From: Saccharicrinis fermentans DSM 9555 = JCM 21142
Lineage (GTDB): Bacteria > Bacteroidota > Bacteroidia > Bacteroidales > Marinilabiliaceae
Length of the DNA stretch: 64,000 bases
Direction: 5' to 3'
NCBI RefSeq assembly: GCF_000517085.1
Contig: NZ_KI912107.1
Location: forward strand, 1,736,398 to 1,800,397
Shown here in pieces: positions 1 to 64,000 of the stretch. Under the pieces are notes generated by a model, which saw only the letters and a program-made list of their open reading frames with translations, ran no database searches and was not told the DNA's origin. Each line of letters opens with the position of its first letter. Positions within the stretch are counted from its first letter, which is position 1. Position numbers and translations under genes: made by a program.

Positions 1-690
1 TTTCGATAACAAAACACGCTTTTCAATAAATGACTCCGATATTAAACTGTCACCTCTAATGGTAATAGCTCCAAAAAAACTTCTCTTACCCGGATCTACC
101 TTAAAGTTTATACTAGCATTCTTTTTCTGTCTATCGATAGATAGCAGGTAATTAGACTGTACAAAAGGATAACCGGCATCGGTAAAATACTGTAGCAATA
201 TATTTTCACTTTTAAAAACATCCTCATCCCTAAAACGTTGTTTGGGTTTTAATGGGATGTCATTTTGCACAGAATCAATCATTGCATATGACAGACTATC
301 CAGAGAACCATAAAATTTAACAGAATCGACCATTACAAACTCCTTTTCGTCGATAAACACATGAATATTGATTTGATCTTTTGACTTAAGTGTATCTAGA
401 ACATAGTTTATATGAGCGTTCAAAAATCCATTTCGGATATAATAACTTTTTAAGCGTTGTATATCATTTTTAAAGACATCCTGCAAAAATGGAGGATTTT
501 TTTTCCAAAATAACAAGCGGTTCAATTTATCGCGTGGTATGGTATTAAACTGTTCCAACAGTTCCTCATTTTGCAGTGTATTATTCCCCGAAAAATTAAG
601 ATCATGAATGCGATAAGCCTTTTGGGCAAACACAGGTAATTCTAGGATCATTAATATAATATAAAGAATAAATTGCAACTTTCTGTGCAT
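1..690 (-). CDS. Omp85 (BamA/TamA)-family outer-membrane protein, N-terminal part
   Basis: Reading the minus strand from an ATG near 690 gives an open frame that runs off the left edge, so only the N-terminal ~230 residues are present. It opens with a signal peptide (MHRKLQFILYIILMI then ELPVFAQ), followed by repeated POTRA-like modules: a beta-strand such as YRIHDLNFSGNNTLQNEEL, a helix pair, then RLKSYYIRNGFLNAHINY and later NILLQYFTDAGYPFVQSNY. The pattern 'xxYYxxxGyxxAxvxy' is typical of POTRA domains of BamA/TamA proteins, which insert beta-barrel proteins into the outer membrane. The barrel itself lies outside the window. A second in-frame ATG at 708 would add six residues; I prefer 690 because it places a standard signal peptide at the start. 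BamA versus a TamA-like paralogue cannot be decided from this part. Confidence 0.75.
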   Translation of the reverse strand, partial: MHRKLQFILYIILMILELPVFAQKAYRIHDLNFSGNNTLQNEELLEQFNTIPRDKLNRLLFWKKNPPFLQDVFKNDIQRLKSYYIRNGFLNAHINYVLDTLKSKDQINIHVFIDEKEFVMVDSVKFYGSLDSLSYAMIDSVQNDIPLKPKQRFRDEDVFKSENILLQYFTDAGYPFVQSNYLLSIDRQKKNASINFKVDPGKRSFFGAITIRGDSLISESFIEKRVLLSK

Positions 691-877
691 CACTCTCTCT
701 CTATTCATGTATGTTATAAGCCGTACAAAACCTCTTCTTTTAATAGTGTTAAACAGTACACAATATACTCATTTATGTAATATGGAATAGAAAACACAAT
801 GCAATATAAAATAAAGTGTTACCCAAATTATTTTTTTAGTCTAAAAAGAGAAACATAATACGCTTGGAATATACAAA

Positions 878-2404
878 ATGAAGAAAAAAATAAACGATGT
901 TCAACTTAGTTACCTAAATATTAATGACTATTCTGAACTAAAACAGGTAATGATTAGCTCTTACCATGCACTGGACGACGCCTATTGGGCATCAGAAAAA
1001 ATTGAAAAGCTCATTCATATTTTCCCCGAGGGTCAGGTTGTCATCAAAGTCAATAATGACATTGCAGGGTGTGCACTCACTATCGTTGTTAATTCATCAG
1101 AATTGGATTCACATCATACGTATAGTGAAATAACTAGTAACTATACCTTTGATACCCACACAAATGAAGGCGATCTTTTGTATGGCATTGACGTATTTGT
1201 AAAACCAGAATTCAGAGGTCTTAGGTTAGGTAGAAGATTATATGATTATAGAAAGGAACTTTGCGAAAGACTTAATTTAAAAGGTATTTTATTTGGTGGT
1301 AGAATTCCCAATTATCACAAATACTCCAACAGCATATCCCCCCGTCAATATATAGAAAAAGTAAAAGCAAAAAAGATAAACGACCCAGTATTAAACTTTC
1401 AGCTTTCCAATGATTTTCACCCCGTAAGGATATTAAAAAACTACTTAAAAGGCGATGTGGAATCAGAAGAATATGCAGTTTTATTAAGGTGGGACAATGT
1501 ATTTTATGAAAAACCGAAAACCAAGGCTTCTTCCATTAAGAAAATCGTACGAATAGGTGTAGTACAATGGCAAATGCGGTCCTATAAATCATCACAGGAG
1601 CTATTGCAACAAGTAGAATATTTTGTAGATGCACTGAGTGGTTACAAAAGTGACTTTGCCTTATTCCCTGAGTTTTTCAACGCCCCATTGATGGCAGCTT
1701 ACAACCATCTGAGCGAATCAGATGCTATCAGAGAGCTGGCCAAATACACCGAAGAAATTAAGCAAGCCATGGCTAACCTAGCTATTAGCTATAATATTAA
1801 TATTATCACCGGAAGCATGCCGGAATTGGTTGACAATACCCTATTTAATGTGGGCTATCTTTGCAAAAGAGATGGAAGCATTGAACGGTTTGAAAAACTA
1901 CATGTAACTCCTGACGAAAGAAAAGTATGGGCATTACAAGGTGGTAGTGAAGTAAAAACTTTTAATACCGATTGCAGCCAAATTGGCATTCTAATTTGTT
2001 ACGATGTGGAGTTTCCTGAGTTATCGCGTTTATTAGCTGACGACGGAATGGATGTATTATTTGTTCCCTTTTTGACAGATACACAAAACGGCTACTCAAG
2101 AATTAGAAACTGTGCTCAGGCCAGAGCCATAGAAAATGAATGCTATGTAGTTATTGCAGGCAGTGTAGGAAACTTACCCAATGTTCACAATATGGACATT
2201 CAATATGCACAGCCTATGGTCTTTACACCATGTGACTTCCAATTTCCAACCAATGGAATAAAAGCAGAAGCAACACCCAATACCGAAATGATACTTATTG
2301 CCGATGTTGACATGGACTTATTACGTGACCTGCGAAACCATGGCAGCGTGATGAACATGGCTGACAGAAGAAAAGACCTATATTCATTAAAACGAAACAA
2401 TTAA
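878..2404 (+). CDS. GNAT acetyltransferase fused to carbon-nitrogen hydrolase (nitrilase family)
   Basis: Two-domain cytoplasmic enzyme of 508 residues. Residues ~1-215 are a GNAT N-acetyltransferase domain with an acetyl-CoA loop of the form RGLRLGRR at 113-120. Residues ~222-500 are a nitrilase-superfamily hydrolase with the full catalytic triad: Glu265 in FPEFF, Lys340 in EKLHVTPDE and Cys374 in ILICYDVEFPE. Nitrilase-family enzymes hydrolyse amide or nitrile C-N bonds through the Cys. The fused pair is a known architecture in Bacteroidota and other phyla, but its substrate is not established to my knowledge. The next gene is a glutamine amidotransferase that begins right at its stop, and the third is CorA, so a small operon is likely. 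No signal peptide. Start chosen at the only ATG before the GNAT core. Confidence 0.88.
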   Translation: MKKKINDVQLSYLNINDYSELKQVMISSYHALDDAYWASEKIEKLIHIFPEGQVVIKVNNDIAGCALTIVVNSSELDSHHTYSEITSNYTFDTHTNEGDLLYGIDVFVKPEFRGLRLGRRLYDYRKELCERLNLKGILFGGRIPNYHKYSNSISPRQYIEKVKAKKINDPVLNFQLSNDFHPVRILKNYLKGDVESEEYAVLLRWDNVFYEKPKTKASSIKKIVRIGVVQWQMRSYKSSQELLQQVEYFVDALSGYKSDFALFPEFFNAPLMAAYNHLSESDAIRELAKYTEEIKQAMANLAISYNINIITGSMPELVDNTLFNVGYLCKRDGSIERFEKLHVTPDERKVWALQGGSEVKTFNTDCSQIGILICYDVEFPELSRLLADDGMDVLFVPFLTDTQNGYSRIRNCAQARAIENECYVVIAGSVGNLPNVHNMDIQYAQPMVFTPCDFQFPTNGIKAEATPNTEMILIADVDMDLLRDLRNHGSVMNMADRRKDLYSLKRNN

Positions 2405-2466
2405 ATCAAAGTGCGTTTATTAAAAAATTTAAACGCCAATATTTATCAGAACAAGATTTTGACTAT

Positions 2467-2964
2467 GTGTTTTTTGACCATAATCAACCTATTACGCTGT
2501 CAGCAAAAAGTAAAATTAAAGGCATCATATTATCCGGAGGTAAAGGCAATCCATACGAACCATTGAACCTTACCTCCAATTTTGTTGCAATGTTTAATTT
2601 TAATGTGCCTATATTAGGCTTTTGTTTAGGACATGAGATAATAGCGGTTGCCCATCGGGGCAGGATAAAAAAATTAGCAGATTACCATGGTAAAAAAGAA
2701 CTTATTACCATCACAAAACCTTCTGACCCTATTTTTGAAGGACTGAATAAAAAAGATGTATCATTGGTAAAGAGACATTCTTTTTACGTCTCGGAATTAC
2801 CCGATTCTATTGAGAATCTCGGTACTTCTGAAACTTGTTCAACAGAAATAATTGAACATAGAAACAAACCCATTTATGGTTTTCAGTCCCATCCCGAAGC
2901 TTCAGGAGCTGATGGACTATTGATTGTACGTAACTTTCTTAAAATATGTGGGATAAGTGAATAG
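2467..2964 (+). CDS. class I glutamine amidotransferase (GATase1) domain protein, start uncertain
   Basis: Glutamine amidotransferase of the GuaA/TrpG fold. The catalytic set is complete: nucleophile Cys in GFCLGHE (residue 53 from the GTG), and His142/Glu144 in FQSHPEAS. The oxyanion strand IILSGGKGNPY is also present. The GTG at 2467 cuts off the first strand and helix of the fold; the frame stays open back to 2365 and reads NQSAFIKKFKRQYLSEQ just upstream, which fits the usual 'DNxSxFt..l' start of GATase1 proteins. There is no ATG in that stretch, so either a rare start codon (such as ATT at 2386) is used or the N-terminus is damaged. It follows the GNAT-nitrilase gene directly and may supply ammonia or trim gamma-glutamyl groups in the same pathway; that is inference. 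Confidence 0.72.
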   Translation: MFFDHNQPITLSAKSKIKGIILSGGKGNPYEPLNLTSNFVAMFNFNVPILGFCLGHEIIAVAHRGRIKKLADYHGKKELITITKPSDPIFEGLNKKDVSLVKRHSFYVSELPDSIENLGTSETCSTEIIEHRNKPIYGFQSHPEASGADGLLIVRNFLKICGISE

Positions 2965-2985
2965 TAATTTTTCAACATTAATAAT

Positions 2986-4053
2986 ATGGCACGTTTTTTA
3001 AAAAGTAACAAAGAACATATTGGTCTGGCTCCCGATCGTATTGTTTTTCGTGGAGAAAAAAAGATTGATGATACGCTGATACATCTTTTTAAGTATGATG
3101 AAGGATCGTTAACAGAAACAGAGATAGATGATTTAGCCAATTTAGATAAGTACGATTTAAAGAATGCCAATTCATGGATTAACGTATATGGACTTCATGA
3201 TGAACGTGTTATGGCAAATTTCTCGAAATACCTTCATATAGCCCCCGTGATTATCTCTGAAGTTTTAAATACGCATAGCAGACCAAGAGTAATCGAATAT
3301 GACAATTGTTTGTATGTTTCGGCCAAAATGGCAAGCCTTAAAATCAATGATGACCAAAAGGTAAATACCGAAAATATTGTTTTTCTACTTAAAGACAAAC
3401 AATTAATCACCTTTCAAGAAAAAAAAGGTGATGTGTTTAATCCTGTTAGAGAACGGTTAAGAAACAATAAAAAAAAATTAAGACTATTGGGCTCTGACTA
3501 TTTAATGTATACACTAATTGACATTATTATTGACAATTACACCTACATTATTAGTCGAATGGGTGAAAAAGTCGAAAATCTGGACGAAAAATTACTACAT
3601 TCAACTGATCAATCTGTATTAACCGAAATAAGCTTCTATAAAAGCGAATTTATATATTTACATAAAACTATTTTTCCTTGTAAAGAAATGGTTTTTAACC
3701 TAAAAAAACTGGAATCTGAATATATACAAGATGATAACATTGTATTTTTTAGAGAATTACAGGGAAATATCAACCATGCAGTTGATTCATTGAACAATTA
3801 CAAAGAAATACTAGCCAATCAACTAAACATATATCATACACAAATAAGCAGTAGGTTGAATGATATTATGAAGTTTTTAACCATCTTCTCTGTAATCTTT
3901 ATTCCCCTTACTTTTATTGCCAGTATATACGGAACCAATTTTGAATTTATACCAGAACTAAAACTAACCTATGGTTATCCAATGATGCTTCTGGCTATGA
4001 TTGTGGTTGCTTTGATAATGATTATTTATTTCAAAAAAAGAAAATGGATTTAA
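2986..4053 (+). CDS. corA: CorA-family magnesium/divalent cation transporter
   Basis: 355-residue inner-membrane channel protein. The long N-terminal cytoplasmic alpha/beta domain is followed by a long stalk helix and two C-terminal membrane helices (about 300-322 and 332-350). The pore signature is YGTNF between the helices, a variant of the usual YGMNF; the key GxN is kept. A basic tail KKRKW ends the protein, as in other CorA proteins. It starts 21 bases after the amidotransferase stop, so it is probably cotranscribed, although a functional link is not evident. Confidence 0.92.
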   Translation: MARFLKSNKEHIGLAPDRIVFRGEKKIDDTLIHLFKYDEGSLTETEIDDLANLDKYDLKNANSWINVYGLHDERVMANFSKYLHIAPVIISEVLNTHSRPRVIEYDNCLYVSAKMASLKINDDQKVNTENIVFLLKDKQLITFQEKKGDVFNPVRERLRNNKKKLRLLGSDYLMYTLIDIIIDNYTYIISRMGEKVENLDEKLLHSTDQSVLTEISFYKSEFIYLHKTIFPCKEMVFNLKKLESEYIQDDNIVFFRELQGNINHAVDSLNNYKEILANQLNIYHTQISSRLNDIMKFLTIFSVIFIPLTFIASIYGTNFEFIPELKLTYGYPMMLLAMIVVALIMIIYFKKRKWI

Positions 4054-4269
4054 TATTCACAATTCTTCACTTGATATAAACAACAAATAAACAGCATGTT
4101 ACCTACTTATCAACGAAGTAAACCATACGAGATTCTCTTAGTTTTATTTTCCTAAATTTCTTATATAATAGGAGATACAATGAAATAAAATTACGGATAT
4201 TGTCTCTTTACAACAATATTCAATACCCATACATTCACATTATAATTTTAACGATTAATAATGTGAAAA

Positions 4270-4839
4270 ATGAAAACGCTAGATCAATCAAAAAAATCAG
4301 ATGAAGAATTAATGCTCGCTTATTATGCAGGAGACAACAATAGTGTTGAACTTTTATATAACCGATATTATTTAAAAGTATTCAATAAGTGCTTATCCTT
4401 TGTAAAGAATGCCGATGATGCGTTTGATTTAACGCAAGACATATTTATGAAAGCATTTACCAAAAAGAATGCTTTCAAAGGGCATTCTAAATTTTCTACC
4501 TGGTTATATGCGATATCATTTAATCATTGTGTTACCATGCAAAAAAAACAGCTTAAGAGCAAAACGGAACCTTTTGAATTGATGACATTTTATTATGCCG
4601 ACGACAATGATTTATTCACTTTAGAAGAACAAAAAGAAAGAGAGGAACAAGAGTTAAAGTTGTACAAAGCATTAGACGAAATACCCGAACAAGACAAAAA
4701 ATTATTGGAATTAAAATACCACAATAATTATTCGGTACAAGATATTCAAACAGAATTAAAAATTTCGAAGAGTGCCATCAAAATGAGATTAATGAGAGCA
4801 AGACAGAAAGTTGGCAAGTATTACTATAGTGCAATATAG
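4270..4839 (+). CDS. ECF-type RNA polymerase sigma-70 factor
   Basis: 189 residues with the two conserved parts of an extracytoplasmic-function sigma factor. Region 2 (about 25-90) contains NADDAFDLTQDIFMKAF and FSTWLYAISFNHC, which contact the -10 element and core polymerase. Region 4 (about 130-185) is a helix-turn-helix, YSVQDIQTELKISKSAIKMRL, for the -35 element. No anti-sigma gene is next to it. The downstream neighbour is an orphan protein 42 bases away. A 216-base AT-rich gap separates it from corA, so it likely has its own promoter. Confidence 0.9.
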   Translation: MKTLDQSKKSDEELMLAYYAGDNNSVELLYNRYYLKVFNKCLSFVKNADDAFDLTQDIFMKAFTKKNAFKGHSKFSTWLYAISFNHCVTMQKKQLKSKTEPFELMTFYYADDNDLFTLEEQKEREEQELKLYKALDEIPEQDKKLLELKYHNNYSVQDIQTELKISKSAIKMRLMRARQKVGKYYYSAI

Positions 4840-4881
4840 CATATAAAAACATATGTCCACACTTTTATATCGAACCATAAA

Positions 4882-5421
4882 ATGAAACCCAATATACTAT
4901 ACCCTTTTTATCTAGAAGATGCGAAACAGACATCGCTGCGTATCCTAATTGAATTAGCTAAAAACTTAAATGTTGAGTTACATATTATAGTTGTTTCCAG
5001 AAATAATATATTCTCAATTAATGAATATAACTATGTTGATTCTAAACAGGGATTACTTAGCGATTTTTTTTACAAACTAAAACAAGCAAATCCGGCTATT
5101 ATACTAGATCATGAAAAGTCAAAGACCCTAAAGGAAGGGACGCAAGTACATATTAATTTAACCAATAATAACCATTTGTCGCTGATTCACTACTTAAAAG
5201 AAAACTACTTGTGGGTTTTTGATTATCATGATTTTATTTCGATGGTCTTACCAGGCACATTTATTCAACAACTAAAGAAGCAGCAATGCAAGGTATGGGT
5301 TATTTCCAAAAATGGTAGCGGAATACTAACACAAACCCAAGATCTAATTGATAGATACCACAAAAATAAAAGAACGGCTCATCACATACATAGGGATGCT
5401 TTGCCCTTGGACTTCATGTAG
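4882..5421 (+). CDS. hypothetical protein, USP-like alpha/beta fold
   Basis: 179 residues, not assigned to a family. The N-terminus (KPNILYPFYLEDAKQTSL then RILIELAKNLNVELHIIVV) alternates strand-helix-strand like the first units of universal stress proteins or Rossmann-type folds. A second USP-like protein is encoded at 10320-10715. No signal peptide or membrane helix. It follows the sigma factor by 42 bases on the same strand and ends 37 bases before a GC-rich convergent hairpin, so the two are probably one transcript. A role in the sigma factor's response is possible but not shown by the sequence. Confidence 0.6.
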   Translation: MKPNILYPFYLEDAKQTSLRILIELAKNLNVELHIIVVSRNNIFSINEYNYVDSKQGLLSDFFYKLKQANPAIILDHEKSKTLKEGTQVHINLTNNNHLSLIHYLKENYLWVFDYHDFISMVLPGTFIQQLKKQQCKVWVISKNGSGILTQTQDLIDRYHKNKRTAHHIHRDALPLDFM

Positions 5422-5457
5422 ACGACCAAATTATTCTAACAATGCCCTATTATATAG

Positions 5458-5480
5458 CCGGGAGGGAATAACCCTCCCGG
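5458..5480. terminator. convergent GC-rich hairpin
   Basis: Perfect 9-bp inverted repeat CCGGGAGGG / CCCTCCCGG with a 5-base AT loop, between the plus-strand orphan gene and the minus-strand response regulator stop. No clear U-run follows on either side, so termination may rely on the stem alone. Confidence 0.6.
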
Positions 5481-5481
5481 T

Positions 5482-6129
5482 CTAGTCTATAAGTCCTTTG
5501 CTGATAGCATACTTTACCAATCCCACATTATTCTTAATTCCAAGCTTCTCAAGCAGGTTTCTTCTATGGGTATCTACCGTACGGGTACTAATAAAAAGCT
5601 TAGCAGCAATCTCTTGATTAGAATATTCCTGACTGATCAATTTTAGTATTTCAACTTCCCTTTTTGAAAGTGGAATATTTGATTTTTTCGTTTTCTCACT
5701 AAAAGGATTCTGAATTTGTTTCATCAAACTAATGGACACTTCTTTACTAAAATAACTATCACCCTTGGCGACACATTTAATCGCAGTTAAAAACTCATCC
5801 TTACCTGCATTTTTAAGAATGTATCCATTCGCTCCAGCTTCAAAAGCTTGCATAATAAATTCGGGCAATCCTAACATCGACAAAATTAATATATTACTAT
5901 TGGGATTGGCCTGCGTTAATTTTTCAGTTACTTCAATTCCATTCGGTATCCCCATATCAATATCTAGTATGATCACATCAAAGTGATTGGTTGAGCTCAG
6001 GCTCAAAACTTCCTTACCATTAGAAGCCTCTACAATAGAGTCTATACCTTTCTCTTTACTCAGCAAAGATTTAATACCTTCTCTAAATATTTTATGATCG
6101 TCGGCTAGTAAAATTTTCAGTTTCTCCAT
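5482..6129 (-). CDS. NarL/FixJ-type response regulator with LuxR HTH
   Basis: 215 residues. The receiver domain (1-125) has the acidic pocket Asp10/Asp11, phosphoacceptor Asp56 in IILDIDMG and Lys106 in YILKNAGK. The C-terminal DNA-binding domain (about 150-210) is a LuxR-type HTH: LSKREVEILKLISQEYSNQ then EIAAKLFISTRTVDTHRRN. The partner kinase gene ends on the first base of this gene's start codon (TAATG overlap), giving tight translational coupling. The target regulon is unknown. Confidence 0.93.
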   Translation of the reverse strand: MEKLKILLADDHKIFREGIKSLLSKEKGIDSIVEASNGKEVLSLSSTNHFDVIILDIDMGIPNGIEVTEKLTQANPNSNILILSMLGLPEFIMQAFEAGANGYILKNAGKDEFLTAIKCVAKGDSYFSKEVSISLMKQIQNPFSEKTKKSNIPLSKREVEILKLISQEYSNQEIAAKLFISTRTVDTHRRNLLEKLGIKNNVGLVKYAISKGLID

Positions 6130-7127
6130 TATAAATTACATTTTATAGGAATTTCAATACTAACAACTGTACCTCGTCCTATTTCTGAATCAAGGTTAAA
6201 TTCACCTTCCAGTAATCTAACCCGAGTTTCAACATTCGTTAAGCCAATACCCTGATGACTAGAACCTAACGATGCCCTCACAAAACCAACCCCATCATCT
6301 TCAACCATTAGAATAATACTGTGCTTATGTTGAATAATCTGCACCAAAATATGACTTGCTTTGGCATACTTGATGGCATTATTAATTACCTCTTGTGCAC
6401 ACCTAAAAATATTTAGTTCAATCTCATCATTAAACCTCGATTCGCTTTTCATATTGGTATAAAACTCAATATTTAGCTTCTTAGTTTCATTTAACTTAGA
6501 AATAAGGTTGTTAAATGCTGAATACAAACCAAATTCATCCAATGTTCTGGGAACCAAACGATGAGATAACGATCGCAAATCATCCGATACGATATCAATC
6601 GTTTCGCTGATACTCTTTAATAACTCTGGTTGTGAAAAATTTTGACTGCTAATCTGCTCAACGATCGTATCAAAACTAAATTTAACGTAGGACACCAAAG
6701 GCCCTAAACCATCATGAATCTCTCTTCCGATTCTTCTCCTTTCATTCTCTTGTCCTTCAAGTATCGCTTGAACAGAAGCCACTTCCACATCTTCTGATGG
6801 TCCTGACGGTTGTGCAATAAGAATAATATCTTCATGTGATACACTAACCTGCATATTAACGTGAGCATCAGACGAAATATCAAAAATAAAAGAAAACGAT
6901 TTTACATTTTGCGACTTGCGCGTATTTACTTCCTCCACAAGTCTGTTTAAGTATACATTTTCCTTCACTTTTTCATCACTATGGTCTTCCATCCCCATCA
7001 CATGAAGAAAAGCCTCATTATAAAAAATAACTTGATCATCCAATGATAGAACTAAGAAACCCACTGGTAATAAGTTCGCTAACCTGTACTGCTGGTCAAT
7101 CGTTAATGCGTGCCTTGTTGTATTCAT
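6129..7127 (-). CDS. HisKA_3-type sensor histidine kinase with PAS domain
   Basis: 332 residues, no membrane helix, so a soluble sensor. An N-terminal PAS-like domain (about 12-110; PVGFLVLSLDDQVIFYNEAF) is followed by the NarX-type dimerisation/phosphoacceptor helix with His138 in RRIGREIHDGLGPLVSYVK. The ATPase domain has the N box AQEVINNAIKYAKA and G1 box VEDDGVGF. It phosphorylates the overlapping NarL-type regulator. The signal is unknown; PAS could bind a small ligand or redox cofactor. Confidence 0.92.
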   Translation of the reverse strand: MNTTRHALTIDQQYRLANLLPVGFLVLSLDDQVIFYNEAFLHVMGMEDHSDEKVKENVYLNRLVEEVNTRKSQNVKSFSFIFDISSDAHVNMQVSVSHEDIILIAQPSGPSEDVEVASVQAILEGQENERRRIGREIHDGLGPLVSYVKFSFDTIVEQISSQNFSQPELLKSISETIDIVSDDLRSLSHRLVPRTLDEFGLYSAFNNLISKLNETKKLNIEFYTNMKSESRFNDEIELNIFRCAQEVINNAIKYAKASHILVQIIQHKHSIILMVEDDGVGFVRASLGSSHQGIGLTNVETRVRLLEGEFNLDSEIGRGTVVSIEIPIKCNL

Positions 7128-7226
7128 TATAATGTAAAAATACTGTAAAAGATGTGACCTATTATCATCCCTAGAGTCTAAATAATAAAAAAAGATTCTA
7201 TAACATGAGATATTTAATTTAATAAA

Positions 7227-7346
7227 ATGTCAAAAACCATAAAACGCGAAATTAAAAAGAAAAAGGTAAAGAATCCTCCCATAAAGGAGAAAGGTTCAAA
7301 AACAAACCTTCGCTTTCACCTTTTGCAAGAAGTTGAAGAGCAGTAG
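7227..7346 (+). CDS. small basic hypothetical protein (39 aa)
   Basis: ATG-initiated 39-residue frame, very rich in Lys (begins MSKTIKREIKKKKVKNPP, ends LLQEVEEQ) and followed 53 bases later by a stem-loop with a U-rich tail on the same strand. It is divergent from the histidine kinase. The basic start and acidic end could suit a small nucleic-acid or ribosome-binding peptide, but I do not recognise a family and it may be spurious. Confidence 0.4.
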   Translation: MSKTIKREIKKKKVKNPPIKEKGSKTNLRFHLLQEVEEQ

Positions 7347-7399
7347 ACTTCCAACGCGCCTTGTATCAGGCCTGTTTTTAGCATGTATATGCACCACTC

Positions 7400-7440
7400 A
7401 GCCAGCTTATGGAGTGCCTTTCATATAGCTGGCTTTATTT
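7400..7440 (+). terminator. stem-loop with U-rich tail after the 39-aa ORF
   Basis: AGCCAGCT (7400-7407) pairs with AGCTGGCT (7427-7434), followed by TTATTTT. It supports transcription of the small plus-strand ORF and may also act on the minus-strand ankyrin gene in reverse. Confidence 0.5.
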
Positions 7441-7480
7441 TGCTTTCATCGAAATACAAATAACCGGAAAAATTATTTTG
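7436..7480 (-). pseudogene. remnant copy of an ankyrin/FISUMP gene segment
   Basis: About 27 bases here are identical to a stretch inside the adjacent ankyrin/FISUMP gene (near 8166-8192) that codes GYLYFDESK, and the flanks are also similar. The copy lies just downstream of that gene's stop in the same orientation. It looks like the trace of a second, deleted paralogue or a partial tandem duplication. Confidence 0.5.
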
Positions 7481-7491
7481 AAAATTACAAA

Positions 7492-8916
7492 TCAATCCTT
7501 TACACAGCGCACAGAGAAACCCATTTCCATGGCTGCACTAGTTATGAATGCTTCTCCATAATTATGAAATATTTCAAGAATTTCAACAAGTGAATACTCC
7601 TCTGTTACACTCCACCAGAAACCTCTTTCACCCTTCTTATAAAATTTTCCATTATTACCGCGACGACCTCCCGGTAAAGCTGAAAAGCCAATTTTATTGG
7701 TGGCCCCTACATTAGGACTTGCCCAATATGCTGATTCATTCTCCTTCAGTACGCCTCCAGCAATTTCCTCTCCTCCCAAATATTCAAACAAAGTCATCCA
7801 TTCCGAAGCTGTTGGTATATGCCAACCTTTGGGGGCTAACATCCCTTTATTTACTGCATACCAATTATATAAACACCCGTAAGTCGCCAAAGTATCAACA
7901 TCCTTACTATTGTTATAAATACAGTAAGCCCCTGTTTCTAGCTTAGACCATTCTGCACCATCCGCCACATAAGGAATAGCCGTACCATCGTTATAAGTGG
8001 TACTTCGCAAATTTTCTGCCATCCAGGTTTGAGTACCTATGGTTATGGTTTTATAGCTATTACCATCCTGGTCAGTCATGGTACCATAAGTAACATCATA
8101 GTCTATATCTGGTATTGGTACTTCCTCTTTTACAGGCTCAACATCTTCTTTCTCGGCTTCTTTTTTGCTTTCATCGAAATACAAATAACCCGTAAAGTCA
8201 TTTTTACCATGTTGAGCGCCTAAACTTTTCATGTATGCAGCAATGGCTTCGTGTTCTTTGTAGGGCATCCAGCCCTGATGATCTTCAGAGCGCGCATAAG
8301 CAATAGCATAATCCAAAGGACTATTCCCATCCAATGCACATAAATTAATATCTGCTCCTGCAGCTACCACTGCTTTTACGGTTGCCAGATCTCCTGCAGC
8401 CATGGCATGTAAAAGAACAGTTACACCGAAGCCCTCAGTACTATCTCGTGAATTAATATCCAAACCCATATCTACCAATACGGGTATCATCTTTTCACGA
8501 CCCCCACAGGCCGCCAAATGCAAAGCATTTAATTTACGACTGGTACTTACTGCATGAATATTGGCTCCTTTTTCAACCAAGTACTTAACAATCTTCACCG
8601 CCTCCCATTCTACTGCTTCTAACTCTTCTGCTGTATAATGACTTTGTCTTTTCAATGTCTCTAAAGCACCTGCTGCATTTAAAAAGGGCGTATTTGTGGG
8701 GTTTCTACCTTTGTAAATATAATCTATTTCAGCACCCCTTTCTATTAACTCTTTTATTCTTAACTCAAACGATCCTTCCCAAATCTGATTTGTTTCTATC
8801 CATAAATACGTACTAAGGTCTTCAACAGTAGAATCATCATAATTAGGACGTATTTGACTTTGACACTGGCATAGTATGCACAGATATACAAATATTGCTA
8901 TAATAGATGTTTTCAT
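7492..8916 (-). CDS. ankyrin-repeat protein with C-terminal FISUMP domain, exported
   Basis: 474 residues. A signal peptide (MKTSIIAIFVYLCILCQCQS) is probably cleaved as a lipoprotein at one of the cysteines. Residues ~40-240 hold ankyrin repeats (e.g. LNALHLAACGGREKMIPVLV, GVTVLLHAMAAGDLATVKAV, GNSPLDYAIAYA). An acidic Lys/Glu linker (about 248-268) leads into a FISUMP domain (Fibrobacter succinogenes major paralogous domain, TIGR02145): KTITIGTQTWMAENLRSTTY, CLYNWYAVN, GWHIPTASEWMTL, ALPGGRRGNNG and a final GFSVRCVKD. Both domains are protein- or surface-interaction modules; joining them in one protein is unusual. Its leader carries a tandem array of a 90-bp repeat. Function unknown. Confidence 0.88.
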   Translation of the reverse strand: MKTSIIAIFVYLCILCQCQSQIRPNYDDSTVEDLSTYLWIETNQIWEGSFELRIKELIERGAEIDYIYKGRNPTNTPFLNAAGALETLKRQSHYTAEELEAVEWEAVKIVKYLVEKGANIHAVSTSRKLNALHLAACGGREKMIPVLVDMGLDINSRDSTEGFGVTVLLHAMAAGDLATVKAVVAAGADINLCALDGNSPLDYAIAYARSEDHQGWMPYKEHEAIAAYMKSLGAQHGKNDFTGYLYFDESKKEAEKEDVEPVKEEVPIPDIDYDVTYGTMTDQDGNSYKTITIGTQTWMAENLRSTTYNDGTAIPYVADGAEWSKLETGAYCIYNNSKDVDTLATYGCLYNWYAVNKGMLAPKGWHIPTASEWMTLFEYLGGEEIAGGVLKENESAYWASPNVGATNKIGFSALPGGRRGNNGKFYKKGERGFWWSVTEEYSLVEILEIFHNYGEAFITSAAMEMGFSVRCVKD

Positions 8917-9186
8917 ATGTTTATAATTTGTTTCTTATGGTCATATGGAACTCGCCGTGATAATCATTCACCTGTGTGAGAGATCACTCTCATGGCTCGT
9001 TTCATATGATTATAATTAAATTTTTAATGACTACATGAAATTAGCCTGAATCAATCATATCCCTGTATATGAAGCAATTCCCTTAGATCGTTTCATAAGT
9101 CTAAACACAATTTTTAATGGACACATAGAACTCACAAAAACTAATCATACTCCTATACTAGAATTAATTTTCATGACTTTTTTCAT
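8914..9186 (-). repeat. three tandem copies of a ~90-bp leader repeat
   Basis: Three head-to-tail units of 89, 91 and 90 bases (8914-9002, 9003-9093, 9094-9183). Read toward the gene, each has a conserved front (ATGAAACGAGCCATG-like), a middle (ACACAGG.g.ATGATT) and a rear (GGCGAGTTCCATATGACC), and ends in catATG(A). The last unit ends on the real start codon of the ankyrin/FISUMP gene. The unit nearest the gene matches most closely the copy before the GH10 gene at 56.1 kb. This array fills the whole gap between the gene and the broken gene upstream; no other feature is visible. Confidence 0.8.
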
Positions 9187-9241
9187 GTTTCCCTATTTTT
9201 ATTACACTTAAAAATTCTAATTACTGTGAACTCTCATATTT

Positions 9242-10240
9242 TTAGAATTTAATAGCCTCATATTTTAATATTTGTTCTTTTGTCATTAAGTCTGTGATAT
9301 TAATACTATCCATACCTATTTGGGGAGTTTTCAATCCTTTTATAATTTTACGAAACTCGTCCTTATTCCTCGCGCTTTTCAAAACAGTTAAAACAGCTTC
9401 TCCCCTTTGCTCATCCGAATAATCATCCACATAATCGCTGATACCTTTTCGCATATCGTAAATCAAATTCACTTTCATTTGCCAAGTAGCATAATTCCAA
9501 CGCGCTTTATCGTTTTTTGCTTTTAGCACCTGCGAACAATTCAACACCCGCTTGCGCCACCGCTTCTGGGCGTTCTCCACGACTACATTTCAGTCCTAAA
9601 TCGGTTGAGACAGATGCGCAAGCACCAATTTTCAGATCTACATTATCCTTATTCAATACAGCTTTGCTGTCCAAAACGGCCTCTGTTGAATACCTTAAAA
9701 ATTGCGCACTGACATTGGAATCAATGACGGCATTATCAGTAAAAAACTCATTATTACAACTTCTATTAAAATCTTCTAAGGAATCAACCAACCCTCCGTC
9801 CTCTTTCCAAATTTCTTTCTTAAAAAAATTACATTCTGCAGTCTTAATTACATTATTATCTACTTTTTTGTTATTCTCCCTATTCTCCTTAAAAATTTGT
9901 TGCTTCACCTGCTTTCGGTTAAACCACCGATTATGATTCTTAATTTTCTCACTTCTAACCCGTACCATTCTAACTCCAGCAACAGCATCTTTTCCTCTCA
10001 CCCTTATAAACTCAGAATGCACATTATTGCTAATATTATGTCCTTTGGCAATAACTGACTTATAAAAGGCAAATTCTTATTCGACTGATAAACATAAGCA
10101 TCTGAAGGCTCATAAGGGAAATTCTTTTTCAAGAACTGGCGGTATTTGTTTTCATTGATAGAAACAGGACAGAAGTACTCATAATGCAAAGATGTAAGCC
10201 ATCGTTCAAGGCCTTCCATCTCTAATTTAACTTTAAACAT
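9242..10240 (-). pseudogene. frameshifted gene, hypothetical (three fragments of one ORF)
   Basis: Three overlapping minus-strand frames join into one protein of about 330 residues if two single-base shifts are corrected. Fragment one (10240 to about 10045) begins MFKVKLEMEGLERWL and reads LPFISQLLPK; fragment two continues GHNISNNVHSEFIRVRGKDA and runs to VAQAGVELFAGAK; the last continues AKNDKARWNYATWQMKVN and ends ILKYEAIKF. The junctions lie near 10045 and in an A-run near 9520. The opening resembles the first strands of Bacteroidota Hcp/TssD-like tube proteins, and 'aGvELFAGAKa' resembles a motif I associate with type VI secretion-linked proteins; both resemblances are weak. Real decay and sequencing indels fit equally well. 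Confidence 0.65.
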
Positions 10241-10319
10241 ATGTGTTAGGTTGTTTTATTAAATATTAGAACAAAATTATTCTAATAAACATAAAAAAGC
10301 AACAAATTGCAGGATAAGT

Positions 10320-10715
10320 CTATCGATGAAATAATACAGAAGGAGCATTCAAGTGGACAATCAGAGGATAAATCAGGTCAATATCAGAAAGCTCAATAAC
10401 CAATAAATAAGGAGTACTCATGGTGGTGTAATTTTTTAGGCTCTTGGATATCCCATTGGAAGTTATAATAACTTCGTATGCTATTTTTTTTCCCACGAGT
10501 ATCTCATTAATTGTCCGCACATAGCTCAACATTAAATGACCGTCCTTTTTGATTGCTTCGGATCTATGACGAATGCTTTTGCCCGATTCTTCACCACCAT
10601 GGCATATACAACTTAATTTGGCATTAGAAACCAATGCCAGATTCGATGCATATTCTAATATAAACTTAGGTTCTCTGCTTAAATTCACTGGAACAATAAT
10701 TCTCTTTAGCGGCAT
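10320..10715 (-). CDS. universal-stress-protein-like protein
   Basis: 131 residues from the ATG at 10715 (MPLKRIIVPVNLSREPKF). The start is preceded by an A/G-rich AAAGAAG element, whereas the longer frame reading back to 10841 begins with a hydrophobic stretch unlike the family. The order strand (RIIVPVNLS), helix (ILEYASNLALVSN), strand (AKLSCICHG) matches the first half of the USP fold. The ATP-binding GxxGx9GS motif is not visible, so it is a non-nucleotide-binding or divergent member. Divergent from the PepSY-like gene, with the two starts 125 bases apart. Confidence 0.6.
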   Translation of the reverse strand: MPLKRIIVPVNLSREPKFILEYASNLALVSNAKLSCICHGGEESGKSIRHRSEAIKKDGHLMLSYVRTINEILVGKKIAYEVIITSNGISKSLKNYTTMSTPYLLVIELSDIDLIYPLIVHLNAPSVLFHR

Positions 10716-10840
10716 ACATCTTCTTTTAATATTTAGACTTAGAAGGTGTTTTAGGTCACCAATAGAGAGAATACATATGATACTGGTGACCAAATCAAAA
10801 AGTATGGTCTCAAGGATATACAAAATAAAAAAAGACAACA

Positions 10841-11263
10841 ATGAAAAAACAATTATTACTTATTTCTATGCTAATGTTAGCAGTTACATTTGCCTTTGCA
10901 CAGAATGTAAATGTACCCAAAGTAGTTAAAGCCGCTTTTGACAAAAAATATCCGGGTGCAGAAAATCCAGTTTGGAAAAAAGCCAATACAAACTTTCAAG
11001 TACACTTTAAAAAAGACACCAAACAGCAGGCCTACTTTTCGCCAGATGGAAAATGGTTAAAAACAGCTATAGTAATTGATGAAGAAGAGTTACCAGAAGC
11101 TTCAGTGAAATACATACAAGAAAGCTACGAAGAATATGAGCTAAAACAGGCCCAAAAAATTGTCACCAATACAGGAAAAACCAGTTATATGGTAATTCTA
11201 ATGGTAGACGAAGAGAAAGTTAAATTGGGATTCAACGCATCAGGGGAATACGTGGTTAAATAA
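10841..11263 (+). CDS. PepSY-like (BLIP-fold) periplasmic protein
   Basis: 140 residues with a clear signal peptide (MKKQLLLISMLMLAVTFAFA/Q). The mature part holds two copies of the PepSY-like / beta-lactamase-inhibitor-like pattern common in Bacteroidota: VVKAAFDKKYPGAENPVWKK followed by a strand pair FQVHFKK and AYFSPDGKWL, then a second helix ASVKYIQESYEEYELKQAQK with strands SYMVILMV and KLGFNASGEYV. Family members are small secreted proteins of unknown role. Monocistronic, closed by a strong stem-loop. Confidence 0.85.
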   Translation: MKKQLLLISMLMLAVTFAFAQNVNVPKVVKAAFDKKYPGAENPVWKKANTNFQVHFKKDTKQQAYFSPDGKWLKTAIVIDEEELPEASVKYIQESYEEYELKQAQKIVTNTGKTSYMVILMVDEEKVKLGFNASGEYVVK

Positions 11264-11278
11264 TTTTCCATCTAATTA

Positions 11279-11322
11279 TAGGCTGTTTAATAAGAACAAA
11301 TCAATTTTAAACAGCCTATTTA
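11279..11322. terminator. bidirectional intrinsic terminator
   Basis: 12-bp perfect stem TAGGCTGTTTAA / TTAAACAGCCTA with a 16-base loop, between two convergent genes (PepSY-like and SNF2). Confidence 0.8.
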
Positions 11323-11388
11323 TACCTTCACATGCTGCCCTACAATATCCTTAAATACCATAGTTAAACACATAAGCAACAATTCATA

Positions 11389-14300
11389 TTACGAAAACAA
11401 ATCTTTAATATCTTCTGCTTGCAATGTTTTCATAATATTTTCATCGGTTTGAACGATATCACCTGCTATTTTTTTCTTTTTACGTTGTAGCTGCAGTATT
11501 TTTTCCTCAACAGTATCTTTACATATCATGCGATAAGCAAAAACCTTTTTATCCTGACCAATTCTGTAACAGCGGTCAATGGCTTGATTTTCCACGGCAG
11601 GGTTCCACCATGGATCCACGATATAAACATAATCGGCCGCTGTAAGATTTAATCCGGTACCTCCGGCTTTCAGGCTAATTAAGAACACCCGCAAGTCCTC
11701 ATTTTCCTGAAAATTATTAACTGATTTCTCACGTTGCACAGCAGTACTCTGTCCATCCAGATACTCATAATCGATATTTCGTCTATTCAATTCAGTTTTA
11801 ATCAGTCCTAACATTTTAACAAACTGAGAAAATATCAATATTTTATGATGAGCCGTTTTATCGGTTATATGCTGTACAATCTCCTTAATTTTAATGGACT
11901 CGGTACTGGCCAAGCTATCATCATTTAGCAAAGCCGGCGAGTCACATATCTGTCGCATACGTGTCAAGGCCTCCAGCACCATTAATTTCGATTTTTCAAT
12001 ACCTTTATTTTCAACCTGTTCAAGTAATTTATCTTTAAATTCGTTTCTATAAGCATCGTATATTTTTCTTTGTTCGTTCTCCATTTCACAATAGATCACA
12101 TCTTCTGTTTTCTGCGGGAGTTCAGAAGCAACCTTTTCTTTGGTTCTACGAAGAATAAAGGGTCTAATCAATCGCTGAAGCTCTGCTGCAATATTATCAT
12201 CACCTTCCTTATCAATGGCATTAGAGAACTGTGACTTAAAGCCTGTGGCTCCACCAAAGAATCCCTTATTCACAAAACTCATTTGTGCATAAAGATCAAA
12301 GGTACTATTTTCAATAGGAGTACCAGAAAGTGCGATTCTATTATTAGCCTGTATTAAGTTAGCCGCTTTAAAGCGTCGTGAGGCAGGATTTTTAATGGCC
12401 TGTGATTCATCCAACACAGCATAATTAAACTTGAATTGTCTCAGCATATCAATATCACGGAGCAAAACACCATAGGTTGTAAAAATCAAATCAAAATCAT
12501 TGAAATCATTGATATCTTTGGTACGATTAATTCCATAATGATAGTATGCCTTCAGTTCCGGAGCAAACTTAGCAAGCTCATTTTCCCAGTTAAAAAGCAA
12601 AGTAGTTGGAACAACGATAATATTAGGTATTTGATCCTTGATAACCACATGCTGCAAAAAGGTAAGTATCTGCAGTGTTTTACCCAGTCCCATATCATCG
12701 GCCAAGATACCACCCCATCCCATTTCATCCAGAAAATTAAGCCAATTTAAACCTTCTTTCTGGTAGCCTCGTAATACAGCATTGATCTGTTTAGGCACTT
12801 GTGTATGGGATATCTCTTTAAAGTTAGCGAGTCTTTGTCGTTTTTCTGCGATATCACTTAAAATATCCGCATCATCAATATCCTCGAACAACTCATCTAT
12901 AATAGCAAAGCGCATCTTTGAAACAGAAAGCTTTCCATCACGTACTTCTCCATGTCTAAAAAACTTCTCAAGCTTGTGCAGCCACTCGTTGGGCAGCATT
13001 CCTACTCTACCATCTTTTAACTGTATATATTTTTGTTGGTTCAGTACGGCTCTTTTTATATCGGAGAGCTTAACCTGGGTATCTCCAAAGCTAACCTTCA
13101 CATCTACTTCGAACCAATCCTGACCACTACTTATGGTTGTAGATACTTTACCTGCAAAGGGAGAATATTTAAAATTCTTCAGTTCTTTCAAACCAAATAC
13201 TTCCACCTCCATATGTTGCATGTGTTCAAAGAAACGATAGAACCACATATCTTCGGTAAATGTATCATAATGAAGATAAAAACGTTTGTCTTCAACTTGT
13301 TCTTTAAAAAAAGGATGAAGCTCAGCGATATTGTTCACAAAATCTTCTTCTAACTCTATATTTCTTTTGTATTCTGTTACTTCTCCGTTTTCATCCACCA
13401 GAACATTCCCCGACTGATTTAGCATGACGGAAACACCGTTATGATATTCCACCTGAGGGGTAATAATAAGAAAGTCGTGTAATTCAGAAAGATACACTTG
13501 CTTTTTTCTAAAATCCAGTTCTACAGAATCTATCTCAAAACCTGAGTTACCAAAATCAATCTCAAAGTTTTTAGAAAGCGGCATCACTATCTCGTTAAAA
13601 AAATGGCGTTTATGTGATTTTACCATTTTCAAATCCTGTTGCCACACTTCTATATGTCTGGCTACATTATAATTCACAGGTACACCAATTTTCCCTTTAT
13701 ACAAGAATGCACGTGCTTTACGAAAAAACAAATCCACCTCTCCGGCCTCAACCACTTCTCCATCAATATTTAACACAAGCTTCAAACCCACAAAGGTATC
13801 GTCTTCAAAAGCCAGGTATTTAGCTGTAACAGGTTGTTTCAAAACCTCAACATTACTTAACTCCGATTTTTTTACCTTAAACTCACTCACCGTTCTGTAA
13901 TGAACGATCTTTTCTTTGGCCAACAAATGTATCATTTGTCGTTTTATAGAAAACTCCGTTTTAGGAGACCGTGTATTATCAAGTTTTTCTACGCACTTAA
14001 TAATTTCCTGTGCATTTTTAGAGACCTTTACCTTATCAACATCCTCATATTCATCCCATCGTTCAATATGGCTGGTTAATTGGGTTCTTTCTTTATTTGG
14101 CTTACCAACCACTGGAATCACAGCAAAGTTAGCCGCACTATCAAACTCTTCATAATCATCCTTGTTAAACTGAAGGATAAAACCCAACAAGCGCTCCTCA
14201 TTTTTTCTAGGAATATCTTCCAACATTAAATCGTCTTTGTTGATCTCATCAATCAAAAGTCGAAAATTAGTTTTAACATGAGGGTTAATGGGCAGCAGAC

Positions 14301-15102
14301 CTGTTTGATCAGGGCGAAATTGAATGACCAAACCACTATCGGGATGAAAAACATATGTAAAGAACTTGCCAAAATCTTCGGTTGCTGGCAAACCATAGTT
14401 TTCCAGTGTTTCTCTTTTCTTATCTTCAAGTTTGTCTGAAAAAAGAATATCCAGCAAATCAGGATTAGCCGAACGAGCAATTAACACTAAGGTATGTGCC
14501 TCTACCTTATTTAATTTAGGTATAGGTTTTTTGCTACTACTTGAAATATAAACCCTCTCATTAATAAACTTAATGGTCGCATACTGTCTATCGTAATAGC
14601 TGGTATATTCAAATGTTATTTCATCATCTCCAAATATGACATCCTCCAACAAAAGATTATTATAACCATGTAAAATATCATTGATCACACTAACGGAAGT
14701 ATTGTCTTCAATATCATCGATAGATATAAAACGAAACTTCTCATACAAATAACCATGGGCAGTTCTCAATGAGGAGATGGTAGTCTGACTGCTCTCTATA
14801 GGTTTATGTTCTCCCCCATCTTTTATATACATTAAAGCAGCAACTGAATGTTCACATATACTCCCCCATGTGGTAGCACAAGAACATGTTGTTTTTAAAT
14901 CCTTTCGGTTTAAATCCTTTATGCTAACCGTATATAACTGCGCTCCTTGTACCTGAAAGTGCCAGGTATCTGATGCGTTATTGGCATATTTCAGCACAAC
15001 CTCACCATTGTTATAAATTTGCACACCACTCTCAATCACTTGAGGAGAAGCCTTAATACCGATTATTCGGTCAATATATTCTTGCGAATCAGATAGAGAC
15101 AT
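11389..15102 (-). CDS. SNF2/HepA-family helicase with SWIM zinc finger
   Basis: 1237 residues. An N-terminal SWIM-type zinc finger uses Cys73, Cys75, Cys83 and His85 (TTCSCATTWGSICEHSVAAL). A long beta-rich middle precedes the SNF2 ATPase core (about 770-1237): Walker A ADDMGLGKTLQ, motif II DESQAIKN, motif III ALSGTPIENS, and the helicase C part with SLKAGGTGLNLTAADYV and QAIDRCYRIGQ. These proteins are DNA-translocating ATPases that remodel protein-DNA complexes; bacterial HepA/RapA relatives recycle RNA polymerase. The SWIM finger probably binds DNA or protein. A related but distinct 974-residue protein is encoded 8 kb away. Single gene with its own terminator. Confidence 0.92.
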   Translation of the reverse strand: MSLSDSQEYIDRIIGIKASPQVIESGVQIYNNGEVVLKYANNASDTWHFQVQGAQLYTVSIKDLNRKDLKTTCSCATTWGSICEHSVAALMYIKDGGEHKPIESSQTTISSLRTAHGYLYEKFRFISIDDIEDNTSVSVINDILHGYNNLLLEDVIFGDDEITFEYTSYYDRQYATIKFINERVYISSSSKKPIPKLNKVEAHTLVLIARSANPDLLDILFSDKLEDKKRETLENYGLPATEDFGKFFTYVFHPDSGLVIQFRPDQTGLLPINPHVKTNFRLLIDEINKDDLMLEDIPRKNEERLLGFILQFNKDDYEEFDSAANFAVIPVVGKPNKERTQLTSHIERWDEYEDVDKVKVSKNAQEIIKCVEKLDNTRSPKTEFSIKRQMIHLLAKEKIVHYRTVSEFKVKKSELSNVEVLKQPVTAKYLAFEDDTFVGLKLVLNIDGEVVEAGEVDLFFRKARAFLYKGKIGVPVNYNVARHIEVWQQDLKMVKSHKRHFFNEIVMPLSKNFEIDFGNSGFEIDSVELDFRKKQVYLSELHDFLIITPQVEYHNGVSVMLNQSGNVLVDENGEVTEYKRNIELEEDFVNNIAELHPFFKEQVEDKRFYLHYDTFTEDMWFYRFFEHMQHMEVEVFGLKELKNFKYSPFAGKVSTTISSGQDWFEVDVKVSFGDTQVKLSDIKRAVLNQQKYIQLKDGRVGMLPNEWLHKLEKFFRHGEVRDGKLSVSKMRFAIIDELFEDIDDADILSDIAEKRQRLANFKEISHTQVPKQINAVLRGYQKEGLNWLNFLDEMGWGGILADDMGLGKTLQILTFLQHVVIKDQIPNIIVVPTTLLFNWENELAKFAPELKAYYHYGINRTKDINDFNDFDLIFTTYGVLLRDIDMLRQFKFNYAVLDESQAIKNPASRRFKAANLIQANNRIALSGTPIENSTFDLYAQMSFVNKGFFGGATGFKSQFSNAIDKEGDDNIAAELQRLIRPFILRRTKEKVASELPQKTEDVIYCEMENEQRKIYDAYRNEFKDKLLEQVENKGIEKSKLMVLEALTRMRQICDSPALLNDDSLASTESIKIKEIVQHITDKTAHHKILIFSQFVKMLGLIKTELNRRNIDYEYLDGQSTAVQREKSVNNFQENEDLRVFLISLKAGGTGLNLTAADYVYIVDPWWNPAVENQAIDRCYRIGQDKKVFAYRMICKDTVEEKILQLQRKKKKIAGDIVQTDENIMKTLQAEDIKDLFS

Positions 15103-15336
15103 ATTTTATTTCTATGAAAAAAATGAAGCTCTAAAGATAGTAAGAGCTATTGGCATAGAAAACTTTCTTTTTCAACAAGAAATGCAACTGCCTTAAACCA
15201 TATACATTACACGATAAAAAAACTTACATCGAGCTAATGTATGACATGTTCAAATAAAGGTTTAGTGCCATGCAAGCAGTGTATGACCACCACCTCACTT
15301 GTATTTAAAGTTCACTACGCCCTTGTAATGGAATAA

Positions 15337-16545
15337 TTAATTCGTTGTTAAGAACTTCATATCCAATATTTTCTTTTTATGCAAAACGGGCTTATAGGGA
15401 ATCGTAAAGAAAAAAGTAGACCCTTTACCTGGCGTTGAAGTAAACCAAATTTTACCCCCCAGCAATTCTACAGATGCTTTTGATATAGCCAAACCGAGCC
15501 CACTACCTTCATATTTTCTTGAATAACATCCTTCATCACCTTGACGAAAACAATCAAATATGATTTCCTTATATTGAGGAGATATCCCTATACCAGTATC
15601 CTCTACCGAAAACATCAACTCTGTTTCATTAATAATCTTGTAGCATATCTTCACATAACCATCGTTGGTAAACTTTATTGCATTATCAATAAGCACATTA
15701 AGTATTTGGGTTAATTTATTTCTATCGGCCATCACCTTATCTTCATCCTTTTCCAATTCTCCCTGAATAAATAAATCAATACATGCCTTGTCCTTAACTT
15801 TAATACTAGCCATGGCACTGGCATACAAATCCTCCATTACTTCCCCTAACGAAAAAACACTCTCCAACAAAGGAGTCTGACTTACCATCAAATTCGACAT
15901 CTCAATATAGCTATCTATTTGTTGCATTAGGCGATCTCCAGAATACTTTATATTATTGAAGAAATCTTGCTTTTCTTCTTGTTTTATATTGGGCTCCACT
16001 AGGAGGTGCGAGAAACCAATAATCGCATTTAAGGGCGTACGAATTTCATGGCTAATATTAGCAATAAATGTTGATTTTAAACGGTCGCTTTCTTCTGCCT
16101 TATTCTTGATAATAATCAATTCAGTATTTTGTTGAATCAATTTTCGTTCCACCGCCTTTAGCTTCTTGTTTAATGTATATAGGTAGTCAACAGTAAATAA
16201 TAAAACAAAATTAAGACAAGTCCCTAAAATTGTAGACAAAGACATCATCACTCCATAATCCACTTCGAGGATATGTATAGCAACGAAGCGATGTGCAATT
16301 AATAACAGTTGTACACCTATAGCATAATATAAGTTAAACGCCCAATATGTCAACAAAACTGGTATTATTGAAACTATTAACATTGTATTTCCAATGGACG
16401 GATATACAGTATAATATGAACTTACATATACAAAAAGCATGGCTATAGATAAAAATTTAGCGCATAGTAATTTAGACATGCGTTTTATCCCTAAGATCAT
16501 ATTGCAGTTATAATATTTTTTCGTGTGTCTAAAACTTATTTTCAT
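15337..16545 (-). CDS. membrane sensor histidine kinase
   Basis: 402 residues. The N-terminal 130 residues form about five hydrophobic membrane segments (e.g. SIAMLFVYVSSYYTVYP, MLIVSIIPVLLTYWAF), then a short coiled coil (NKKLKAVERKLIQQNTELII). The HisKA domain has His in FIANISHEIRTPLNAIIGF (about residue 167) and the ATPase domain has N box LNVLIDNAIKFTN, G1 VEDTGIGI and G2 GSGLGLAISK. No receiver domain and no regulator next door, so it is an orphan kinase. The 5' side carries a partial copy of the 90-bp leader repeat. Confidence 0.9.
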   Translation of the reverse strand: MKISFRHTKKYYNCNMILGIKRMSKLLCAKFLSIAMLFVYVSSYYTVYPSIGNTMLIVSIIPVLLTYWAFNLYYAIGVQLLLIAHRFVAIHILEVDYGVMMSLSTILGTCLNFVLLFTVDYLYTLNKKLKAVERKLIQQNTELIIIKNKAEESDRLKSTFIANISHEIRTPLNAIIGFSHLLVEPNIKQEEKQDFFNNIKYSGDRLMQQIDSYIEMSNLMVSQTPLLESVFSLGEVMEDLYASAMASIKVKDKACIDLFIQGELEKDEDKVMADRNKLTQILNVLIDNAIKFTNDGYVKICYKIINETELMFSVEDTGIGISPQYKEIIFDCFRQGDEGCYSRKYEGSGLGLAISKASVELLGGKIWFTSTPGKGSTFFFTIPYKPVLHKKKILDMKFLTTN

Positions 16546-16612
16546 CTATCACTTAGAGTCTTCCGGTGCTCACAGTTCACTATGTGAGTACAACTCTTAC
16601 ATGACTCATTTC
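16543..16612 (-). repeat. partial copy of the 90-bp leader repeat
   Basis: Immediately upstream of the kinase start, the top strand reads CACTATGTGAGTACAACTC and then CATGACTCATTTCA, matching the distal half of the repeat at 8.9 and 56.2 kb. About 20 bases of the gene-proximal half are missing or diverged. Weakest of the copies. Confidence 0.45.
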
Positions 16613-16692
16613 AGATACTCAAACCCTCAAATTTATAACCTTTACGTGTTAAACAGGATAATGTTATAATTTACACTAAATATTTCAAGTCA

Positions 16693-16998
16693 TTACTTAT
16701 TTTTATCCAATGCTTCGGCCACATCATACCATGCGCCTCCATTGCGTACATTGGTCATTCCATTTTCTTGAAGAAACTGCCACGCCGAAAAACTTCTTAT
16801 TCCTGCGGCACAACAAAGCACAATGGATCCTTTAATGGCTTTTATTTCCTCCATTCTTTGCACTATCTGATCCAAAGGAATATTGATAGATCCCTCAACC
16901 TTTCCACTGGCAAACTCCATGGATGAGCGCACGTCTATTACTGTTACTTTATTGTTCATGTGTTTAAATATGTTTCTATAACTGCTTTCGTAATTCAA
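16693..16998 (-). CDS. single-domain rhodanese-like protein
   Basis: 101 residues forming one rhodanese domain: VTVIDVRSSMEFASGKVEGS at the start and active-site loop CAAGIRS with the catalytic Cys near residue 64. Such proteins carry persulfide sulfur or sense thiols. Its start lies inside the end of the acetyl-CoA synthetase gene (23-base overlap), so translation is coupled to acs. The benefit of this pairing is not obvious. Confidence 0.88.
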   Translation of the reverse strand: MNYESSYRNIFKHMNNKVTVIDVRSSMEFASGKVEGSINIPLDQIVQRMEEIKAIKGSIVLCCAAGIRSFSAWQFLQENGMTNVRNGGAWYDVAEALDKNK

Positions 16999-18922
16999 TC
17001 AACTTATTTACAATAGAGGGATCTGCCAATGTGGAGATATCACCAAATTCTTCGGTTTGGTTGGCGGCTACCCTTCTCAGTATTCTACGCATAATCTTAC
17101 CAGATCTTGTTTTAGGAAGTCCAGGAGCAATTAATATTTGATCAGGCGTAGCGATGGGACCAATATGGTGTCTTACTTCGTTACGCAGTTCCCCCACCAA
17201 CTCTCCATTGGAAGAATACCCTTCTTTCAAGATCACATAAGCAAAGATACCTTCACCTTTAATTTGGTGCGGAAACCCCACAACAGCCGCCTCTGCACAA
17301 AAAGGGTGTGACACAAGGGCTCCTTCAATTTCGGCTGACCCTATTCGATGGCCTGAAACGTTCATTACATCATCAGTACGTCCTGTCAACCAGTAATAAC
17401 CATCCTTATCTCGCATGGCACCATCTCCGGTCAGGTAATACCCCTTAAATGTATCTAGATAAGTCTTCATGAAGCGTTGATGGTTTCCCTGAATGGTTCG
17501 TGCTATACTAGGCCATGGTCTTTTGATGGCCAAGAGACCAGATACATCATTGCCATGCACCTCTTCGCCCTGGGGCGTTAACAATACAGGTTCAATCCCA
17601 AAAAATGGCAGTGTAGCAGAACCTGGCTTTGTGGCAATCGCATCAGGCAATGGCGATATCATAATACCACCTGTCTCTGTCTGCCACCAGGTATCCACAA
17701 TAGCACATTTTTGCTCACCCACCACCTCATCATACCATTTCCAGGTATCAGGACTGATAGGTTCCCCAACAGTACCCAATACTCGAAGACTACTCCGGTC
17801 ATATTTCTTCACAAAACGATCACCTTCACGTTGAATAGCTCTAATAGCTGTGGGAGCCGTATAGAACTGTGTAATTTTCAAACGCTCCACCATATCCCAA
17901 TAACGACCTGCATCTGGATAATTGGGAACACTTTCAAAAATAACAGTGGTGGCTCCATTTACCAGAGGTCCATAAACAACATACGAATGTCCTGTTATCC
18001 AACCTATGTCTGCTACGCAGGCATAAACATCACCCGGTTGATAATCAAAAATATGTTGATGAGTTAAAGCAGTATATAACAAATAACCGGCTGTTGTATG
18101 CGCCAATCCTTTGGGTCTACCTGTGCTCCCTGATGTATAGAGCAAAAACAAGGTATCTTCAGAATCCATATGTTCAATAGGACAATAGGGCCTTTCAGCT
18201 TCCATCGCCTCATTTAACCACACATCCCGAGGTTCAAAAAAAGGCACTTTACTATCGGTTCGTTTGGCCACAAAAATATGTTGAACCGTAGGACAAGCAA
18301 TCACAGCTTCATCTACAATTCTCTTCAGAGGAATAATACGTTTACCACGAACACCCTCATTGGCAGTAATCACGGCTTTGCATTGAGCGTCATTGATTCT
18401 GTCCCGTAATGCCTCTGCACTAAACCCTGCAAACACAACCGAGTGAACCGCCCCTATCCTTGCACATGCGAGCATAGCATAAACGGCTTCCGGTATCATG
18501 GGCATATAAAGTGCCACCCGATCCCCTTTTCTAATTCCATGGTGACGAAGCACATTGGCTAACCGCGATACTTCACGCAACAACTCTTTATAAGTAATCT
18601 GTTTCCCCTCATCCGGCTCATTGGATTCCCAAATCAAAGCGATCTTATCACCATTTTCTTTGGCATGACGATCCACACAATTTTCACAAGCATTCAACTT
18701 ACCTCCCAAGAACCAGGATATCATCCCCTCCTCAAAATCACAATTAGATACCTCTTCAAAATCATGTTGCCAACGCAATATCTTTTTCGCTTGCTGTTTC
18801 CAAAAACCTTCAGTATCATCCATACTTTCTTTGTACATTGTTTTGTACGCATCAAAATTTGTAATAAGCGGTTGTTGGATAGAATCGCTTAGCGGGCTGT
18901 GAAAAGGCTTGTGATTTTCCAT
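16976..18922 (-). CDS. acs: acetyl-CoA synthetase (acetate-CoA ligase)
   Basis: 648 residues, normal full length. Converts acetate, ATP and CoA to acetyl-CoA via acetyl-AMP. The N-terminal ACAS_N part (NFDAYKTMYKESMDDTEGFW) is followed by the adenylate-forming core with P-loop LLYTSGSTGRPKGLAH, then DTWWQTETGG and YLTGDGAMRDKDGYYW. The C-terminal domain carries the catalytic and acetylatable Lys in SGKIMRRILRR. Cytoplasmic. Overlaps the rhodanese gene and is 80 bases upstream of trhO on the same strand, so the three may be cotranscribed. Confidence 0.96.
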   Translation of the reverse strand: MENHKPFHSPLSDSIQQPLITNFDAYKTMYKESMDDTEGFWKQQAKKILRWQHDFEEVSNCDFEEGMISWFLGGKLNACENCVDRHAKENGDKIALIWESNEPDEGKQITYKELLREVSRLANVLRHHGIRKGDRVALYMPMIPEAVYAMLACARIGAVHSVVFAGFSAEALRDRINDAQCKAVITANEGVRGKRIIPLKRIVDEAVIACPTVQHIFVAKRTDSKVPFFEPRDVWLNEAMEAERPYCPIEHMDSEDTLFLLYTSGSTGRPKGLAHTTAGYLLYTALTHQHIFDYQPGDVYACVADIGWITGHSYVVYGPLVNGATTVIFESVPNYPDAGRYWDMVERLKITQFYTAPTAIRAIQREGDRFVKKYDRSSLRVLGTVGEPISPDTWKWYDEVVGEQKCAIVDTWWQTETGGIMISPLPDAIATKPGSATLPFFGIEPVLLTPQGEEVHGNDVSGLLAIKRPWPSIARTIQGNHQRFMKTYLDTFKGYYLTGDGAMRDKDGYYWLTGRTDDVMNVSGHRIGSAEIEGALVSHPFCAEAAVVGFPHQIKGEGIFAYVILKEGYSSNGELVGELRNEVRHHIGPIATPDQILIAPGLPKTRSGKIMRRILRRVAANQTEEFGDISTLADPSIVNKLIELRKQL

Positions 18923-19001
18923 AGAATTGAGTTTTAAGAATTAATATTCAAAAGTCATTATAGATAACAAAAAAGACATCCTTTTGTTGAGACAAAACAG
19001 C

Positions 19002-20030
19002 TCAACACCTTGATTTAAAATATCTTTTCACTGGTCTATACTGATGAATATTATCCAATTCCTGTTTCCGTTCAGGACTTGCCATCACATATTCTTTGCA
19101 CGCATCAGAACAAGTACCCTCATAGCTGGAAGCACACTCTTCACACTGAATAAAAAGCAGATTACACCTTACATTAGAACAATTCACATGTGTATCACAA
19201 GGTTTGCCACACTGATGACAATGGCTGATAACATCATTGCTGATTCTTTCTCCCAAACGATTATCAAACACAAAATTAACCCCTTTAAACCTATTCTCCT
19301 CCTGAATTTGATCCACTTGCCTTTTATAATCGATGATACCTCCATAAAGCTGGTTTACATCCTTAAAACCATGATGTTTTAAAAAGGCACTGGTTTTTTC
19401 ACATCTCACCCCTCCGGTACAATACAGCAATACTTTTTCCTCTTCTTTTCCTTTCAAAATTTCAAGCACTTCGGGCAACTCATCTGCAAATTTCTCCGCC
19501 TGTGGTGTTATGGCTCCTTCAAATTTACCCACCTCACTCTCATAATGATTTCGCATATCCACCACCAAAGCCCCCTGATCCATGGCTCTATTCCATTCCC
19601 TGGCATCCAAATGCTTACCCACATTGGTTACATCAAATTCATCATCATTGAGGCCGTCAGCAACTATTTTATTGCGTACTTTAACTTGAAGTTTTAAAAA
19701 TGATTTACCATCATCTTCCACGGCTATCTTCAGTGGAATATCCTTTAAATATTCATTATTCTGTATGCAATCCACAAATTTCTCCCAATAATGTTCCGGT
19801 ACATTCATTTGTGCATTGATACCTTCCTTTGCCACATATATTCTTCCTAGGCAATCCAATTCATTCCAAGCCGCAAATAATTTGTTTCGTAATTCAAATG
19901 GGCTTTCAACAATTACATAGCGATAAAACGATACTGTTTTACGTTTAAATGTTTCCTTATCCAATTTTTCCTGCAAGGCCTCTGGGCTCAACCTATTAAT
20001 AAGCTTTATATTTCCTTTATTGGGATCCAT
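19002..20030 (-). CDS. trhO: tRNA uridine-34 hydroxylase, rhodanese family
   Basis: 342 residues, matching YceA/TrhO proteins, which hydroxylate U34 of certain tRNAs on the way to 5-(carboxy)methoxyuridine. Domain order: N-terminal acylphosphatase-like domain (KTVSFYRYVIVESPFELRNK), rhodanese domain with active Cys in YCTGGVRCEKTSAFL, and a C-terminal Cys-rich zinc-binding tail (CHQCGKPCDTHVNCSNVRC and CEECASSYEGTC). A TATATTTG -7-type element lies about 20 bases before the ATG on the minus strand. Confidence 0.93.
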   Translation of the reverse strand: MDPNKGNIKLINRLSPEALQEKLDKETFKRKTVSFYRYVIVESPFELRNKLFAAWNELDCLGRIYVAKEGINAQMNVPEHYWEKFVDCIQNNEYLKDIPLKIAVEDDGKSFLKLQVKVRNKIVADGLNDDEFDVTNVGKHLDAREWNRAMDQGALVVDMRNHYESEVGKFEGAITPQAEKFADELPEVLEILKGKEEEKVLLYCTGGVRCEKTSAFLKHHGFKDVNQLYGGIIDYKRQVDQIQEENRFKGVNFVFDNRLGERISNDVISHCHQCGKPCDTHVNCSNVRCNLLFIQCEECASSYEGTCSDACKEYVMASPERKQELDNIHQYRPVKRYFKSRC

Positions 20031-20144
20031 TATCTATTTTATTTTTTTTACAAATATAATAAAGATATAAGGGTCTTAAAATATGATTATGCTAAAAATT
20101 GTTATCTGAATAAATAGAAGCAAGAATCATTACAAGTACAGACA

Positions 20145-20190
20145 CAAAAAAGCCTTTCTGAAAAAAATGATTCAAAAAGGCTTTTGTTTT
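20145..20190 (-). terminator. intrinsic terminator of folD
   Basis: Stem AAAGCCTTT/AAAGGCTTT with extended A/T pairing and a T-run on the minus strand, 60 bases after the folD stop. A second small hairpin, CTATTAAAG/CTTTAATAG (20204-20223), lies between it and the gene. Confidence 0.75.
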
Positions 20191-20251
20191 TATGTAATAA
20201 AGGCTATTAAAGTTCTTTAATAGATGAGCGAGCTCACTTATTTCGTGCAAT

Positions 20252-21130
20252 TTAATAAATCTCTTTCTTAGCAGCTTTTAAAGTATTTTGCAATAGAGAT
20301 GCGATGGTCATAGGCCCCACGCCCCCCGGAACAGGTGTGATCCAGCTACATTTCGATGCCACCTCATCAAAGGCCACATCTCCTTTCAACTTCCAACCCG
20401 ATTTTGTTTTATCACTCTTCACTCGTGTTGTTCCCACATCAATTACTACAGCACCCTCCTTCACCATATCTTCTTTAACAAATTCAGGTGAGCCAATGGC
20501 TGCAATAATGATATCGGCCGATAGACAAAGCGCTTTAAGGTTTGCTGTACGACTATGACATACTGTAACGGTAGCATCTCCAGGATATCCCTTTTGAGAA
20601 AGGAGGATACTCATGGGGCGCCCCACAATATTACTTCTTCCTATCACTACCACATGCTTCCCTGATGTTTCAATTTCATATCGTTTTATCAGCTCCATAA
20701 TACCCTGTGGAGTTGCCGAAACAAAAGCCGGTGAACCAATGCTCATTCTACCTACATTCTGAGGATGAAAACCATCCACATCCTTACGATAATCAACAGC
20801 ATCAGTTACTTTTTCTTCTGAGATATGTTTAGGTAAAGGAAGCTGAACTATAAATCCATCAATATCTTCATCCCTATTTAACTCTTCTACTTTAGCCAAC
20901 AACGCTTCCTCACTTACATCTTCATCAAAGCGCACCAACGACGACTTATAACCCACATATTCACAAGCCTTTATTTTTGCGGCTACATAAGTCTCACTAC
21001 CACCATCATGTCCTACAAGGATGGCAGCCAGATGGGGCACTTTACCACCATTTTTCTTTATCTGACTTACTTCTGCCGCAATTTCATCTTTCACAGTTTG
21101 TGCGGTTGCTTTTCCGTCAATTATTTGCAT
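20252..21130 (-). CDS. folD: bifunctional methylenetetrahydrofolate dehydrogenase/cyclohydrolase
   Basis: 292 residues, full length. Interconverts 5,10-methylene-, methenyl- and 10-formyl-tetrahydrofolate using NADP(H). Signatures: the catalytic-Lys helix [37 protein letters not shown], the Rossmann loop [10 protein letters not shown] and [12 protein letters not shown]. Cytoplasmic. It lies 65 bases downstream of ffh on the same strand. Confidence 0.97.
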
Positions 21131-21195
21131 TGTTGAATAAGTTATAATATTGAAAATAAATACATATTAAAAATAAAGCTCTCACCACGGGGAAC

Positions 21196-22530
21196 CTATC
21201 TTCTTCCGAAAGGCATATTTTGCATCATACGTCCCATATTTTTCCCTTGGGTCATCATGCGCATCACCTTACGAGTATCTTCAAATTGTTTAATCAGTCT
21301 GTTTACTTCCTGAATATTGGTACCGCTACCGTTGGCTATACGTTTACGACGACTACCATTCAACATTTGAGGATTTTCACGTTCATCTGGTGTCATGGAG
21401 TAGATAATCGCTTCAATACCTTTAAAAGCATCGTCATCAAAATCCATATTTTTAAGAGCCTTACCCATTCCAGGAATCATTCCAGCCAGGTCTTTTAAGT
21501 TACCCATTTTTTTGATTTGCTGAATCTGGCTCAAAAAATCGTTAAAGCTAAACTGGTTTTTAGCAATTTTCTTTTGGAGCTTGCGGGCTTCATCAGCATC
21601 AAACTGTTCTTGTGCACGTTCAACCAACGAAACAATATCACCCATACCCAGGATACGATCAGCCATACGACTGGGATGGAAAACATCAAGAGCATCCATC
21701 TTTTCGCCCATACCCACGTACTTAATCGGTTTTTCAACCACACTACGTATAGATAAGGCCGCACCACCACGAGTATCACCATCCAGCTTGGTTAGTATTA
21801 CCCCGTCAAAATTCAAGCGATCGTTAAATTCTTTGGCTGTATTAACAGCATCCTGACCAGTCATGGAGTCCACCACAAACAAAATTTCATCGGGGCTAAC
21901 TGCTTTTTTGATAGCAGCAATTTCGTTCATCATCTGCTCGTCAACGGCCAAACGTCCTGCTGTATCCACAATTACAACATCATAGCCATTGGTCTTTGCG
22001 TGTTTTACACCGTCTTTAGCCAGTTTAACAGGATCGTTATTACCTTCCTCTGTATAAACATCAACACCTATTTGCTCTCCCAACACCTGCAACTGATTAA
22101 TAGCGGCAGGACGATAAACATCACCAGCGACCAATAAAGGCTTTTTACCTTTTTTATTTTTTAAGAGGTTCGCCAATTTACCCGTATGGGTTGTTTTACC
22201 AGAACCTTGAAGTCCTGCCATCAAAATAACAGCCGGATTTCCGTTCATATTAATATCAACAGATTCTCCACCCATTAATTGTGCCAGCTCATCGTGCACT
22301 ATTTTAACCATCATCTGTCCTGGTTGCACTGCGTTTAGCACATCAGAACCTAAGGCTTTTGCTTTTACATTTTCCGTAAAAGTCTTAGCTGTCTTGTAGT
22401 TAACATCAGCATTCAAAAGCGCTCTACGCACATCTTTTAAAGTTTCGGCAATATTTATTTCGGTAATTTTACCTTGCCCTTTTAAAAGCTTAAAGGAACG
22501 CTCCAGTTTTTCCGACAGATTATCAAACAT
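21196..22530 (-). CDS. ffh: signal recognition particle GTPase
   Basis: 444 residues: N domain, G domain (P-loop GLQGSGKTTHTGKLA, DTAGRLAVDEQ, TKLDGDTRGGAAL) and Met-rich M domain ending MMTQGKNMGRMMQNMPFGRR. It binds 4.5S RNA and nascent signal sequences and docks on FtsY for cotranslational targeting. The P-loop has His where Thr is more usual (KTTHTGK); this is a tolerated variation. A TATTTTTG -7-type element lies about 27 bases before the start. Confidence 0.97.
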   Translation of the reverse strand: MFDNLSEKLERSFKLLKGQGKITEINIAETLKDVRRALLNADVNYKTAKTFTENVKAKALGSDVLNAVQPGQMMVKIVHDELAQLMGGESVDINMNGNPAVILMAGLQGSGKTTHTGKLANLLKNKKGKKPLLVAGDVYRPAAINQLQVLGEQIGVDVYTEEGNNDPVKLAKDGVKHAKTNGYDVVIVDTAGRLAVDEQMMNEIAAIKKAVSPDEILFVVDSMTGQDAVNTAKEFNDRLNFDGVILTKLDGDTRGGAALSIRSVVEKPIKYVGMGEKMDALDVFHPSRMADRILGMGDIVSLVERAQEQFDADEARKLQKKIAKNQFSFNDFLSQIQQIKKMGNLKDLAGMIPGMGKALKNMDFDDDAFKGIEAIIYSMTPDERENPQMLNGSRRKRIANGSGTNIQEVNRLIKQFEDTRKVMRMMTQGKNMGRMMQNMPFGRR

Positions 22531-22575
22531 TCTTTCTATTTTTTAATTTCAATGTGCAAAAATATAAAATATTTG

Positions 22576-23169
22576 CTAATTCCGTTCACTTATAAAGAGC
22601 TCCTTGTAATACGCCACCGTATTTTCTATAAAAGCCTCTTTTTCCAGCTCCGTAGCGCTTATAATTTCCGGATAAAAAAAATGTTGCATCAGATCCATAT
22701 CACAAAAACCAAATACCTCATGACCATGAATAGCTGTTAAGTTAGGCAACAAATTATCTTGGTCATCTTCAGAAACTGAATTACCCATAGAAGTATGCAT
22801 TACAACGGCCCTACCTGTTAATAAACCTTCCATACCATTTTTACCGGAGCGATACGCAAAGCCATAAGAAAACACCCGGTCGATATATCCCTTTAGGATG
22901 GCGGGAAAGGAAGCCCACCATAGGGGATAAACCACCGAAATGAGATCTGCATCTTCTACAAAGGCCTGCTCTTTATCCACATCTTCAGCTATGATACCTT
23001 TTTTAAGGTTATTCAGTTCTTCTTTTTTTAGTACAGCATTAAAATCCATGGCGTACAAATCTCTAACAATAACGGTATTCAAGGGTTCAGAGCATTGTTT
23101 AATCCGATCTACCAGCTGTCGCGAAAAACTATCCTCCGAAGGGTGTGCATATATTATTAAATGTGTCAT
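22576..23169 (-). CDS. NAD(P)H-dependent quinone oxidoreductase, flavodoxin fold
   Basis: 197 residues with a flavodoxin_2 fold: phosphate-binding start HLIIYAHPSEDSFSRQL, and VVYPLWWASFPAILKGYIDR, the FMN/FAD-binding and dimer signature of the MdaB/KefF/NQO group. A soluble flavoenzyme reducing quinones with two electrons. Divergent from the SNF2 gene; 45 bases upstream of ffh. Confidence 0.87.
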   Translation of the reverse strand: MTHLIIYAHPSEDSFSRQLVDRIKQCSEPLNTVIVRDLYAMDFNAVLKKEELNNLKKGIIAEDVDKEQAFVEDADLISVVYPLWWASFPAILKGYIDRVFSYGFAYRSGKNGMEGLLTGRAVVMHTSMGNSVSEDDQDNLLPNLTAIHGHEVFGFCDMDLMQHFFYPEIISATELEKEAFIENTVAYYKELFISERN

Positions 23170-23345
23170 TCAAATTGATTATTAGTTATAAAGAAAGTAA
23201 CAGTCGTACTTAAAATAAGTTTTTAAAGGACCTTATAGTTACTCCTTTTTGAAAAAAAAAGAAGTATCATGCTTCAATTTCATTCTAGTAAATTATTTTT
23301 GCTGGTTTATTTTTAGTGAACATGAAAATTTAGAGCGCTGATTGA

Positions 23346-26270
23346 ATGGATAAATTAATTATAGTATTAAGCCACAACAGAAATTTAGGAATGCTTACTA
23401 TTCCCTATTTTGCAGAGGATAAACAGGGATCATCATCACTTAGCTTAACTGAAATGGTAAATACCGAGAATCCTTCGGTTCATGATTACAATTTTTCAAC
23501 CAGAGAACTGGAATTATTAGAGATCATGAAAAAATTGAGTGATAAATATCTCTTTAAAATTTTCTCCCGTGAAAAAAACATCAAGCTATTCTACGAAAAT
23601 ATAGACCCTAAAAAATTCAAAAATCACATCCGTCCACACATAGAAAAATACATGTACGCCTGTTTTAACAAATTGGCCAAAAGTCCCGACATTCCCATTT
23701 ACTATAAAGGTGAAAAATACAGTAATCTTTATAAAAGTGATATAATATCGGTGTATGAAGAGGAAGTAGAGCCCGTATTTTATTTTAACCTGACACAAGA
23801 AGGCATTGATTACTCATTAAAACTTAAACTTTCGGGAGAAGACCTTACAATTACACATAAAAAGCCATTAGTTCTTACCGACTCACCATGTACCCTATTA
23901 ATACGTGAAAAGCTTTATCGCATACCGAGTACTGACAGTAAAAAATTCTTACCTTTTTTTGATAAGCAATACATCAACGTACAAGCAAGAAGTGTAGCTA
24001 CCTATATGGATACATTTGTTTCAAAAGCCGTAAAGAACAATCACGTGGTAGCTTCAGGTTTTGAAATAAAGGAAGCCCAAACAAAACCAACAGCGATCAT
24101 TTCGTTGGAACGAGACATTAGTCAGCAGCCTGTTCTGGTGCTAAAATATAAATATGCACACAAAGAATATTTGGCTCACAGTCAGTCAGGTACACTAGTA
24201 CAACTTCAAAACCAAAATAATACTTACACTTTCACCAAATACAAACGAAGTATAGAATGGGAAAATAACATTATTGAAATACTTCGCTCCATTGGCCTGG
24301 AAGCAAAAATGGGCGCCAACTTCTTACCCGTTCGTACCAAAAACACCCAACATTCTATTTATACACTCATTGATTGGTTAAATAAAAACATAACCTTTTT
24401 ACAGGAACACAATATTAAAGTGATTCAAAAGACTTTAGAAAATAAATACTTTGTTGGACAATATAGTTGTGAACTTAAAAATGAACAAGGAGAAGATTGG
24501 TTCGACCTGAAAATGATAGTGAAAGTGGGAGAATTCCAAGTACCTTTCATTAAGATGAGGAAACATATCATCATTGGTAAAAATGAATATGTATTACCCA
24601 ATGGAGATATTTTTATCATACCGCAGGAGTGGTTCACCCAATATGGCGATATATTGTTATATGCAGAAGAAAAAGATGATAAAATAATACTCAACAAAAT
24701 GCATTACAGCCTGTTGGAAACTCCATCAAACCGTAGTCATGAAAAGATAAAAAATATCTCAATTGAGAATGCTGCCAAGGTGCCCAGCACACTCAATGCC
24801 CAACTTCGCCCCTATCAGTTGCAGGGGTTTAACTGGATGCATTATTTACACGAAAACAATTTTGGCGGAATTTTAGCAGATGACATGGGTTTGGGAAAAA
24901 CCTTACAGACTATTACACTGCTACTCAAAATATATGAGACACAAGGATTAAGGCAGAGCAAGCCACAAGCAGCCGCTCAAATGAATCTCTTTGAACCTTC
25001 CACCATAGAAGGATTTAATACCAGTGGACTTGCCACCAGCTTAATTGCCATGCCAACTTCTCTTATTCACAACTGGCTTAACGAATTTCAAAAATTTGCG
25101 CCTAGTTTAAAGGTTTATATATACTCGGGCACCAAAAGACTAAAATCAAAGGAAATAGGTAAAATAATCCGTCATTATCATGTGGTATTAACTTCATATG
25201 GCGTGCTTAGAAACGACATTGCCTACCTAATGCACTATAAGTTTCATTATTTCATTTTAGACGAGAGTCAATACATAAAAAATCCCAATTCAAAAATATA
25301 CGAGGCCATTTCAAAAATTGACTGTCATAAAAAGATGGCTATAACAGGCACTCCCATAGAAAACTCACTAACAGACCTTTGGGCACAGATGAACTTTGTA
25401 AATAAGGGTTTGCTAGGAAATCTCAACTTTTTCAAACGTCATTTCATAACCCCTATTTCAAAAGACAATAATGAGGATCAAGAAGAAAAATTACAAAACC
25501 TCATAGAACCCTTTGTACTGAGACGTACCAAAGAAAAAGTCGCCAAAGAGTTACCTCCTATTAATGAACAAATACTATACTGCGATATGACCGCAGAGCA
25601 AAGAAAAATATATGAATCAGAAAAATCCGGTATCCGAAATGAACTCCTTCAAACCCTTGAAAATGGAGGAATGCAAAAGACCACATTTTTGGCTCTTCAA
25701 GGGCTCACTCGTCTACGACTGTTAGCTAACCATCCCAAGTTAGTAAATCCAGACTTCAAGGGTGAATCAGGCAAATTCAATATTATAGTAGACAACCTTG
25801 ACAGCATTACCAACAAAAAACATAAGATTCTTATATTCTCTTCCTTTGTAAAAGATTTGGAGCTAATTGAAGATATATTAAAGCAGCGAAAAATTAAATA
25901 CAGTAAATTAACCGGAAAAACCAGCAATCGTCAGCAAGTGGTTGACGACTTTGAGGCCAAGGAAGATTATAAGGTATTTTTAATCTCCTTAAAAGCAGGG
26001 GGTGTTGGACTAAATCTGATTAGTGCCGACTATGTATTCCTACTCAACCCATGGTGGAACCCAGCAGCCGAAGCACAAGCCATCAATAGAGCACACAGAA
26101 TTGGACAAACAAAAAATGTTTTTGTGTATCGCTTTATATCGATGGATACCATAGAAGAAAAAATAATGAAATTACAAGAACACAAATCTAAATTAGCAGA
26201 TACCTTTATCAATTCAAACAATCCATTTAAAAACATGAATGAAAATGAAATAAAAGAACTATTCTCATAA
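23346..26270 (+). CDS. SNF2/HepA-family helicase without SWIM finger
   Basis: 974 residues. The N-terminal ~450 residues are unlike the usual zinc-finger region and carry no Cys cluster. The SNF2 core follows: ADDMGLGKTLQ (about 515), DESQYIKNPNS, AITGTPIENSLTDLWAQ, SLKAGGVGLNLISADYV, AINRAHRIGQ. A Gln/Ala-rich insert with MNLFEPSTIEG sits shortly after Walker A; the other SNF2 protein in this window lacks it. It ends with the same tail (EIKELFS versus DIKDLFS), so the two are paralogues. A TATTTTTG element at 23294-23301 could be its -7 box. Role presumed in chromosome or RNA polymerase remodelling. Confidence 0.9.
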   Translation: MDKLIIVLSHNRNLGMLTIPYFAEDKQGSSSLSLTEMVNTENPSVHDYNFSTRELELLEIMKKLSDKYLFKIFSREKNIKLFYENIDPKKFKNHIRPHIEKYMYACFNKLAKSPDIPIYYKGEKYSNLYKSDIISVYEEEVEPVFYFNLTQEGIDYSLKLKLSGEDLTITHKKPLVLTDSPCTLLIREKLYRIPSTDSKKFLPFFDKQYINVQARSVATYMDTFVSKAVKNNHVVASGFEIKEAQTKPTAIISLERDISQQPVLVLKYKYAHKEYLAHSQSGTLVQLQNQNNTYTFTKYKRSIEWENNIIEILRSIGLEAKMGANFLPVRTKNTQHSIYTLIDWLNKNITFLQEHNIKVIQKTLENKYFVGQYSCELKNEQGEDWFDLKMIVKVGEFQVPFIKMRKHIIIGKNEYVLPNGDIFIIPQEWFTQYGDILLYAEEKDDKIILNKMHYSLLETPSNRSHEKIKNISIENAAKVPSTLNAQLRPYQLQGFNWMHYLHENNFGGILADDMGLGKTLQTITLLLKIYETQGLRQSKPQAAAQMNLFEPSTIEGFNTSGLATSLIAMPTSLIHNWLNEFQKFAPSLKVYIYSGTKRLKSKEIGKIIRHYHVVLTSYGVLRNDIAYLMHYKFHYFILDESQYIKNPNSKIYEAISKIDCHKKMAITGTPIENSLTDLWAQMNFVNKGLLGNLNFFKRHFITPISKDNNEDQEEKLQNLIEPFVLRRTKEKVAKELPPINEQILYCDMTAEQRKIYESEKSGIRNELLQTLENGGMQKTTFLALQGLTRLRLLANHPKLVNPDFKGESGKFNIIVDNLDSITNKKHKILIFSSFVKDLELIEDILKQRKIKYSKLTGKTSNRQQVVDDFEAKEDYKVFLISLKAGGVGLNLISADYVFLLNPWWNPAAEAQAINRAHRIGQTKNVFVYRFISMDTIEEKIMKLQEHKSKLADTFINSNNPFKNMNENEIKELFS

Positions 26271-26452
26271 GTTCCAAATACCAGTATTCCACAAGCTATA
26301 CAAAACAAAGTCCTTGCACAATAAACCAATTAATTACAACAGCGTTGTACAAGGGTATTCATTCTGCCTTTTATAAAATCATTTACATGGTATGAATTTT
26401 GCTTGAGAAGAACAACATAGAAGTTAATGATGCAATTTAAAATTATATTAGA

Positions 26453-27124
26453 ATGAAAAAGTTATTTCTCGCCTTGGTTCTGTTTGGAGCCTTTACGGCC
26501 TTATTTGCACAAGATAGGAAAACACAAACCCGAAACATAGGTACCTTTACAGAAATATATGCAGGAAAAGGCATCAATGTAACCTTGATTGAAGGGAAAA
26601 AGGAAAGCTTAAAAGTTGAAATAGAAAATGGGGAATTAACTGACGTCATTACCAACTTAAAAGGTAGACGATTGGAGATAAAGCTGAAGACAAAAATTTA
26701 TAAGAACGTAGCTGTTCAGGTTTATGTTACCTACAAATCCATTAAGGCCATTCAAACCGGTACTGGAGGCTTTGTGGATGCCAGCAACACCATTTATGCC
26801 GAGAATCTGGATTTAAAGGCAGGTACTGGATCCACCATTATTTTAGACATAGATACTAAAACTGTTGCATCCAGCCTATCATCTTCAAAAATAGAATTGG
26901 TGGGCCAAACAGAATATCAGGATGTGACCACGAATACCGGAGGTAAATATATTGCAGACAAACTTAGCAGTAGAGAAACCTTTGTTAAAGCCTCCACAGG
27001 AGGAAGTGCCTGGGTAACAGCCACAGACAAACTAGAAGCCAAAACATCTACCGGAGGAAAAGTCACCTATTCTGGTGAGCCTGAAAAATTAATACTGACT
27101 GGCAACGTACATAAGGAAAATTAA
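26453..27124 (+). CDS. GIN-domain (DUF2807) exported protein
   Basis: 223 residues. Signal peptide (MKKLFLALVLFGAFTALFA/Q) followed by a right-handed beta-helix-like DUF2807 domain: FTEIYAGKGINVTLIEGK, VQVYVTYKSIKAIQTGTGG and short repeats rich in T-x-T-G-G (TNTGGKY, ASTGGSA, TSTGGKV). This is the head GIN domain common in Bacteroidota, once annotated as an autotransporter adhesin head, probably periplasmic or surface-exposed. Monocistronic. Confidence 0.88.
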   Translation: MKKLFLALVLFGAFTALFAQDRKTQTRNIGTFTEIYAGKGINVTLIEGKKESLKVEIENGELTDVITNLKGRRLEIKLKTKIYKNVAVQVYVTYKSIKAIQTGTGGFVDASNTIYAENLDLKAGTGSTIILDIDTKTVASSLSSSKIELVGQTEYQDVTTNTGGKYIADKLSSRETFVKASTGGSAWVTATDKLEAKTSTGGKVTYSGEPEKLILTGNVHKEN

Positions 27125-27150
27125 CCCCAACAATAAGGTTCTATTACAAC

Positions 27151-27192
27151 AAATCCCCATTACAACAAAGATCTTGTAATGGGGATTTTATA
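27151..27192. terminator. bidirectional intrinsic terminator
   Basis: 15-bp perfect stem AAATCCCCATTACAA / TTGTAATGGGGATTT with an 8-base loop, between two convergent genes. Confidence 0.85.
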
Positions 27193-27208
27193 TAAAAACA
27201 AATCTTAT

Positions 27209-28132
27209 TTATCTTTTCTCCAGATAAGTAGAAGAAACCACTTTCATAGGTACTTCCATACCTTGAGGCATTTGTGAATTCCCTTTCATAGATATGGTTC
27301 CTTCGATATGTTGGCTTTGTTTGCCACTCACAAACCAGCCATCTTCTTGATTAACGATAAATTCTGAATCCTGATTTCCCTTAAGGTTAAAAGACATCTT
27401 CATTCCGTTCATTTCCGATTCTTCACCTAAAGTTGTAATACGACCATTTCCTTTTAACTTCCATTGATTATTAGCAGCATCCGCCAAAGTCCATTCATTA
27501 TTCAATGTAGCCTTTAAAGCAGAGGTCAACTTTGTATTCATGCTCCAGGTATCACCCACTTTTTTGTTTTCTGAGGGATACATAGAAAGCAACATAGCCA
27601 TATTTCCGCTTAGCGCTTCCTCACCAAAGTGCCCACTCAATGTTTTTCTCATCTGCGAAGCTACCTGCGGCTGAAGATCTCCCATATTATTAACTGCATC
27701 ATTAATCAGTTTATCAATACCATCAATCCTTATTACTTCACCTTGAGGAGTAATCACCATTTTAAAATCCTTTCCTATCACCCCATTATAAATATTAGCC
27801 ACTTTATCATTCGCTTGAACAGGTTTAGAAGAATCATAATTAATATTGAACATCATGCTCTCAATATGAATGATCATTGTTTCAAACGAAGCATTCAATA
27901 TAATATTTTCACCTTCTTTTCCGATGGGAATAAAACGGGTGATGCCCTTGAATTCATTTTTTATTTCCTGTTCGATAATACCCAAAGACTGGGTAATATT
28001 CATTTTTGTTTCTTGATAAAAACGATATTCCTGACCATTTTTTAACTTATACCTTAGTTGATATGATTGGGCATTTATTCCAACTGCACCAACAAAAAGC
28101 ATACACAATACAATAATAGATTTAATTTTCAT
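27209..28132 (-). CDS. exported hypothetical protein (DUF6263-like)
   Basis: 307 residues with a signal peptide (MKIKSIIVLCMLFVGAVGIN/AQ). The mature part starts SYQLRYKLKNGQEYRFYQET and continues as a beta-rich domain with FKMVITPQGEVIRIDGIDKL, typical of Bacteroidota exported proteins of the DUF6263 type; assignment by pattern memory. No catalytic motif seen. Its leader carries one copy of the 90-bp repeat. Confidence 0.7.
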   Translation of the reverse strand: MKIKSIIVLCMLFVGAVGINAQSYQLRYKLKNGQEYRFYQETKMNITQSLGIIEQEIKNEFKGITRFIPIGKEGENIILNASFETMIIHIESMMFNINYDSSKPVQANDKVANIYNGVIGKDFKMVITPQGEVIRIDGIDKLINDAVNNMGDLQPQVASQMRKTLSGHFGEEALSGNMAMLLSMYPSENKKVGDTWSMNTKLTSALKATLNNEWTLADAANNQWKLKGNGRITTLGEESEMNGMKMSFNLKGNQDSEFIVNQEDGWFVSGKQSQHIEGTISMKGNSQMPQGMEVPMKVVSSTYLEKR

Positions 28133-28221
28133 GTCTTAAATTTTTCTTTTAATAGTCACATGGCACTGGCCACAAAGCCATTTATCTATATGAGAAATGC
28201 TTTATCATGACTCGTTTTCAT
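28130..28221 (-). repeat. single copy of the 90-bp leader repeat
   Basis: 89-base unit ending on the start codon of the exported protein. Read toward the gene: CATGAAAACGAGTCATGATAA at the far end, GCCAGTGCCATGTGACTATT and an A-rich stretch up to ATG. It is about as diverged as the outer units of the 8.9-kb array. The rest of the 358-base gap up to the next gene shows only AT-rich DNA and a -7 box. Confidence 0.7.
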
Positions 28222-28467
28222 GTGTTTAAAAATGAGCGAAACTTCATTAACCAGTGCAAATTTCAACTGCAAACATATATTACCTCTCATTTGCCCTGGT
28301 GTGCTGATTTCTGATATACATTAATTATTAGTTACCCTATGGGCTAAGCGTATAAAAATACATCTTATTTGCTTTTTTACAGCCCTGCTAATTAAATATT
28401 TCCACATTTATAATAATTCTATATTAATCTAATTTCGTGCCACAATTCAAATCAACAAGCTTTTTAC

Positions 28468-28475
28468 TACTTTTG
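28468..28475 (+). promoter_or_regulatory. TAnnTTTG promoter element of the RsmI-like gene
   Basis: TACTTTTG matches the Bacteroidota -7 consensus and lies 15 bases before the ATG, implying a very short leader. No good -33 TTTG is visible at the expected spacing. Confidence 0.45.
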
Positions 28476-28490
28476 CCCAAAATTGAACTT

Positions 28491-29195
28491 ATGAACGGTA
28501 CACTATATTTAATACCTACCACCTTAGGTGATTCTTCCATCAGCAGTGTTATACCTGCTGATGTGATCATACTAATCAAACAGATAAAACATTTTATTGT
28601 TGAAGACATACGCACCACCAGGCGCTATCTAAAAAAAGTAGATAAATCAATCAATATTGACGACCTTACTTTTTACGAACTAAACAAACATACCACGCCA
28701 CAACAAAAGAGCAATTTTCTCAATGCAGCCAAAAAAGGACAACATATGGGTATCATTTCCGAAGCAGGTTGTCCAGGGGTTGCTGACCCGGGTGCTGACA
28801 TTGTTGCCTCTGCACATCAACAAAACATAAGAGTAATACCATTGGTGGGTCCTTCCTCAATCCTTTTATCGGTAATGGCCTCGGGTATGAACGGTCAGAG
28901 TTTTGCCTTTCATGGTTATATTCCCATCAAATCAGGAGACAGAGCCAAAGCCATCAAACATTTAGAGAGCTTGTCTATTCGCGAAAACCAAACACAAATA
29001 TTTATTGAAGCCCCCTATCGCAACAACCATCTTTTAAAGGACATATTAGCCAATTGTCAATCAAAAACGAAAGTATGTGTAGCCTGTGACATCACTTTAG
29101 AAACCGAGTTCATCAAAACCAAGACCGTTGGTCAGTGGAAGGGCAATTTACCTGAATTACATAAAAAGCCCACTATCTTTCTTATTCAAGGTTAA
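28491..29195 (+). CDS. SAM-dependent methyltransferase, RsmI-like tetrapyrrole-methylase fold
   Basis: 234 residues from the ATG (MNGTLYLIPTTLGD); a longer frame from an upstream GTG is not credible because a promoter element lies within it. The pattern LIPTTLGDSS, then VEDIRTTRRYLKK, GIISEAGCPGVADPGA, VIPLVGPSSILLSVMASGM and IFIEAPYRN corresponds to the RsmI group, which 2'-O-methylates C1402 of 16S rRNA. It is the shorter form common in Bacteroidota that lacks the C-terminal domain, so the exact target is less certain. Confidence 0.85.
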   Translation: MNGTLYLIPTTLGDSSISSVIPADVIILIKQIKHFIVEDIRTTRRYLKKVDKSINIDDLTFYELNKHTTPQQKSNFLNAAKKGQHMGIISEAGCPGVADPGADIVASAHQQNIRVIPLVGPSSILLSVMASGMNGQSFAFHGYIPIKSGDRAKAIKHLESLSIRENQTQIFIEAPYRNNHLLKDILANCQSKTKVCVACDITLETEFIKTKTVGQWKGNLPELHKKPTIFLIQG

Positions 29196-29232
29196 TACAT
29201 CACTACTAAACAGTTAGCAACAGCTTTTATTC

Positions 29233-29928
29233 ATGAAGCAATCAGGCAAAACCGTCACCACAGATCAATACGGTAACCTAAAGGACGAAGAAGGCTACCC
29301 ACTTACTCCACCCAAACACTGGCGTTTTTTACCCGCAGGCGATGCGGGGATAACACGCAAAGTAACCGCCAGAGGTGAATTTTGGCGCGTCATTTTTAAG
29401 AAAGGGCGTAGAACTATGTCAAAAGGCGTATGGGCTCCAAGCCACATCATATCTTCAGCCCAAAAAGAAATGGAATCAATCCGATCAACGGATGAATATC
29501 AAAAGAAAAAGATATACAATGCTCAACGCAGGGAGAAGCAACAAATAGCCTACGAAGAAGAATTTAGTCATGAAGTGGAAAAATTTCTTAACTTTCATCC
29601 CCTCTATCATTCCATTGCTAAAGCACTGGCTATTTTAGTTACCCAACATGCAATTCCCGTAGGGAGCGGAACCGTAGCCCGCACGCAAATGATTCCCATT
29701 TCCGAAAGAGCTTCTAGAGCTGTGATTGCATGGATGCGCCATCAAACCACTGCGTATGACCACATGAACATTGCCCGCATCAAAGGAGAAAGAAGAACCG
29801 TCAGACGCACCCTTGCCCAACAGTCTGTTAAAATTCTGGAGAATTACAGAAAAGGCCTAGCTATTTCACCTCACTGCCCCCTTAAGAGTGCTTTGGAAAA
29901 AAATATTCAAAAAAAACGAATACAATAA
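29233..29928 (+). CDS. DUF2293 domain-containing protein
   Basis: 231 residues. The central part matches DUF2293: HPLYHSIAKALAILVTQHAI, VGSGTVARTQMIPISERASR and AVIAWMRHQTTAYDHMNIAR. The arrangement of conserved His/Arg residues suggests nucleic-acid binding, but no function is established to my knowledge. N-terminal extension begins with KTVTTDQYGNLKDEEGYPLT and PPKHWRFLPAGDAG. 37 bases after the RsmI-like gene on the same strand, probably cotranscribed. Confidence 0.82.
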   Translation: MKQSGKTVTTDQYGNLKDEEGYPLTPPKHWRFLPAGDAGITRKVTARGEFWRVIFKKGRRTMSKGVWAPSHIISSAQKEMESIRSTDEYQKKKIYNAQRREKQQIAYEEEFSHEVEKFLNFHPLYHSIAKALAILVTQHAIPVGSGTVARTQMIPISERASRAVIAWMRHQTTAYDHMNIARIKGERRTVRRTLAQQSVKILENYRKGLAISPHCPLKSALEKNIQKKRIQ

Positions 29929-29952
29929 CGGCTAAATGCTTATTGCCATAAA

Positions 29953-29993
29953 ACACCCAAGCCCATCCTTGGTTTTAAAATGGGCTTGGGTGT
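29953..29993. terminator. strong convergent stem-loop
   Basis: 14-bp perfect stem ACACCCAAGCCCAT / ATGGGCTTGGGTGT, 13-base loop, between DUF2293 (plus) and the small beta-barrel gene (minus); T-rich on the minus-strand side. Confidence 0.8.
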
Positions 29994-30008
29994 AGAAGCA
30001 AATTTCAT

Positions 30009-30461
30009 TTAAAACTTCATAGAAACACCCAGCTTTGTACTAAATGTATTTCCTCCACCAAACTCCAGATTGATACCCCATTTATTGCTCCAATAATACC
30101 TTCCTCCAATTTGAAGTCCCAGCTCTAAAGCGTCATCTGTGCCAATTCCTATCCCAGCATTAGCACCAGCATATACATCCCATTCTCGGGTCATCTCAAA
30201 TAAGCGATTAAAATGATAATCACCTCTAAATCCAAGGGTCATATAAGCATCATCATCCAATACAAGGTTCACCTGAGGCCCTATGGTTACTTCGTCATGC
30301 ACAGCAAAATCCACACCACCATATAAAGGCAGTCCGTTGGTATTAAAGCCCAAGCCCATATTTAACTGTTTGTCTCCTTTAGCTAATGGAGCTCTAAATG
30401 TTTGGCCGAATATTACTCCACCCAACAAAATAAACACTGAAACAATCTTAATTTTTAACAT
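30009..30461 (-). CDS. small outer-membrane beta-barrel-like protein
   Basis: 150 residues from ATG 30461, which starts a clean signal peptide (MLKIKIVSVFILLGGVIFG/Q); a longer frame from 30506 puts a poor sequence in front. The mature part is made of amphipathic strands with alternating aromatic and glycine residues (KQLNMGLGFNTNGLPLYGGV, WDVYAGANAGIGIGTDDA, LQIGGRYYWSNKWGINLEFG) and ends in Phe (LGVSMKF), as outer-membrane barrels do. Small 8-strand barrel likely; function unknown. Confidence 0.75.
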   Translation of the reverse strand: MLKIKIVSVFILLGGVIFGQTFRAPLAKGDKQLNMGLGFNTNGLPLYGGVDFAVHDEVTIGPQVNLVLDDDAYMTLGFRGDYHFNRLFEMTREWDVYAGANAGIGIGTDDALELGLQIGGRYYWSNKWGINLEFGGGNTFSTKLGVSMKF

Positions 30462-30555
30462 ATATTCTGAATCTTTTAGTAGTGATGAACAAATAAATTT
30501 ATGCAAATTTAATAAAGCATCTAAAAAAATATATTTTTGTTCCCAAAATTAAACA

Positions 30556-30828
30556 ATGGCATCACAAGAATACGACAAATTACTGGAAAAACTCGGAGAA
30601 AACAAACACTGGCCTTTACTCTATATGTTTAAGTTTATTGCCCCCAATGAGGACGGTAAAGTGAAACAGGTTGTTTCTCTATTACCTAAAAACGGTCAAA
30701 TTTCATACAAACACACCAAAAACCTCAAATTTGTTTCCATCACCTGTAAAGTTAAAATGCCTTCGGCACAAAGTATTGTGGATGTAAGCTCGGAGATCAA
30801 TAAAATCAAAGGAATTATTGCACTATAA
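30556..30828 (+). CDS. DUF493 family protein (YbeD-like)
   Basis: 90 residues of ferredoxin-like alpha/beta fold: WPLLYMFKFIAPNEDGKVKQ, then FVSITCKVKMPSAQSIVDVS and EINKIKGIIAL. DUF493 proteins resemble ACT-like regulatory domains; no firm function. A TATTTTTG -7 element at 30532-30539 sits 16 bases before the ATG. Confidence 0.85.
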   Translation: MASQEYDKLLEKLGENKHWPLLYMFKFIAPNEDGKVKQVVSLLPKNGQISYKHTKNLKFVSITCKVKMPSAQSIVDVSSEINKIKGIIAL

Positions 30829-30958
30829 ATGTCAATTTGATATTTATTTGTGCTTATTGATTACATTTAACACAATTATTGGGATATAATGGTAATTATT
30901 TAATACTTTTACAATGCACCCCGTCATTTACAAATTAACTATTGTAAAATATTAAATT

Positions 30959-31393
30959 ATGGAAACTAAAACTAAGTTCTGGCAAGACGTCCGCAAAGAT
31001 TGGCAATTCTATTTTGACGAAGGCAAATCCTACTTAAACACGTGTAAGAAACTAATCGTAAACCCAAAATCTTTCGACAATGAGTTTATTTACAACCTGG
31101 CTGTTTTGGCGGGAGAACGCTTGGTTTTAGGCATGCTTTTAAGTTACGATTACATACCCAGTTCCACTTCTTTATCCGGCATGCTACAAGAAGGAAAGGA
31201 GTTTTATCAGCTCGATGAAGACATTCTTGAAGGGGCTCGTTTTCTTAATAAATTCCAAACTTTCTGTTCCTTAGAGGTGATTCCTTTTACCCCTCCCGAC
31301 CAGCAAGAGTTAGAAAGTATTGTGAAATATATTGTATTAATAGCCCAGTTTTCCACAAATAATTTAAACAAATTAGTAACGGCCGAAGAATAA
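30959..31393 (+). CDS. hypothetical all-helical protein
   Basis: 144 residues, predicted helical, no signal peptide. The segment FIYNLAVLAGERLVLGMLLS followed by LEGARFLNKFQTFCSLEVIP recalls HEPN-like small helical domains, but the RxxxxH motif is absent. Located 46 bases upstream of the TRIC-type channel gene, which has its own promoter. Not recognised further. Confidence 0.6.
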   Translation: METKTKFWQDVRKDWQFYFDEGKSYLNTCKKLIVNPKSFDNEFIYNLAVLAGERLVLGMLLSYDYIPSSTSLSGMLQEGKEFYQLDEDILEGARFLNKFQTFCSLEVIPFTPPDQQELESIVKYIVLIAQFSTNNLNKLVTAEE

Positions 31394-31399
31394 AATAGC

Positions 31400-31429
31400 T
31401 TGTTTACTTGATAAAATAAATTATTTTTG
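31400..31429 (+). promoter_or_regulatory. Bacteroidota-type promoter of the TRIC-channel gene
   Basis: TTG (31400-31402), 19-base spacer, then TATTTTTG (31422-31429): a good match to TTTG-N19-21-TAnnTTTG. It lies 16 bases before the ATG at 31446. Best promoter match I found in the window. Confidence 0.6.
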
Positions 31430-31445
31430 CGCAAAATTCTTGGAG

Positions 31446-32060
31446 ATGGATTTAATGAGTTTTGCGGATTATGCAGGAACTGGTGCTTTTGCTATCAGTG
31501 GCACCCTATCAGCTTCAGAAAAAAAGCTGGATTTGTTTGGTGCAACATTTATCGGTTTTGTAACTGCTGTGGGAGGAGGAACTATCCGGGATTTACTATT
31601 GGGTAACACGCCGGTCACCTGGATTCAGGGTTGGCATTACTTTGTGATTATCCTAAGTGCAATAGCCCTTACCTTTATTTTTTACAGGTATATTATTAAA
31701 CTTAAGCAAACCTTGTTTCTATTTGACACCATTGGCATTGGGGTTTTTACTATTATTGGCATGGAAAAGGCCCTGATTTTTGGCTTAACCCCTCCTATTT
31801 CCTTAGTAATGGGGTTGTCATCTGCCGTTGTTGGAGGCGTACTGCGTGATACTTTTTGCAATGATGTACCCTTAATTTTTCATCGCGAAATATACGCCAC
31901 TGCATGTATTGTTGGTGGTACCATATATTTAGCATTGCATTATTTTGAAGTAGAAACGCACTTTTCACAGATTGCCACCATCTTATCTATTATCCTTATT
32001 CGCTTACTGGCTATAAAATTCAATCTAAGCTTACCTAAAATCACCAATGCACAAGAATAA
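31446..32060 (+). CDS. trimeric intracellular cation (TRIC) channel family membrane protein
   Basis: 204 residues from ATG 31446; two codons upstream is only a TTG. Seven hydrophobic helices with the paired glycine-rich signatures of UPF0126/TRIC: DYAGTGAFAISGTLSA, FVTAVGGGTIRDLLLG and the internal-duplicate GLSSAVVGGVLRDTF. Prokaryotic TRIC proteins form trimeric K+/cation channels in the inner membrane. Single gene closed by a stem-loop. Confidence 0.9.
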   Translation: MDLMSFADYAGTGAFAISGTLSASEKKLDLFGATFIGFVTAVGGGTIRDLLLGNTPVTWIQGWHYFVIILSAIALTFIFYRYIIKLKQTLFLFDTIGIGVFTIIGMEKALIFGLTPPISLVMGLSSAVVGGVLRDTFCNDVPLIFHREIYATACIVGGTIYLALHYFEVETHFSQIATILSIILIRLLAIKFNLSLPKITNAQE

Positions 32061-32094
32061 AAACCTCTTCAAAGCCTACACTCTGAAGAGGTTT
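32061..32094. terminator. bidirectional intrinsic terminator
   Basis: 11-bp stem AAACCTCTTCA / TGAAGAGGTTT immediately after the TRIC gene and 23 bases before the clpB stop. Confidence 0.8.
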
Positions 32095-32116
32095 ACAACA
32101 AACATTAGCCATTCAA

Positions 32117-34699
32117 CTAATTACTAAATTCCAATTTATTATTTATACAATCTACCAATATGGTTTTATCCTTTACAATGGTATCTGCCAGTATACGCTT
32201 TGATAACTCATTGAGCACCTCTTTTTGAAGAACCCGTTTAATGGGTCGCGCTCCAAAAAGTGGATCAAAACCTGCATTAGCAATATATTGAATCGCTTCC
32301 TTCGAAATTTCTATTTGCACCTGCTTAGATGCCAACACCTTTTTAATGGCATTAAATTGTAACAACACAATTTCTTCTATTTCCTTCTTAGTCAGAGGCG
32401 CAAACATCACAATATCATCAATTCTGTTCAAAAACTCAGGTCGTATAGTTTTACGAAGTAAATCAAACACTTCCGACTTTGTTTTTTCCATTATCTCCGA
32501 TGCATTTCCGACATTCAGTGATTCATAATTCTGCTGAATGACATGGCTTCCTGCATTGGAAGTCATAATAATGATCGTATTCTTAAAGTCAACCAGTCTT
32601 CCTTTGTTATCTGTTAATCTACCATCATCCAGCACCTGTAACAAAACATTAAAAACGTCTGGGTGAGCTTTTTCTATTTCATCAAGCAACACTACTGAGT
32701 ATGGTTTTCTACGCACAGCTTCGGTTAATTGTCCTCCTTCATCGTAGCCAACATATCCCGGAGGTGCTCCAATAAGACGAGATACAGAATGCCTCTCCTG
32801 AAATTCAGACATATCAATTCTTGTCATCTTATTTTCATCATCAAACAAGAACGAAGCAAGTGTTTTGGCCAATTCAGTTTTTCCCACTCCCGACATACCC
32901 AGAAAAATAAATGATCCAACTGGTCTTTTTTCATCCTGCAATCCAGCACGGCTTCGTCTAATGGCATCTGCAACCGCCGCTATCGCTTCTTCCTGTCCAA
33001 CCACCCTCTTATGGAGTTCATCCTCCAAGCTCAGCAGTTTTTCTTTTTCACTCTTAAGCATTTTTGTCACGGGAATACCAGTCCACCGACTCACCACTCC
33101 AGCCACATCTTCCGAGTCCACCTCTTCCTTGATCATGGCACTCTCCGACTGCTTATCTTTCAGTTTATTTTTCAGTTCTTCAATACGCTCCTCAGCCTCC
33201 TTCATTTTTCCGTAACGCAACTCAGCCACCTGCTCAAACAATCCTTCTCTTTCGGCCTTTTCAGCATCAAACTTATATTGTTCAATATCCGATTTATACT
33301 TCTGGATTTCATCCACAATAGATTTCTCCTCTTGCCATTTTGCCCTGAGATTATTTCTTTCATCTTTTAATTCAGAAAGTTCCTTGCTCAACAGTTCCAA
33401 CTTTCGTTCATCCTTTTCACGCTTAATAGCCTCTCGTTCTATTTCCAATTGCTTAACCTTACGATCCAATTCATCCAGCTCTTCTGGAACAGAATTAATT
33501 TCCAGTCTCAACTTAGCTGCTGCTTCATCAATCAAATCAATTGCTTTATCAGGCAAAAAACGATCCGTAATATATTTTTTAGATAAGGTGACAGCTGCAA
33601 TAATCGCATCATCTTTGATTCTAACCTTATGATGTGTTTCGTACCTCTCTTTTAGTCCCCTCAAAATAGATATGGCACTGGAAGCATCTGGTTCATCCAC
33701 CATCACCTGTTGAAAACGACGTTCAAGCGCTTTATCCTTTTCAAAATATTTTTGGTACTCGCTTAAAGTTGTAGCACCAACGGCCCTTAGGTCGCCTCTG
33801 GCCAATGCCGGCTTTAATATATTGGCAGCATCCATTGCCCCCTCCCCTTTTCCGGCACCAACCAAGGTATGAATCTCATCAATAAATAAGATTATACCTC
33901 CATCGCTTGCAACCACCTCTTTTACAACTGCTTTTAAACGTTCCTCAAACTCACCCTTATACTTAGCACCAGCTATCAATGCACCCATATCCAATGAATA
34001 AATCAACTTGGACTTTAGATTATCGGGAACATCTCCGTTCACAATACGCATGGCAATTCCTTCACCAATAGCCGTTTTCCCTACACCTGGTTCTCCAATT
34101 AAAATTGGATTATTCTTTGTACGACGAGACAATATCTGCAGCACCCTACGAATCTCTTCATCCCTACCAATCACAGGGTCAAGTTTTCCAGACCTGGCAC
34201 TTTCAATTAAATTTACAGCATAACGATTTAAAGCATTATAACTATCCTCTGCTGTAGGAGAATCTACCTTTGCCCCATTTCTCAATTCTTTCACAGACAT
34301 TATCAAGGCTTTTTCCGATATTCCTGCATCCTTTAATAAGTTAGCTACCGGATCCTTTGATTTCAACAAGCCCAATAGAATATGTTCAATACTCACATAC
34401 TGGTCTTCAAACATTTTAAGGTAATCCTTTGCTTTTAAAAGTACTTCGTTGGTACTTCTTGATAAAAAAGGCTCTCCACCTGAAACCCGAGGATAACCGT
34501 CAATAATTGCTTTCAATGGAGAATCAAAATTTGAAGCCTCCAATTTATTCAATAAATAGGGAATAACATTATCATCCACCTCAATCATGGCTTTTAACAG
34601 ATGCCCCGGCTCTATGGCCTGATGGTTCATACTTGAAGCTATTGCAACAGCTTGTTGTATAGCCTCTTGTGATTTGATAGTATATTCTTTTGTGTTCAT
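32117..34699 (-). CDS. clpB: ATP-dependent disaggregase ClpB
   Basis: 860 residues from ATG 34699 ([20 protein letters not shown]); the frame is open further upstream but that part is not ClpB-like. Domains: Clp-N repeat pair (1-145), NBD1 with Walker [11 protein letters not shown] and Walker [16 protein letters not shown], the long coiled-coil M domain (about 410-530, rich in [17 protein letters not shown]), NBD2 with [10 protein letters not shown] and [20 protein letters not shown], and the D2-small domain. It works with DnaK to resolubilise aggregates. A TATTTTTG -7 element lies at 34785-34792 on the minus strand. No CIRCE element was seen. Confidence 0.97.
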
Positions 34700-34894
34700 T
34701 GTATCATCATTTAATAATTCAGCAGACACAGGGTAGCAAATTACTTGCCACCACGAAACACAAGTCATTTTGTCATGGTTTAAACAAAAATAATGACATT
34801 TTTTCATGACTATCTTTTGTATGAAATACAAAAAGAGATATCATTGACCACATTGACCATTTATGGCAGCTGCTTTACTTTTAGAAATAGTTGC

Positions 34895-35578
34895 TCACGT
34901 AGACTTACTTTCCAGTATTTTCATAAAAAACAGATTGGATAACACCATCGTAAAAGCATAAAACACATCTTCCACCGGAATGGTAGCTATCCTCCATCCC
35001 ATTAAAACATCCGGATTATACCAAACAATTTCATTTTCAATTCCCAAACCAGTCAACACCCCATTCACCATAAAAAAAGGAAATAATATGATCGGAAAAA
35101 TCCAGAAATAGACGCTCAACAACTTCCAATCGTATAGCAACACCGTTGTTAACACAAATATCAGACTTAAAAAATTCACTAAGGCGTATGGCAAATCCCA
35201 ATACTTAACCAAAAGAACAATAGATATACTAAGCAACAATACTGCCCATAAAAAAGTCATCTTTTTTGAAAATCTTAATGCAGGAAAATAGTATTTCAGA
35301 GAATAAAAGGTGAAGACACAACAATAAGGAATAACAACAAAAAAAAGAATTTCTTCCAAAGGAAGATTCCAAAAACGAATGCCCATTAAATAGGCATCAT
35401 TAAAGCCCCAATAGGCTTTTTCGGTAAAATACCAATCCCAAATCAGATATGGTATGGCAACTAAAAAAATAGCGGAGAACAATGAAGGCCAATACTTATA
35501 AAACTTTAATTTGGCATGAAAACTATACAATAAAGGAACAAGGCCAGAACATATCAGCACCCATAAGTACAAACTCAT
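34895..35578 (-). CDS. lycopene beta-cyclase, CrtYc/Yd-type fused membrane form
   Basis: 227 residues, six to seven membrane helices. Two homologous halves each end in a conserved acidic motif: LPLEEILFFVVIPY and IPVEDVFYAFTMVL. That is the signature of the lycopene cyclase domain family (CrtYcd type), which closes the beta rings of lycopene to give beta-carotene. It is unrelated to the FAD-binding CrtY/CrtL cyclases. Last gene of the carotenoid operon, 5 bases after crtZ. Confidence 0.88.
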   Translation of the reverse strand: MSLYLWVLICSGLVPLLYSFHAKLKFYKYWPSLFSAIFLVAIPYLIWDWYFTEKAYWGFNDAYLMGIRFWNLPLEEILFFVVIPYCCVFTFYSLKYYFPALRFSKKMTFLWAVLLLSISIVLLVKYWDLPYALVNFLSLIFVLTTVLLYDWKLLSVYFWIFPIILFPFFMVNGVLTGLGIENEIVWYNPDVLMGWRIATIPVEDVFYAFTMVLSNLFFMKILESKST

Positions 35579-35583
35579 ATCTA

Positions 35584-36075
35584 TTATTCTTTAGTAATAT
35601 TTTTCCTTTTCAATTTTTCCTTCTTAAAATATTTCATGGGAAAAATCAACAATCCAAAACACTCTCCATCTATCGGGCTATGATGTCTATGATGCATAGA
35701 GTGAGCCAATATAACAGATCGAACATAAGTTGGTTTCCAACCCTTTAACCATTTAAACCTTCGATGAAAAACCACCTCATGAAATACAAAATATGCAAAC
35801 CCGTACAAAGTAATTCCGATGGCCACACTAAAAAAAACACCACTGGGCAACAGACTACCTAAAATATAACAAATCATTGATGGTATAGCGAATATGACAA
35901 AAAACCAATCGTTTTTTTCAAAAAAAGAATGTTGATGAGATCCTTTAGGAACATGATGATCTTCATGAAGATTCCACAAAAAACCATGCATCACGTATTT
36001 ATGTACAAACCAAGCGACCCCTTCCATAAGAACAAATGCCGCGATAACAATAAGTATATAAATAGTGAGCTGCAT
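35584..36075 (-). CDS. crtZ: beta-carotene 3-hydroxylase
   Basis: 163 residues, di-iron membrane hydroxylase. All His motifs are present: HKYVMH, HEDHH, HEVVFH and HSMHHRHH. It introduces 3- and 3'-hydroxyls into beta-carotene to yield zeaxanthin and requires O2. It sits between crtB (17 bases upstream) and the cyclase (5 bases downstream), so its substrate is made by the same operon. Confidence 0.9.
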   Translation of the reverse strand: MQLTIYILIVIAAFVLMEGVAWFVHKYVMHGFLWNLHEDHHVPKGSHQHSFFEKNDWFFVIFAIPSMICYILGSLLPSGVFFSVAIGITLYGFAYFVFHEVVFHRRFKWLKGWKPTYVRSVILAHSMHHRHHSPIDGECFGLLIFPMKYFKKEKLKRKNITKE

Positions 36076-36092
36076 ACGTATATGATTATAAT

Positions 36093-37046
36093 TTAAAACA
36101 AGCCAACCTTTATTACAAAATACGCCTTGGCCAATAACATAATTTTTTGCAGATTAGAAATTCTTAAGCGCTTCCTTCTCAAATCCTTGGCTTTGGTCTG
36201 CCCTATTTTTTTTGTCAAACCCAAATAATATACATAAGCAATATAAACACCCAAGCGTGCTTTTTTGGGCAGTTTCTTAATTCCTTCTAAGGCTATTTTA
36301 TAATCCTGGTATATGTCGGTCAAAATGGCGTGTTTACTATCCTCCTCCAAGACAGAATACCGCAATTGCGGAAAATAAGAACGATGTAACTCTTCCGTAT
36401 CATCTTTTACATCACGCAAAAAATTGACCTTTTGAAAAGCCGAACCTAATTTAGACGCACTATACTTTAAGTCATTATACATACGCTGATCACCATCCAC
36501 AAAAACCTTTAAACACATCAAGCCCACCACATCAGCCGAACCATAAATATACTGCTTTAGCTCTTGCTCATTGTAAGATTTCTTATATAAATCAGCACGC
36601 ATACTCTTAAGAAAAGCGCGTATCAAATCTTCCTGAATATCGTATTTCTTTACAGTATGCTGAAAAGAATTTAAAATAGGATTTAAACTAATTCCATCGG
36701 ACAGTGATTTGTATAAATCATTTTCAAAATCGTCCAACAGCTCTACTTTTTTGTATTGATGAAAAGAATCAACGATCTCATCAGCAAAACGAACAAAACC
36801 ATAAATACTATAAATAGCCTGACGAATAGAGGGATTCAAACAACGTACACCAATACTAAAGGAGGTACTATAGGATTCTGTTACTATCTTACTACACGCA
36901 TAACCTACCCTGTCAAAGAGGAGCTTTGCCTGATTATTTTTATCTATCTTTCTTTTATGTGCTATCTTAAGCGCGGCAACAGAGCCTACATCATCAGACA
37001 CCTCCACTAGTTCTATTACATTATTATATTCTTTATTATCCATCAA
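36093..37046 (-). CDS. crtB: phytoene synthase
   Basis: 317 residues. Condenses two geranylgeranyl diphosphates to phytoene. Both aspartate-rich Mg-binding motifs are visible: DEIVD in FVRFADEIVDSF and LRDVKDDTEE. SYSTSFSIGVRCL and GSAFQKVNFLRD are typical. There are about 30 extra N-terminal residues (to DKNNQAKLLFD) compared with the usual start, with no internal Met to replace the first ATG. 22 bases downstream of crtI. Confidence 0.93.
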   Translation of the reverse strand: MMDNKEYNNVIELVEVSDDVGSVAALKIAHKRKIDKNNQAKLLFDRVGYACSKIVTESYSTSFSIGVRCLNPSIRQAIYSIYGFVRFADEIVDSFHQYKKVELLDDFENDLYKSLSDGISLNPILNSFQHTVKKYDIQEDLIRAFLKSMRADLYKKSYNEQELKQYIYGSADVVGLMCLKVFVDGDQRMYNDLKYSASKLGSAFQKVNFLRDVKDDTEELHRSYFPQLRYSVLEEDSKHAILTDIYQDYKIALEGIKKLPKKARLGVYIAYVYYLGLTKKIGQTKAKDLRRKRLRISNLQKIMLLAKAYFVIKVGLF

Positions 37047-37068
37047 GCCATCTTTTAACTACATATAA

Positions 37069-38553
37069 TCAACTCTTCTTATTCAAATATTGGGTCACTA
37101 AGCCAGAAACTATTTTACCCGATATAATTGCAGGAGGCACACCCGGACCAGGAACTGTGAGTTGGCCGGTGTAGAACATGTTTGTTAATTTTTTATTTTG
37201 CAGTTTGGGCTTTAAAAATGCTGTTTGCTTTAAAATATTTGACAATCCATAGGCGTTTCCACCATAGGCATTATAATCCCTTTTAAAATCATTGACACAA
37301 TAAGATCTTTTTAATACAACATTATCTTTAACAGATTGTTGAGTAATTTTTTCAAGTCGATCCATTATTTCATCAAAATACTTATTCCGCATATCAGAAG
37401 AATCTGTCAGACCTGTTGCAATTGGAATTAAAAATATGGCCGCTTCACTTCCCAAAGGAGAACAATCGCGATCGGTCAGACTAGGAAAGCTAGCGTAAAA
37501 CAGAGGATTTTCAGGCCATACTTTATCATCATAAATACTGATAGCGTGCTGCTTAAACGACGTATCAAAAAATAAGGTATGATGTGCCAAATTCTTTAGT
37601 TTTTTATTAAAACCCACATAAAACAACAGAGCCGACGGAGCAAAAACTTTCTTATTCCAATAGGACTCAGAATAATTTCTATCTTTTATATCCAATAAGG
37701 TCTCTGTATGATAATAATCAGCACCCGAAACAACAGCATCCGCCTCTACTAATTTACCATTCACCACCACTCCTTTTACCATGCCATTTTGTGAAACAAT
37801 TTTTTCCACATTCGCATTGAAGTTTAAACTCACACCATTTTCCTCAGCTAACTTCTCAAATGCAGAAACAACACTATACATACCCCCTTGGGGATACCAA
37901 GTTCCCAATACCATGTCGGCATAATTCATAAAACAATAAAAGGCAGGTGTTTGCTCAGGCTTTGCCCCTAAAAACAATACCGGAAATTCTAATATTTGTC
38001 GTAATCGCTCACTTTTAACGCCGGAGCGAACCATTTGTGTAATAGAGCTAATAAATTGTCCCAGCCTGCTAACAGTAGCTACACTTATCAATTCTAGCGG
38101 CGACTTACCAGGCATGTATACCACCTTATCCATTGCCACCTTATAATTATACTCAGCATGCTTTAAAAATCGCTTCAAAAATTTACCTCCTCCAGACTCC
38201 TCTCTTTCAAACAAGTTATAAATGTCCTCCAGTTTTTCTGGGATATCCATAAAATCATCCTCTCCAAAAAAAACTTTATAGCCCGGATCTAATCTTTGTA
38301 AACGATAATAGTCGATTGTTTTTTTATTAAAATCTGCGAAAAATTTCTCAAAAACATCGGGCATCCAATACCAAGTGGGCCCCATATCAAATTTAAAACC
38401 TCCTTCTGAAAATTGCCTGGCTCGCCCTCCACTCATATCATGTTTCTCATATACACTCACCTCAAACCCTTCCTTAGCTAAATAATTAGCTGCCGACAGT
38501 CCGGAAAATCCAGCTCCTATAACAAGTACTTTCTTTGGGTGCGTATATTTCAT
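37069..38553 (-). CDS. crtI: phytoene desaturase (CrtI type)
   Basis: 494 residues, FAD-dependent amine-oxidase-fold enzyme that converts phytoene to lycopene. N-terminal dinucleotide-binding site VIGAGFSGLSAANYLAKEG with the ESGG-like SGGRARQF follow-up; C-terminal carotenoid-oxidoreductase signature FYTGQLTVPGPGVPPAIISG. First gene of a compact four-gene operon (crtI-crtB-crtZ-cyclase). A TATATTTG -7-type box lies at 38635-38642 on the minus strand, about 80 bases before the start. Confidence 0.95.
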   Translation of the reverse strand: MKYTHPKKVLVIGAGFSGLSAANYLAKEGFEVSVYEKHDMSGGRARQFSEGGFKFDMGPTWYWMPDVFEKFFADFNKKTIDYYRLQRLDPGYKVFFGEDDFMDIPEKLEDIYNLFEREESGGGKFLKRFLKHAEYNYKVAMDKVVYMPGKSPLELISVATVSRLGQFISSITQMVRSGVKSERLRQILEFPVLFLGAKPEQTPAFYCFMNYADMVLGTWYPQGGMYSVVSAFEKLAEENGVSLNFNANVEKIVSQNGMVKGVVVNGKLVEADAVVSGADYYHTETLLDIKDRNYSESYWNKKVFAPSALLFYVGFNKKLKNLAHHTLFFDTSFKQHAISIYDDKVWPENPLFYASFPSLTDRDCSPLGSEAAIFLIPIATGLTDSSDMRNKYFDEIMDRLEKITQQSVKDNVVLKRSYCVNDFKRDYNAYGGNAYGLSNILKQTAFLKPKLQNKKLTNMFYTGQLTVPGPGVPPAIISGKIVSGLVTQYLNKKS

Positions 38554-38969
38554 TGAGTATTCATTTAGGTGTTAAATAAAATTTTATTTCTAAAGAACTA
38601 TAGCAATCATTCAAACCATAATTATACTGTGTTTCAAATATAATCATCCAATAAGTTAACCCGTTTCACACAAAAAAGAAACAACACTCCTGAATATTTG
38701 TTCATTTTATTAAAGAAAAAAGTAAACAAAATAAAAAAAACAAGTTTTCATTTTCCCATCTTCTGCCCGATCCGTTCATGGTCAACACCATCAACTGTTC
38801 TACCCGTTCTTCATCTTCAAGGCTGGAAACCTGTACACTGGGCTAAGATACCCCTTACGGTAGCTCAGTATATACCTGCCACCAGAGTGGGCACTTCAAA
38901 ACATACGGCATCCATATCAGCATTTTCGTCCATCTTTAAAGTGATTCGCCCGTTGCCGTCGCCGATTTT

Positions 38970-39091
38970 TGAAATTAGCTTGTACAACTACGGCAAAGCT
39001 TACAAAATATACCCCTCCTGAATTGTCTTCTGAAATCCTTTACTTTTGTATTGAAAGATTCTGCTGCAGCATTGGTACTTCCGATATCTAA
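38970..39091 (-). pseudogene. remnant of a DDE transposase C-terminus (ISAon1/ISL3-like)
   Basis: Minus-strand translation reads STNAAAESFNTKVKDFRRQF then RRG, closely resembling the end of Bacteroidota ISAon1/ISL3-type transposases (pattern S-N-A-x-A-E-S-F-N-A-K-x-K-x-F-R-x-x-F-R-G), and stops about 15 codons later. The Glu of AESFN would be the last catalytic residue of the DDE set. Nothing upstream in frame is recognisable, so only a fragment is left. The identification rests on this one motif. Confidence 0.55.
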
Positions 39092-39159
39092 TTGAGAACA
39101 ATGTTTCTAACTTATGTGATAATTTTCTTTGCTTTTGAAACTTCGGTTAATGTTCTTTT

Positions 39160-39246
39160 TACTCGGGGAGGCATACTTCCAAAGGTCCTCATGATCAGGC
39201 TTCGCCGAATTACTCGGGGAGGCATACTTCCAAAGGTCCTCATGAT
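39160..39246. repeat. 51-bp-period tandem repeat (about 1.7 copies)
   Basis: A 36-base block beginning TACTCGGGGAGGCATACTTC is present twice, at 39160-39195 and 39211-39246. The period is a multiple of three; on the minus strand both copies read IMRTFGSMPPRV in one frame. GC content is higher than around it. No start codon or other coding evidence. Confidence 0.75.
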
Positions 39247-39641
39247 AACTTCGTTATTGTCATTGCCACAAAAAGAACCAAAAAAGTCTAGAACAATAGA
39301 TCACTACCTCCCCTGCAGCGACCAACCCAAATGATGTATTAGAACTTCGTAATAGATTTTCTAATGCAGCTTTTGGGTAATAATTCCCTCCGGCGCACAC
39401 TTCCTTCGTGCTAGGCCAACCGCACTACCACCTCAAGTGCACCCTTGAAGGTTTCTCGCCGACGCCGGCCACGGGGTTATTGTTCTGGCCAACCCTGCGG
39501 TCGTTATATTGGTGGTTGGGTATTTAAATGAGAATTACTCATTAATTGAAAATTATCGAATATGCTTATGGAAAATTGTAACCCTCTATATTTTAATTGA
39601 AGATACCCCATAGATTGCCCCCAAGCTCACACAGGTAAAGC

Positions 39642-39674
39642 AAAAAAAAACCTGCTTAAATAATTAAGCAGGTT
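39642..39674 (-). terminator. intrinsic terminator of the UroD-like gene
   Basis: 11-bp stem AACCTGCTTAA / TTAAGCAGGTT followed on the minus strand by a run of eight or more T; 20 bases after the stop. Confidence 0.85.
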
Positions 39675-39694
39675 AAAACTATACTTATAAAATT

Positions 39695-40765
39695 TTACGA
39701 ATGTTTAGGTTGCCAATCTCTGGCAGCTTCATACATTGCAATTACATTTTCAACAGGTGTTTCCACCTTAATTTTATGACTAGGCCCTAAGATAAATCGC
39801 CCTCCGGGCGCCATTACATCCAAGAGACTATTCACACCCTCTTTTACTTGTTTTGGCGTACCTTTTCGTAGCAACAGTTCTTCATCCACGGCACCGCAAA
39901 AAGTAATCAACTTACCATAATCTTTTTTCAAGCCCTCAGGATCCATACCTGCTGCCCTGGTTTGTATAGGGTCCAACACTTCAGCTCCTGCGCTAATAAA
40001 ATTAGGCAAAAGTTTACGAACCCCACCACAGCTATGCATATAAAAGTGCACACCCAACGCTTTGGGTTTAGCTGTAAAAGCATCTATAGATGGCCGAATG
40101 TAATTATCCCAATGGTCATGTCCAATGGTTAAACCAGTTTGCGAACCGAAATCATCGGCCACTCTAATAAAGTCCACCCGATTTTGGGCGACTTCAAAAA
40201 ATTCATCAATAAAGCTACTATAAAAATCTATCACCTTATCGCAAAGGGCTTTAAAAAATTTAGGATGTGACATCATGACTTCCATAAAGCTATCCCGTCC
40301 AATTAAACGTTGCACAATACGAAATAAACCTGGTGAGGAATATCCAGGCGCAGTCATGATTGCATAATCCTTATACTTTTCCAATTGGGCATTCAGGGAA
40401 TTAAAATCGAAGAGTGCATTTGATGGCCAATCGAAGTCGGACAAAGCGGCCGGATCAGTAATCCCTTTCAGCGGAAAGTCGGTAGCTTGCCAATAGCTAA
40501 ATTTACCTTTTTTAATGCGAGAGTAACCTACTCCCCAAATGTCTTTTTTACACTTGTTGTTACTATCAACTAACTGAGGTCCTATATATTTTGGTTCCAC
40601 CCATCTAAAATCAACATCCAGATGCTCTAGAAGTTGATCGCGGTCAGTAAAACCAAAAAAGGAGATCATTTTCTCACCAAATTCCGGAACATCCCAATAA
40701 AAAAATGGAACCCTATCCGGAACATCGTTGTTCAGAGCTTTTAAGACTCTTTCTTTGTGGTTCAT
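39695..40765 (-). CDS. uroporphyrinogen-decarboxylase-family methyltransferase-like protein
   Basis: 356 residues of the UroD/MtaA/CmuA TIM-barrel superfamily. The metal site typical of the cobalamin-methyltransferase branch is visible: MHSCGGVRKLLPNFISAGAE and FCGAVDEE (His, Cys, Cys), whereas true HemE proteins lack it. It likely transfers a methyl group to or from a corrinoid or thiol acceptor; no corrinoid protein gene is nearby, so the substrate is open. Monocistronic with its own terminator. Confidence 0.82.
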   Translation of the reverse strand: MNHKERVLKALNNDVPDRVPFFYWDVPEFGEKMISFFGFTDRDQLLEHLDVDFRWVEPKYIGPQLVDSNNKCKKDIWGVGYSRIKKGKFSYWQATDFPLKGITDPAALSDFDWPSNALFDFNSLNAQLEKYKDYAIMTAPGYSSPGLFRIVQRLIGRDSFMEVMMSHPKFFKALCDKVIDFYSSFIDEFFEVAQNRVDFIRVADDFGSQTGLTIGHDHWDNYIRPSIDAFTAKPKALGVHFYMHSCGGVRKLLPNFISAGAEVLDPIQTRAAGMDPEGLKKDYGKLITFCGAVDEELLLRKGTPKQVKEGVNSLLDVMAPGGRFILGPSHKIKVETPVENVIAMYEAARDWQPKHS

Positions 40766-40904
40766 AAATGATGTTTTAAGGCTGTTGTTAAATACAAGTT
40801 TCTTTGTACAAAACCCAGCTAAATTTATAAATATTTTTTAAAATAACAAATTAAACAAATTAAAGGGTTGATTAACAATAGATAACAAACACGACTATAT
40901 ATAA

Positions 40905-41645
40905 CTATTCATTTCGTTGTCGAACTGCCTCGTAAACCAATATTCCAGCAGCAACAGACACATTTAAAGAACCTATGGTACCAACAATAGGAATTTTTGC
41001 AGCGGCATCACATATTTTAAGTATTTGAGATGACACCCCTTTATCTTCAGCCCCCATGACAATGGCAGTAGGGCCTGAAAAATCAACCTTCGTATAATTT
41101 TCACTGGCTTTTTCTGTAGCTGCCACTAACTTTAGACCTGAATTTTGCAAATACTCCAAAGATTTATATAGGTTTTTAACCCTAGACACTGGTATATTAA
41201 GCAGTGCACCTGCCGAAGTTTTTACAGCATCCGCATTAATAGGAGCTCCACCTTTTTCTGGTATCACAATGGCATTAACACCTGCACATTCAGCAGAACG
41301 AGCTATGGCACCCATATTTCGAATATCAGTGATTCCATCGAGAACAAGTACCAATGGGTTTTTTCCTTCTTCAAACAGACCTATAAGCGTATTTTCAAGG
41401 TCATGATAAGTAATAGCAGAAACAAAAGCAATCACGCCCTGGTGATTTTTTCTTGTAGCCCGATTAATTCGCTCAACAGGTACAGTTTGCCAGGCGATTT
41501 TTGCTTCTTTCATGGTATCAATCAACTCCTCATAGAGTTCTCCCTGCAAGCCCTTCTTCACCAATACCTTTTCAATTTCTTTACCCGAACGGATGGCTTC
41601 TATAACCGATCTGATACCAAATAAAAAATCACTTTTCCCTGCCAT
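40905..41645 (-). CDS. rlmB: 23S rRNA (guanosine-2'-O)-methyltransferase RlmB-type
   Basis: 246 residues from ATG 41645 (MAGKSDFLFGIRSVIEAIRS); the longer frame adds a Lys/Ile-rich prefix unlike the family. An N-terminal SpoU-substrate-binding domain (FGIRSVIEAI) precedes the SPOUT knot with motifs LDGITDIRNMGAIARSAEC, AIVMGAEDKG and IPIVGTIGSLNVSVAAGIL. It methylates G2251 in the 23S P-loop. Located 69 bases downstream of the ABC-F gene. Confidence 0.93.
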   Translation of the reverse strand: MAGKSDFLFGIRSVIEAIRSGKEIEKVLVKKGLQGELYEELIDTMKEAKIAWQTVPVERINRATRKNHQGVIAFVSAITYHDLENTLIGLFEEGKNPLVLVLDGITDIRNMGAIARSAECAGVNAIVIPEKGGAPINADAVKTSAGALLNIPVSRVKNLYKSLEYLQNSGLKLVAATEKASENYTKVDFSGPTAIVMGAEDKGVSSQILKICDAAAKIPIVGTIGSLNVSVAAGILVYEAVRQRNE

Positions 41646-41714
41646 AATTATATTTTTTTTAAATTTGATAACAGCAACAACCACTACCAAGCTAATATCT
41701 TATAAAAATCTTAT

Positions 41715-43673
41715 TTAATCCAATTTTCTCTTTTCCAACTCAGCCTCATCTAATTCCTGTTGACAAGTCTCCCATTGTTCCATTTCTTTCTCCAGTAAAA
41801 CATTCAGTTCCTGATATTTTCGCACAAATTCAGGATCACTTGCATTTTGGGGTATCTGCATCAATCTATCTAACTCCACAATATTCTCTTCCAGTTGAGC
41901 TATTTTCTTTTCGCATTTCTCCACTTGCTGCTGGGCTTTTTTAACCCTTCTACTAATTTCCTTTCTTTGTTCGTAAGATAGTTTTGCCCCCTGATTCTCC
42001 CCCCCATTATCTTTGGCTTTCACCGCTTTACCATTCGGTTTCTGCAACTCCATTTCCTTCAAGGATTCCATTTTCTTTCTTTCCAGAAATTCATAGATAC
42101 CGCCTAGGTGTTCCTTCATTTTTTTATGACGGAATTCATAAACCTTATCCACCAGGCCATCGAGGAATTCACGATCATGAGAAACCACGACCACCGTTCC
42201 CTCAAAATCTTTAACCGCTTGTTTCAATAGTTCTTTAGATCTAATATCCAAATGGTTTGTTGGCTCATCCAGGATAAGTAAGTTCACTGGTTCAAGCAGC
42301 AGTTTAACCATTGCCAAGCGGGTTCTTTCCCCTCCTGACAAAACCGATACTTTTTTATCCACCGCTTCACCACTAAACATAAAAGCACCCAATAAATCAC
42401 GAATCTTTAACCTCACATCACCAACCGCCACACGATCAATTGTTTCAAGTACAGAAACACTTTCATCCAGTAGGTCGGCTTGATTCTGAGCAAAATAGCC
42501 TATTTTCACCTGGTGACCTAATTTTATGCTACCTGTGAAGCTAATCTCATTCATAATCATCCTAGCCATGGTAGTTTTACCCTCCCCATTTCTTCCTATA
42601 AAGGCAACCTTTTCACCTCTTTCAATGGTAAAATCAACATCAGACAAAACCTCATGTTCACCATAGCTTTTTGAAACATGTTTACCTTCCAGTGTAATAC
42701 TTCCCGCATGCGGCGCCGGGGGAAACTTAATCCTCAATGCCGATTTATCAAACTCATCAACCTCGATTCGATCCAATTTCTCCAGTTGCTTAATGCGCGA
42801 CTGAACCTGAACCGCTTTGGTTGCCTGATATCGAAAACGTTCAATAAATTTCTCTGTGTCTTCAATTAGTTTCTGCTGATTACGATAAGCTGCCATTTGC
42901 TGTTCCTTTCGCTCTTCTCTCAGCTCAAGGTATCTGGTATAAGAAGCTTTGTAATCATATATCTTTCCCATTTGAATTTCAATAGTTCGTTTGGTTATAT
43001 TATCCAAAAAAGCACGGTCATGAGAAACCAAGACCACTGCACCACTATAGTTTTTCAGAAATTCTTCGAACCATTGTATCGACTCTATATCCAAATGGTT
43101 AGTAGGTTCATCCAATAAAAACACATCTGGTTTTTGCAATAATATCTTTGCAAGTTGGATACGCATTCTCCATCCACCAGAAAACTCAGAAGTCAAACGT
43201 GTAAAATCATCTCTTTCAAACCCAAGTCCTTTCAAGGTAACCTCTATACCTGAGGCGTAGTTTGCACCACCAAGCATATTTAATCTTTCGCTTTTATCAC
43301 TTACCTGATGAATCAAATCCAGATATGATTGCGATTCATAATCCGTCCGTTTCCCCAACTGCTCGTTCAAATAATCTATTTCCTTTTCCAGTGTTTTAAG
43401 CTCACCAAATGCTTTTTCCACTTCATCCCACACGGTACCAGTATCATCATGCTTCATATGCTGAGGCAGATAACCAATTTTCACATCTTTGGCACAAGAT
43501 AATGTACCACTGGTAGGTGTTTGAACACCTGCTAATATTTTAAGTAATGTTGATTTTCCAGCACCATTTTTACCTGCTAATCCAATTTTGTCTTTAGGAT
43601 TGACTAGAAAAGACACATCTTTGAATAAGGTAAAACCTCCAAACTCAACCGACAACTGATTTACCGAAACCAT
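41715..43673 (-). CDS. ABC-F family ATPase (Uup/YdiF-like)
   Basis: 652 residues, two ABC ATPase domains and no membrane helix. Domain 1: GKNGAGKSTLLKIL, FSGGWRMRIQLAKI, LLDEPTNHLD. Linker of the ABC-F type (about 240-310, rich in EERKEQQMAAYRNQQKLIED). Domain 2: GRNGEGKTT, LSGGERTRLAMVKLL, LILDEPTNHLD, VVVSHDREFLD. The C-terminal ~110 residues are a charged coiled coil (SRRVKKAQQQVEKCEKKIAQ), as in Uup-like proteins that act on ribosomes or branched DNA. Cytoplasmic. Confidence 0.93.
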   Translation of the reverse strand: MVSVNQLSVEFGGFTLFKDVSFLVNPKDKIGLAGKNGAGKSTLLKILAGVQTPTSGTLSCAKDVKIGYLPQHMKHDDTGTVWDEVEKAFGELKTLEKEIDYLNEQLGKRTDYESQSYLDLIHQVSDKSERLNMLGGANYASGIEVTLKGLGFERDDFTRLTSEFSGGWRMRIQLAKILLQKPDVFLLDEPTNHLDIESIQWFEEFLKNYSGAVVLVSHDRAFLDNITKRTIEIQMGKIYDYKASYTRYLELREERKEQQMAAYRNQQKLIEDTEKFIERFRYQATKAVQVQSRIKQLEKLDRIEVDEFDKSALRIKFPPAPHAGSITLEGKHVSKSYGEHEVLSDVDFTIERGEKVAFIGRNGEGKTTMARMIMNEISFTGSIKLGHQVKIGYFAQNQADLLDESVSVLETIDRVAVGDVRLKIRDLLGAFMFSGEAVDKKVSVLSGGERTRLAMVKLLLEPVNLLILDEPTNHLDIRSKELLKQAVKDFEGTVVVVSHDREFLDGLVDKVYEFRHKKMKEHLGGIYEFLERKKMESLKEMELQKPNGKAVKAKDNGGENQGAKLSYEQRKEISRRVKKAQQQVEKCEKKIAQLEENIVELDRLMQIPQNASDPEFVRKYQELNVLLEKEMEQWETCQQELDEAELEKRKLD

Positions 43674-43732
43674 TTATTAATATTACTGTATTACTATAAT
43701 GATCATTTATTTTCCAGGACTCTGCCCCAATC

Positions 43733-46096
43733 TTAGTTAAGGGGTTTGCGATATATATCCAAAGAAGGACTAAACCTGATTACATACAAGCCATCATTAA
43801 AAAATCCTCCCCAGTTAGCATACCTCTTAAAGTTAAAGTTGAATTGCACTTGTTTTGCCGAGTAATGCTGAATACAGTGCTCAAACTGAGATCCATATTG
43901 AACCTGGGCACTTAAGAAATAAAACATCACATCAAAGCCCCATATACCATACCTAGAATATTTCGCATCTCTTCCTGACCGAATAAAGTAAGGTGAAACG
44001 GCCAATGGTTCAGTATAATACCATGCTCTATATTTCGCAGAAAAATCTTGAACCACACTATTCTGATGATCCAACACATAGGGTGTCAATATTTCTGTAT
44101 CCAAATCATGTATTTCCTCTGCATCAATGGTTTGAAATCTCAACCAACTCCCAAAACCAATTAATTTTATCTTTACGTCTGTAGACTCTGATACACCGTG
44201 TAAAGTAGTTATAATCTTAGATACATCTGCTTCATCGGGAGAAGGAATAACGACTAAATTCTCTTTGTCATGACTGAGCAATGCTTCCACCCCTTGCACA
44301 TTTTGTTCAGAAAAAGCTATTTCCATAAAATCTGGTATTTTCCCCTGAGGAAGATACTTAAGATAGAGCTTATTTTTAATCATCATAGCCAGCTTATCCT
44401 CCTCATCATTAGGAACAGCAGATTTTAACACGACAATACGCATATTCTCACGTTGTTTCACAATATAATTCGAATATTGATCGAACAACAAACTATCCGG
44501 TGTATTTACTTGAAACAAATATGGATTTTCATTCAGGACAGGATTTACACTTGACAAGGGATAAACCATTTTTATTTGATGACTAACCGAAAAATCTGAG
44601 ACCAGTTTTAAGTTACTCGCATACGCAGGTCCCACAATCAGATCCACCGATCGAAGCTCAGGCCGATTCAGAATTTGCTTCACTTTATTTGTATCAGGTG
44701 CTGTATCAAAGGTATAAAGCTGCACATTAACACCTTGTTTTTTCAAAGAATCAAGCGCCATCAAGGCTCCTTCATAAAACTCCACAAAACTACGTGAACG
44801 AGACGAAACAACCGGATTTTCCCTCTCCATTAGCACCTCTTGATCACCTTCTATTTTGCTCACAATATTTTCCTTACGTGTAGCCTCCAAATCAAAGGGT
44901 AATAACAAAGCTACTTTAAGAATCTCTTTACTTGCATAATAATCGTAAGCTCCACAATCCACAGAAACAGTATCCAAATAAGGCTCTTCTTTATCTTCGA
45001 CCACCAATTGCGCCATGCGCTGTTCCTCCTTCTTACGAGCAAGGTAAGTTGATGTGGGAATATTAATTTTTGTTCCTTTTCGAATATGGGTCAATATCAT
45101 GTTTGGATTAGCCTCCTCAATATCGGCAATCTCCACTCCATATTTCTGCGATATAGAATAAATAGTTTCCTTACGTCGAACAGTATGCTTTTTAAAATCG
45201 TTTTCCTGACGATGTCCATTCTCGTCTGGCTTTTCAACCTTTACCTTAGGTATTCTCACCAGGTAACCCAAGGGTAGACTGTCAGGATTTAAACTAGGAT
45301 TAGTACTCACCAAGTCTTGTTGCGAAACATGATACATTTTACTCACCGAATAAATGGTTTCACCTTGTTCTATTTTGTGATACAAATATTGATCATCTTC
45401 AATAGGCGAATGCATAGCCTGATCACTTATAACCTCGCTTACCAAAGGCAAATCAACCTTGGGTATACGAACCGTAGAACCAACCGACAAGATACCATCC
45501 AATAAAGCCTGGTTATACTTTAAAATAGAATCTACCTTTGTATGATATTTCATAGAAATACCATAAAGGGTCTCTTTAGGTTTTACCACATGATAAATAT
45601 ACGAGCTACCAGAATCTTCATTTTGTTTTTGGGTGGTAGCTACAGGAATCTTAAAAATAGTTCCCACCAATAAATCGCCGTTAGCACCAGCGTTATATTT
45701 TTTAATATCGTCGATACTCACTTTATACTTCCTAGACAAAAAGTAAAGCGTTTGTCCTTTCTCAACGGTATGATAAATAAACTTACCAGATTGTTTAATT
45801 TCATTTGCATTGCTATTTCTACCATCAATAACAGGAACACGAAGTATATCACCAGGCTTTAAACCGAAAATAGAACCAGGATTTGCTTCGTGGATTTCTT
45901 TTTGAGATACGCCATATTTTTTGGCTATCCCATAAAACCCCTCTCCTTTTTTTACGATATGTAAATAATAGGTATTTCCATCAACAATAACTTTGTCGGC
46001 AATTTTCTTACCACTGTTATCTTGTGCCATAACAGGCAATGAAGCATAAATAAATGCAACAAATATCCAATAGCTAATAAATGATTTTCTGATCAT
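43733..46096 (-). CDS. five-LysM protein with periplasmic-binding (type 1) domain
   Basis: 787 residues. Signal peptide (SYWIFVAFIYASLPVMA/Q), then five LysM domains (about 30-350), each with the YHxVxxGETxYxISxKY...N pattern, e.g. YHTVEKGQTLYFLSRKYKVS and YHKIEQGETIYSVSKMYHVS. The rest (about 390-787) is a type-1 periplasmic-binding-protein fold like amino-acid ABC receptors (LKVALLLPFDLEATRKE, VDLIVGPAYASNLKLVSDFS), but there is no ABC transporter next to it. In Bacteroidota such proteins are probably cell-wall-anchored; ligand unknown. It lies 137 bases downstream of dnaA. Confidence 0.85.
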   Translation of the reverse strand: MIRKSFISYWIFVAFIYASLPVMAQDNSGKKIADKVIVDGNTYYLHIVKKGEGFYGIAKKYGVSQKEIHEANPGSIFGLKPGDILRVPVIDGRNSNANEIKQSGKFIYHTVEKGQTLYFLSRKYKVSIDDIKKYNAGANGDLLVGTIFKIPVATTQKQNEDSGSSYIYHVVKPKETLYGISMKYHTKVDSILKYNQALLDGILSVGSTVRIPKVDLPLVSEVISDQAMHSPIEDDQYLYHKIEQGETIYSVSKMYHVSQQDLVSTNPSLNPDSLPLGYLVRIPKVKVEKPDENGHRQENDFKKHTVRRKETIYSISQKYGVEIADIEEANPNMILTHIRKGTKINIPTSTYLARKKEEQRMAQLVVEDKEEPYLDTVSVDCGAYDYYASKEILKVALLLPFDLEATRKENIVSKIEGDQEVLMERENPVVSSRSRSFVEFYEGALMALDSLKKQGVNVQLYTFDTAPDTNKVKQILNRPELRSVDLIVGPAYASNLKLVSDFSVSHQIKMVYPLSSVNPVLNENPYLFQVNTPDSLLFDQYSNYIVKQRENMRIVVLKSAVPNDEEDKLAMMIKNKLYLKYLPQGKIPDFMEIAFSEQNVQGVEALLSHDKENLVVIPSPDEADVSKIITTLHGVSESTDVKIKLIGFGSWLRFQTIDAEEIHDLDTEILTPYVLDHQNSVVQDFSAKYRAWYYTEPLAVSPYFIRSGRDAKYSRYGIWGFDVMFYFLSAQVQYGSQFEHCIQHYSAKQVQFNFNFKRYANWGGFFNDGLYVIRFSPSLDIYRKPLN

Positions 46097-46179
46097 TGAG
46101 TTTACAGTTCTGAATTATAGTGCCTCCAAAAGTATAAAAAGAGTATCACCAAAACAAAAGCAAGTTGGGATAAACAAAA

Positions 46180-46209
46180 AAGTTGTTGCAACATTTGTTC
46201 CAACAACTT
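46180..46209 (-). terminator. stem-loop after dnaA
   Basis: 9-bp stem AAGTTGTTG / CAACAACTT with a 12-base loop and a T-rich tail on the minus strand, 25 bases after the dnaA stop. Confidence 0.65.
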
Positions 46210-46233
46210 CTTCTATTCGTTAAATATCTAATT

Positions 46234-47667
46234 TTACATTTTTATTTGGGCTTCGATTTCCTGCATTTGGTTTTTAAAATCTTTATCTGTTTCTATTAGG
46301 TTATTCACTGTTTTACAAGCATGTAAAACAGTTGCATGATCTTTCTTTCCAATTTTCGATCCAATGGCAGACAAAGACGAGTTTGTCAGGCTCTTAGAAA
46401 AATACATAGCTACCTGACGAGCCTGCACAATTTCTCTTTTTCGTGTTTTAGACTGCAAAGAATCCACTGCCAATCCAAAATAGTCGCATACAATCTGCTG
46501 TATATAGTCAACACTTAACTCTTTTTGCGTTTTCTTTACCAACTTATCGACAATTGACATGGCCACTTCCCTTGTGATCTCTTTTTTATTAAGTGTCGCC
46601 TGAGCCAATAATGAAATTAAAGCACCCTCTAACTCCCGTATATTTTGCGAAATATTAGAAGCAATATACTCTATCACATCACCACCAATAGAATTGATTC
46701 CGTCCTTATATAGTTTATGCTTCAAAATAGCCACACGCGTATCATAATCGGGTATATGTACATCAGCAGACAATCCCCATTTAAAACGTGACAGCAATCT
46801 ATCTTCCATCCCCTTCATTTCCACAGGTGCTTTATCGGCCGTTAATATTAGCTGCTTACCCATTTGATGAAGGTGGTTAAAAATATGGAAAAACGTATTT
46901 TGTGTTTTCTCTTTTCCTGCAAACTCCTGCACATCATCAATGATCAAAACATCAATCATCTGATAAAAGTTAAGAAAATCATTTTGTGTATTATTACGAA
47001 CCGATTCGGTAAACTGCGTTTGAAACTTATTTGCGTTTACATATAAAACGGTTTTTTCAGGAAAATACTTTTTTACATCAATACCTATTGCCTGTGCCAA
47101 GTGAGTTTTTCCTAATCCGGAGTTACCATACAAAAACAATGGGTTAAAGGCTGTCTTACCAGGATTCTTAGCTACCGCCATACCAGCTGAGCGAGCCAAT
47201 CTATTACATTCACCTTCGATATGGTTCTCAAAGGTATAATCAGAATTAAGCTGAGGATCCACATTCAACTTTTTGATGCCTGGGATAACAAACGGGTTTT
47301 TCACCACCGGCTTTTCCGAATTCATTTGCATGGATACGGGTCGGTTTCGTAAGTCTGTTCTGTTATTCGAGGGCAAGCGTTGGGTTAATGGCTGTTGATT
47401 CTTTTGATGAGGGTTATCCACAACCACACTATACTCCAACTTAGCCGAATGCCCAAGTTCTCTTCTAATGGTACTTCTCAAAAGATCGATAAAATGCTCT
47501 TCCAAATACTCATAAAAAAAAGCACTCGGAACCTGAATGGTTAATACATCACTTTCAATCTTAAGAGGCACAATAGGTTCGAACCATGTTTTAAAGCTTA
47601 TTTGTGGAATATTGTCTTTAATTACATTCAAACAATTATTCCATACAATTTCGTAACCGGGCTTCAT
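46234..47667 (-). CDS. dnaA: chromosomal replication initiator DnaA
   Basis: 477 residues. Domain I (WNNCLNVIKDNIPQISFKTW), a variable linker, AAA+ domain with Walker A LYGNSGLGKTHLAQAIG and Walker B DVLIIDDVQEFAGKEKTQ, and the DNA-binding domain IV with the signature KDHATVLHACKTV. It binds DnaA boxes and opens oriC. The only box-like TTATCCACA nearby is inside the gene itself; no cluster of boxes flanks it, so the origin is not visibly here, and dnaN/recF are not neighbours. Confidence 0.97.
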   Translation of the reverse strand: MKPGYEIVWNNCLNVIKDNIPQISFKTWFEPIVPLKIESDVLTIQVPSAFFYEYLEEHFIDLLRSTIRRELGHSAKLEYSVVVDNPHQKNQQPLTQRLPSNNRTDLRNRPVSMQMNSEKPVVKNPFVIPGIKKLNVDPQLNSDYTFENHIEGECNRLARSAGMAVAKNPGKTAFNPLFLYGNSGLGKTHLAQAIGIDVKKYFPEKTVLYVNANKFQTQFTESVRNNTQNDFLNFYQMIDVLIIDDVQEFAGKEKTQNTFFHIFNHLHQMGKQLILTADKAPVEMKGMEDRLLSRFKWGLSADVHIPDYDTRVAILKHKLYKDGINSIGGDVIEYIASNISQNIRELEGALISLLAQATLNKKEITREVAMSIVDKLVKKTQKELSVDYIQQIVCDYFGLAVDSLQSKTRKREIVQARQVAMYFSKSLTNSSLSAIGSKIGKKDHATVLHACKTVNNLIETDKDFKNQMQEIEAQIKM

Positions 47668-47998
47668 TATTTGCTTCCTCTGTTTAGTGTTTTATGTTAT
47701 ATACTAGGTATTATCTAATACAAAATTTGTGAAAAAAATCTTGAAAAAAAAATGTTAAAATACTTGACATTGTAAAATGTACACTACTGATCTTATTTAT
47801 AACCCTTTATGCACATTCCTACATAAACATCTATGAATCATTCAATTGAACACATTATTCAATGTTAAATGGACTCACCATATGCACTAAGAACAAAGGC
47901 TTTGAGCTAAACAGACATTTTTTTGCTTTTTTTTTACCTAAGGCACTACTTAATATTATAATTGAAAATGTAAATTGGTCGTTTTATGAAGAAGAAGT
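47668..47998. other. 331-base gap upstream of dnaA
   Basis: Strongly AT-rich with A- and T-runs (several between 47728 and 47755, and 47921-47937). It must hold the dnaA promoter and the end of the MCE transcript. I see no DnaA-box cluster, no hairpin and no ORF with family features. Confidence 0.5.
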
Positions 47999-49216
47999 TT
48001 ATTTTTTCACCATTTTTCCACCCCGAAAGGTAACTATTTGAGCATCAGGGTAACGATCACTGATATCATTTTTTAAGCCCAGCAAAGCTTCCTTACGCTG
48101 CTCCTCTCCTATGGTATACAGATAAAATTTACCTGAACGTTCTTCTCTCACATACTTATCCTCCCCAAGCTCAACGCCACGTAAATCCAAAGGTGCTTTG
48201 GATTTTTTTAATAAAAGTTTATAAACAGTCTTCTGGTCTTTCTTCTTTTCGGCCTTTCCACCTCCAAAACTTACAGCACTAAAATTAACATAACGTTTGG
48301 GCTGCTCCCTAACATCATTCAACAACCTATCTAAACTAACAGAAACATTATTCATATTGTCATACAGTTGTTCATCCGACATAAGTTTACCTACGGTTCC
48401 TTCCCCTCGATTCAAGGATGTTAAAAGCGTATTAACAGATACAAAAGTATTGCTCATCTTATGGGCCAGACTATCAATATGAGCATCGGCCAATTGGCCT
48501 GAGGCAGACTCCATATTCTTCATCAAAGCAGATAGTGCTTCACCATTTGCCTTTAAAACCAAACTTACGGCTTCGAGATTAGCCAGTGTATTATCTAATG
48601 ATCCTTTTTCTTTCAAACTGTAGTTAATGGAAGCACTAATTTGATTTAAATTCCTCATCATACCGGAAAAATCATTCATACCACTTGACAAACTATTTTT
48701 ATTTTCTTCACTTAAAAATCGGTTTAAGTTGGTTAAAATTGAATCCAGGCCAACAACCATATTCTCCACTTTATCCTTTAACGGAAGTACTTCCTGACTC
48801 ACTTGGTCTGCCAAATCACCTGTTACTGACGTACTTAAAGTATCGCCAGCCTCAATTAGATCAGGGCTATTTCCATACACAAAACGGATACCTTTCGATC
48901 CCATCAAATCGAGACTATAAATCTGCGCAACAGTATTTTTAGGAAAGTCGATATCCTTTTCAATGGCCATTGTAACCAGTAAATCACTATTACCTCCAGC
49001 CAGCAGAGATATCTTACGAACAGATCCTATTTGAAAACCCTTATAATATATCGGACTTGATTCCGTGAGTCCATCTATTCTGGAATATATACCATGAACC
49101 TTATAACCTGGAGTAAATATATCTTTTCCTTTCAGGAAATTAATACCCCAAGCAAATATAAAAATTGCTAACCCAACGGTTAAACCAACCTTAGCTTCTT
49201 TAGAAATTTTAGCCAT
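47999..49216 (-). CDS. MCE/MlaD-domain lipid-transport protein
   Basis: 405 residues from ATG 49216 (MAKISKEAKVGLTVGLAIFI); a longer frame adds a different hydrophobic prefix. One N-terminal membrane helix, then the MCE domain (YKVHGIYSRIDGLTESSPIY, YKGFQIGSVRKISLL, KDIDFPKNTVAQIYSLDLMG) and a long alpha-helical region (about 150-290) that would form a periplasmic tunnel or needle. Such proteins pass phospholipids between inner and outer membranes. The partner MlaE/MlaF genes are not in the window. The C-terminal part has a SPOR-like repeat (FYLYTIGEEQRKEALLGLKN). Confidence 0.85.
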   Translation of the reverse strand: MAKISKEAKVGLTVGLAIFIFAWGINFLKGKDIFTPGYKVHGIYSRIDGLTESSPIYYKGFQIGSVRKISLLAGGNSDLLVTMAIEKDIDFPKNTVAQIYSLDLMGSKGIRFVYGNSPDLIEAGDTLSTSVTGDLADQVSQEVLPLKDKVENMVVGLDSILTNLNRFLSEENKNSLSSGMNDFSGMMRNLNQISASINYSLKEKGSLDNTLANLEAVSLVLKANGEALSALMKNMESASGQLADAHIDSLAHKMSNTFVSVNTLLTSLNRGEGTVGKLMSDEQLYDNMNNVSVSLDRLLNDVREQPKRYVNFSAVSFGGGKAEKKKDQKTVYKLLLKKSKAPLDLRGVELGEDKYVREERSGKFYLYTIGEEQRKEALLGLKNDISDRYPDAQIVTFRGGKMVKK

Positions 49217-49367
49217 AACTGCGGTTTTATTGATCTTCAAAAATAACAGATTTTTACTTAAAAAGTACAATCCAATGAATCTGTTAAACATTCAATACAA
49301 ATACAACCGTTCATCTTTCATTATAATTACTTCTTTATGAACAGATTCAACCTTCCTGATAAAACAC

Positions 49368-49403
49368 CAAAAAAAAGATTGTTTCTACAAAAGAAACAAC
49401 CTT
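49368..49403 (-). terminator. intrinsic terminator of the GDSL gene
   Basis: 12-base stem (one mismatch) AAGATTGTTTCT / AGAAACAACCTT with a 5-base loop and an 8-base T-run on the minus strand. Confidence 0.75.
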
Positions 49404-49429
49404 ACAAAATATAATCTGCTTAATATTAT

Positions 49430-50761
49430 TTAAGGATATACTACCGTTGAATAATCATTAATATTCACCTTGGGTATTTGGGCGCCATATTTAAGATTGA
49501 TAGCTTCTACAAAAGTATTGGATATAATAGCGGCTCCACGAGCTGTGGGGTGAATGCCATCCAAAGAAAAAATCCCTCCAGACACAAATGTAGAAGTATA
49601 TATATTTCCATCCAATAAAATACCTGAAGAGATGGCTCTTTCCATTAAAGCCTCCAAATCAACGAAGGCCAGGTCATACTGTTCGCTTATATTTTTTATA
49701 GTAATATTAAACGCATCTATTGCCTCGCTTATGTCCGACACTTCTTCTGCATCCAAAATATAATTTGCAGGTATTGGGCTTGCAGATCCCCAGCCGACTT
49801 CCTTATTGCGTATACTACTTAAGGCAGGCAAAAGCACCTTTTCTTCTGCTGTAATTTGACGTATTTTGGCAGGATGTGCATAATCTTCATCTTCGATTAC
49901 TAACGCATTGGCACCTTCCACAAATTCAATTTTTGGTAAACCAAAGGCCAGTGCACCCGCATTATACTGTGCGTATGCTGAGTTTAGCGCGTCTGCTGTT
50001 GCTTGATCCAATACCAAGGCATCATATGCAATGGTATTAAAATAAGGTAAGGCTTCAATATGCGGTATGTTGGCGATAACACCTTTGGTAGATTCGGCAA
50101 ATAAACTTTCCGCAATAACACCCATATAAAAATCAAAATGTGTGGCCGAGGTAATTTCATCGACCTCTCCTCCTTCAAGTGCATAAGACAAAACATCATT
50201 TCCCCCTATCCAAAGCGATACAAAAGTCGGATTTTGTGCCAAGGCATCTGTCAATACGCTAGTGGATTCACTACTCGCAAATCGGGCAAAGAAAGGATTC
50301 AAATTGGCGTATCCATCTGCCAATAAATGAGACGATTTAGCGCCAGGTACACCTAGATTATGAGTTGGCTCACTGGCATTGTATAAACGATCAGAAAAAA
50401 TATCCATATCACCTTCTCCAGGCACAGGACTAAGATTTCCGTCCACCACCTGAAGTGAATAATAGCCGGTTCCACTGCCGCTAACACTTCCCCCACCTTC
50501 AATCGTAGGTTGTTGAAAACCACCATTACCAACCATCGCCAGTTGAGTTGCCATAATATTCGGGAAACTACTTTCTTGTCCTCTCGCCCCCATGGCTCCA
50601 TCGGTATAGCCAGCCGTATATGAGTCGCCAAGCGCTACATAATTAGAGAAATCAGCACTTCCTGCAGAAGGGCTAAAATCATCGGGTTGTAATTCACAAC
50701 CTGCAAGAAAAACGACCAATAATATGGTCATATATTTTATATTATCAAATATCATTATCAT
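49430..50761 (-). CDS. SGNH/GDSL-type esterase-like lipoprotein
   Basis: 443 residues. Lipoprotein signal with lipobox VFLAGC. The GDSL block I is YVALGDSYTAGYTDG with the nucleophile Ser, block III is LWIGGNDVL, and block V near the C-terminus is SLDGIHPTARGAAI with the Asp-x-x-His dyad. All four SGNH blocks can be traced. Substrate could be an acyl ester or acetylated glycan. It starts 9 bases after the FadL-like gene stop, forming a two-gene operon, which favours a lipid-related role. Confidence 0.88.
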   Translation of the reverse strand: MIMIFDNIKYMTILLVVFLAGCELQPDDFSPSAGSADFSNYVALGDSYTAGYTDGAMGARGQESSFPNIMATQLAMVGNGGFQQPTIEGGGSVSGSGTGYYSLQVVDGNLSPVPGEGDMDIFSDRLYNASEPTHNLGVPGAKSSHLLADGYANLNPFFARFASSESTSVLTDALAQNPTFVSLWIGGNDVLSYALEGGEVDEITSATHFDFYMGVIAESLFAESTKGVIANIPHIEALPYFNTIAYDALVLDQATADALNSAYAQYNAGALAFGLPKIEFVEGANALVIEDEDYAHPAKIRQITAEEKVLLPALSSIRNKEVGWGSASPIPANYILDAEEVSDISEAIDAFNITIKNISEQYDLAFVDLEALMERAISSGILLDGNIYTSTFVSGGIFSLDGIHPTARGAAIISNTFVEAINLKYGAQIPKVNINDYSTVVYP

Positions 50762-50770
50762 GCGTATAAA

Positions 50771-51991
50771 TTAAAATGAATAAGTTAATCCAACACCAGG
50801 CAAAAAGGCTTGACTATCATAGGTTCCACTAAAATTGGCCGGCAAGTAACTGGCATCTCTATCGAGTCCTACAATAAACAATAACGACAAATCAACAGTC
50901 AACTTATCATTGAGCATATAGCTTGCTCCTGTTGACATCCCAATTTTATTCATACCTGGTGTCTCCGGATTCAAATAATCTTCTGAAACAGGTGTTTCAT
51001 CAAAATAAATACCCGCTCGGAGTATTAAGTTTTCACTTTGTTTGTATTCTGCACCCAAACGATAAATAAGTGTGTTCTCGTAATTTCTTGGATTGGGCGA
51101 ATCAGCCAACAGGCTGGTATTGGTTTCGAAATCAAAATACAGTTCCTTATAGGCGTCCCAAAATACGTATTGAAAGTCAGCCGCTAAGGTAACTTTATCA
51201 TTTATTTGATAGCCCACACCCAATGTTAAATTGGCCGGAAGAGGCAATTCTGCATCAAATTTATTGCCAGACGGGAAATATATACGTAAGGCAGAGGGCA
51301 CAGTAAAGTCAGCATCGCCACCTTCCATCTCCATGGTCACCTTAGAACGATAGTTCAAGCCCAAGGATAACTGCGGAGAAGCCTTAAAAAAAGCTCCCAC
51401 ATTAAAGCCCAAGGCTGTTGTAGAACCTTCCATACTTACACTTCCTGGCACAGTACCATCAACAGGTAAAGCCCTGTTTAAATCAACCGAACCAAAAACA
51501 ACCATTGCTCCAATTCCTATGCCCCATTTATCACTTAAACGATAAGACAATGTTGGTTGAGCAACTATGGCACTTAATGATATATTTTGAATTAAATAAC
51601 GTCCTGCCCAATCATCCTCCCACGCCAATGAATTACCATAAGGAGTTGTAAGTCCAATACCCAGAACAAGTTTTTCATTTATTTTTTTTGCTGCATAAGC
51701 ATAAAAAGGAGTACCAATTGGACTATCTGTTTCAGACTGGTAATTGGAGCCTTTTTGCGAATAAGATACTTTAGAGAATACAGCTGTCCCCCCAAAGGAG
51801 AACTCAAAATCTTTTTGCATAAACCCTAATGCTCCAGGATTAAAATGAATAGATGATGTTCCCAACAGAAGACCTGTTCCTGTATGCCCCATCGCTGTAT
51901 TCTTTTGACTTTGTACATTAACCTGATATCCTTCGGCGTAAATATGAATACTCAACACCGTAAGAATAATCATGAAAATACATTTTTTCAT
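50771..51991 (-). CDS. FadL/OmpP1/TodX-family outer-membrane transporter
   Basis: 406 residues with a signal peptide (MKKCIFMIILTVLSIHIYA). The mature part begins EGYQVNVQSQKNTAMGHTGT with the typical N-terminal hatch, followed by HFNPGALGFMQKDFEFSFGG and a 14-stranded barrel ending in Phe (FLPGVGLTYSF). Family members import long-chain fatty acids or hydrophobic compounds. Cotranscribed with the SGNH esterase, which could release the fatty acid taken up. Confidence 0.9.
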   Translation of the reverse strand: MKKCIFMIILTVLSIHIYAEGYQVNVQSQKNTAMGHTGTGLLLGTSSIHFNPGALGFMQKDFEFSFGGTAVFSKVSYSQKGSNYQSETDSPIGTPFYAYAAKKINEKLVLGIGLTTPYGNSLAWEDDWAGRYLIQNISLSAIVAQPTLSYRLSDKWGIGIGAMVVFGSVDLNRALPVDGTVPGSVSMEGSTTALGFNVGAFFKASPQLSLGLNYRSKVTMEMEGGDADFTVPSALRIYFPSGNKFDAELPLPANLTLGVGYQINDKVTLAADFQYVFWDAYKELYFDFETNTSLLADSPNPRNYENTLIYRLGAEYKQSENLILRAGIYFDETPVSEDYLNPETPGMNKIGMSTGASYMLNDKLTVDLSLLFIVGLDRDASYLPANFSGTYDSQAFLPGVGLTYSF

Positions 51992-52243
51992 ATAATTTTT
52001 AATTTAGTAAAACCTCATTTCATTCATCCAAAAACCGTCGCAACGTACAAACAATATTTTTTTCGAGAGCTATTTAACAGAAATATTTTAGCAGAACATA
52101 AATAATTACAATTTTCAAATTAATTGTTCATAAGTTTAAATGCTTTAATCAAGATCTATTTACAATCTGATATTCAACTGATATCCACACAATTTTTCCG
52201 GCAAACCCAGAACAAGAAAGACATCCAATCTAAAATCTATATC

Positions 52244-53637
52244 TCATTTTGATTTAACTGTGCAGGCATATATTTTTCGCGAATCTGTAGAAAAAATTCG
52301 CCCCCCATCGTAATGATGACACCACGCAATAGGATGATTTTCGCCCATTCCTTTCAAAGGAATACGATCATAACCAGCTGAATAATCATAAGTTTTCTCA
52401 TCCACCTTTAATACCACATGCACTTTTTGATCATCAAATTTATCGAAATTATACCATTCATCACTCCATAACCACTTAGGAGGCAAGTGCATCACAGCAG
52501 GAAAACTAGCATCTTCAACTTGCAAAACAGCAGACTGTAACTTTGGATGATTCGTAAACACTCCACCTATCAAACCATCATACCATGCATTTCTTTTTTT
52601 TGCGGCCGATGCTGCATGAATACCCACAAATCCACCACCTTTGCGAATAAACTTCTTGAGAGAATCTATTTGCGCCACATTTAAAGCATCCGCATGATTA
52701 TGATATACAAACTGCAATCCATTTTCTGCACATAACTTTCCTATAGCATTATAATAATCGCAATACCTTTGAAGTTCATGTTTACTCTTTACCGTTTTCA
52801 GTTCATGATTAGAAGTTGACAAATAGGAAACACCTGCTTCTTTATGATCTCGAATACATTTTTTCCACCATAAAATAGCCTCATCCCATTTTTCATCAGT
52901 GGGCAAATCATAAAAAGTCATAGAACCTTCAAACCTAAGTCCGGCAAGCGCAACCATATTTTTAAATACAGCAGGACTCATACCATAGAAAGTACCATCA
53001 GCATAAACAAAAGTCTCTATATAACTAAAGCCTAATCGATTCAATTGCTTAAGTGTTTCATAAGGATTCTCCAACATATTATCATGCACAGATACCAGCT
53101 GAACACCTAAATTCTTATCTTTAGGATTTCTTTTTATGTAACGAGTTCCCCATAAACGATTGCCGCTTGTATCAAACCCTTCCACCAACACATCCGTTAA
53201 ACTATTAAAGTGGAAACGGACATCCATTGTTTTATTTCCCAACAAATCAGCATCTTCCATGACCCAATCCTGTGGAGATAAAAAATTACCTTTTCCAACA
53301 AAAACGACTCCTTCTCCATTTTGTCCGGATGCAAAAATTGTATTGGTCAGGGAATCGCAGGCAATCATTTCCACTAAAACAGTTTTGTACTGATCATTCA
53401 CTAATTGCTGTACTTCAACAAATAATGATTGGCATTTATAAGGAGCCATACATTTCATCCTCAACAGCGGTAAAGGTGCTATACTGTCTGTCTGAGGATT
53501 GATCGTACTGACCCAACTACCAGCATACTGATGCAGTCTACTCCACTGAGTGCTCAGCTGGTTTTGTGCAGCAATCCCCAGTATAAAGACAAAGCAAAAT
53601 AGCCATAAAAAATGACTTTCTTATTTTTATTCTTCAT
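52244..53637 (-). pseudogene. chimeric, frameshifted sugar-isomerase-like/ThuA gene
   Basis: Minus-strand frame open from 53464 to 52244. Upstream it continues in frame through a signal peptide (WLFCFVFILGIAAQNQ) but has no start; an ATG at 53637 (MKNKNKKVIF) is in another frame, and one extra base in the six-base A/T run at 53607-53612 would join them. The order is an unknown exported N-terminal domain (about 150 residues), the first half of a sugar-phosphate isomerase/epimerase TIM barrel (LGVQLVSVHDNMLENPYETL to QFVYHNH), then abruptly the second half of a ThuA domain (GGGFVGIHAAS, DEWYNF, HPIAWCHHYDGGR), cut short at the end. Two neighbouring genes appear to have collapsed by deletion at about 52690. 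It follows the GH43 gene's strand and direction; expression is doubtful. Confidence 0.7.
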
Positions 53638-53648
53638 ATTATATTTTC

Positions 53649-54617
53649 CTATTTAGTTCCTTCAATTGTTTTTATGGTGCCATCATCATTATACGCTAAT
53701 TCAACCACTTTCATACTTCTCAACCATGTTTTACCTCCAGAAGGAACACAGTCGTGATGAAACAAATACCATTTACCTTTAAACGCACAAATAGAATGAT
53801 GAGTTGTCCACCCAAGCACAGGCGTTAAGATAACACCTTGATAAGTAAAGGGACCATAAGGGCTATCTCCTATAGCATAGCACAATAAATGTGTATTTCC
53901 TGTTGAATAAGAAAAATAATATTTGCCTTTATATTTATGCATCCATGAAGCTTCAAAAAAGCGTCTATCATGATCACCCGCTAAAAGTGGATTTCCTTTC
54001 TCATCCAAAATCAACAATTGTTTTGGTTCCTCCGCAAACTCAAGCATATCATCACTCAATTTTGCAACAATCGGATTAAGTGCCGGTTCCTGATCGGCGG
54101 GTTCTGCTCCACCTTCAATGGCTTTATTATTTCGGTAGCGCTGTAACTGACCGCCCCAAATACCTCCAAAATAAATAAAATAATCGCCATCATCATCCTT
54201 AAAAACGCAAGGATCGATACTATAACTTCCTCGCATAGGATGCGCCAGTGGAATAAAAGGGCCTTCGGGAGTATCACTTTCGGCGACTCCAATATGAAAA
54301 ATATCGTTGTAATCTTTGGCTGAGAAATAGAGATAATACTTACCATCTTTTTCTGCCACATCTGAATCCCACATTTGGCGACTAGCCCAAGGCACCTCAT
54401 CCACATCCAAGATGACACCATGATCAATGATATCTCCATCTATTGAATCCATCGAATACACATGATAATCACGCATATTAAAGTGATCTCCATTGTCATT
54501 TTCCGGAACTCCTGATTCAAAATCATGAGATGGATAAATATATAATTTATCATTAAAAACATGAGCAGATGGGTCTGCTGTATATAAATCCTTTACTAAA
54601 TATTTTGCTTCTTTCAT
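53649..54617 (-). CDS. glycoside hydrolase family 43, intracellular xylosidase/arabinofuranosidase-like
   Basis: 322 residues from ATG 54617 (MKEAKYLVKDLYTADPSAHV); no signal peptide, so cytoplasmic. Five-bladed propeller typical of GH43: catalytic base Asp in TADPSAHVFNDKLYIYPSHD, pKa-modulating Asp in SIDPCVFKDDDGDYFIYFGG, and general-acid Glu in FFEASWMHKYKGKYYFSYST. It would trim beta-xylose or alpha-arabinose from imported xylo-oligosaccharides. The chimera lies only 11 bases upstream of its stop side, on the same strand. Confidence 0.9.
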   Translation of the reverse strand: MKEAKYLVKDLYTADPSAHVFNDKLYIYPSHDFESGVPENDNGDHFNMRDYHVYSMDSIDGDIIDHGVILDVDEVPWASRQMWDSDVAEKDGKYYLYFSAKDYNDIFHIGVAESDTPEGPFIPLAHPMRGSYSIDPCVFKDDDGDYFIYFGGIWGGQLQRYRNNKAIEGGAEPADQEPALNPIVAKLSDDMLEFAEEPKQLLILDEKGNPLLAGDHDRRFFEASWMHKYKGKYYFSYSTGNTHLLCYAIGDSPYGPFTYQGVILTPVLGWTTHHSICAFKGKWYLFHHDCVPSGGKTWLRSMKVVELAYNDDGTIKTIEGTK

Positions 54618-54712
54618 GGTATTTTTAATACGTTGCAGATAGATAAGTGAACTATGACCACTAGTATATAAGCACAAAGATCGGCACCTTTATACTACAC
54701 ACATATCATGGT

Positions 54713-54880
54713 CATATGTAGTCTTTGCAAGAAAACTCCAAATACTGCGTTATTCTCATTTTTGAAACAGTCATTTACAATCAGCAAACTCCTTGGTTTC
54801 AAAAATATCGAAAGCCTTGTCTTTGAAGCTTTCATATCAAAGACAAAAAAAACAGTCGTTTTCTTGCAGCCACTATGTAT
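54713..54880. repeat. ~165-bp element with imperfect terminal inverted repeats
   Basis: TGCAAGAAAAC (54726-54736) is inverted as GTTTTCTTGCA (54859-54869), with weaker pairing outward (CATATGTAG versus CCACTATG). Minus-strand translation inside reads ESFKDKAFDIFETKEFADCK, a short peptide I associate with intergenic repeats in this phylum (memory only). No start codon context or conserved protein family. It fills most of the gap between GH43 and GH10. Confidence 0.5.
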
Positions 54881-54983
54881 CAAGTATGCTATTGTGTCTA
54901 CATTATTATTACATTTTACGATTGTCTGGTAAAAAAAATTCTTTACTTAAGCTATGCTATTTATAAATCAGCTTAAGTATGCT

Positions 54984-56117
54984 CTAGTTTTTCGCTAAAT
55001 AAATTAACGTGTTATATACCGGTTTAGGCTGGTTGTTTCTATCGAACAACAAAGGATAATCTGTACGTCCTTCAATGGGCCAATAATTACGCCATGTTTG
55101 ACTATCATTAACACCCCAAAAGGTAATACGGCTAATCTTATCATTATGCTTTAAGTAGACCTTAAACAAATTTGCATAATAATCGGCCAAGGCCTTTTGT
55201 ATCGAATCAGGCACAGCTTCCACGTAAGGATTATATTCAGGTTTATTTTGATAAGATTGACTTACCTCGGCAGTAATTTCTTCAGCAGGAAAAGGTAAAA
55301 CCGACACATCCAATTCGGTTATCATCACTTTCACACCCGTATTGGCAAAAGCCATAATACTCTCTTCTATTTCCTTTGTTAAATCCTTATTTAAACCATA
55401 GTGGGCCTGCATTCCAATTGCATCCACTCTTAAACCTTTGGCTTTTAAATTTTCTATTAAGTGAACAGCTCCCTTTCGTTTTTCAGGTTTGTACATATTG
55501 TAGTCATTATAATATAACTCAGCATCTTGGTCTGCCTCATGCGCAAATTGAAAAGCCAACTCAATATATTCAGGTCCAATAATATGATAAAATTTACTTT
55601 TTCTTAAACTTCCATCTTCATTTAAAGCTTCATTTACAACATCCCACCCTTTTATTTTTCCCCGGTATCTGCCTACAACTTCATGTATATGATTTTTCAT
55701 TCTTTCGATCAAGGTATCTCTTGACACGTCATTGCCTTCCTTATCCACAAAAAACCAAGCAGGTGCCTGGGAATGCCAAACCAAGTTATGTCCAACAACA
55801 AAAGCTTTGTTTTTTTGACCTAGCTCCACCAATTTATCCGACTCAGTAAAGTCAAATACGCCTGCTTGCGGTTGCAGAACTTCACTTTTCATACTATTTT
55901 CTGCCACAATAGAGTTAAACTGGCTGGCTACCAACTTTAAGGCTGCAGTATCCTCACCTAATATTTGAGCTGAGTTCAAAGCCGCACCTATCAAGAACTT
56001 TCCTTCAAATGCTTTTGCCAGCGAAGTTACCTCTTGTTTATGATGTGAAACATTGTTACAGGCTAAAAAACCTAATGATAAAATTCCGATACCCAGGGTT
56101 ATTTTAATTTTTTTCAT
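54984..56117 (-). CDS. GH10 endo-1,4-beta-xylanase, lipoprotein
   Basis: 377 residues from ATG 56117. Lipobox LGFLACNN gives an outer-membrane lipoprotein. One GH10 barrel: start KFLIGAALNSAQILGEDTAA, NSMKSEVLQPQAG, HNLVWHSQAPAWF, acid/base Glu in GWDVVNEAL, nucleophile Glu in VMITELDVSVLP, and the C-terminal WGVNDSQTW. It cleaves internal beta-1,4 bonds of xylan. The leader carries the 90-bp repeat, which ends on the start codon. The MFS gene lies 158 bases upstream. Confidence 0.95.
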   Translation of the reverse strand: MKKIKITLGIGILSLGFLACNNVSHHKQEVTSLAKAFEGKFLIGAALNSAQILGEDTAALKLVASQFNSIVAENSMKSEVLQPQAGVFDFTESDKLVELGQKNKAFVVGHNLVWHSQAPAWFFVDKEGNDVSRDTLIERMKNHIHEVVGRYRGKIKGWDVVNEALNEDGSLRKSKFYHIIGPEYIELAFQFAHEADQDAELYYNDYNMYKPEKRKGAVHLIENLKAKGLRVDAIGMQAHYGLNKDLTKEIEESIMAFANTGVKVMITELDVSVLPFPAEEITAEVSQSYQNKPEYNPYVEAVPDSIQKALADYYANLFKVYLKHNDKISRITFWGVNDSQTWRNYWPIEGRTDYPLLFDRNNQPKPVYNTLIYLAKN

Positions 56118-56204
56118 ATGTTTATATTTTTCTTTCAAAGGTCATATGGAACTCGCCTAAATGAATCATCCTCCTGTGTGTGAAATAATTACCAAGGCTC
56201 GTTT
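56115..56204 (-). repeat. single copy of the 90-bp leader repeat before GH10
   Basis: Best match to the gene-proximal unit at 8.9 kb: shared GAAACGAGCC, CACACAGG, GGCGAGTTCCATATGACC and a final ATAAACATATG whose last ATG is the gene start. It contains a 7-codon frame (MTFERKI) that stops 4 bases before the start codon. Confidence 0.8.
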
Positions 56205-56275
56205 CAGTGCACCTATATTATTGATTACTTACTCATTAAAATCCGAACTATTCTAACTTAGCCCTTCAAGCTGCA

Positions 56276-57724
56276 CTATTGTCTACGCGCCTTCAGCGCT
56301 TGTTCTATTTGCACTTCCATTTTTTTGTTAATCTCGTAAAAAAGCAAACAGGCAGCTCCTGCCAGAAAGGTAAGACTTGGATAAACACTTACCGAAAGTT
56401 TAATTCCATTCACCGTTTCAGGTGATTGAATAGTCAATTGTTCATTATAACCATAGGTTGCAAGCACACCAGCCACTAGAGCGCCCCCAATACTTAAACC
56501 GGCTTTTAAACCAAAAATCATAGCAGAGAAAATAATAGCAGTAGCACGTCGATTATTTTTCCATTCAGAATAATCAGCCACATCAGCTATCATTGCCCAC
56601 AGCAGCGGAATAGTGATCCCGTAAAAGAATCCATGTAATATCTGCGCTATGAAAACAACACCAATCATATTAACCGGAAAAAACCAGAAAGCAAGAACAC
56701 AAAGTGTAGATATGATTAATGCCACCACAAAAACATCTCGTTTTCCAAATTTATCGGCCAAGGGTTTAGAAAAACCAATACCAACAATCATAAAGATAAT
56801 ACCTCCTGCATTAAACAAGCTAAATGCAGATGTCACCGGATCTTCAGGCCAGTCAAAACCAGTGAATGATATTTTTAAATATTCAATTAAATCGACAAAA
56901 CCCAGTCGGTTTAAAAACAGAGATAAGGCGTTCTCATCCAAATAATTATCAAAATAATAAATATACATACCTCCTTTTAAGGCCAGTGTTACAAATATCA
57001 AAATGGTAAGCAAAAGCATGGCTATCCAGGGTTTATTTTTAAACAGATCACCCAGGTCCTCTTTTAAGGTTGATTTTTGATCTTGTGTTGGTACAATTCT
57101 TTCTTTGGTTGTAAAAAAAGTAATGAGCAGAAAGATGACGCCTACTACAGCAAACACGCCCATTACATTTTCGAAGCCAGCAGCTTTATCTCCATCTCCG
57201 AATATAAGCACCAAAGGCAATAATAAGCCTTGTACTGTAAATTGAGCTATCATAACCGCCACAAAGCGAAAAGAAGAAATACTATTTCGTTCACCCATGT
57301 CACCAGTAATAACACCGCTTAATGCTGAATAAGGTAAATTATTCGCTGAATAAACCAGCACCAATAAAACATAAGTAATCATGGCGTAGGCTATTTTTCC
57401 TCCTGGACTAAATTGAGGAGTACTAAAAGCCAACAATGCCATTACACCAAAAGGAATGGATGTCCACAAAATCCATGGTCTAAATTTACCCCATCTTGTT
57501 TGTGTACGATCGGCAATAGCGCCCATAATAGGGTTAAAAAACGCACCTATCATACCCCCTGAAAAGATAATAGCAGAGGCGCTTGCTGGTGGAATTTTAT
57601 ATACATCCGTATAAAAGAATGCTAAAAAAGTCATTAAGGTTTGAAAAATCAAATTTGCAGCCAAGTCTCCCAAGCTGTAACCTATTTTTTCGATGACTGA
57701 TATTTTTTGAATATTATTGTTCAT
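56276..57724 (-). CDS. GPH-type MFS sugar symporter
   Basis: 482 residues, 12 predicted membrane helices. The start KISVIEKIGYSLGDLAANLI and the loop GAIADRTQTRWGKFRPWILW are diagnostic for the glycoside-pentoside-hexuronide:cation symporter family (MelB/XynP type). In this locus the natural substrate is xylobiose or other xylo-oligosaccharides crossing the inner membrane. It lies between the two xylanase genes on the same strand. Confidence 0.92.
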   Translation of the reverse strand: MNNNIQKISVIEKIGYSLGDLAANLIFQTLMTFLAFFYTDVYKIPPASASAIIFSGGMIGAFFNPIMGAIADRTQTRWGKFRPWILWTSIPFGVMALLAFSTPQFSPGGKIAYAMITYVLLVLVYSANNLPYSALSGVITGDMGERNSISSFRFVAVMIAQFTVQGLLLPLVLIFGDGDKAAGFENVMGVFAVVGVIFLLITFFTTKERIVPTQDQKSTLKEDLGDLFKNKPWIAMLLLTILIFVTLALKGGMYIYYFDNYLDENALSLFLNRLGFVDLIEYLKISFTGFDWPEDPVTSAFSLFNAGGIIFMIVGIGFSKPLADKFGKRDVFVVALIISTLCVLAFWFFPVNMIGVVFIAQILHGFFYGITIPLLWAMIADVADYSEWKNNRRATAIIFSAMIFGLKAGLSIGGALVAGVLATYGYNEQLTIQSPETVNGIKLSVSVYPSLTFLAGAACLLFYEINKKMEVQIEQALKARRQ

Positions 57725-57869
57725 AACTCAATATATTTATGCGTAGTAACTTAAATTATTGGATGGATATTATTGGTCATGATAAGACGCCACATAGCTG
57801 AGCAAGCAATTACTTTAGCTTCCTGTCTCATCAAAAAAATGTTAACTATTACTACACCTTATGCATTTC

Positions 57870-59210
57870 CTATTTTTGTAAAAGTCCTTCAAGTACGCCA
57901 TAGTAAGCGTCTTTTTTATTGAAATGCATATCAAAAAGCAGGGGCCAATCCTGGTGACCATAAAAATCCAGCAACCAACTTTCATCATCTTTCAATCCCC
58001 AAATGGTAAGGGCATATTTATTACTGGCAGGTAAACTATTATAAATAGCGGCTACCTCTTTATACTTTTCTTTTTGCGCCAATGCTCTTACCGAAGTTAA
58101 CTCACTCATATTATTATCAGGGTTTGCCCTAATATCCAACTCAGCAAAGTGCACTTTCAAGCCTCTTTCAACAATACGGTTGCTAGCTGCCATTATATTT
58201 TCTTTAGCAGGGCCATTATATGATATGTGCATTTGAAAACCAACACCATTCACCGACACCCCATCACTTATCAACTCATCTATCATTGAAAATACAGCAT
58301 TTTGTTTTGTTTGGTCATTACACATATTGTAATCATTATAAAAAAGCAATACATCCTGATCTGCCTCACGTGCCCACTGGAAACATTTACTGATATAATC
58401 TTCGCCTAGGCGTTGATAAAAAACAGAATTACGGTACGATCCTGACCCATCATTGAAGGCCTCGTTCACCACATCCCAGGATGTAACTTTTCCTTTATAT
58501 CTACCTACCACTGTTTTGATATAATCCTTCACCATTGCCTCAAATTCGGTATCTGATCCTGAAAAATTTCTCACCCATTCAGGTGTGGCATTATGCCATA
58601 TGAGCGCATGTCCATGAAGATTAAAACCATTGTCAACGGCATAATTAACTATTGCATCCGAAGCTGTCCAGTCATATACACCTTGATTAGGATACATTAT
58701 ATCCATCTTCATTTGATATTCGGCAGTGATACTGCTAAACTCTCGTTGCATAACAACATCATATTGGCCTGTTAATCTATTGGCCTGTACAATCGTTCCA
58801 ATAAAAAAATCAGATGCAGCATCCTTTAAAACCAAATCGGAGGGAACAGCTGTTGTTAGTTTAATTACATTAGAATTGGGAGACTCTACATTATTATTAT
58901 ATGCTCTCACTCTATAATAATATTGTGTAGCGCCATCTAGACCGGAAACCACCTCGGAGAGCTTGCTCAATTGTTTTGCCTCATACCCGGCAATAAAGGT
59001 TGAAAAATCAACATTGGTTGAAACATCCAAGATATATCCTTGAGCATCCGCAACCCCTATCCACTGGGCAGTAAAACTATTTTGCGATATATCTTCAGCA
59101 TTTAAAGCCAATGGGGCAGATAATTGAGGTTGAGTACCTCCATCCTCGCCACAGCTTAGCATTATCATTATTCCTACAAAAAGGATACTTATTATTTTTA
59201 ATCGAAACAT
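57870..59210 (-). CDS. GH10 endo-xylanase with N-terminal fibronectin-III-like domain, lipoprotein
   Basis: 446 residues. Lipoprotein signal (IMIMLSCGED). An Fn3-like domain (about 33-120: LNAEDISQNSFTAQWIGV, YYRVRAYNNNVESPNSNVI) precedes the GH10 barrel. Catalytic Glu pair: SWDVVNEAF (acid/base) and VHFAELDIRAN (nucleophile). HALIWHNATPEWV and IWGLKDDESWLLDF are kept. Compared with the other GH10 of the locus it has the extra module and likely acts at the surface on polymeric xylan. It follows the glycan-binding protein gene. Confidence 0.93.
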   Translation of the reverse strand: MFRLKIISILFVGIMIMLSCGEDGGTQPQLSAPLALNAEDISQNSFTAQWIGVADAQGYILDVSTNVDFSTFIAGYEAKQLSKLSEVVSGLDGATQYYYRVRAYNNNVESPNSNVIKLTTAVPSDLVLKDAASDFFIGTIVQANRLTGQYDVVMQREFSSITAEYQMKMDIMYPNQGVYDWTASDAIVNYAVDNGFNLHGHALIWHNATPEWVRNFSGSDTEFEAMVKDYIKTVVGRYKGKVTSWDVVNEAFNDGSGSYRNSVFYQRLGEDYISKCFQWAREADQDVLLFYNDYNMCNDQTKQNAVFSMIDELISDGVSVNGVGFQMHISYNGPAKENIMAASNRIVERGLKVHFAELDIRANPDNNMSELTSVRALAQKEKYKEVAAIYNSLPASNKYALTIWGLKDDESWLLDFYGHQDWPLLFDMHFNKKDAYYGVLEGLLQK

Positions 59211-59265
59211 AATCGAAATATTTTCTATTTACTAGTCTATGCTCAGTACTTACGAGCAAGGCTAA

Positions 59266-59305
59266 GTTTAAAAATAGAGGATGTTCACTATTCATGAACA
59301 TCCTC
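59266..59305 (-). terminator. intrinsic terminator inside the xylan locus
   Basis: 11-bp perfect stem GAGGATGTTCA (59277-59287) / TGAACATCCTC (59295-59305) with a 7-base loop and a U-rich stretch (TATTTTTAAA) on the minus strand. It is in the 303-base gap after the SusC-SusD-binding protein genes and before GH10, so it could reduce xylanase and transporter expression relative to SusCD. The gap holds nothing else I can support. Confidence 0.75.
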
Positions 59306-59513
59306 CAGATTTTCATGGATCAAGGATATCAATAGGTTCCGTCAACATATTGATAATATTACTATAGTCGGCTCCATGCATTAGAAGATCCATTACACAA
59401 TAAAATGTCTCAAAACAGGATGTTTTCGTCTCTTGGTTCAAGCGATCATAACGATGTTAAGTCGTTTTTCACATTTATACGCACAGCATAAACCTCTAAT
59501 GCACAGGTATATT

Positions 59514-60665
59514 TCAATAATAACCGTGGAATCGCAGATTATCAACTCTTACTGTGGTTGGGACGATACCACTCCAACTATTGATAGCCACTTTAACTTT
59601 GCTTATACCTTGCAAGTCCATATCATGTGTTTGGTTACTTGGGTCATAGCTTCTACCGAAATCATACGTACTCATTTCAACGGTTATCCACTTACCCACT
59701 TCATCTTCAGAGAAGGTATAATCATGTGCCCATGTAGTGCCACCATCATCAATTTGAATTTGCATAGATGAGCCAGCGCCACTTACACAAAATACTTCAA
59801 AAACAAAAAGTACATCTTCCTGATTGGTTTCCTGTATTGCGGGATTTGCTCCGGATGAAGTTTCTGCATTACCCCATCCATTTGAAGTCGATCCGCTCCA
59901 CGTAATTTCGGCATAGTTACCATCAATGCCACCTTCGGTACTAATGACCACCGGATCGGTTAAATCACCATTATTCCACCACTCATTATTAGCGAATAAA
60001 CCGCCCCCATCTAAATCATTATACAAATACACATTGTAACCTAAATCAACATCCAGATATTCACTAACCATTCCTACAGAAGTAGTTACAACCACATCAT
60101 CAGGCTCTGCTCCTTCCGGAATTTCAATATATATTTCGGTAGATGAAAATTGCGTATATTCTACAGCTTGTCCTGCAAAGCTAACACTCTCGAGATTTTG
60201 AAACCATTTTCCCTGAATAGTAGTACTTTCACCAGCTTTGGGGCGAGCAGGACTAAAGGAGCTTATTTCCGGTTCCGGTTGAAGCACTTCAAAGGCCTTT
60301 GTCACTTCAGTTCCATTTTTATTCACAAACAAAATTTGCTGCATCCCAAGTTCACTTCCTAAGTCTTCATCAAAAGGAATATTAAACATCACGGCCATAG
60401 GGGAATTTAACACTGGATTAAACACAACATTTACTGTATCTTTTGTGGTAACAAAACCAATCGCTTTCATATTGTTTAGCTCCACCCCTTCAGCAACAAT
60501 TAAATCACCAGGAAAGCCTTGAGCATTTGTTGAAATATCTTTATTGGTTGACCTTAATAATGATATCTCCGGATTATATGTTTCGTCATCTTCGCACGAA
60601 GTAGCCACAGCCATTATTCCAACAAATAAAGCTGTGAGGATACTAAATCTTAATATTTTCTTCAT
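59514..60665 (-). CDS. surface glycan-binding lipoprotein with IPT/TIG domain
   Basis: 383 residues. Lipoprotein signal (LFVGIMAVATSCED). Ig-like and IPT/TIG modules (EISSFSPARPKAGESTTIQG then KWFQNLESVSFAG, about 130-205) precede a C-terminal jelly-roll-like binding domain with Trp-rich segments (EITWSGSTSNGWGN, TWAHDYTFSED, NSWSGIVPTTVRVDNLRF). This is the usual build of the SusE-position protein of xylan loci that holds polysaccharide at the cell surface. 17 bases after SusD. Confidence 0.85.
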   Translation of the reverse strand: MKKILRFSILTALFVGIMAVATSCEDDETYNPEISLLRSTNKDISTNAQGFPGDLIVAEGVELNNMKAIGFVTTKDTVNVVFNPVLNSPMAVMFNIPFDEDLGSELGMQQILFVNKNGTEVTKAFEVLQPEPEISSFSPARPKAGESTTIQGKWFQNLESVSFAGQAVEYTQFSSTEIYIEIPEGAEPDDVVVTTSVGMVSEYLDVDLGYNVYLYNDLDGGGLFANNEWWNNGDLTDPVVISTEGGIDGNYAEITWSGSTSNGWGNAETSSGANPAIQETNQEDVLFVFEVFCVSGAGSSMQIQIDDGGTTWAHDYTFSEDEVGKWITVEMSTYDFGRSYDPSNQTHDMDLQGISKVKVAINSWSGIVPTTVRVDNLRFHGYY

Positions 60666-60682
60666 TTTAATAACTTTAATTG

Positions 60683-62242
60683 TTAATTGAATTCATAAGC
60701 AACAGGCGCTTCCAGAAGCAAAGGATTGATATCAGTTTCCACCTGCGGAAGGGGCAATAGGAAATCACTTTCCTGCGGTACAATAAATCTTCCTCCTCCT
60801 TGTGTCCCCAGCGAAGGGTCCTCACGGTCGGCCAAATATGCCCTATCCGTATTCGACAGAATATCGATGGCCTTATTACGATTTATACGAGCCAGGTCAA
60901 ACCATCTGTCTCCACTTTCAATCACCAATTCCATTCTTCTCTCATGAAGAATATCGTCCAATGTTATTTCGGTTAATGCTTCTAAGCCGGCACGTTCACG
61001 CACCGCATTTATATCCGCCAAAGCAGTTGCATCAGTGGTAGATGATGCAGTTCCTAAGATAGCCTCTGCACGAATTAAAAGAATTTCGGCATAACGCAAA
61101 ATATGCGTATTAACGTCAGTATTCATAAAATTAACCGATGGCCACTCTTCGGCAGACCCAACCACATACTTTCTAAAACCAGCATAGTTTGCCGTCAATG
61201 AATTTTCGACCAGATACCCTCCTTCTTTAGTTACTAATTCTGGATAAAAGTTTCCTTTCTCCATAATTGTAGGATGCCGTCTCAAATCACCTTCTTCATA
61301 AGCTGCAATAAAGTCGTTACACGGAATAAAGGTTGCCCATCCATCTCCTGTACCTGTTAATTTACCTGCGGCTGCTAAATAAGCCTGATGCGTATTGGTA
61401 TAATACCAGTGTTCACCTTGCGGAGGAGACACCCACTGCAGCTCAAAAATAGATTCCTTATTATTATCACTACTCACCCCATTTTTAGGTTGAAAGTTAT
61501 CGTAATAATTGGGCATCAACGAATACTTTCCACTCTCGATCACTTTATCAGCATAAAGTTTTGCATTGGCATAATCACCTAAGGTTAAATACATTTCGGC
61601 CAACATACCATTGGCTGCACCCTTGGTGGCTCTTCCTGCATTGGTTTCTGACCATGCCATTGGCAATAACTCGGCAGCTTCTTTTAAATCACGTTCAATT
61701 AAAGTATAAATATCTTCAACCCGATTTTTATAAACAACAGCGTCGGTGCCATATTGGTCAATATCCTCTAAGATAGGTACCGGGCCAAAGGTTCTTACCA
61801 AGAAATAATAAGCCACAGAACGCATAAACAAACCCTCACCTCGCGACCACTCTTTAACCTCTTCTGAAATATTCTGACCAGCTCTATTTTCAACAATATC
61901 TAATAAATTATTTGCATATGCGACCACTGAAAATAATGATTGATATCCCTCAGTTGAGAATTGATTGGCAGCAAAAACCGCAAACTTATTAAACTGTGCT
62001 ATATCTACATAATCACCAGAAGCATTTCCGGCATAAACATCCAGACAAAGAATAAATTTTTCATTAAAAGCAAACCAAGGTCGGTTATAAAGCGCTGCAC
62101 CTCCTGTGAGCAATTGATCATCTGAATTATAATAATTATCCACGGTTATTTTATCTTCAGGAGCAATGTCCAGAAAATCTTCTGAACAGGCCGACATAAA
62201 GACCAATAACATCCATAATCCTAATATCTTATATTTATTCAT
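60683..62242 (-). CDS. susD: SusD/RagB-family nutrient-binding lipoprotein
   Basis: 519 residues. Lipobox MSACSEDFLDIAPEDKITVD, the classic SusD start. TPR-like helices and the end motif NDFIAAYEEGDLRRHPTIME, then YAEILLIRAEAIL and RRMELVIESGDRWFDLARIN. It forms the lid on the SusC channel and binds the polysaccharide. Specificity for xylan is inferred from the two GH10 genes downstream. Confidence 0.96.
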   Translation of the reverse strand: MNKYKILGLWMLLVFMSACSEDFLDIAPEDKITVDNYYNSDDQLLTGGAALYNRPWFAFNEKFILCLDVYAGNASGDYVDIAQFNKFAVFAANQFSTEGYQSLFSVVAYANNLLDIVENRAGQNISEEVKEWSRGEGLFMRSVAYYFLVRTFGPVPILEDIDQYGTDAVVYKNRVEDIYTLIERDLKEAAELLPMAWSETNAGRATKGAANGMLAEMYLTLGDYANAKLYADKVIESGKYSLMPNYYDNFQPKNGVSSDNNKESIFELQWVSPPQGEHWYYTNTHQAYLAAAGKLTGTGDGWATFIPCNDFIAAYEEGDLRRHPTIMEKGNFYPELVTKEGGYLVENSLTANYAGFRKYVVGSAEEWPSVNFMNTDVNTHILRYAEILLIRAEAILGTASSTTDATALADINAVRERAGLEALTEITLDDILHERRMELVIESGDRWFDLARINRNKAIDILSNTDRAYLADREDPSLGTQGGGRFIVPQESDFLLPLPQVETDINPLLLEAPVAYEFN

Positions 62243-62269
62243 ATCTCTTTTTCTTTTTTAATGTGACGA

Positions 62270-64000
62270 CTAAAAATCAAGTTTTAAACCAAATAAATAC
62301 GTACGCGGCACAGGGTATCTACCATTATCAATACCTGCCAGCAATGCATTATTACTATGTCCACCAATATCAGGGTCGTATCCACTATAATGCGTAAAAG
62401 TATGTAGGTTCTGAACAGTAGCGTAAGCCCTTAGGTTTGAAATAATACCTGTTTTATCGAGCCATCTCTTGGGTAAAGTGTAACCCAAAGTAATATTCTG
62501 GATTCGCAAGAAAGAACCATCTTCCACATAACGGTCCGATACACGCGCATTTGAATTAGGATCTCCGGAAACGTAACGAGGCATATCTGTATCTGTATTC
62601 CCCAACCTATATCTATCCGCCACTTTTACAGACTGGTTTCCATATGGTTCAGTCATTCCTTCTGTTACTTTTCTTGTCCAGTTGATAATATCATTACCAT
62701 AAGATCCGTACATAGAAAGGGCAAAATCCCAATTTCTATATGATAAATTATTAGAAACACTAAAAGTAAAATCCGGGTGAGGGCTACCAATGATCGTTCT
62801 GTCTTTATCATCAATTACGCCATCCTCATGCACATCCTTAAACTTATAATCTCCCAGCCAAACACCATTATCTTCATCAATTATTCCTTGGCTAGGTGCA
62901 TTATTCAACTGATCCATCGAAGTAAATAACCCATCCGTAACGTAACCATAAAATTGGCCTATGGGATTACCCACCGATGTTTGAGTAACCGTTTGGTTAA
63001 ACTGAATAACCTGCGTAATTGTAGAATTTTCATCTGCTAACTCAGTGAGTTCATTGCGATACATGGAGAATACGATACTCGAGTTCCATTTTAACGGACT
63101 GGTTGAGTTGGTATTCACCGTATTGATTGATAGATCGAATCCTTTATTGGTCATCTCTCCTAAATTCACATAGGGCGCAGAAAACGCTTCCCGACCATAG
63201 TAATATGCCATAGGCAACTGATACAAAAAGTCTTTCGACTTTTTAATATACAAATCAGCATCCATGTTAATTCTATTATTAAAGAACCCTAGTTCCACAC
63301 CCAAATTGGTAGATGTAGTAGTTTCCCACTTAACATCCGGATTTGCAATATTTCCTGGTATAAAAGCCGAACCATAAGCCGAATTAATAGTAGCCAAGGA
63401 TTGTCCATAGGCATAAGCGCCAATATTTTGGTTACCCACCTCACCATAACCGGCACGTATCTTCACCCAATCCAAAGTTCCTTTTAGAGGTTCCATAAAG
63501 GGTTCTTCACTAACAACCCAACCTGCCGAGAACGAAGGAAAATACCCCCATCTATTGTTAGGTCCAAAGTTGGATGAAGCATCAGCACGTATAGTTCCTG
63601 TTAACAAATACTTATTATTAAAACTATAATTAGCTCTGGCAAAAGCCGATTGCATTGCCCATTGGTTTTGCATACTATTTGCACCTGCTGTTTCTGAGTC
63701 ACCAATAGCCAATGCTGTTAAATCATTGGTTAAGAAACCTCCCCTGGTGGCTTGAATTTGCTCCCAGTCTGAATGTTGCGCTTCATGGCCTACCATAGCA
63801 GTAATATTATGATTATCTATTTTTTTACTGTAGGTCAAAAAGTTTTTCATGATCCAATAAAAACTATTGGTATTATATTTAAAGGAAGTACCTGTTTCGT
63901 TCTTTAAATCGCCAATTTCGTATGAAGGGTTAAAGGAAGACATTTGGTTAAAGTTAAAGTCGTAACCCAATTCACTTCTTAGCTTAAAGTCTTTTAACAA
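62270..64000 (-). CDS. susC: SusC/RagA-family TonB-dependent transporter, C-terminal part
   Basis: The 576 residues visible are the C-terminal beta-barrel of a SusC protein; the start, plug and carboxypeptidase-D-like domain lie beyond the right edge. Typical segments: FARANYSFNNKYLLTGTIRA, GPNNRWGYFPSFSAGWVVSE, IRAGYGEVGNQNIGAYAY, and the end FLRIQNITLGYTLPKRWLDK to YLFGLKLDF, with a terminal Phe. It imports oligosaccharides through the outer membrane with TonB energy. 27 bases before SusD. Confidence 0.95.
   Translation of the reverse strand: MLKDFKLRSELGYDFNFNQMSSFNPSYEIGDLKNETGTSFKYNTNSFYWIMKNFLTYSKKIDNHNITAMVGHEAQHSDWEQIQATRGGFLTNDLTALAIGDSETAGANSMQNQWAMQSAFARANYSFNNKYLLTGTIRADASSNFGPNNRWGYFPSFSAGWVVSEEPFMEPLKGTLDWVKIRAGYGEVGNQNIGAYAYGQSLATINSAYGSAFIPGNIANPDVKWETTTSTNLGVELGFFNNRINMDADLYIKKSKDFLYQLPMAYYYGREAFSAPYVNLGEMTNKGFDLSINTVNTNSTSPLKWNSSIVFSMYRNELTELADENSTITQVIQFNQTVTQTSVGNPIGQFYGYVTDGLFTSMDQLNNAPSQGIIDEDNGVWLGDYKFKDVHEDGVIDDKDRTIIGSPHPDFTFSVSNNLSYRNWDFALSMYGSYGNDIINWTRKVTEGMTEPYGNQSVKVADRYRLGNTDTDMPRYVSGDPNSNARVSDRYVEDGSFLRIQNITLGYTLPKRWLDKTGIISNLRAYATVQNLHTFTHYSGYDPDIGGHSNNALLAGIDNGRYPVPRTYLFGLKLDF

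Follow-up and report, generated by a model that had tools for sequence, protein, structure and literature searches.

A short repeat at the start codons of different genes in Saccharicrinis fermentans is mobile, as empty sites, identical copies before different genes and its position show, and the present data favor, with moderate confidence, a model of a non-autonomous mRNA leader directed to CANATGAAA-like sites, where it restores the start codon and probably serves to switch translation. By profile search, the window, that is, the whole stretch of 64,000 nucleotides analysed here, contains five clear units of family 1, one of family 2 and a probable decayed unit (Table 1). A first-pass annotation had described one leader repeat before an ankyrin/FISUMP, a DUF6263-like and a GH10 xylanase gene; profile search and Pfam confirm all three, and its span for the GH10 copy (56115-56204) is correct to within a few bases. 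It had also stated that the copies share the orientation of their genes and end at the start codon, which is true of the clear copies in the window, where the last unit of each group stops at the gene's ATG (56117-56115 in the GH10 gene). The last unit of the triplet before the ankyrin gene belongs to the youngest subfamily, being 97.9% identical to the young subfamily sequence. A partial copy had further been claimed for the leader of a histidine kinase, a gene whose HisKA and HATPase_c domains are confirmed by Pfam. By eye this is indeed a decayed unit, with its terminal ATG changed to ACG and the ORF start inside the unit, although the match is not significant alone. The kinase (window 16545-15337) seems to begin within the decayed unit, with a new N-terminus, MKISFRHTKK.... 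An Rfam search of the window gave no match above gathering score; over 501 bases at E <= 5, the only match was one of 14.5 bits to an L19 leader, beside the unit.

Table 1. Repeat units in the window, parts of the GH10 unit, and downstream genes.
Feature	Position	Strand	Basis
Family-1 unit before GH10 xylanase gene	56113..56206	-	nhmmer, 90.3 bits; genome-wide copies
5' arm of helix P1, former start-codon position	56201..56207	-	Alignments, pair counts
Conserved apical loop of GH10 unit, TTTCACACACAGGAGGATGATT	56164..56185	-	Conserved in family 1; core common to family 2
Internal anti-start "guide" of GH10 unit, GTTCCATATG	56143..56152	-	Potential pairing with 5' arm and 3' end; pair counts
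3' end, CATATGAAA: last three bases of unit, start codon and Lys codon of gene	56112..56120	-	
GH10 gene, downstream of unit	54984..56117	-	Pfam PF00331, E 1.2e-100
Family-1 unit, first of tandem triplet before Ank/FISUMP gene	9092..9185	-	38.0 bits
Family-1 unit, second of triplet	9001..9095	-	50.5 bits
Family-1 unit, third of triplet, adjoining Ank/FISUMP gene	8912..9004	-	73.2 bits
Ankyrin/Fib_succ_major gene, downstream of triplet	7492..8916	-	Pfam Ank and Fib_succ_major
Family-2 unit, in tandem with the family-1 unit at 28128..28217	28218..28300	-	57.5 bits, family-2 profile
Family-1 unit adjoining DUF6263 gene	28128..28217	-	44.8 bits
DUF6263 gene, downstream of unit	27209..28132	-	Pfam PF19777, E 5e-47
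Probable decayed family-1 unit, histidine-kinase leader	16520..16613	-	7.5 bits, E 0.28, below significance

About 92 bp long, the unit begins with ATGAAACGAGCC and ends with AAACAT, immediately 5' of the gene's ATGAAA, and head-to-tail units have one ATGAAA in common at each joint. It consists of a 5' arm (ATGAAAC GA GCC, the first part being CTGAAAC in the GH10 unit and ATGAAAC in most aligned copies), a short variable stem, the conserved loop TTTCACACACAGGNGNATGATT and a 3' arm (GGC GA GTTCCAT), followed by the triplet NNN, a linker rich in A and T, and n'n'n' immediately before the start codon. The apical loop core (also given as CACACAGGNGNATGATT) is common to both families; family 2, ATGAAACTGGCC...CACACAGGTGAATGATT...GGCTAGTGAAGTTTCGCTAATTTTT, resembles family 1 in loop core and position. 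ATGAAA flanks the unit on both sides, as a target-site duplication would, but the right-hand hexamer may be part of the element itself. No exact inverted match longer than three bases exists between the two 20-base ends. An upstream-ORF attenuator, in which the 5' ATGAAACGAGCC would open a 13-codon peptide (MKRAM...SHTG*), could be read from a frame open in many copies and a similar look in family 2. However, the distance from that ATG to the loop TGA, taken modulo 3, is distributed 39/10/4 among own-genome copies and 35/31/9 among those of relatives, and 53 of 128 copies stop at the loop TGA. Such an attenuator is thus highly improbable, and a leader peptide from the first ATGAAACGAGCC was rejected because its reading frame is not conserved.

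Across the 5.98-Mb own genome, the 18-base core with up to three mismatches matches 204 times (99 and 105 per strand), against a single match for the reversed-pattern control; these counts and the profile hits exclude a chance origin of the repeat. The dispersal before unrelated genes that had been described for the window therefore extends genome-wide, with neither random placement nor an absence of other copies. A sequence-only model gave 166 matches in the own genome and, having scored just 150 of 5793 candidates, yields counts that are lower bounds. Profile search of 864 kb (the window and two 400-kb pieces) returned 56 hits at E <= 1e-4, and family 2 gave 16 hits in 1.19 Mb of the own genome, in tandem with family 1. 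Among relatives, 24 of 40 have matches at E <= 0.001, comprising 20 of 24 in the same family and 4 of 16 in other families of the order; G009, G013, G014 and G022 are rich in copies, and G010, G012, G017 and G024 gave no match. Spread has been recent: a young subfamily comprises 32 copies at least 90% identical to one sequence, nine of them identical, in a 1.25-Mb own-genome sample. Of these, 26 lie at ORF starts, three in 5'UTRs, one in tandem and two without a recognised gene, and the genes behind them were judged by eye to be different. A blastn search of a window copy against plasmid and phage record collections gave no match; in IMG/VR, 2 of 16 fetched contigs have a unit before an ORF (27.8 and 21.4 bits). 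These viral units lie at L210:862 and L278:7025, and that of L278 is without the apical stem-loop while keeping P1 and the guide-end complementarity.

Mobility is seen at empty sites. Two units stand at rsmA in the own genome, between the ATG and a promoter/5'UTR that aligns with three congeners, and a unit is present in none of the 28 relatives with a match to the gene. The own copy before comB matches the young subfamily sequence exactly; a unit is present in none of the nine relatives with a match to comB, and congeners have the same upstream gene (MATE-like by eye) with no unit between. The stop of this upstream ORF (ATA TGA, read by hand) falls within the left ATATGAAA, and that hexamer is therefore the native one. 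For GH10, 17 loci of relatives, several of them far relatives, were compared; among the 16 with upstream DNA, only L040 (Labilibacter marinus) has a unit there, and it is diverged. Three paralogous genes of a single own-genome array, whose flanks are nearly identical, bear two, one and two units, and different subfamilies occur within one array. An ancient, immobile cis-regulatory leader, riboswitch-like or protein-binding and inherited with the genes of a regulon, would account for a loop core conserved in two families, an alternative anti-start helix and the position at start codons. However, the empty sites at conserved genes, the identical copies before different genes, the mixed subfamilies in one array and the two viral contigs with units at gene starts contradict it as the sole explanation, and as such it is improbable; it survives as the regulatory half of the favored model. 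The mobile leader, or MITE with start-codon preference, that the first-pass annotation had considered is upheld as to mobility and start preference by empty sites, identical copies and the placement of 50 of 58 non-tandem units at starts (below), but not as a strict MITE, as terminal inverted repeats are absent.

Position was classed for 161 units in 1.25 Mb of the own genome, a sample partly picked around strong hits and in some cases for adjoining hits, and 89 of these directly adjoin an ORF start (ORF of at least 60 codons). Among the 74 units of at least 70 bits, 50 stand at an ORF start, 16 before another unit, five in a 5'UTR and three in none of these positions; the same classes hold 23, 12, six and five of the 46 units of 45-70 bits, and 16, 11, seven and seven of the 41 units below 45 bits. 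Since the classes shift in this way with falling bit score, decayed copies are more often off starts. Within the contiguous 864 kb, the 21 units of at least 70 bits divide into 12 at starts, six in tandem and three in 5'UTRs. Leaving tandem units aside, 50 of 58 units of at least 70 bits are at ORF starts (12 of 15 when only the contiguous 864 kb is counted), against a background, resting on a crude gene caller, in which 145 of 352 non-genic ATGAAA sites are starts, or 126 of 268 with units masked. The excess has binomial probabilities of 2e-12 and 6e-10 against the two backgrounds (0.003 and 0.01 for the contiguous 864 kb), and a recount without self-picked regions indicates that such regions do not drive the tandem and start figures. 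The excess could partly reflect survival. In relatives (loci L027-L035 and L126-L175), 53 of 67 hits precede an ORF of at least 60 codons, with its ATG at the end of the unit or at most 30 bases away.

Genes bearing units include, by eye, rsmA, comB, a peptidase-T-like and an ATP-synthase-beta-like gene. The prevalence of exported proteins that the first-pass annotation had remarked upon is not a property of the repeat: by a crude hydropathy test, a signal-like N-terminus is present at 56 of 89 unit-bearing starts and at 80 of 119 unit-free ATGAAA starts, against 305 of 698 ATG starts. Many unit-bearing genes encode exported proteins because they have an ATGAAA start, and an exported-protein regulon was rejected, as the bias equals that of unit-free ATGAAA starts.

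The sites at which units stand point to a target preference. Young units lie directly behind another unit in 21 of 32 cases; among other family-1 units with a complete left end this is so for 9 of 79 (p 2e-8), and for 4 of 36 when only those of at least 70 bits are counted. Without self-picked regions the figures are 10 of 12 young against 9 of 72 others; for the contiguous 864 kb they are 5 of 6 young and 4 of 38 others (p 0.0006). As a point against such targeting, about 4 of 11 young flanks with no called previous unit resemble unit remnants. For 41 units of at least 60 bits that follow no recognised unit, position -1 of the left flank is T in 76% and position -2 is A in 68%; at 112 unit-free ATGAAA starts the frequencies are 29% and 41%. 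In relatives, the left hexamer is exactly ATGAAA in 97 of 108 units located by a loose pattern. Outside genes in the 864 kb, CATATGAAA occurs at 31 sites, 27 of them unit-borne; landing on it would therefore produce tandem arrays and, together with loss of intragenic insertions, much of the start-codon bias. In relatives, left flank and guide did not covary at any of the three positions (n = 108; pairs in 35, 66 and 46 units, shuffle means 27.9, 60.7 and 43.0, maxima 43, 71 and 51), and guide-target matching therefore rests on the own genome.

Two pairings within the leader are apparent. The internal anti-start sequence, UUCCAUNNN, has potential to pair with either the unit's 5' AUGAAAC or the gene's NNNAUGAAA; both P1 and the guide-start helix need the UUCCAU bases and are thus mutually exclusive. 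Relatives gave 142 hits, of which 113 are distinct units with a readable guide and end; 86 of these, from 18 genomes, were aligned after removal of truncated units, units of unusual length and any with a hairpin nested at the guide. For P1 (AUGAAAC-GA-GCC with GGC-GA-GUUCCAU), two-sided cells number 17, where shuffles average 4.3 and slid controls give 1-4. For the guide-start helix (UUCCAUNNN with n'n'n'AUGAAA) they number 39, where shuffles average 12.0 and slid controls give 1-3; 93.9% of its cells are paired, compared with 88.4% in shuffled and 19-65% in slid sets. The guide position N1 shows five pair types in the 86 units (GC 32, AU 14, CG 14, GU 7, UA 6) and pairs in 84 of the 113 (shuffle mean 35.5, maximum 52), N2 pairs in 93 (mean 83.4, maximum 90), and N3 adds nothing (90, against a mean of 90.6). 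All three positions pair in 66 of the 113 (mean 26.1, maximum 39) and in 45 of 69 own-genome units (mean 33.6, maximum 42); own-genome comparisons of guide-end pairing between old and young copies, or start and non-start copies, involve few non-start copies. Covariance, to which the first-pass annotation had looked as a check on an RNA function, is thus supported in part: two-sided cells exceed shuffles and slid controls, but pairs with two-sided change and the number of pair types, the measures least inflated by relatedness, are not above shuffles, which reach them in 254 and 67 of 500 trials for P1 and in 287 and 141 of 500 for the guide-start helix. Fold z-scores are modest and not better for the sense strand (-1.72 against -1.98, 57 family-1 units), folding energies give no separation of the strands, and RNAalifold on the raw alignment recovers the outer helix only.

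REP and REPIN elements, which accompany RAYT (TnpA-REP), are small, hairpin-forming, non-autonomous and clustered, with many non-coding copies, and the repeat described here is likewise small, hairpin-forming, multi-copy, non-coding, non-autonomous and clustered. PATEs, single-hairpin relics derived from IS200/IS605, have no terminal inverted repeats, a hairpin, a short target word and an internal sequence that pairs with the ends; the unit agrees with them in the first three, its internal sequence could pair with both ends, and insertion beside a fixed short target, typical of IS200/IS605 elements, is found for the unit. It is possible, though we consider it rather unlikely, that the unit belongs with REP/PATE-like relatives of IS200/IS605 as a non-autonomous element with one hairpin, which a Y1 HUH transposase would move in the form of single-stranded DNA. 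On the strand opposite the gene, its order would be a TTTCAT cleavage site, a linker, the guide, the hairpin and a second TTTCAT cleavage site. The absence of terminal inverted repeats, a hairpin whose guide could pair with both ends, the target word ATGAAA, the tandem arrays and the presence of Y1_Tnp genes in 34 of 41 genomes are consistent with this. So is an A.C mismatch that P1 retains on the sense strand (132 of 163), which is a G.T wobble on the opposite strand and from which most of the excess of A.C over G.U (175 against 59 over 13 P1 positions) derives. However, once the outlying positions (3 and 12) and the G-A positions (7 and 8) are set aside, sense G.U exceeds A.C (53 against 25), which points the other way. 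Moreover, the own genome, despite its young subfamily, has only four Y1_Tnp matches, all in short or interrupted frames, and no Y1_Tnp match was obtained in G014 (98% complete, 35 matches, copies up to 96.8% alike), G023 (95% complete, 17 matches) and G022 (76% complete, 56 matches). RAYT/Y1 is disfavored as mobilizer, as presence of a Y1 transposase does not track unit copy number. The unit also differs from REP/REPIN in having no link to a Y1 gene, in its unit of about 92 nt with a guide, in strong copies that are co-oriented with and adjoin the start codon, and in tandem units with a common ATGAAA. It differs from PATEs in that one hairpin and one guide serve both ends, that its own genome holds no intact enzyme, and that the guide-hairpin-site order fits only the strand opposite to the gene. 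As a separate observation, RAYT-like (Y1_Tnp) remnants have a common repeated flank, AAGACAAGGCTTTCGATATT... (L037, L039; G000:C3:2742929 and 711386; L015:6956), and three units, two of the young subfamily, are followed by this repeat.

Alternatively, the leader RNA, ending in CAUAUGAAA, could be copied into start codons by a reverse transcriptase primed at TTTCATATG. Sense orientation, location at translation starts and a target word that equals the element's 3' end would fit such RNA-templated insertion, which we regard as unlikely; nothing here tells it from DNA transposition. A site-specific cassette, tyrosine-recombinase or integron-like, with core ATGAAA and consisting only of a recombination site, would likewise explain a short identical core at both ends, tandem arrays with a common core and a folded site. 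The integron attC core consensus is GTTRRRY. However, the 3' arm is GTTCCAT in most copies, and the right boundary lies about 30 nt past that arm, making a cassette of this kind improbable. The search for a mobilizing gene, which covered Y1_Tnp only, found none. An autonomous parent, with unit halves split by a gene, did not appear among the 14 left-end and five right-end stray matches read. These were drawn from loose matches outside called units in 1.19 Mb, namely 81 of 163 for the left end (14 of the 81 being read), 5 of 91 for the right end (all read) and 0 of 54 for the loop; the corresponding family-2 ends gave 1 of 6 and 0 of 12. One or two of the stray right-end matches resemble further diverged units.

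Under the favored model of a mobile mRNA leader, a unit would be inserted in sense orientation at CANATGAAA, which outside genes would mainly mean the ends of earlier units and start codons, mobilized by a putative enzyme acting in trans. Its 3' end (AAACAT joined to ATGAAA) would restore the A-rich leader, the start codon and the Lys codon, whereby the host gene would survive, and the native 5'UTR would remain upstream of the inserted unit. In the predicted RNA hairpin, the anti-start sequence GUUCCAUNNN would be paired with the unit's 5' AUGAAAC; in the alternative fold, GUUCCAUNNN would pair instead with the gene's NNNAUGAAA. The guide may thus serve twice, in that its pairing with NNNATGAAA may help to choose or hold the target and the ends during movement, and the same pairing could block the mRNA start codon and so provide a translation switch. 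A stronger and more tentative version is that the guide-carrying RNA leader itself finds start codons by pairing its anti-start sequence with NNNAUGAAA, inserts, rebuilds the start and leaves an RNA switch behind. Were this the case, a selfish element would be distributing one regulatory leader to unrelated genes, which would make it a novel type of mobile element. The usual view of small mobile repeats is that they avoid genes or break them; this repeat joins and rebuilds the start codon and takes the place of the ribosome-loading region. A working anti-start helix would mean that a mobile element had rewired the translation of many genes together, and a new regulon would have arisen by an uncommon route. 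As one internal sequence could pair with both ends and with preferred targets, guided insertion is directly testable.

The nearest known kinds are REP/PATE-like elements and translational riboswitches; a literature search of open-licence papers found no description of this repeat or of its combination of features. Its likeness to translational riboswitches and thermosensors lies in the predicted anti-start sequence with two exclusive partners at the start codon, whereas the unit is mobile, stands before many different genes and matched no Rfam family. HEARO and IscB (OMEGA RNA) elements integrate beside ATGA or GTGA and place a structured RNA in a mobile element; the unit resembles them in its structured RNA and in integration beside an ATGA-type site, but is much shorter, has no internal protein gene and gave no Rfam match in the window. 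MITEs and the Correia and ERIC repeats are short, dispersed non-coding elements near genes, as are the units, which differ in the absence of terminal inverted repeats and in the exact join to the start codon. The GibS/FopS RNAs of Bacteroides form a multi-copy Bacteroidales family, also present in a phage, that acts near start codons, with 14 stand-alone sRNAs having their own promoter and terminator and acting in trans (PMC11697453). They share with the units multiple copies in Bacteroidales, phage occurrence and a place near start codons, but the units are cis leaders and GibS/FopS are trans sRNAs (PMC11697453).

Other small sequences were seen in and around the units. Small palindromes, such as CCCGATAAATCGGG or CCTGCCTAACGGAAGACAGG, are nested within units beside the guide (L128, L135, L153, L034). 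By eye, the unit at G000:C3:4573455 is followed by an apparent group II intron end (AGCCGTATGAGG...CATGTACGGCTT), beginning ATGAAGAACTC. Another dispersed sequence, about TAATAGATTTTCTAATGCATTTTCCGGGTT, lies upstream of genes in the own genome (g800001:202919, g2148000:15367 and g2194000:14269) and is seemingly unrelated to both unit families.
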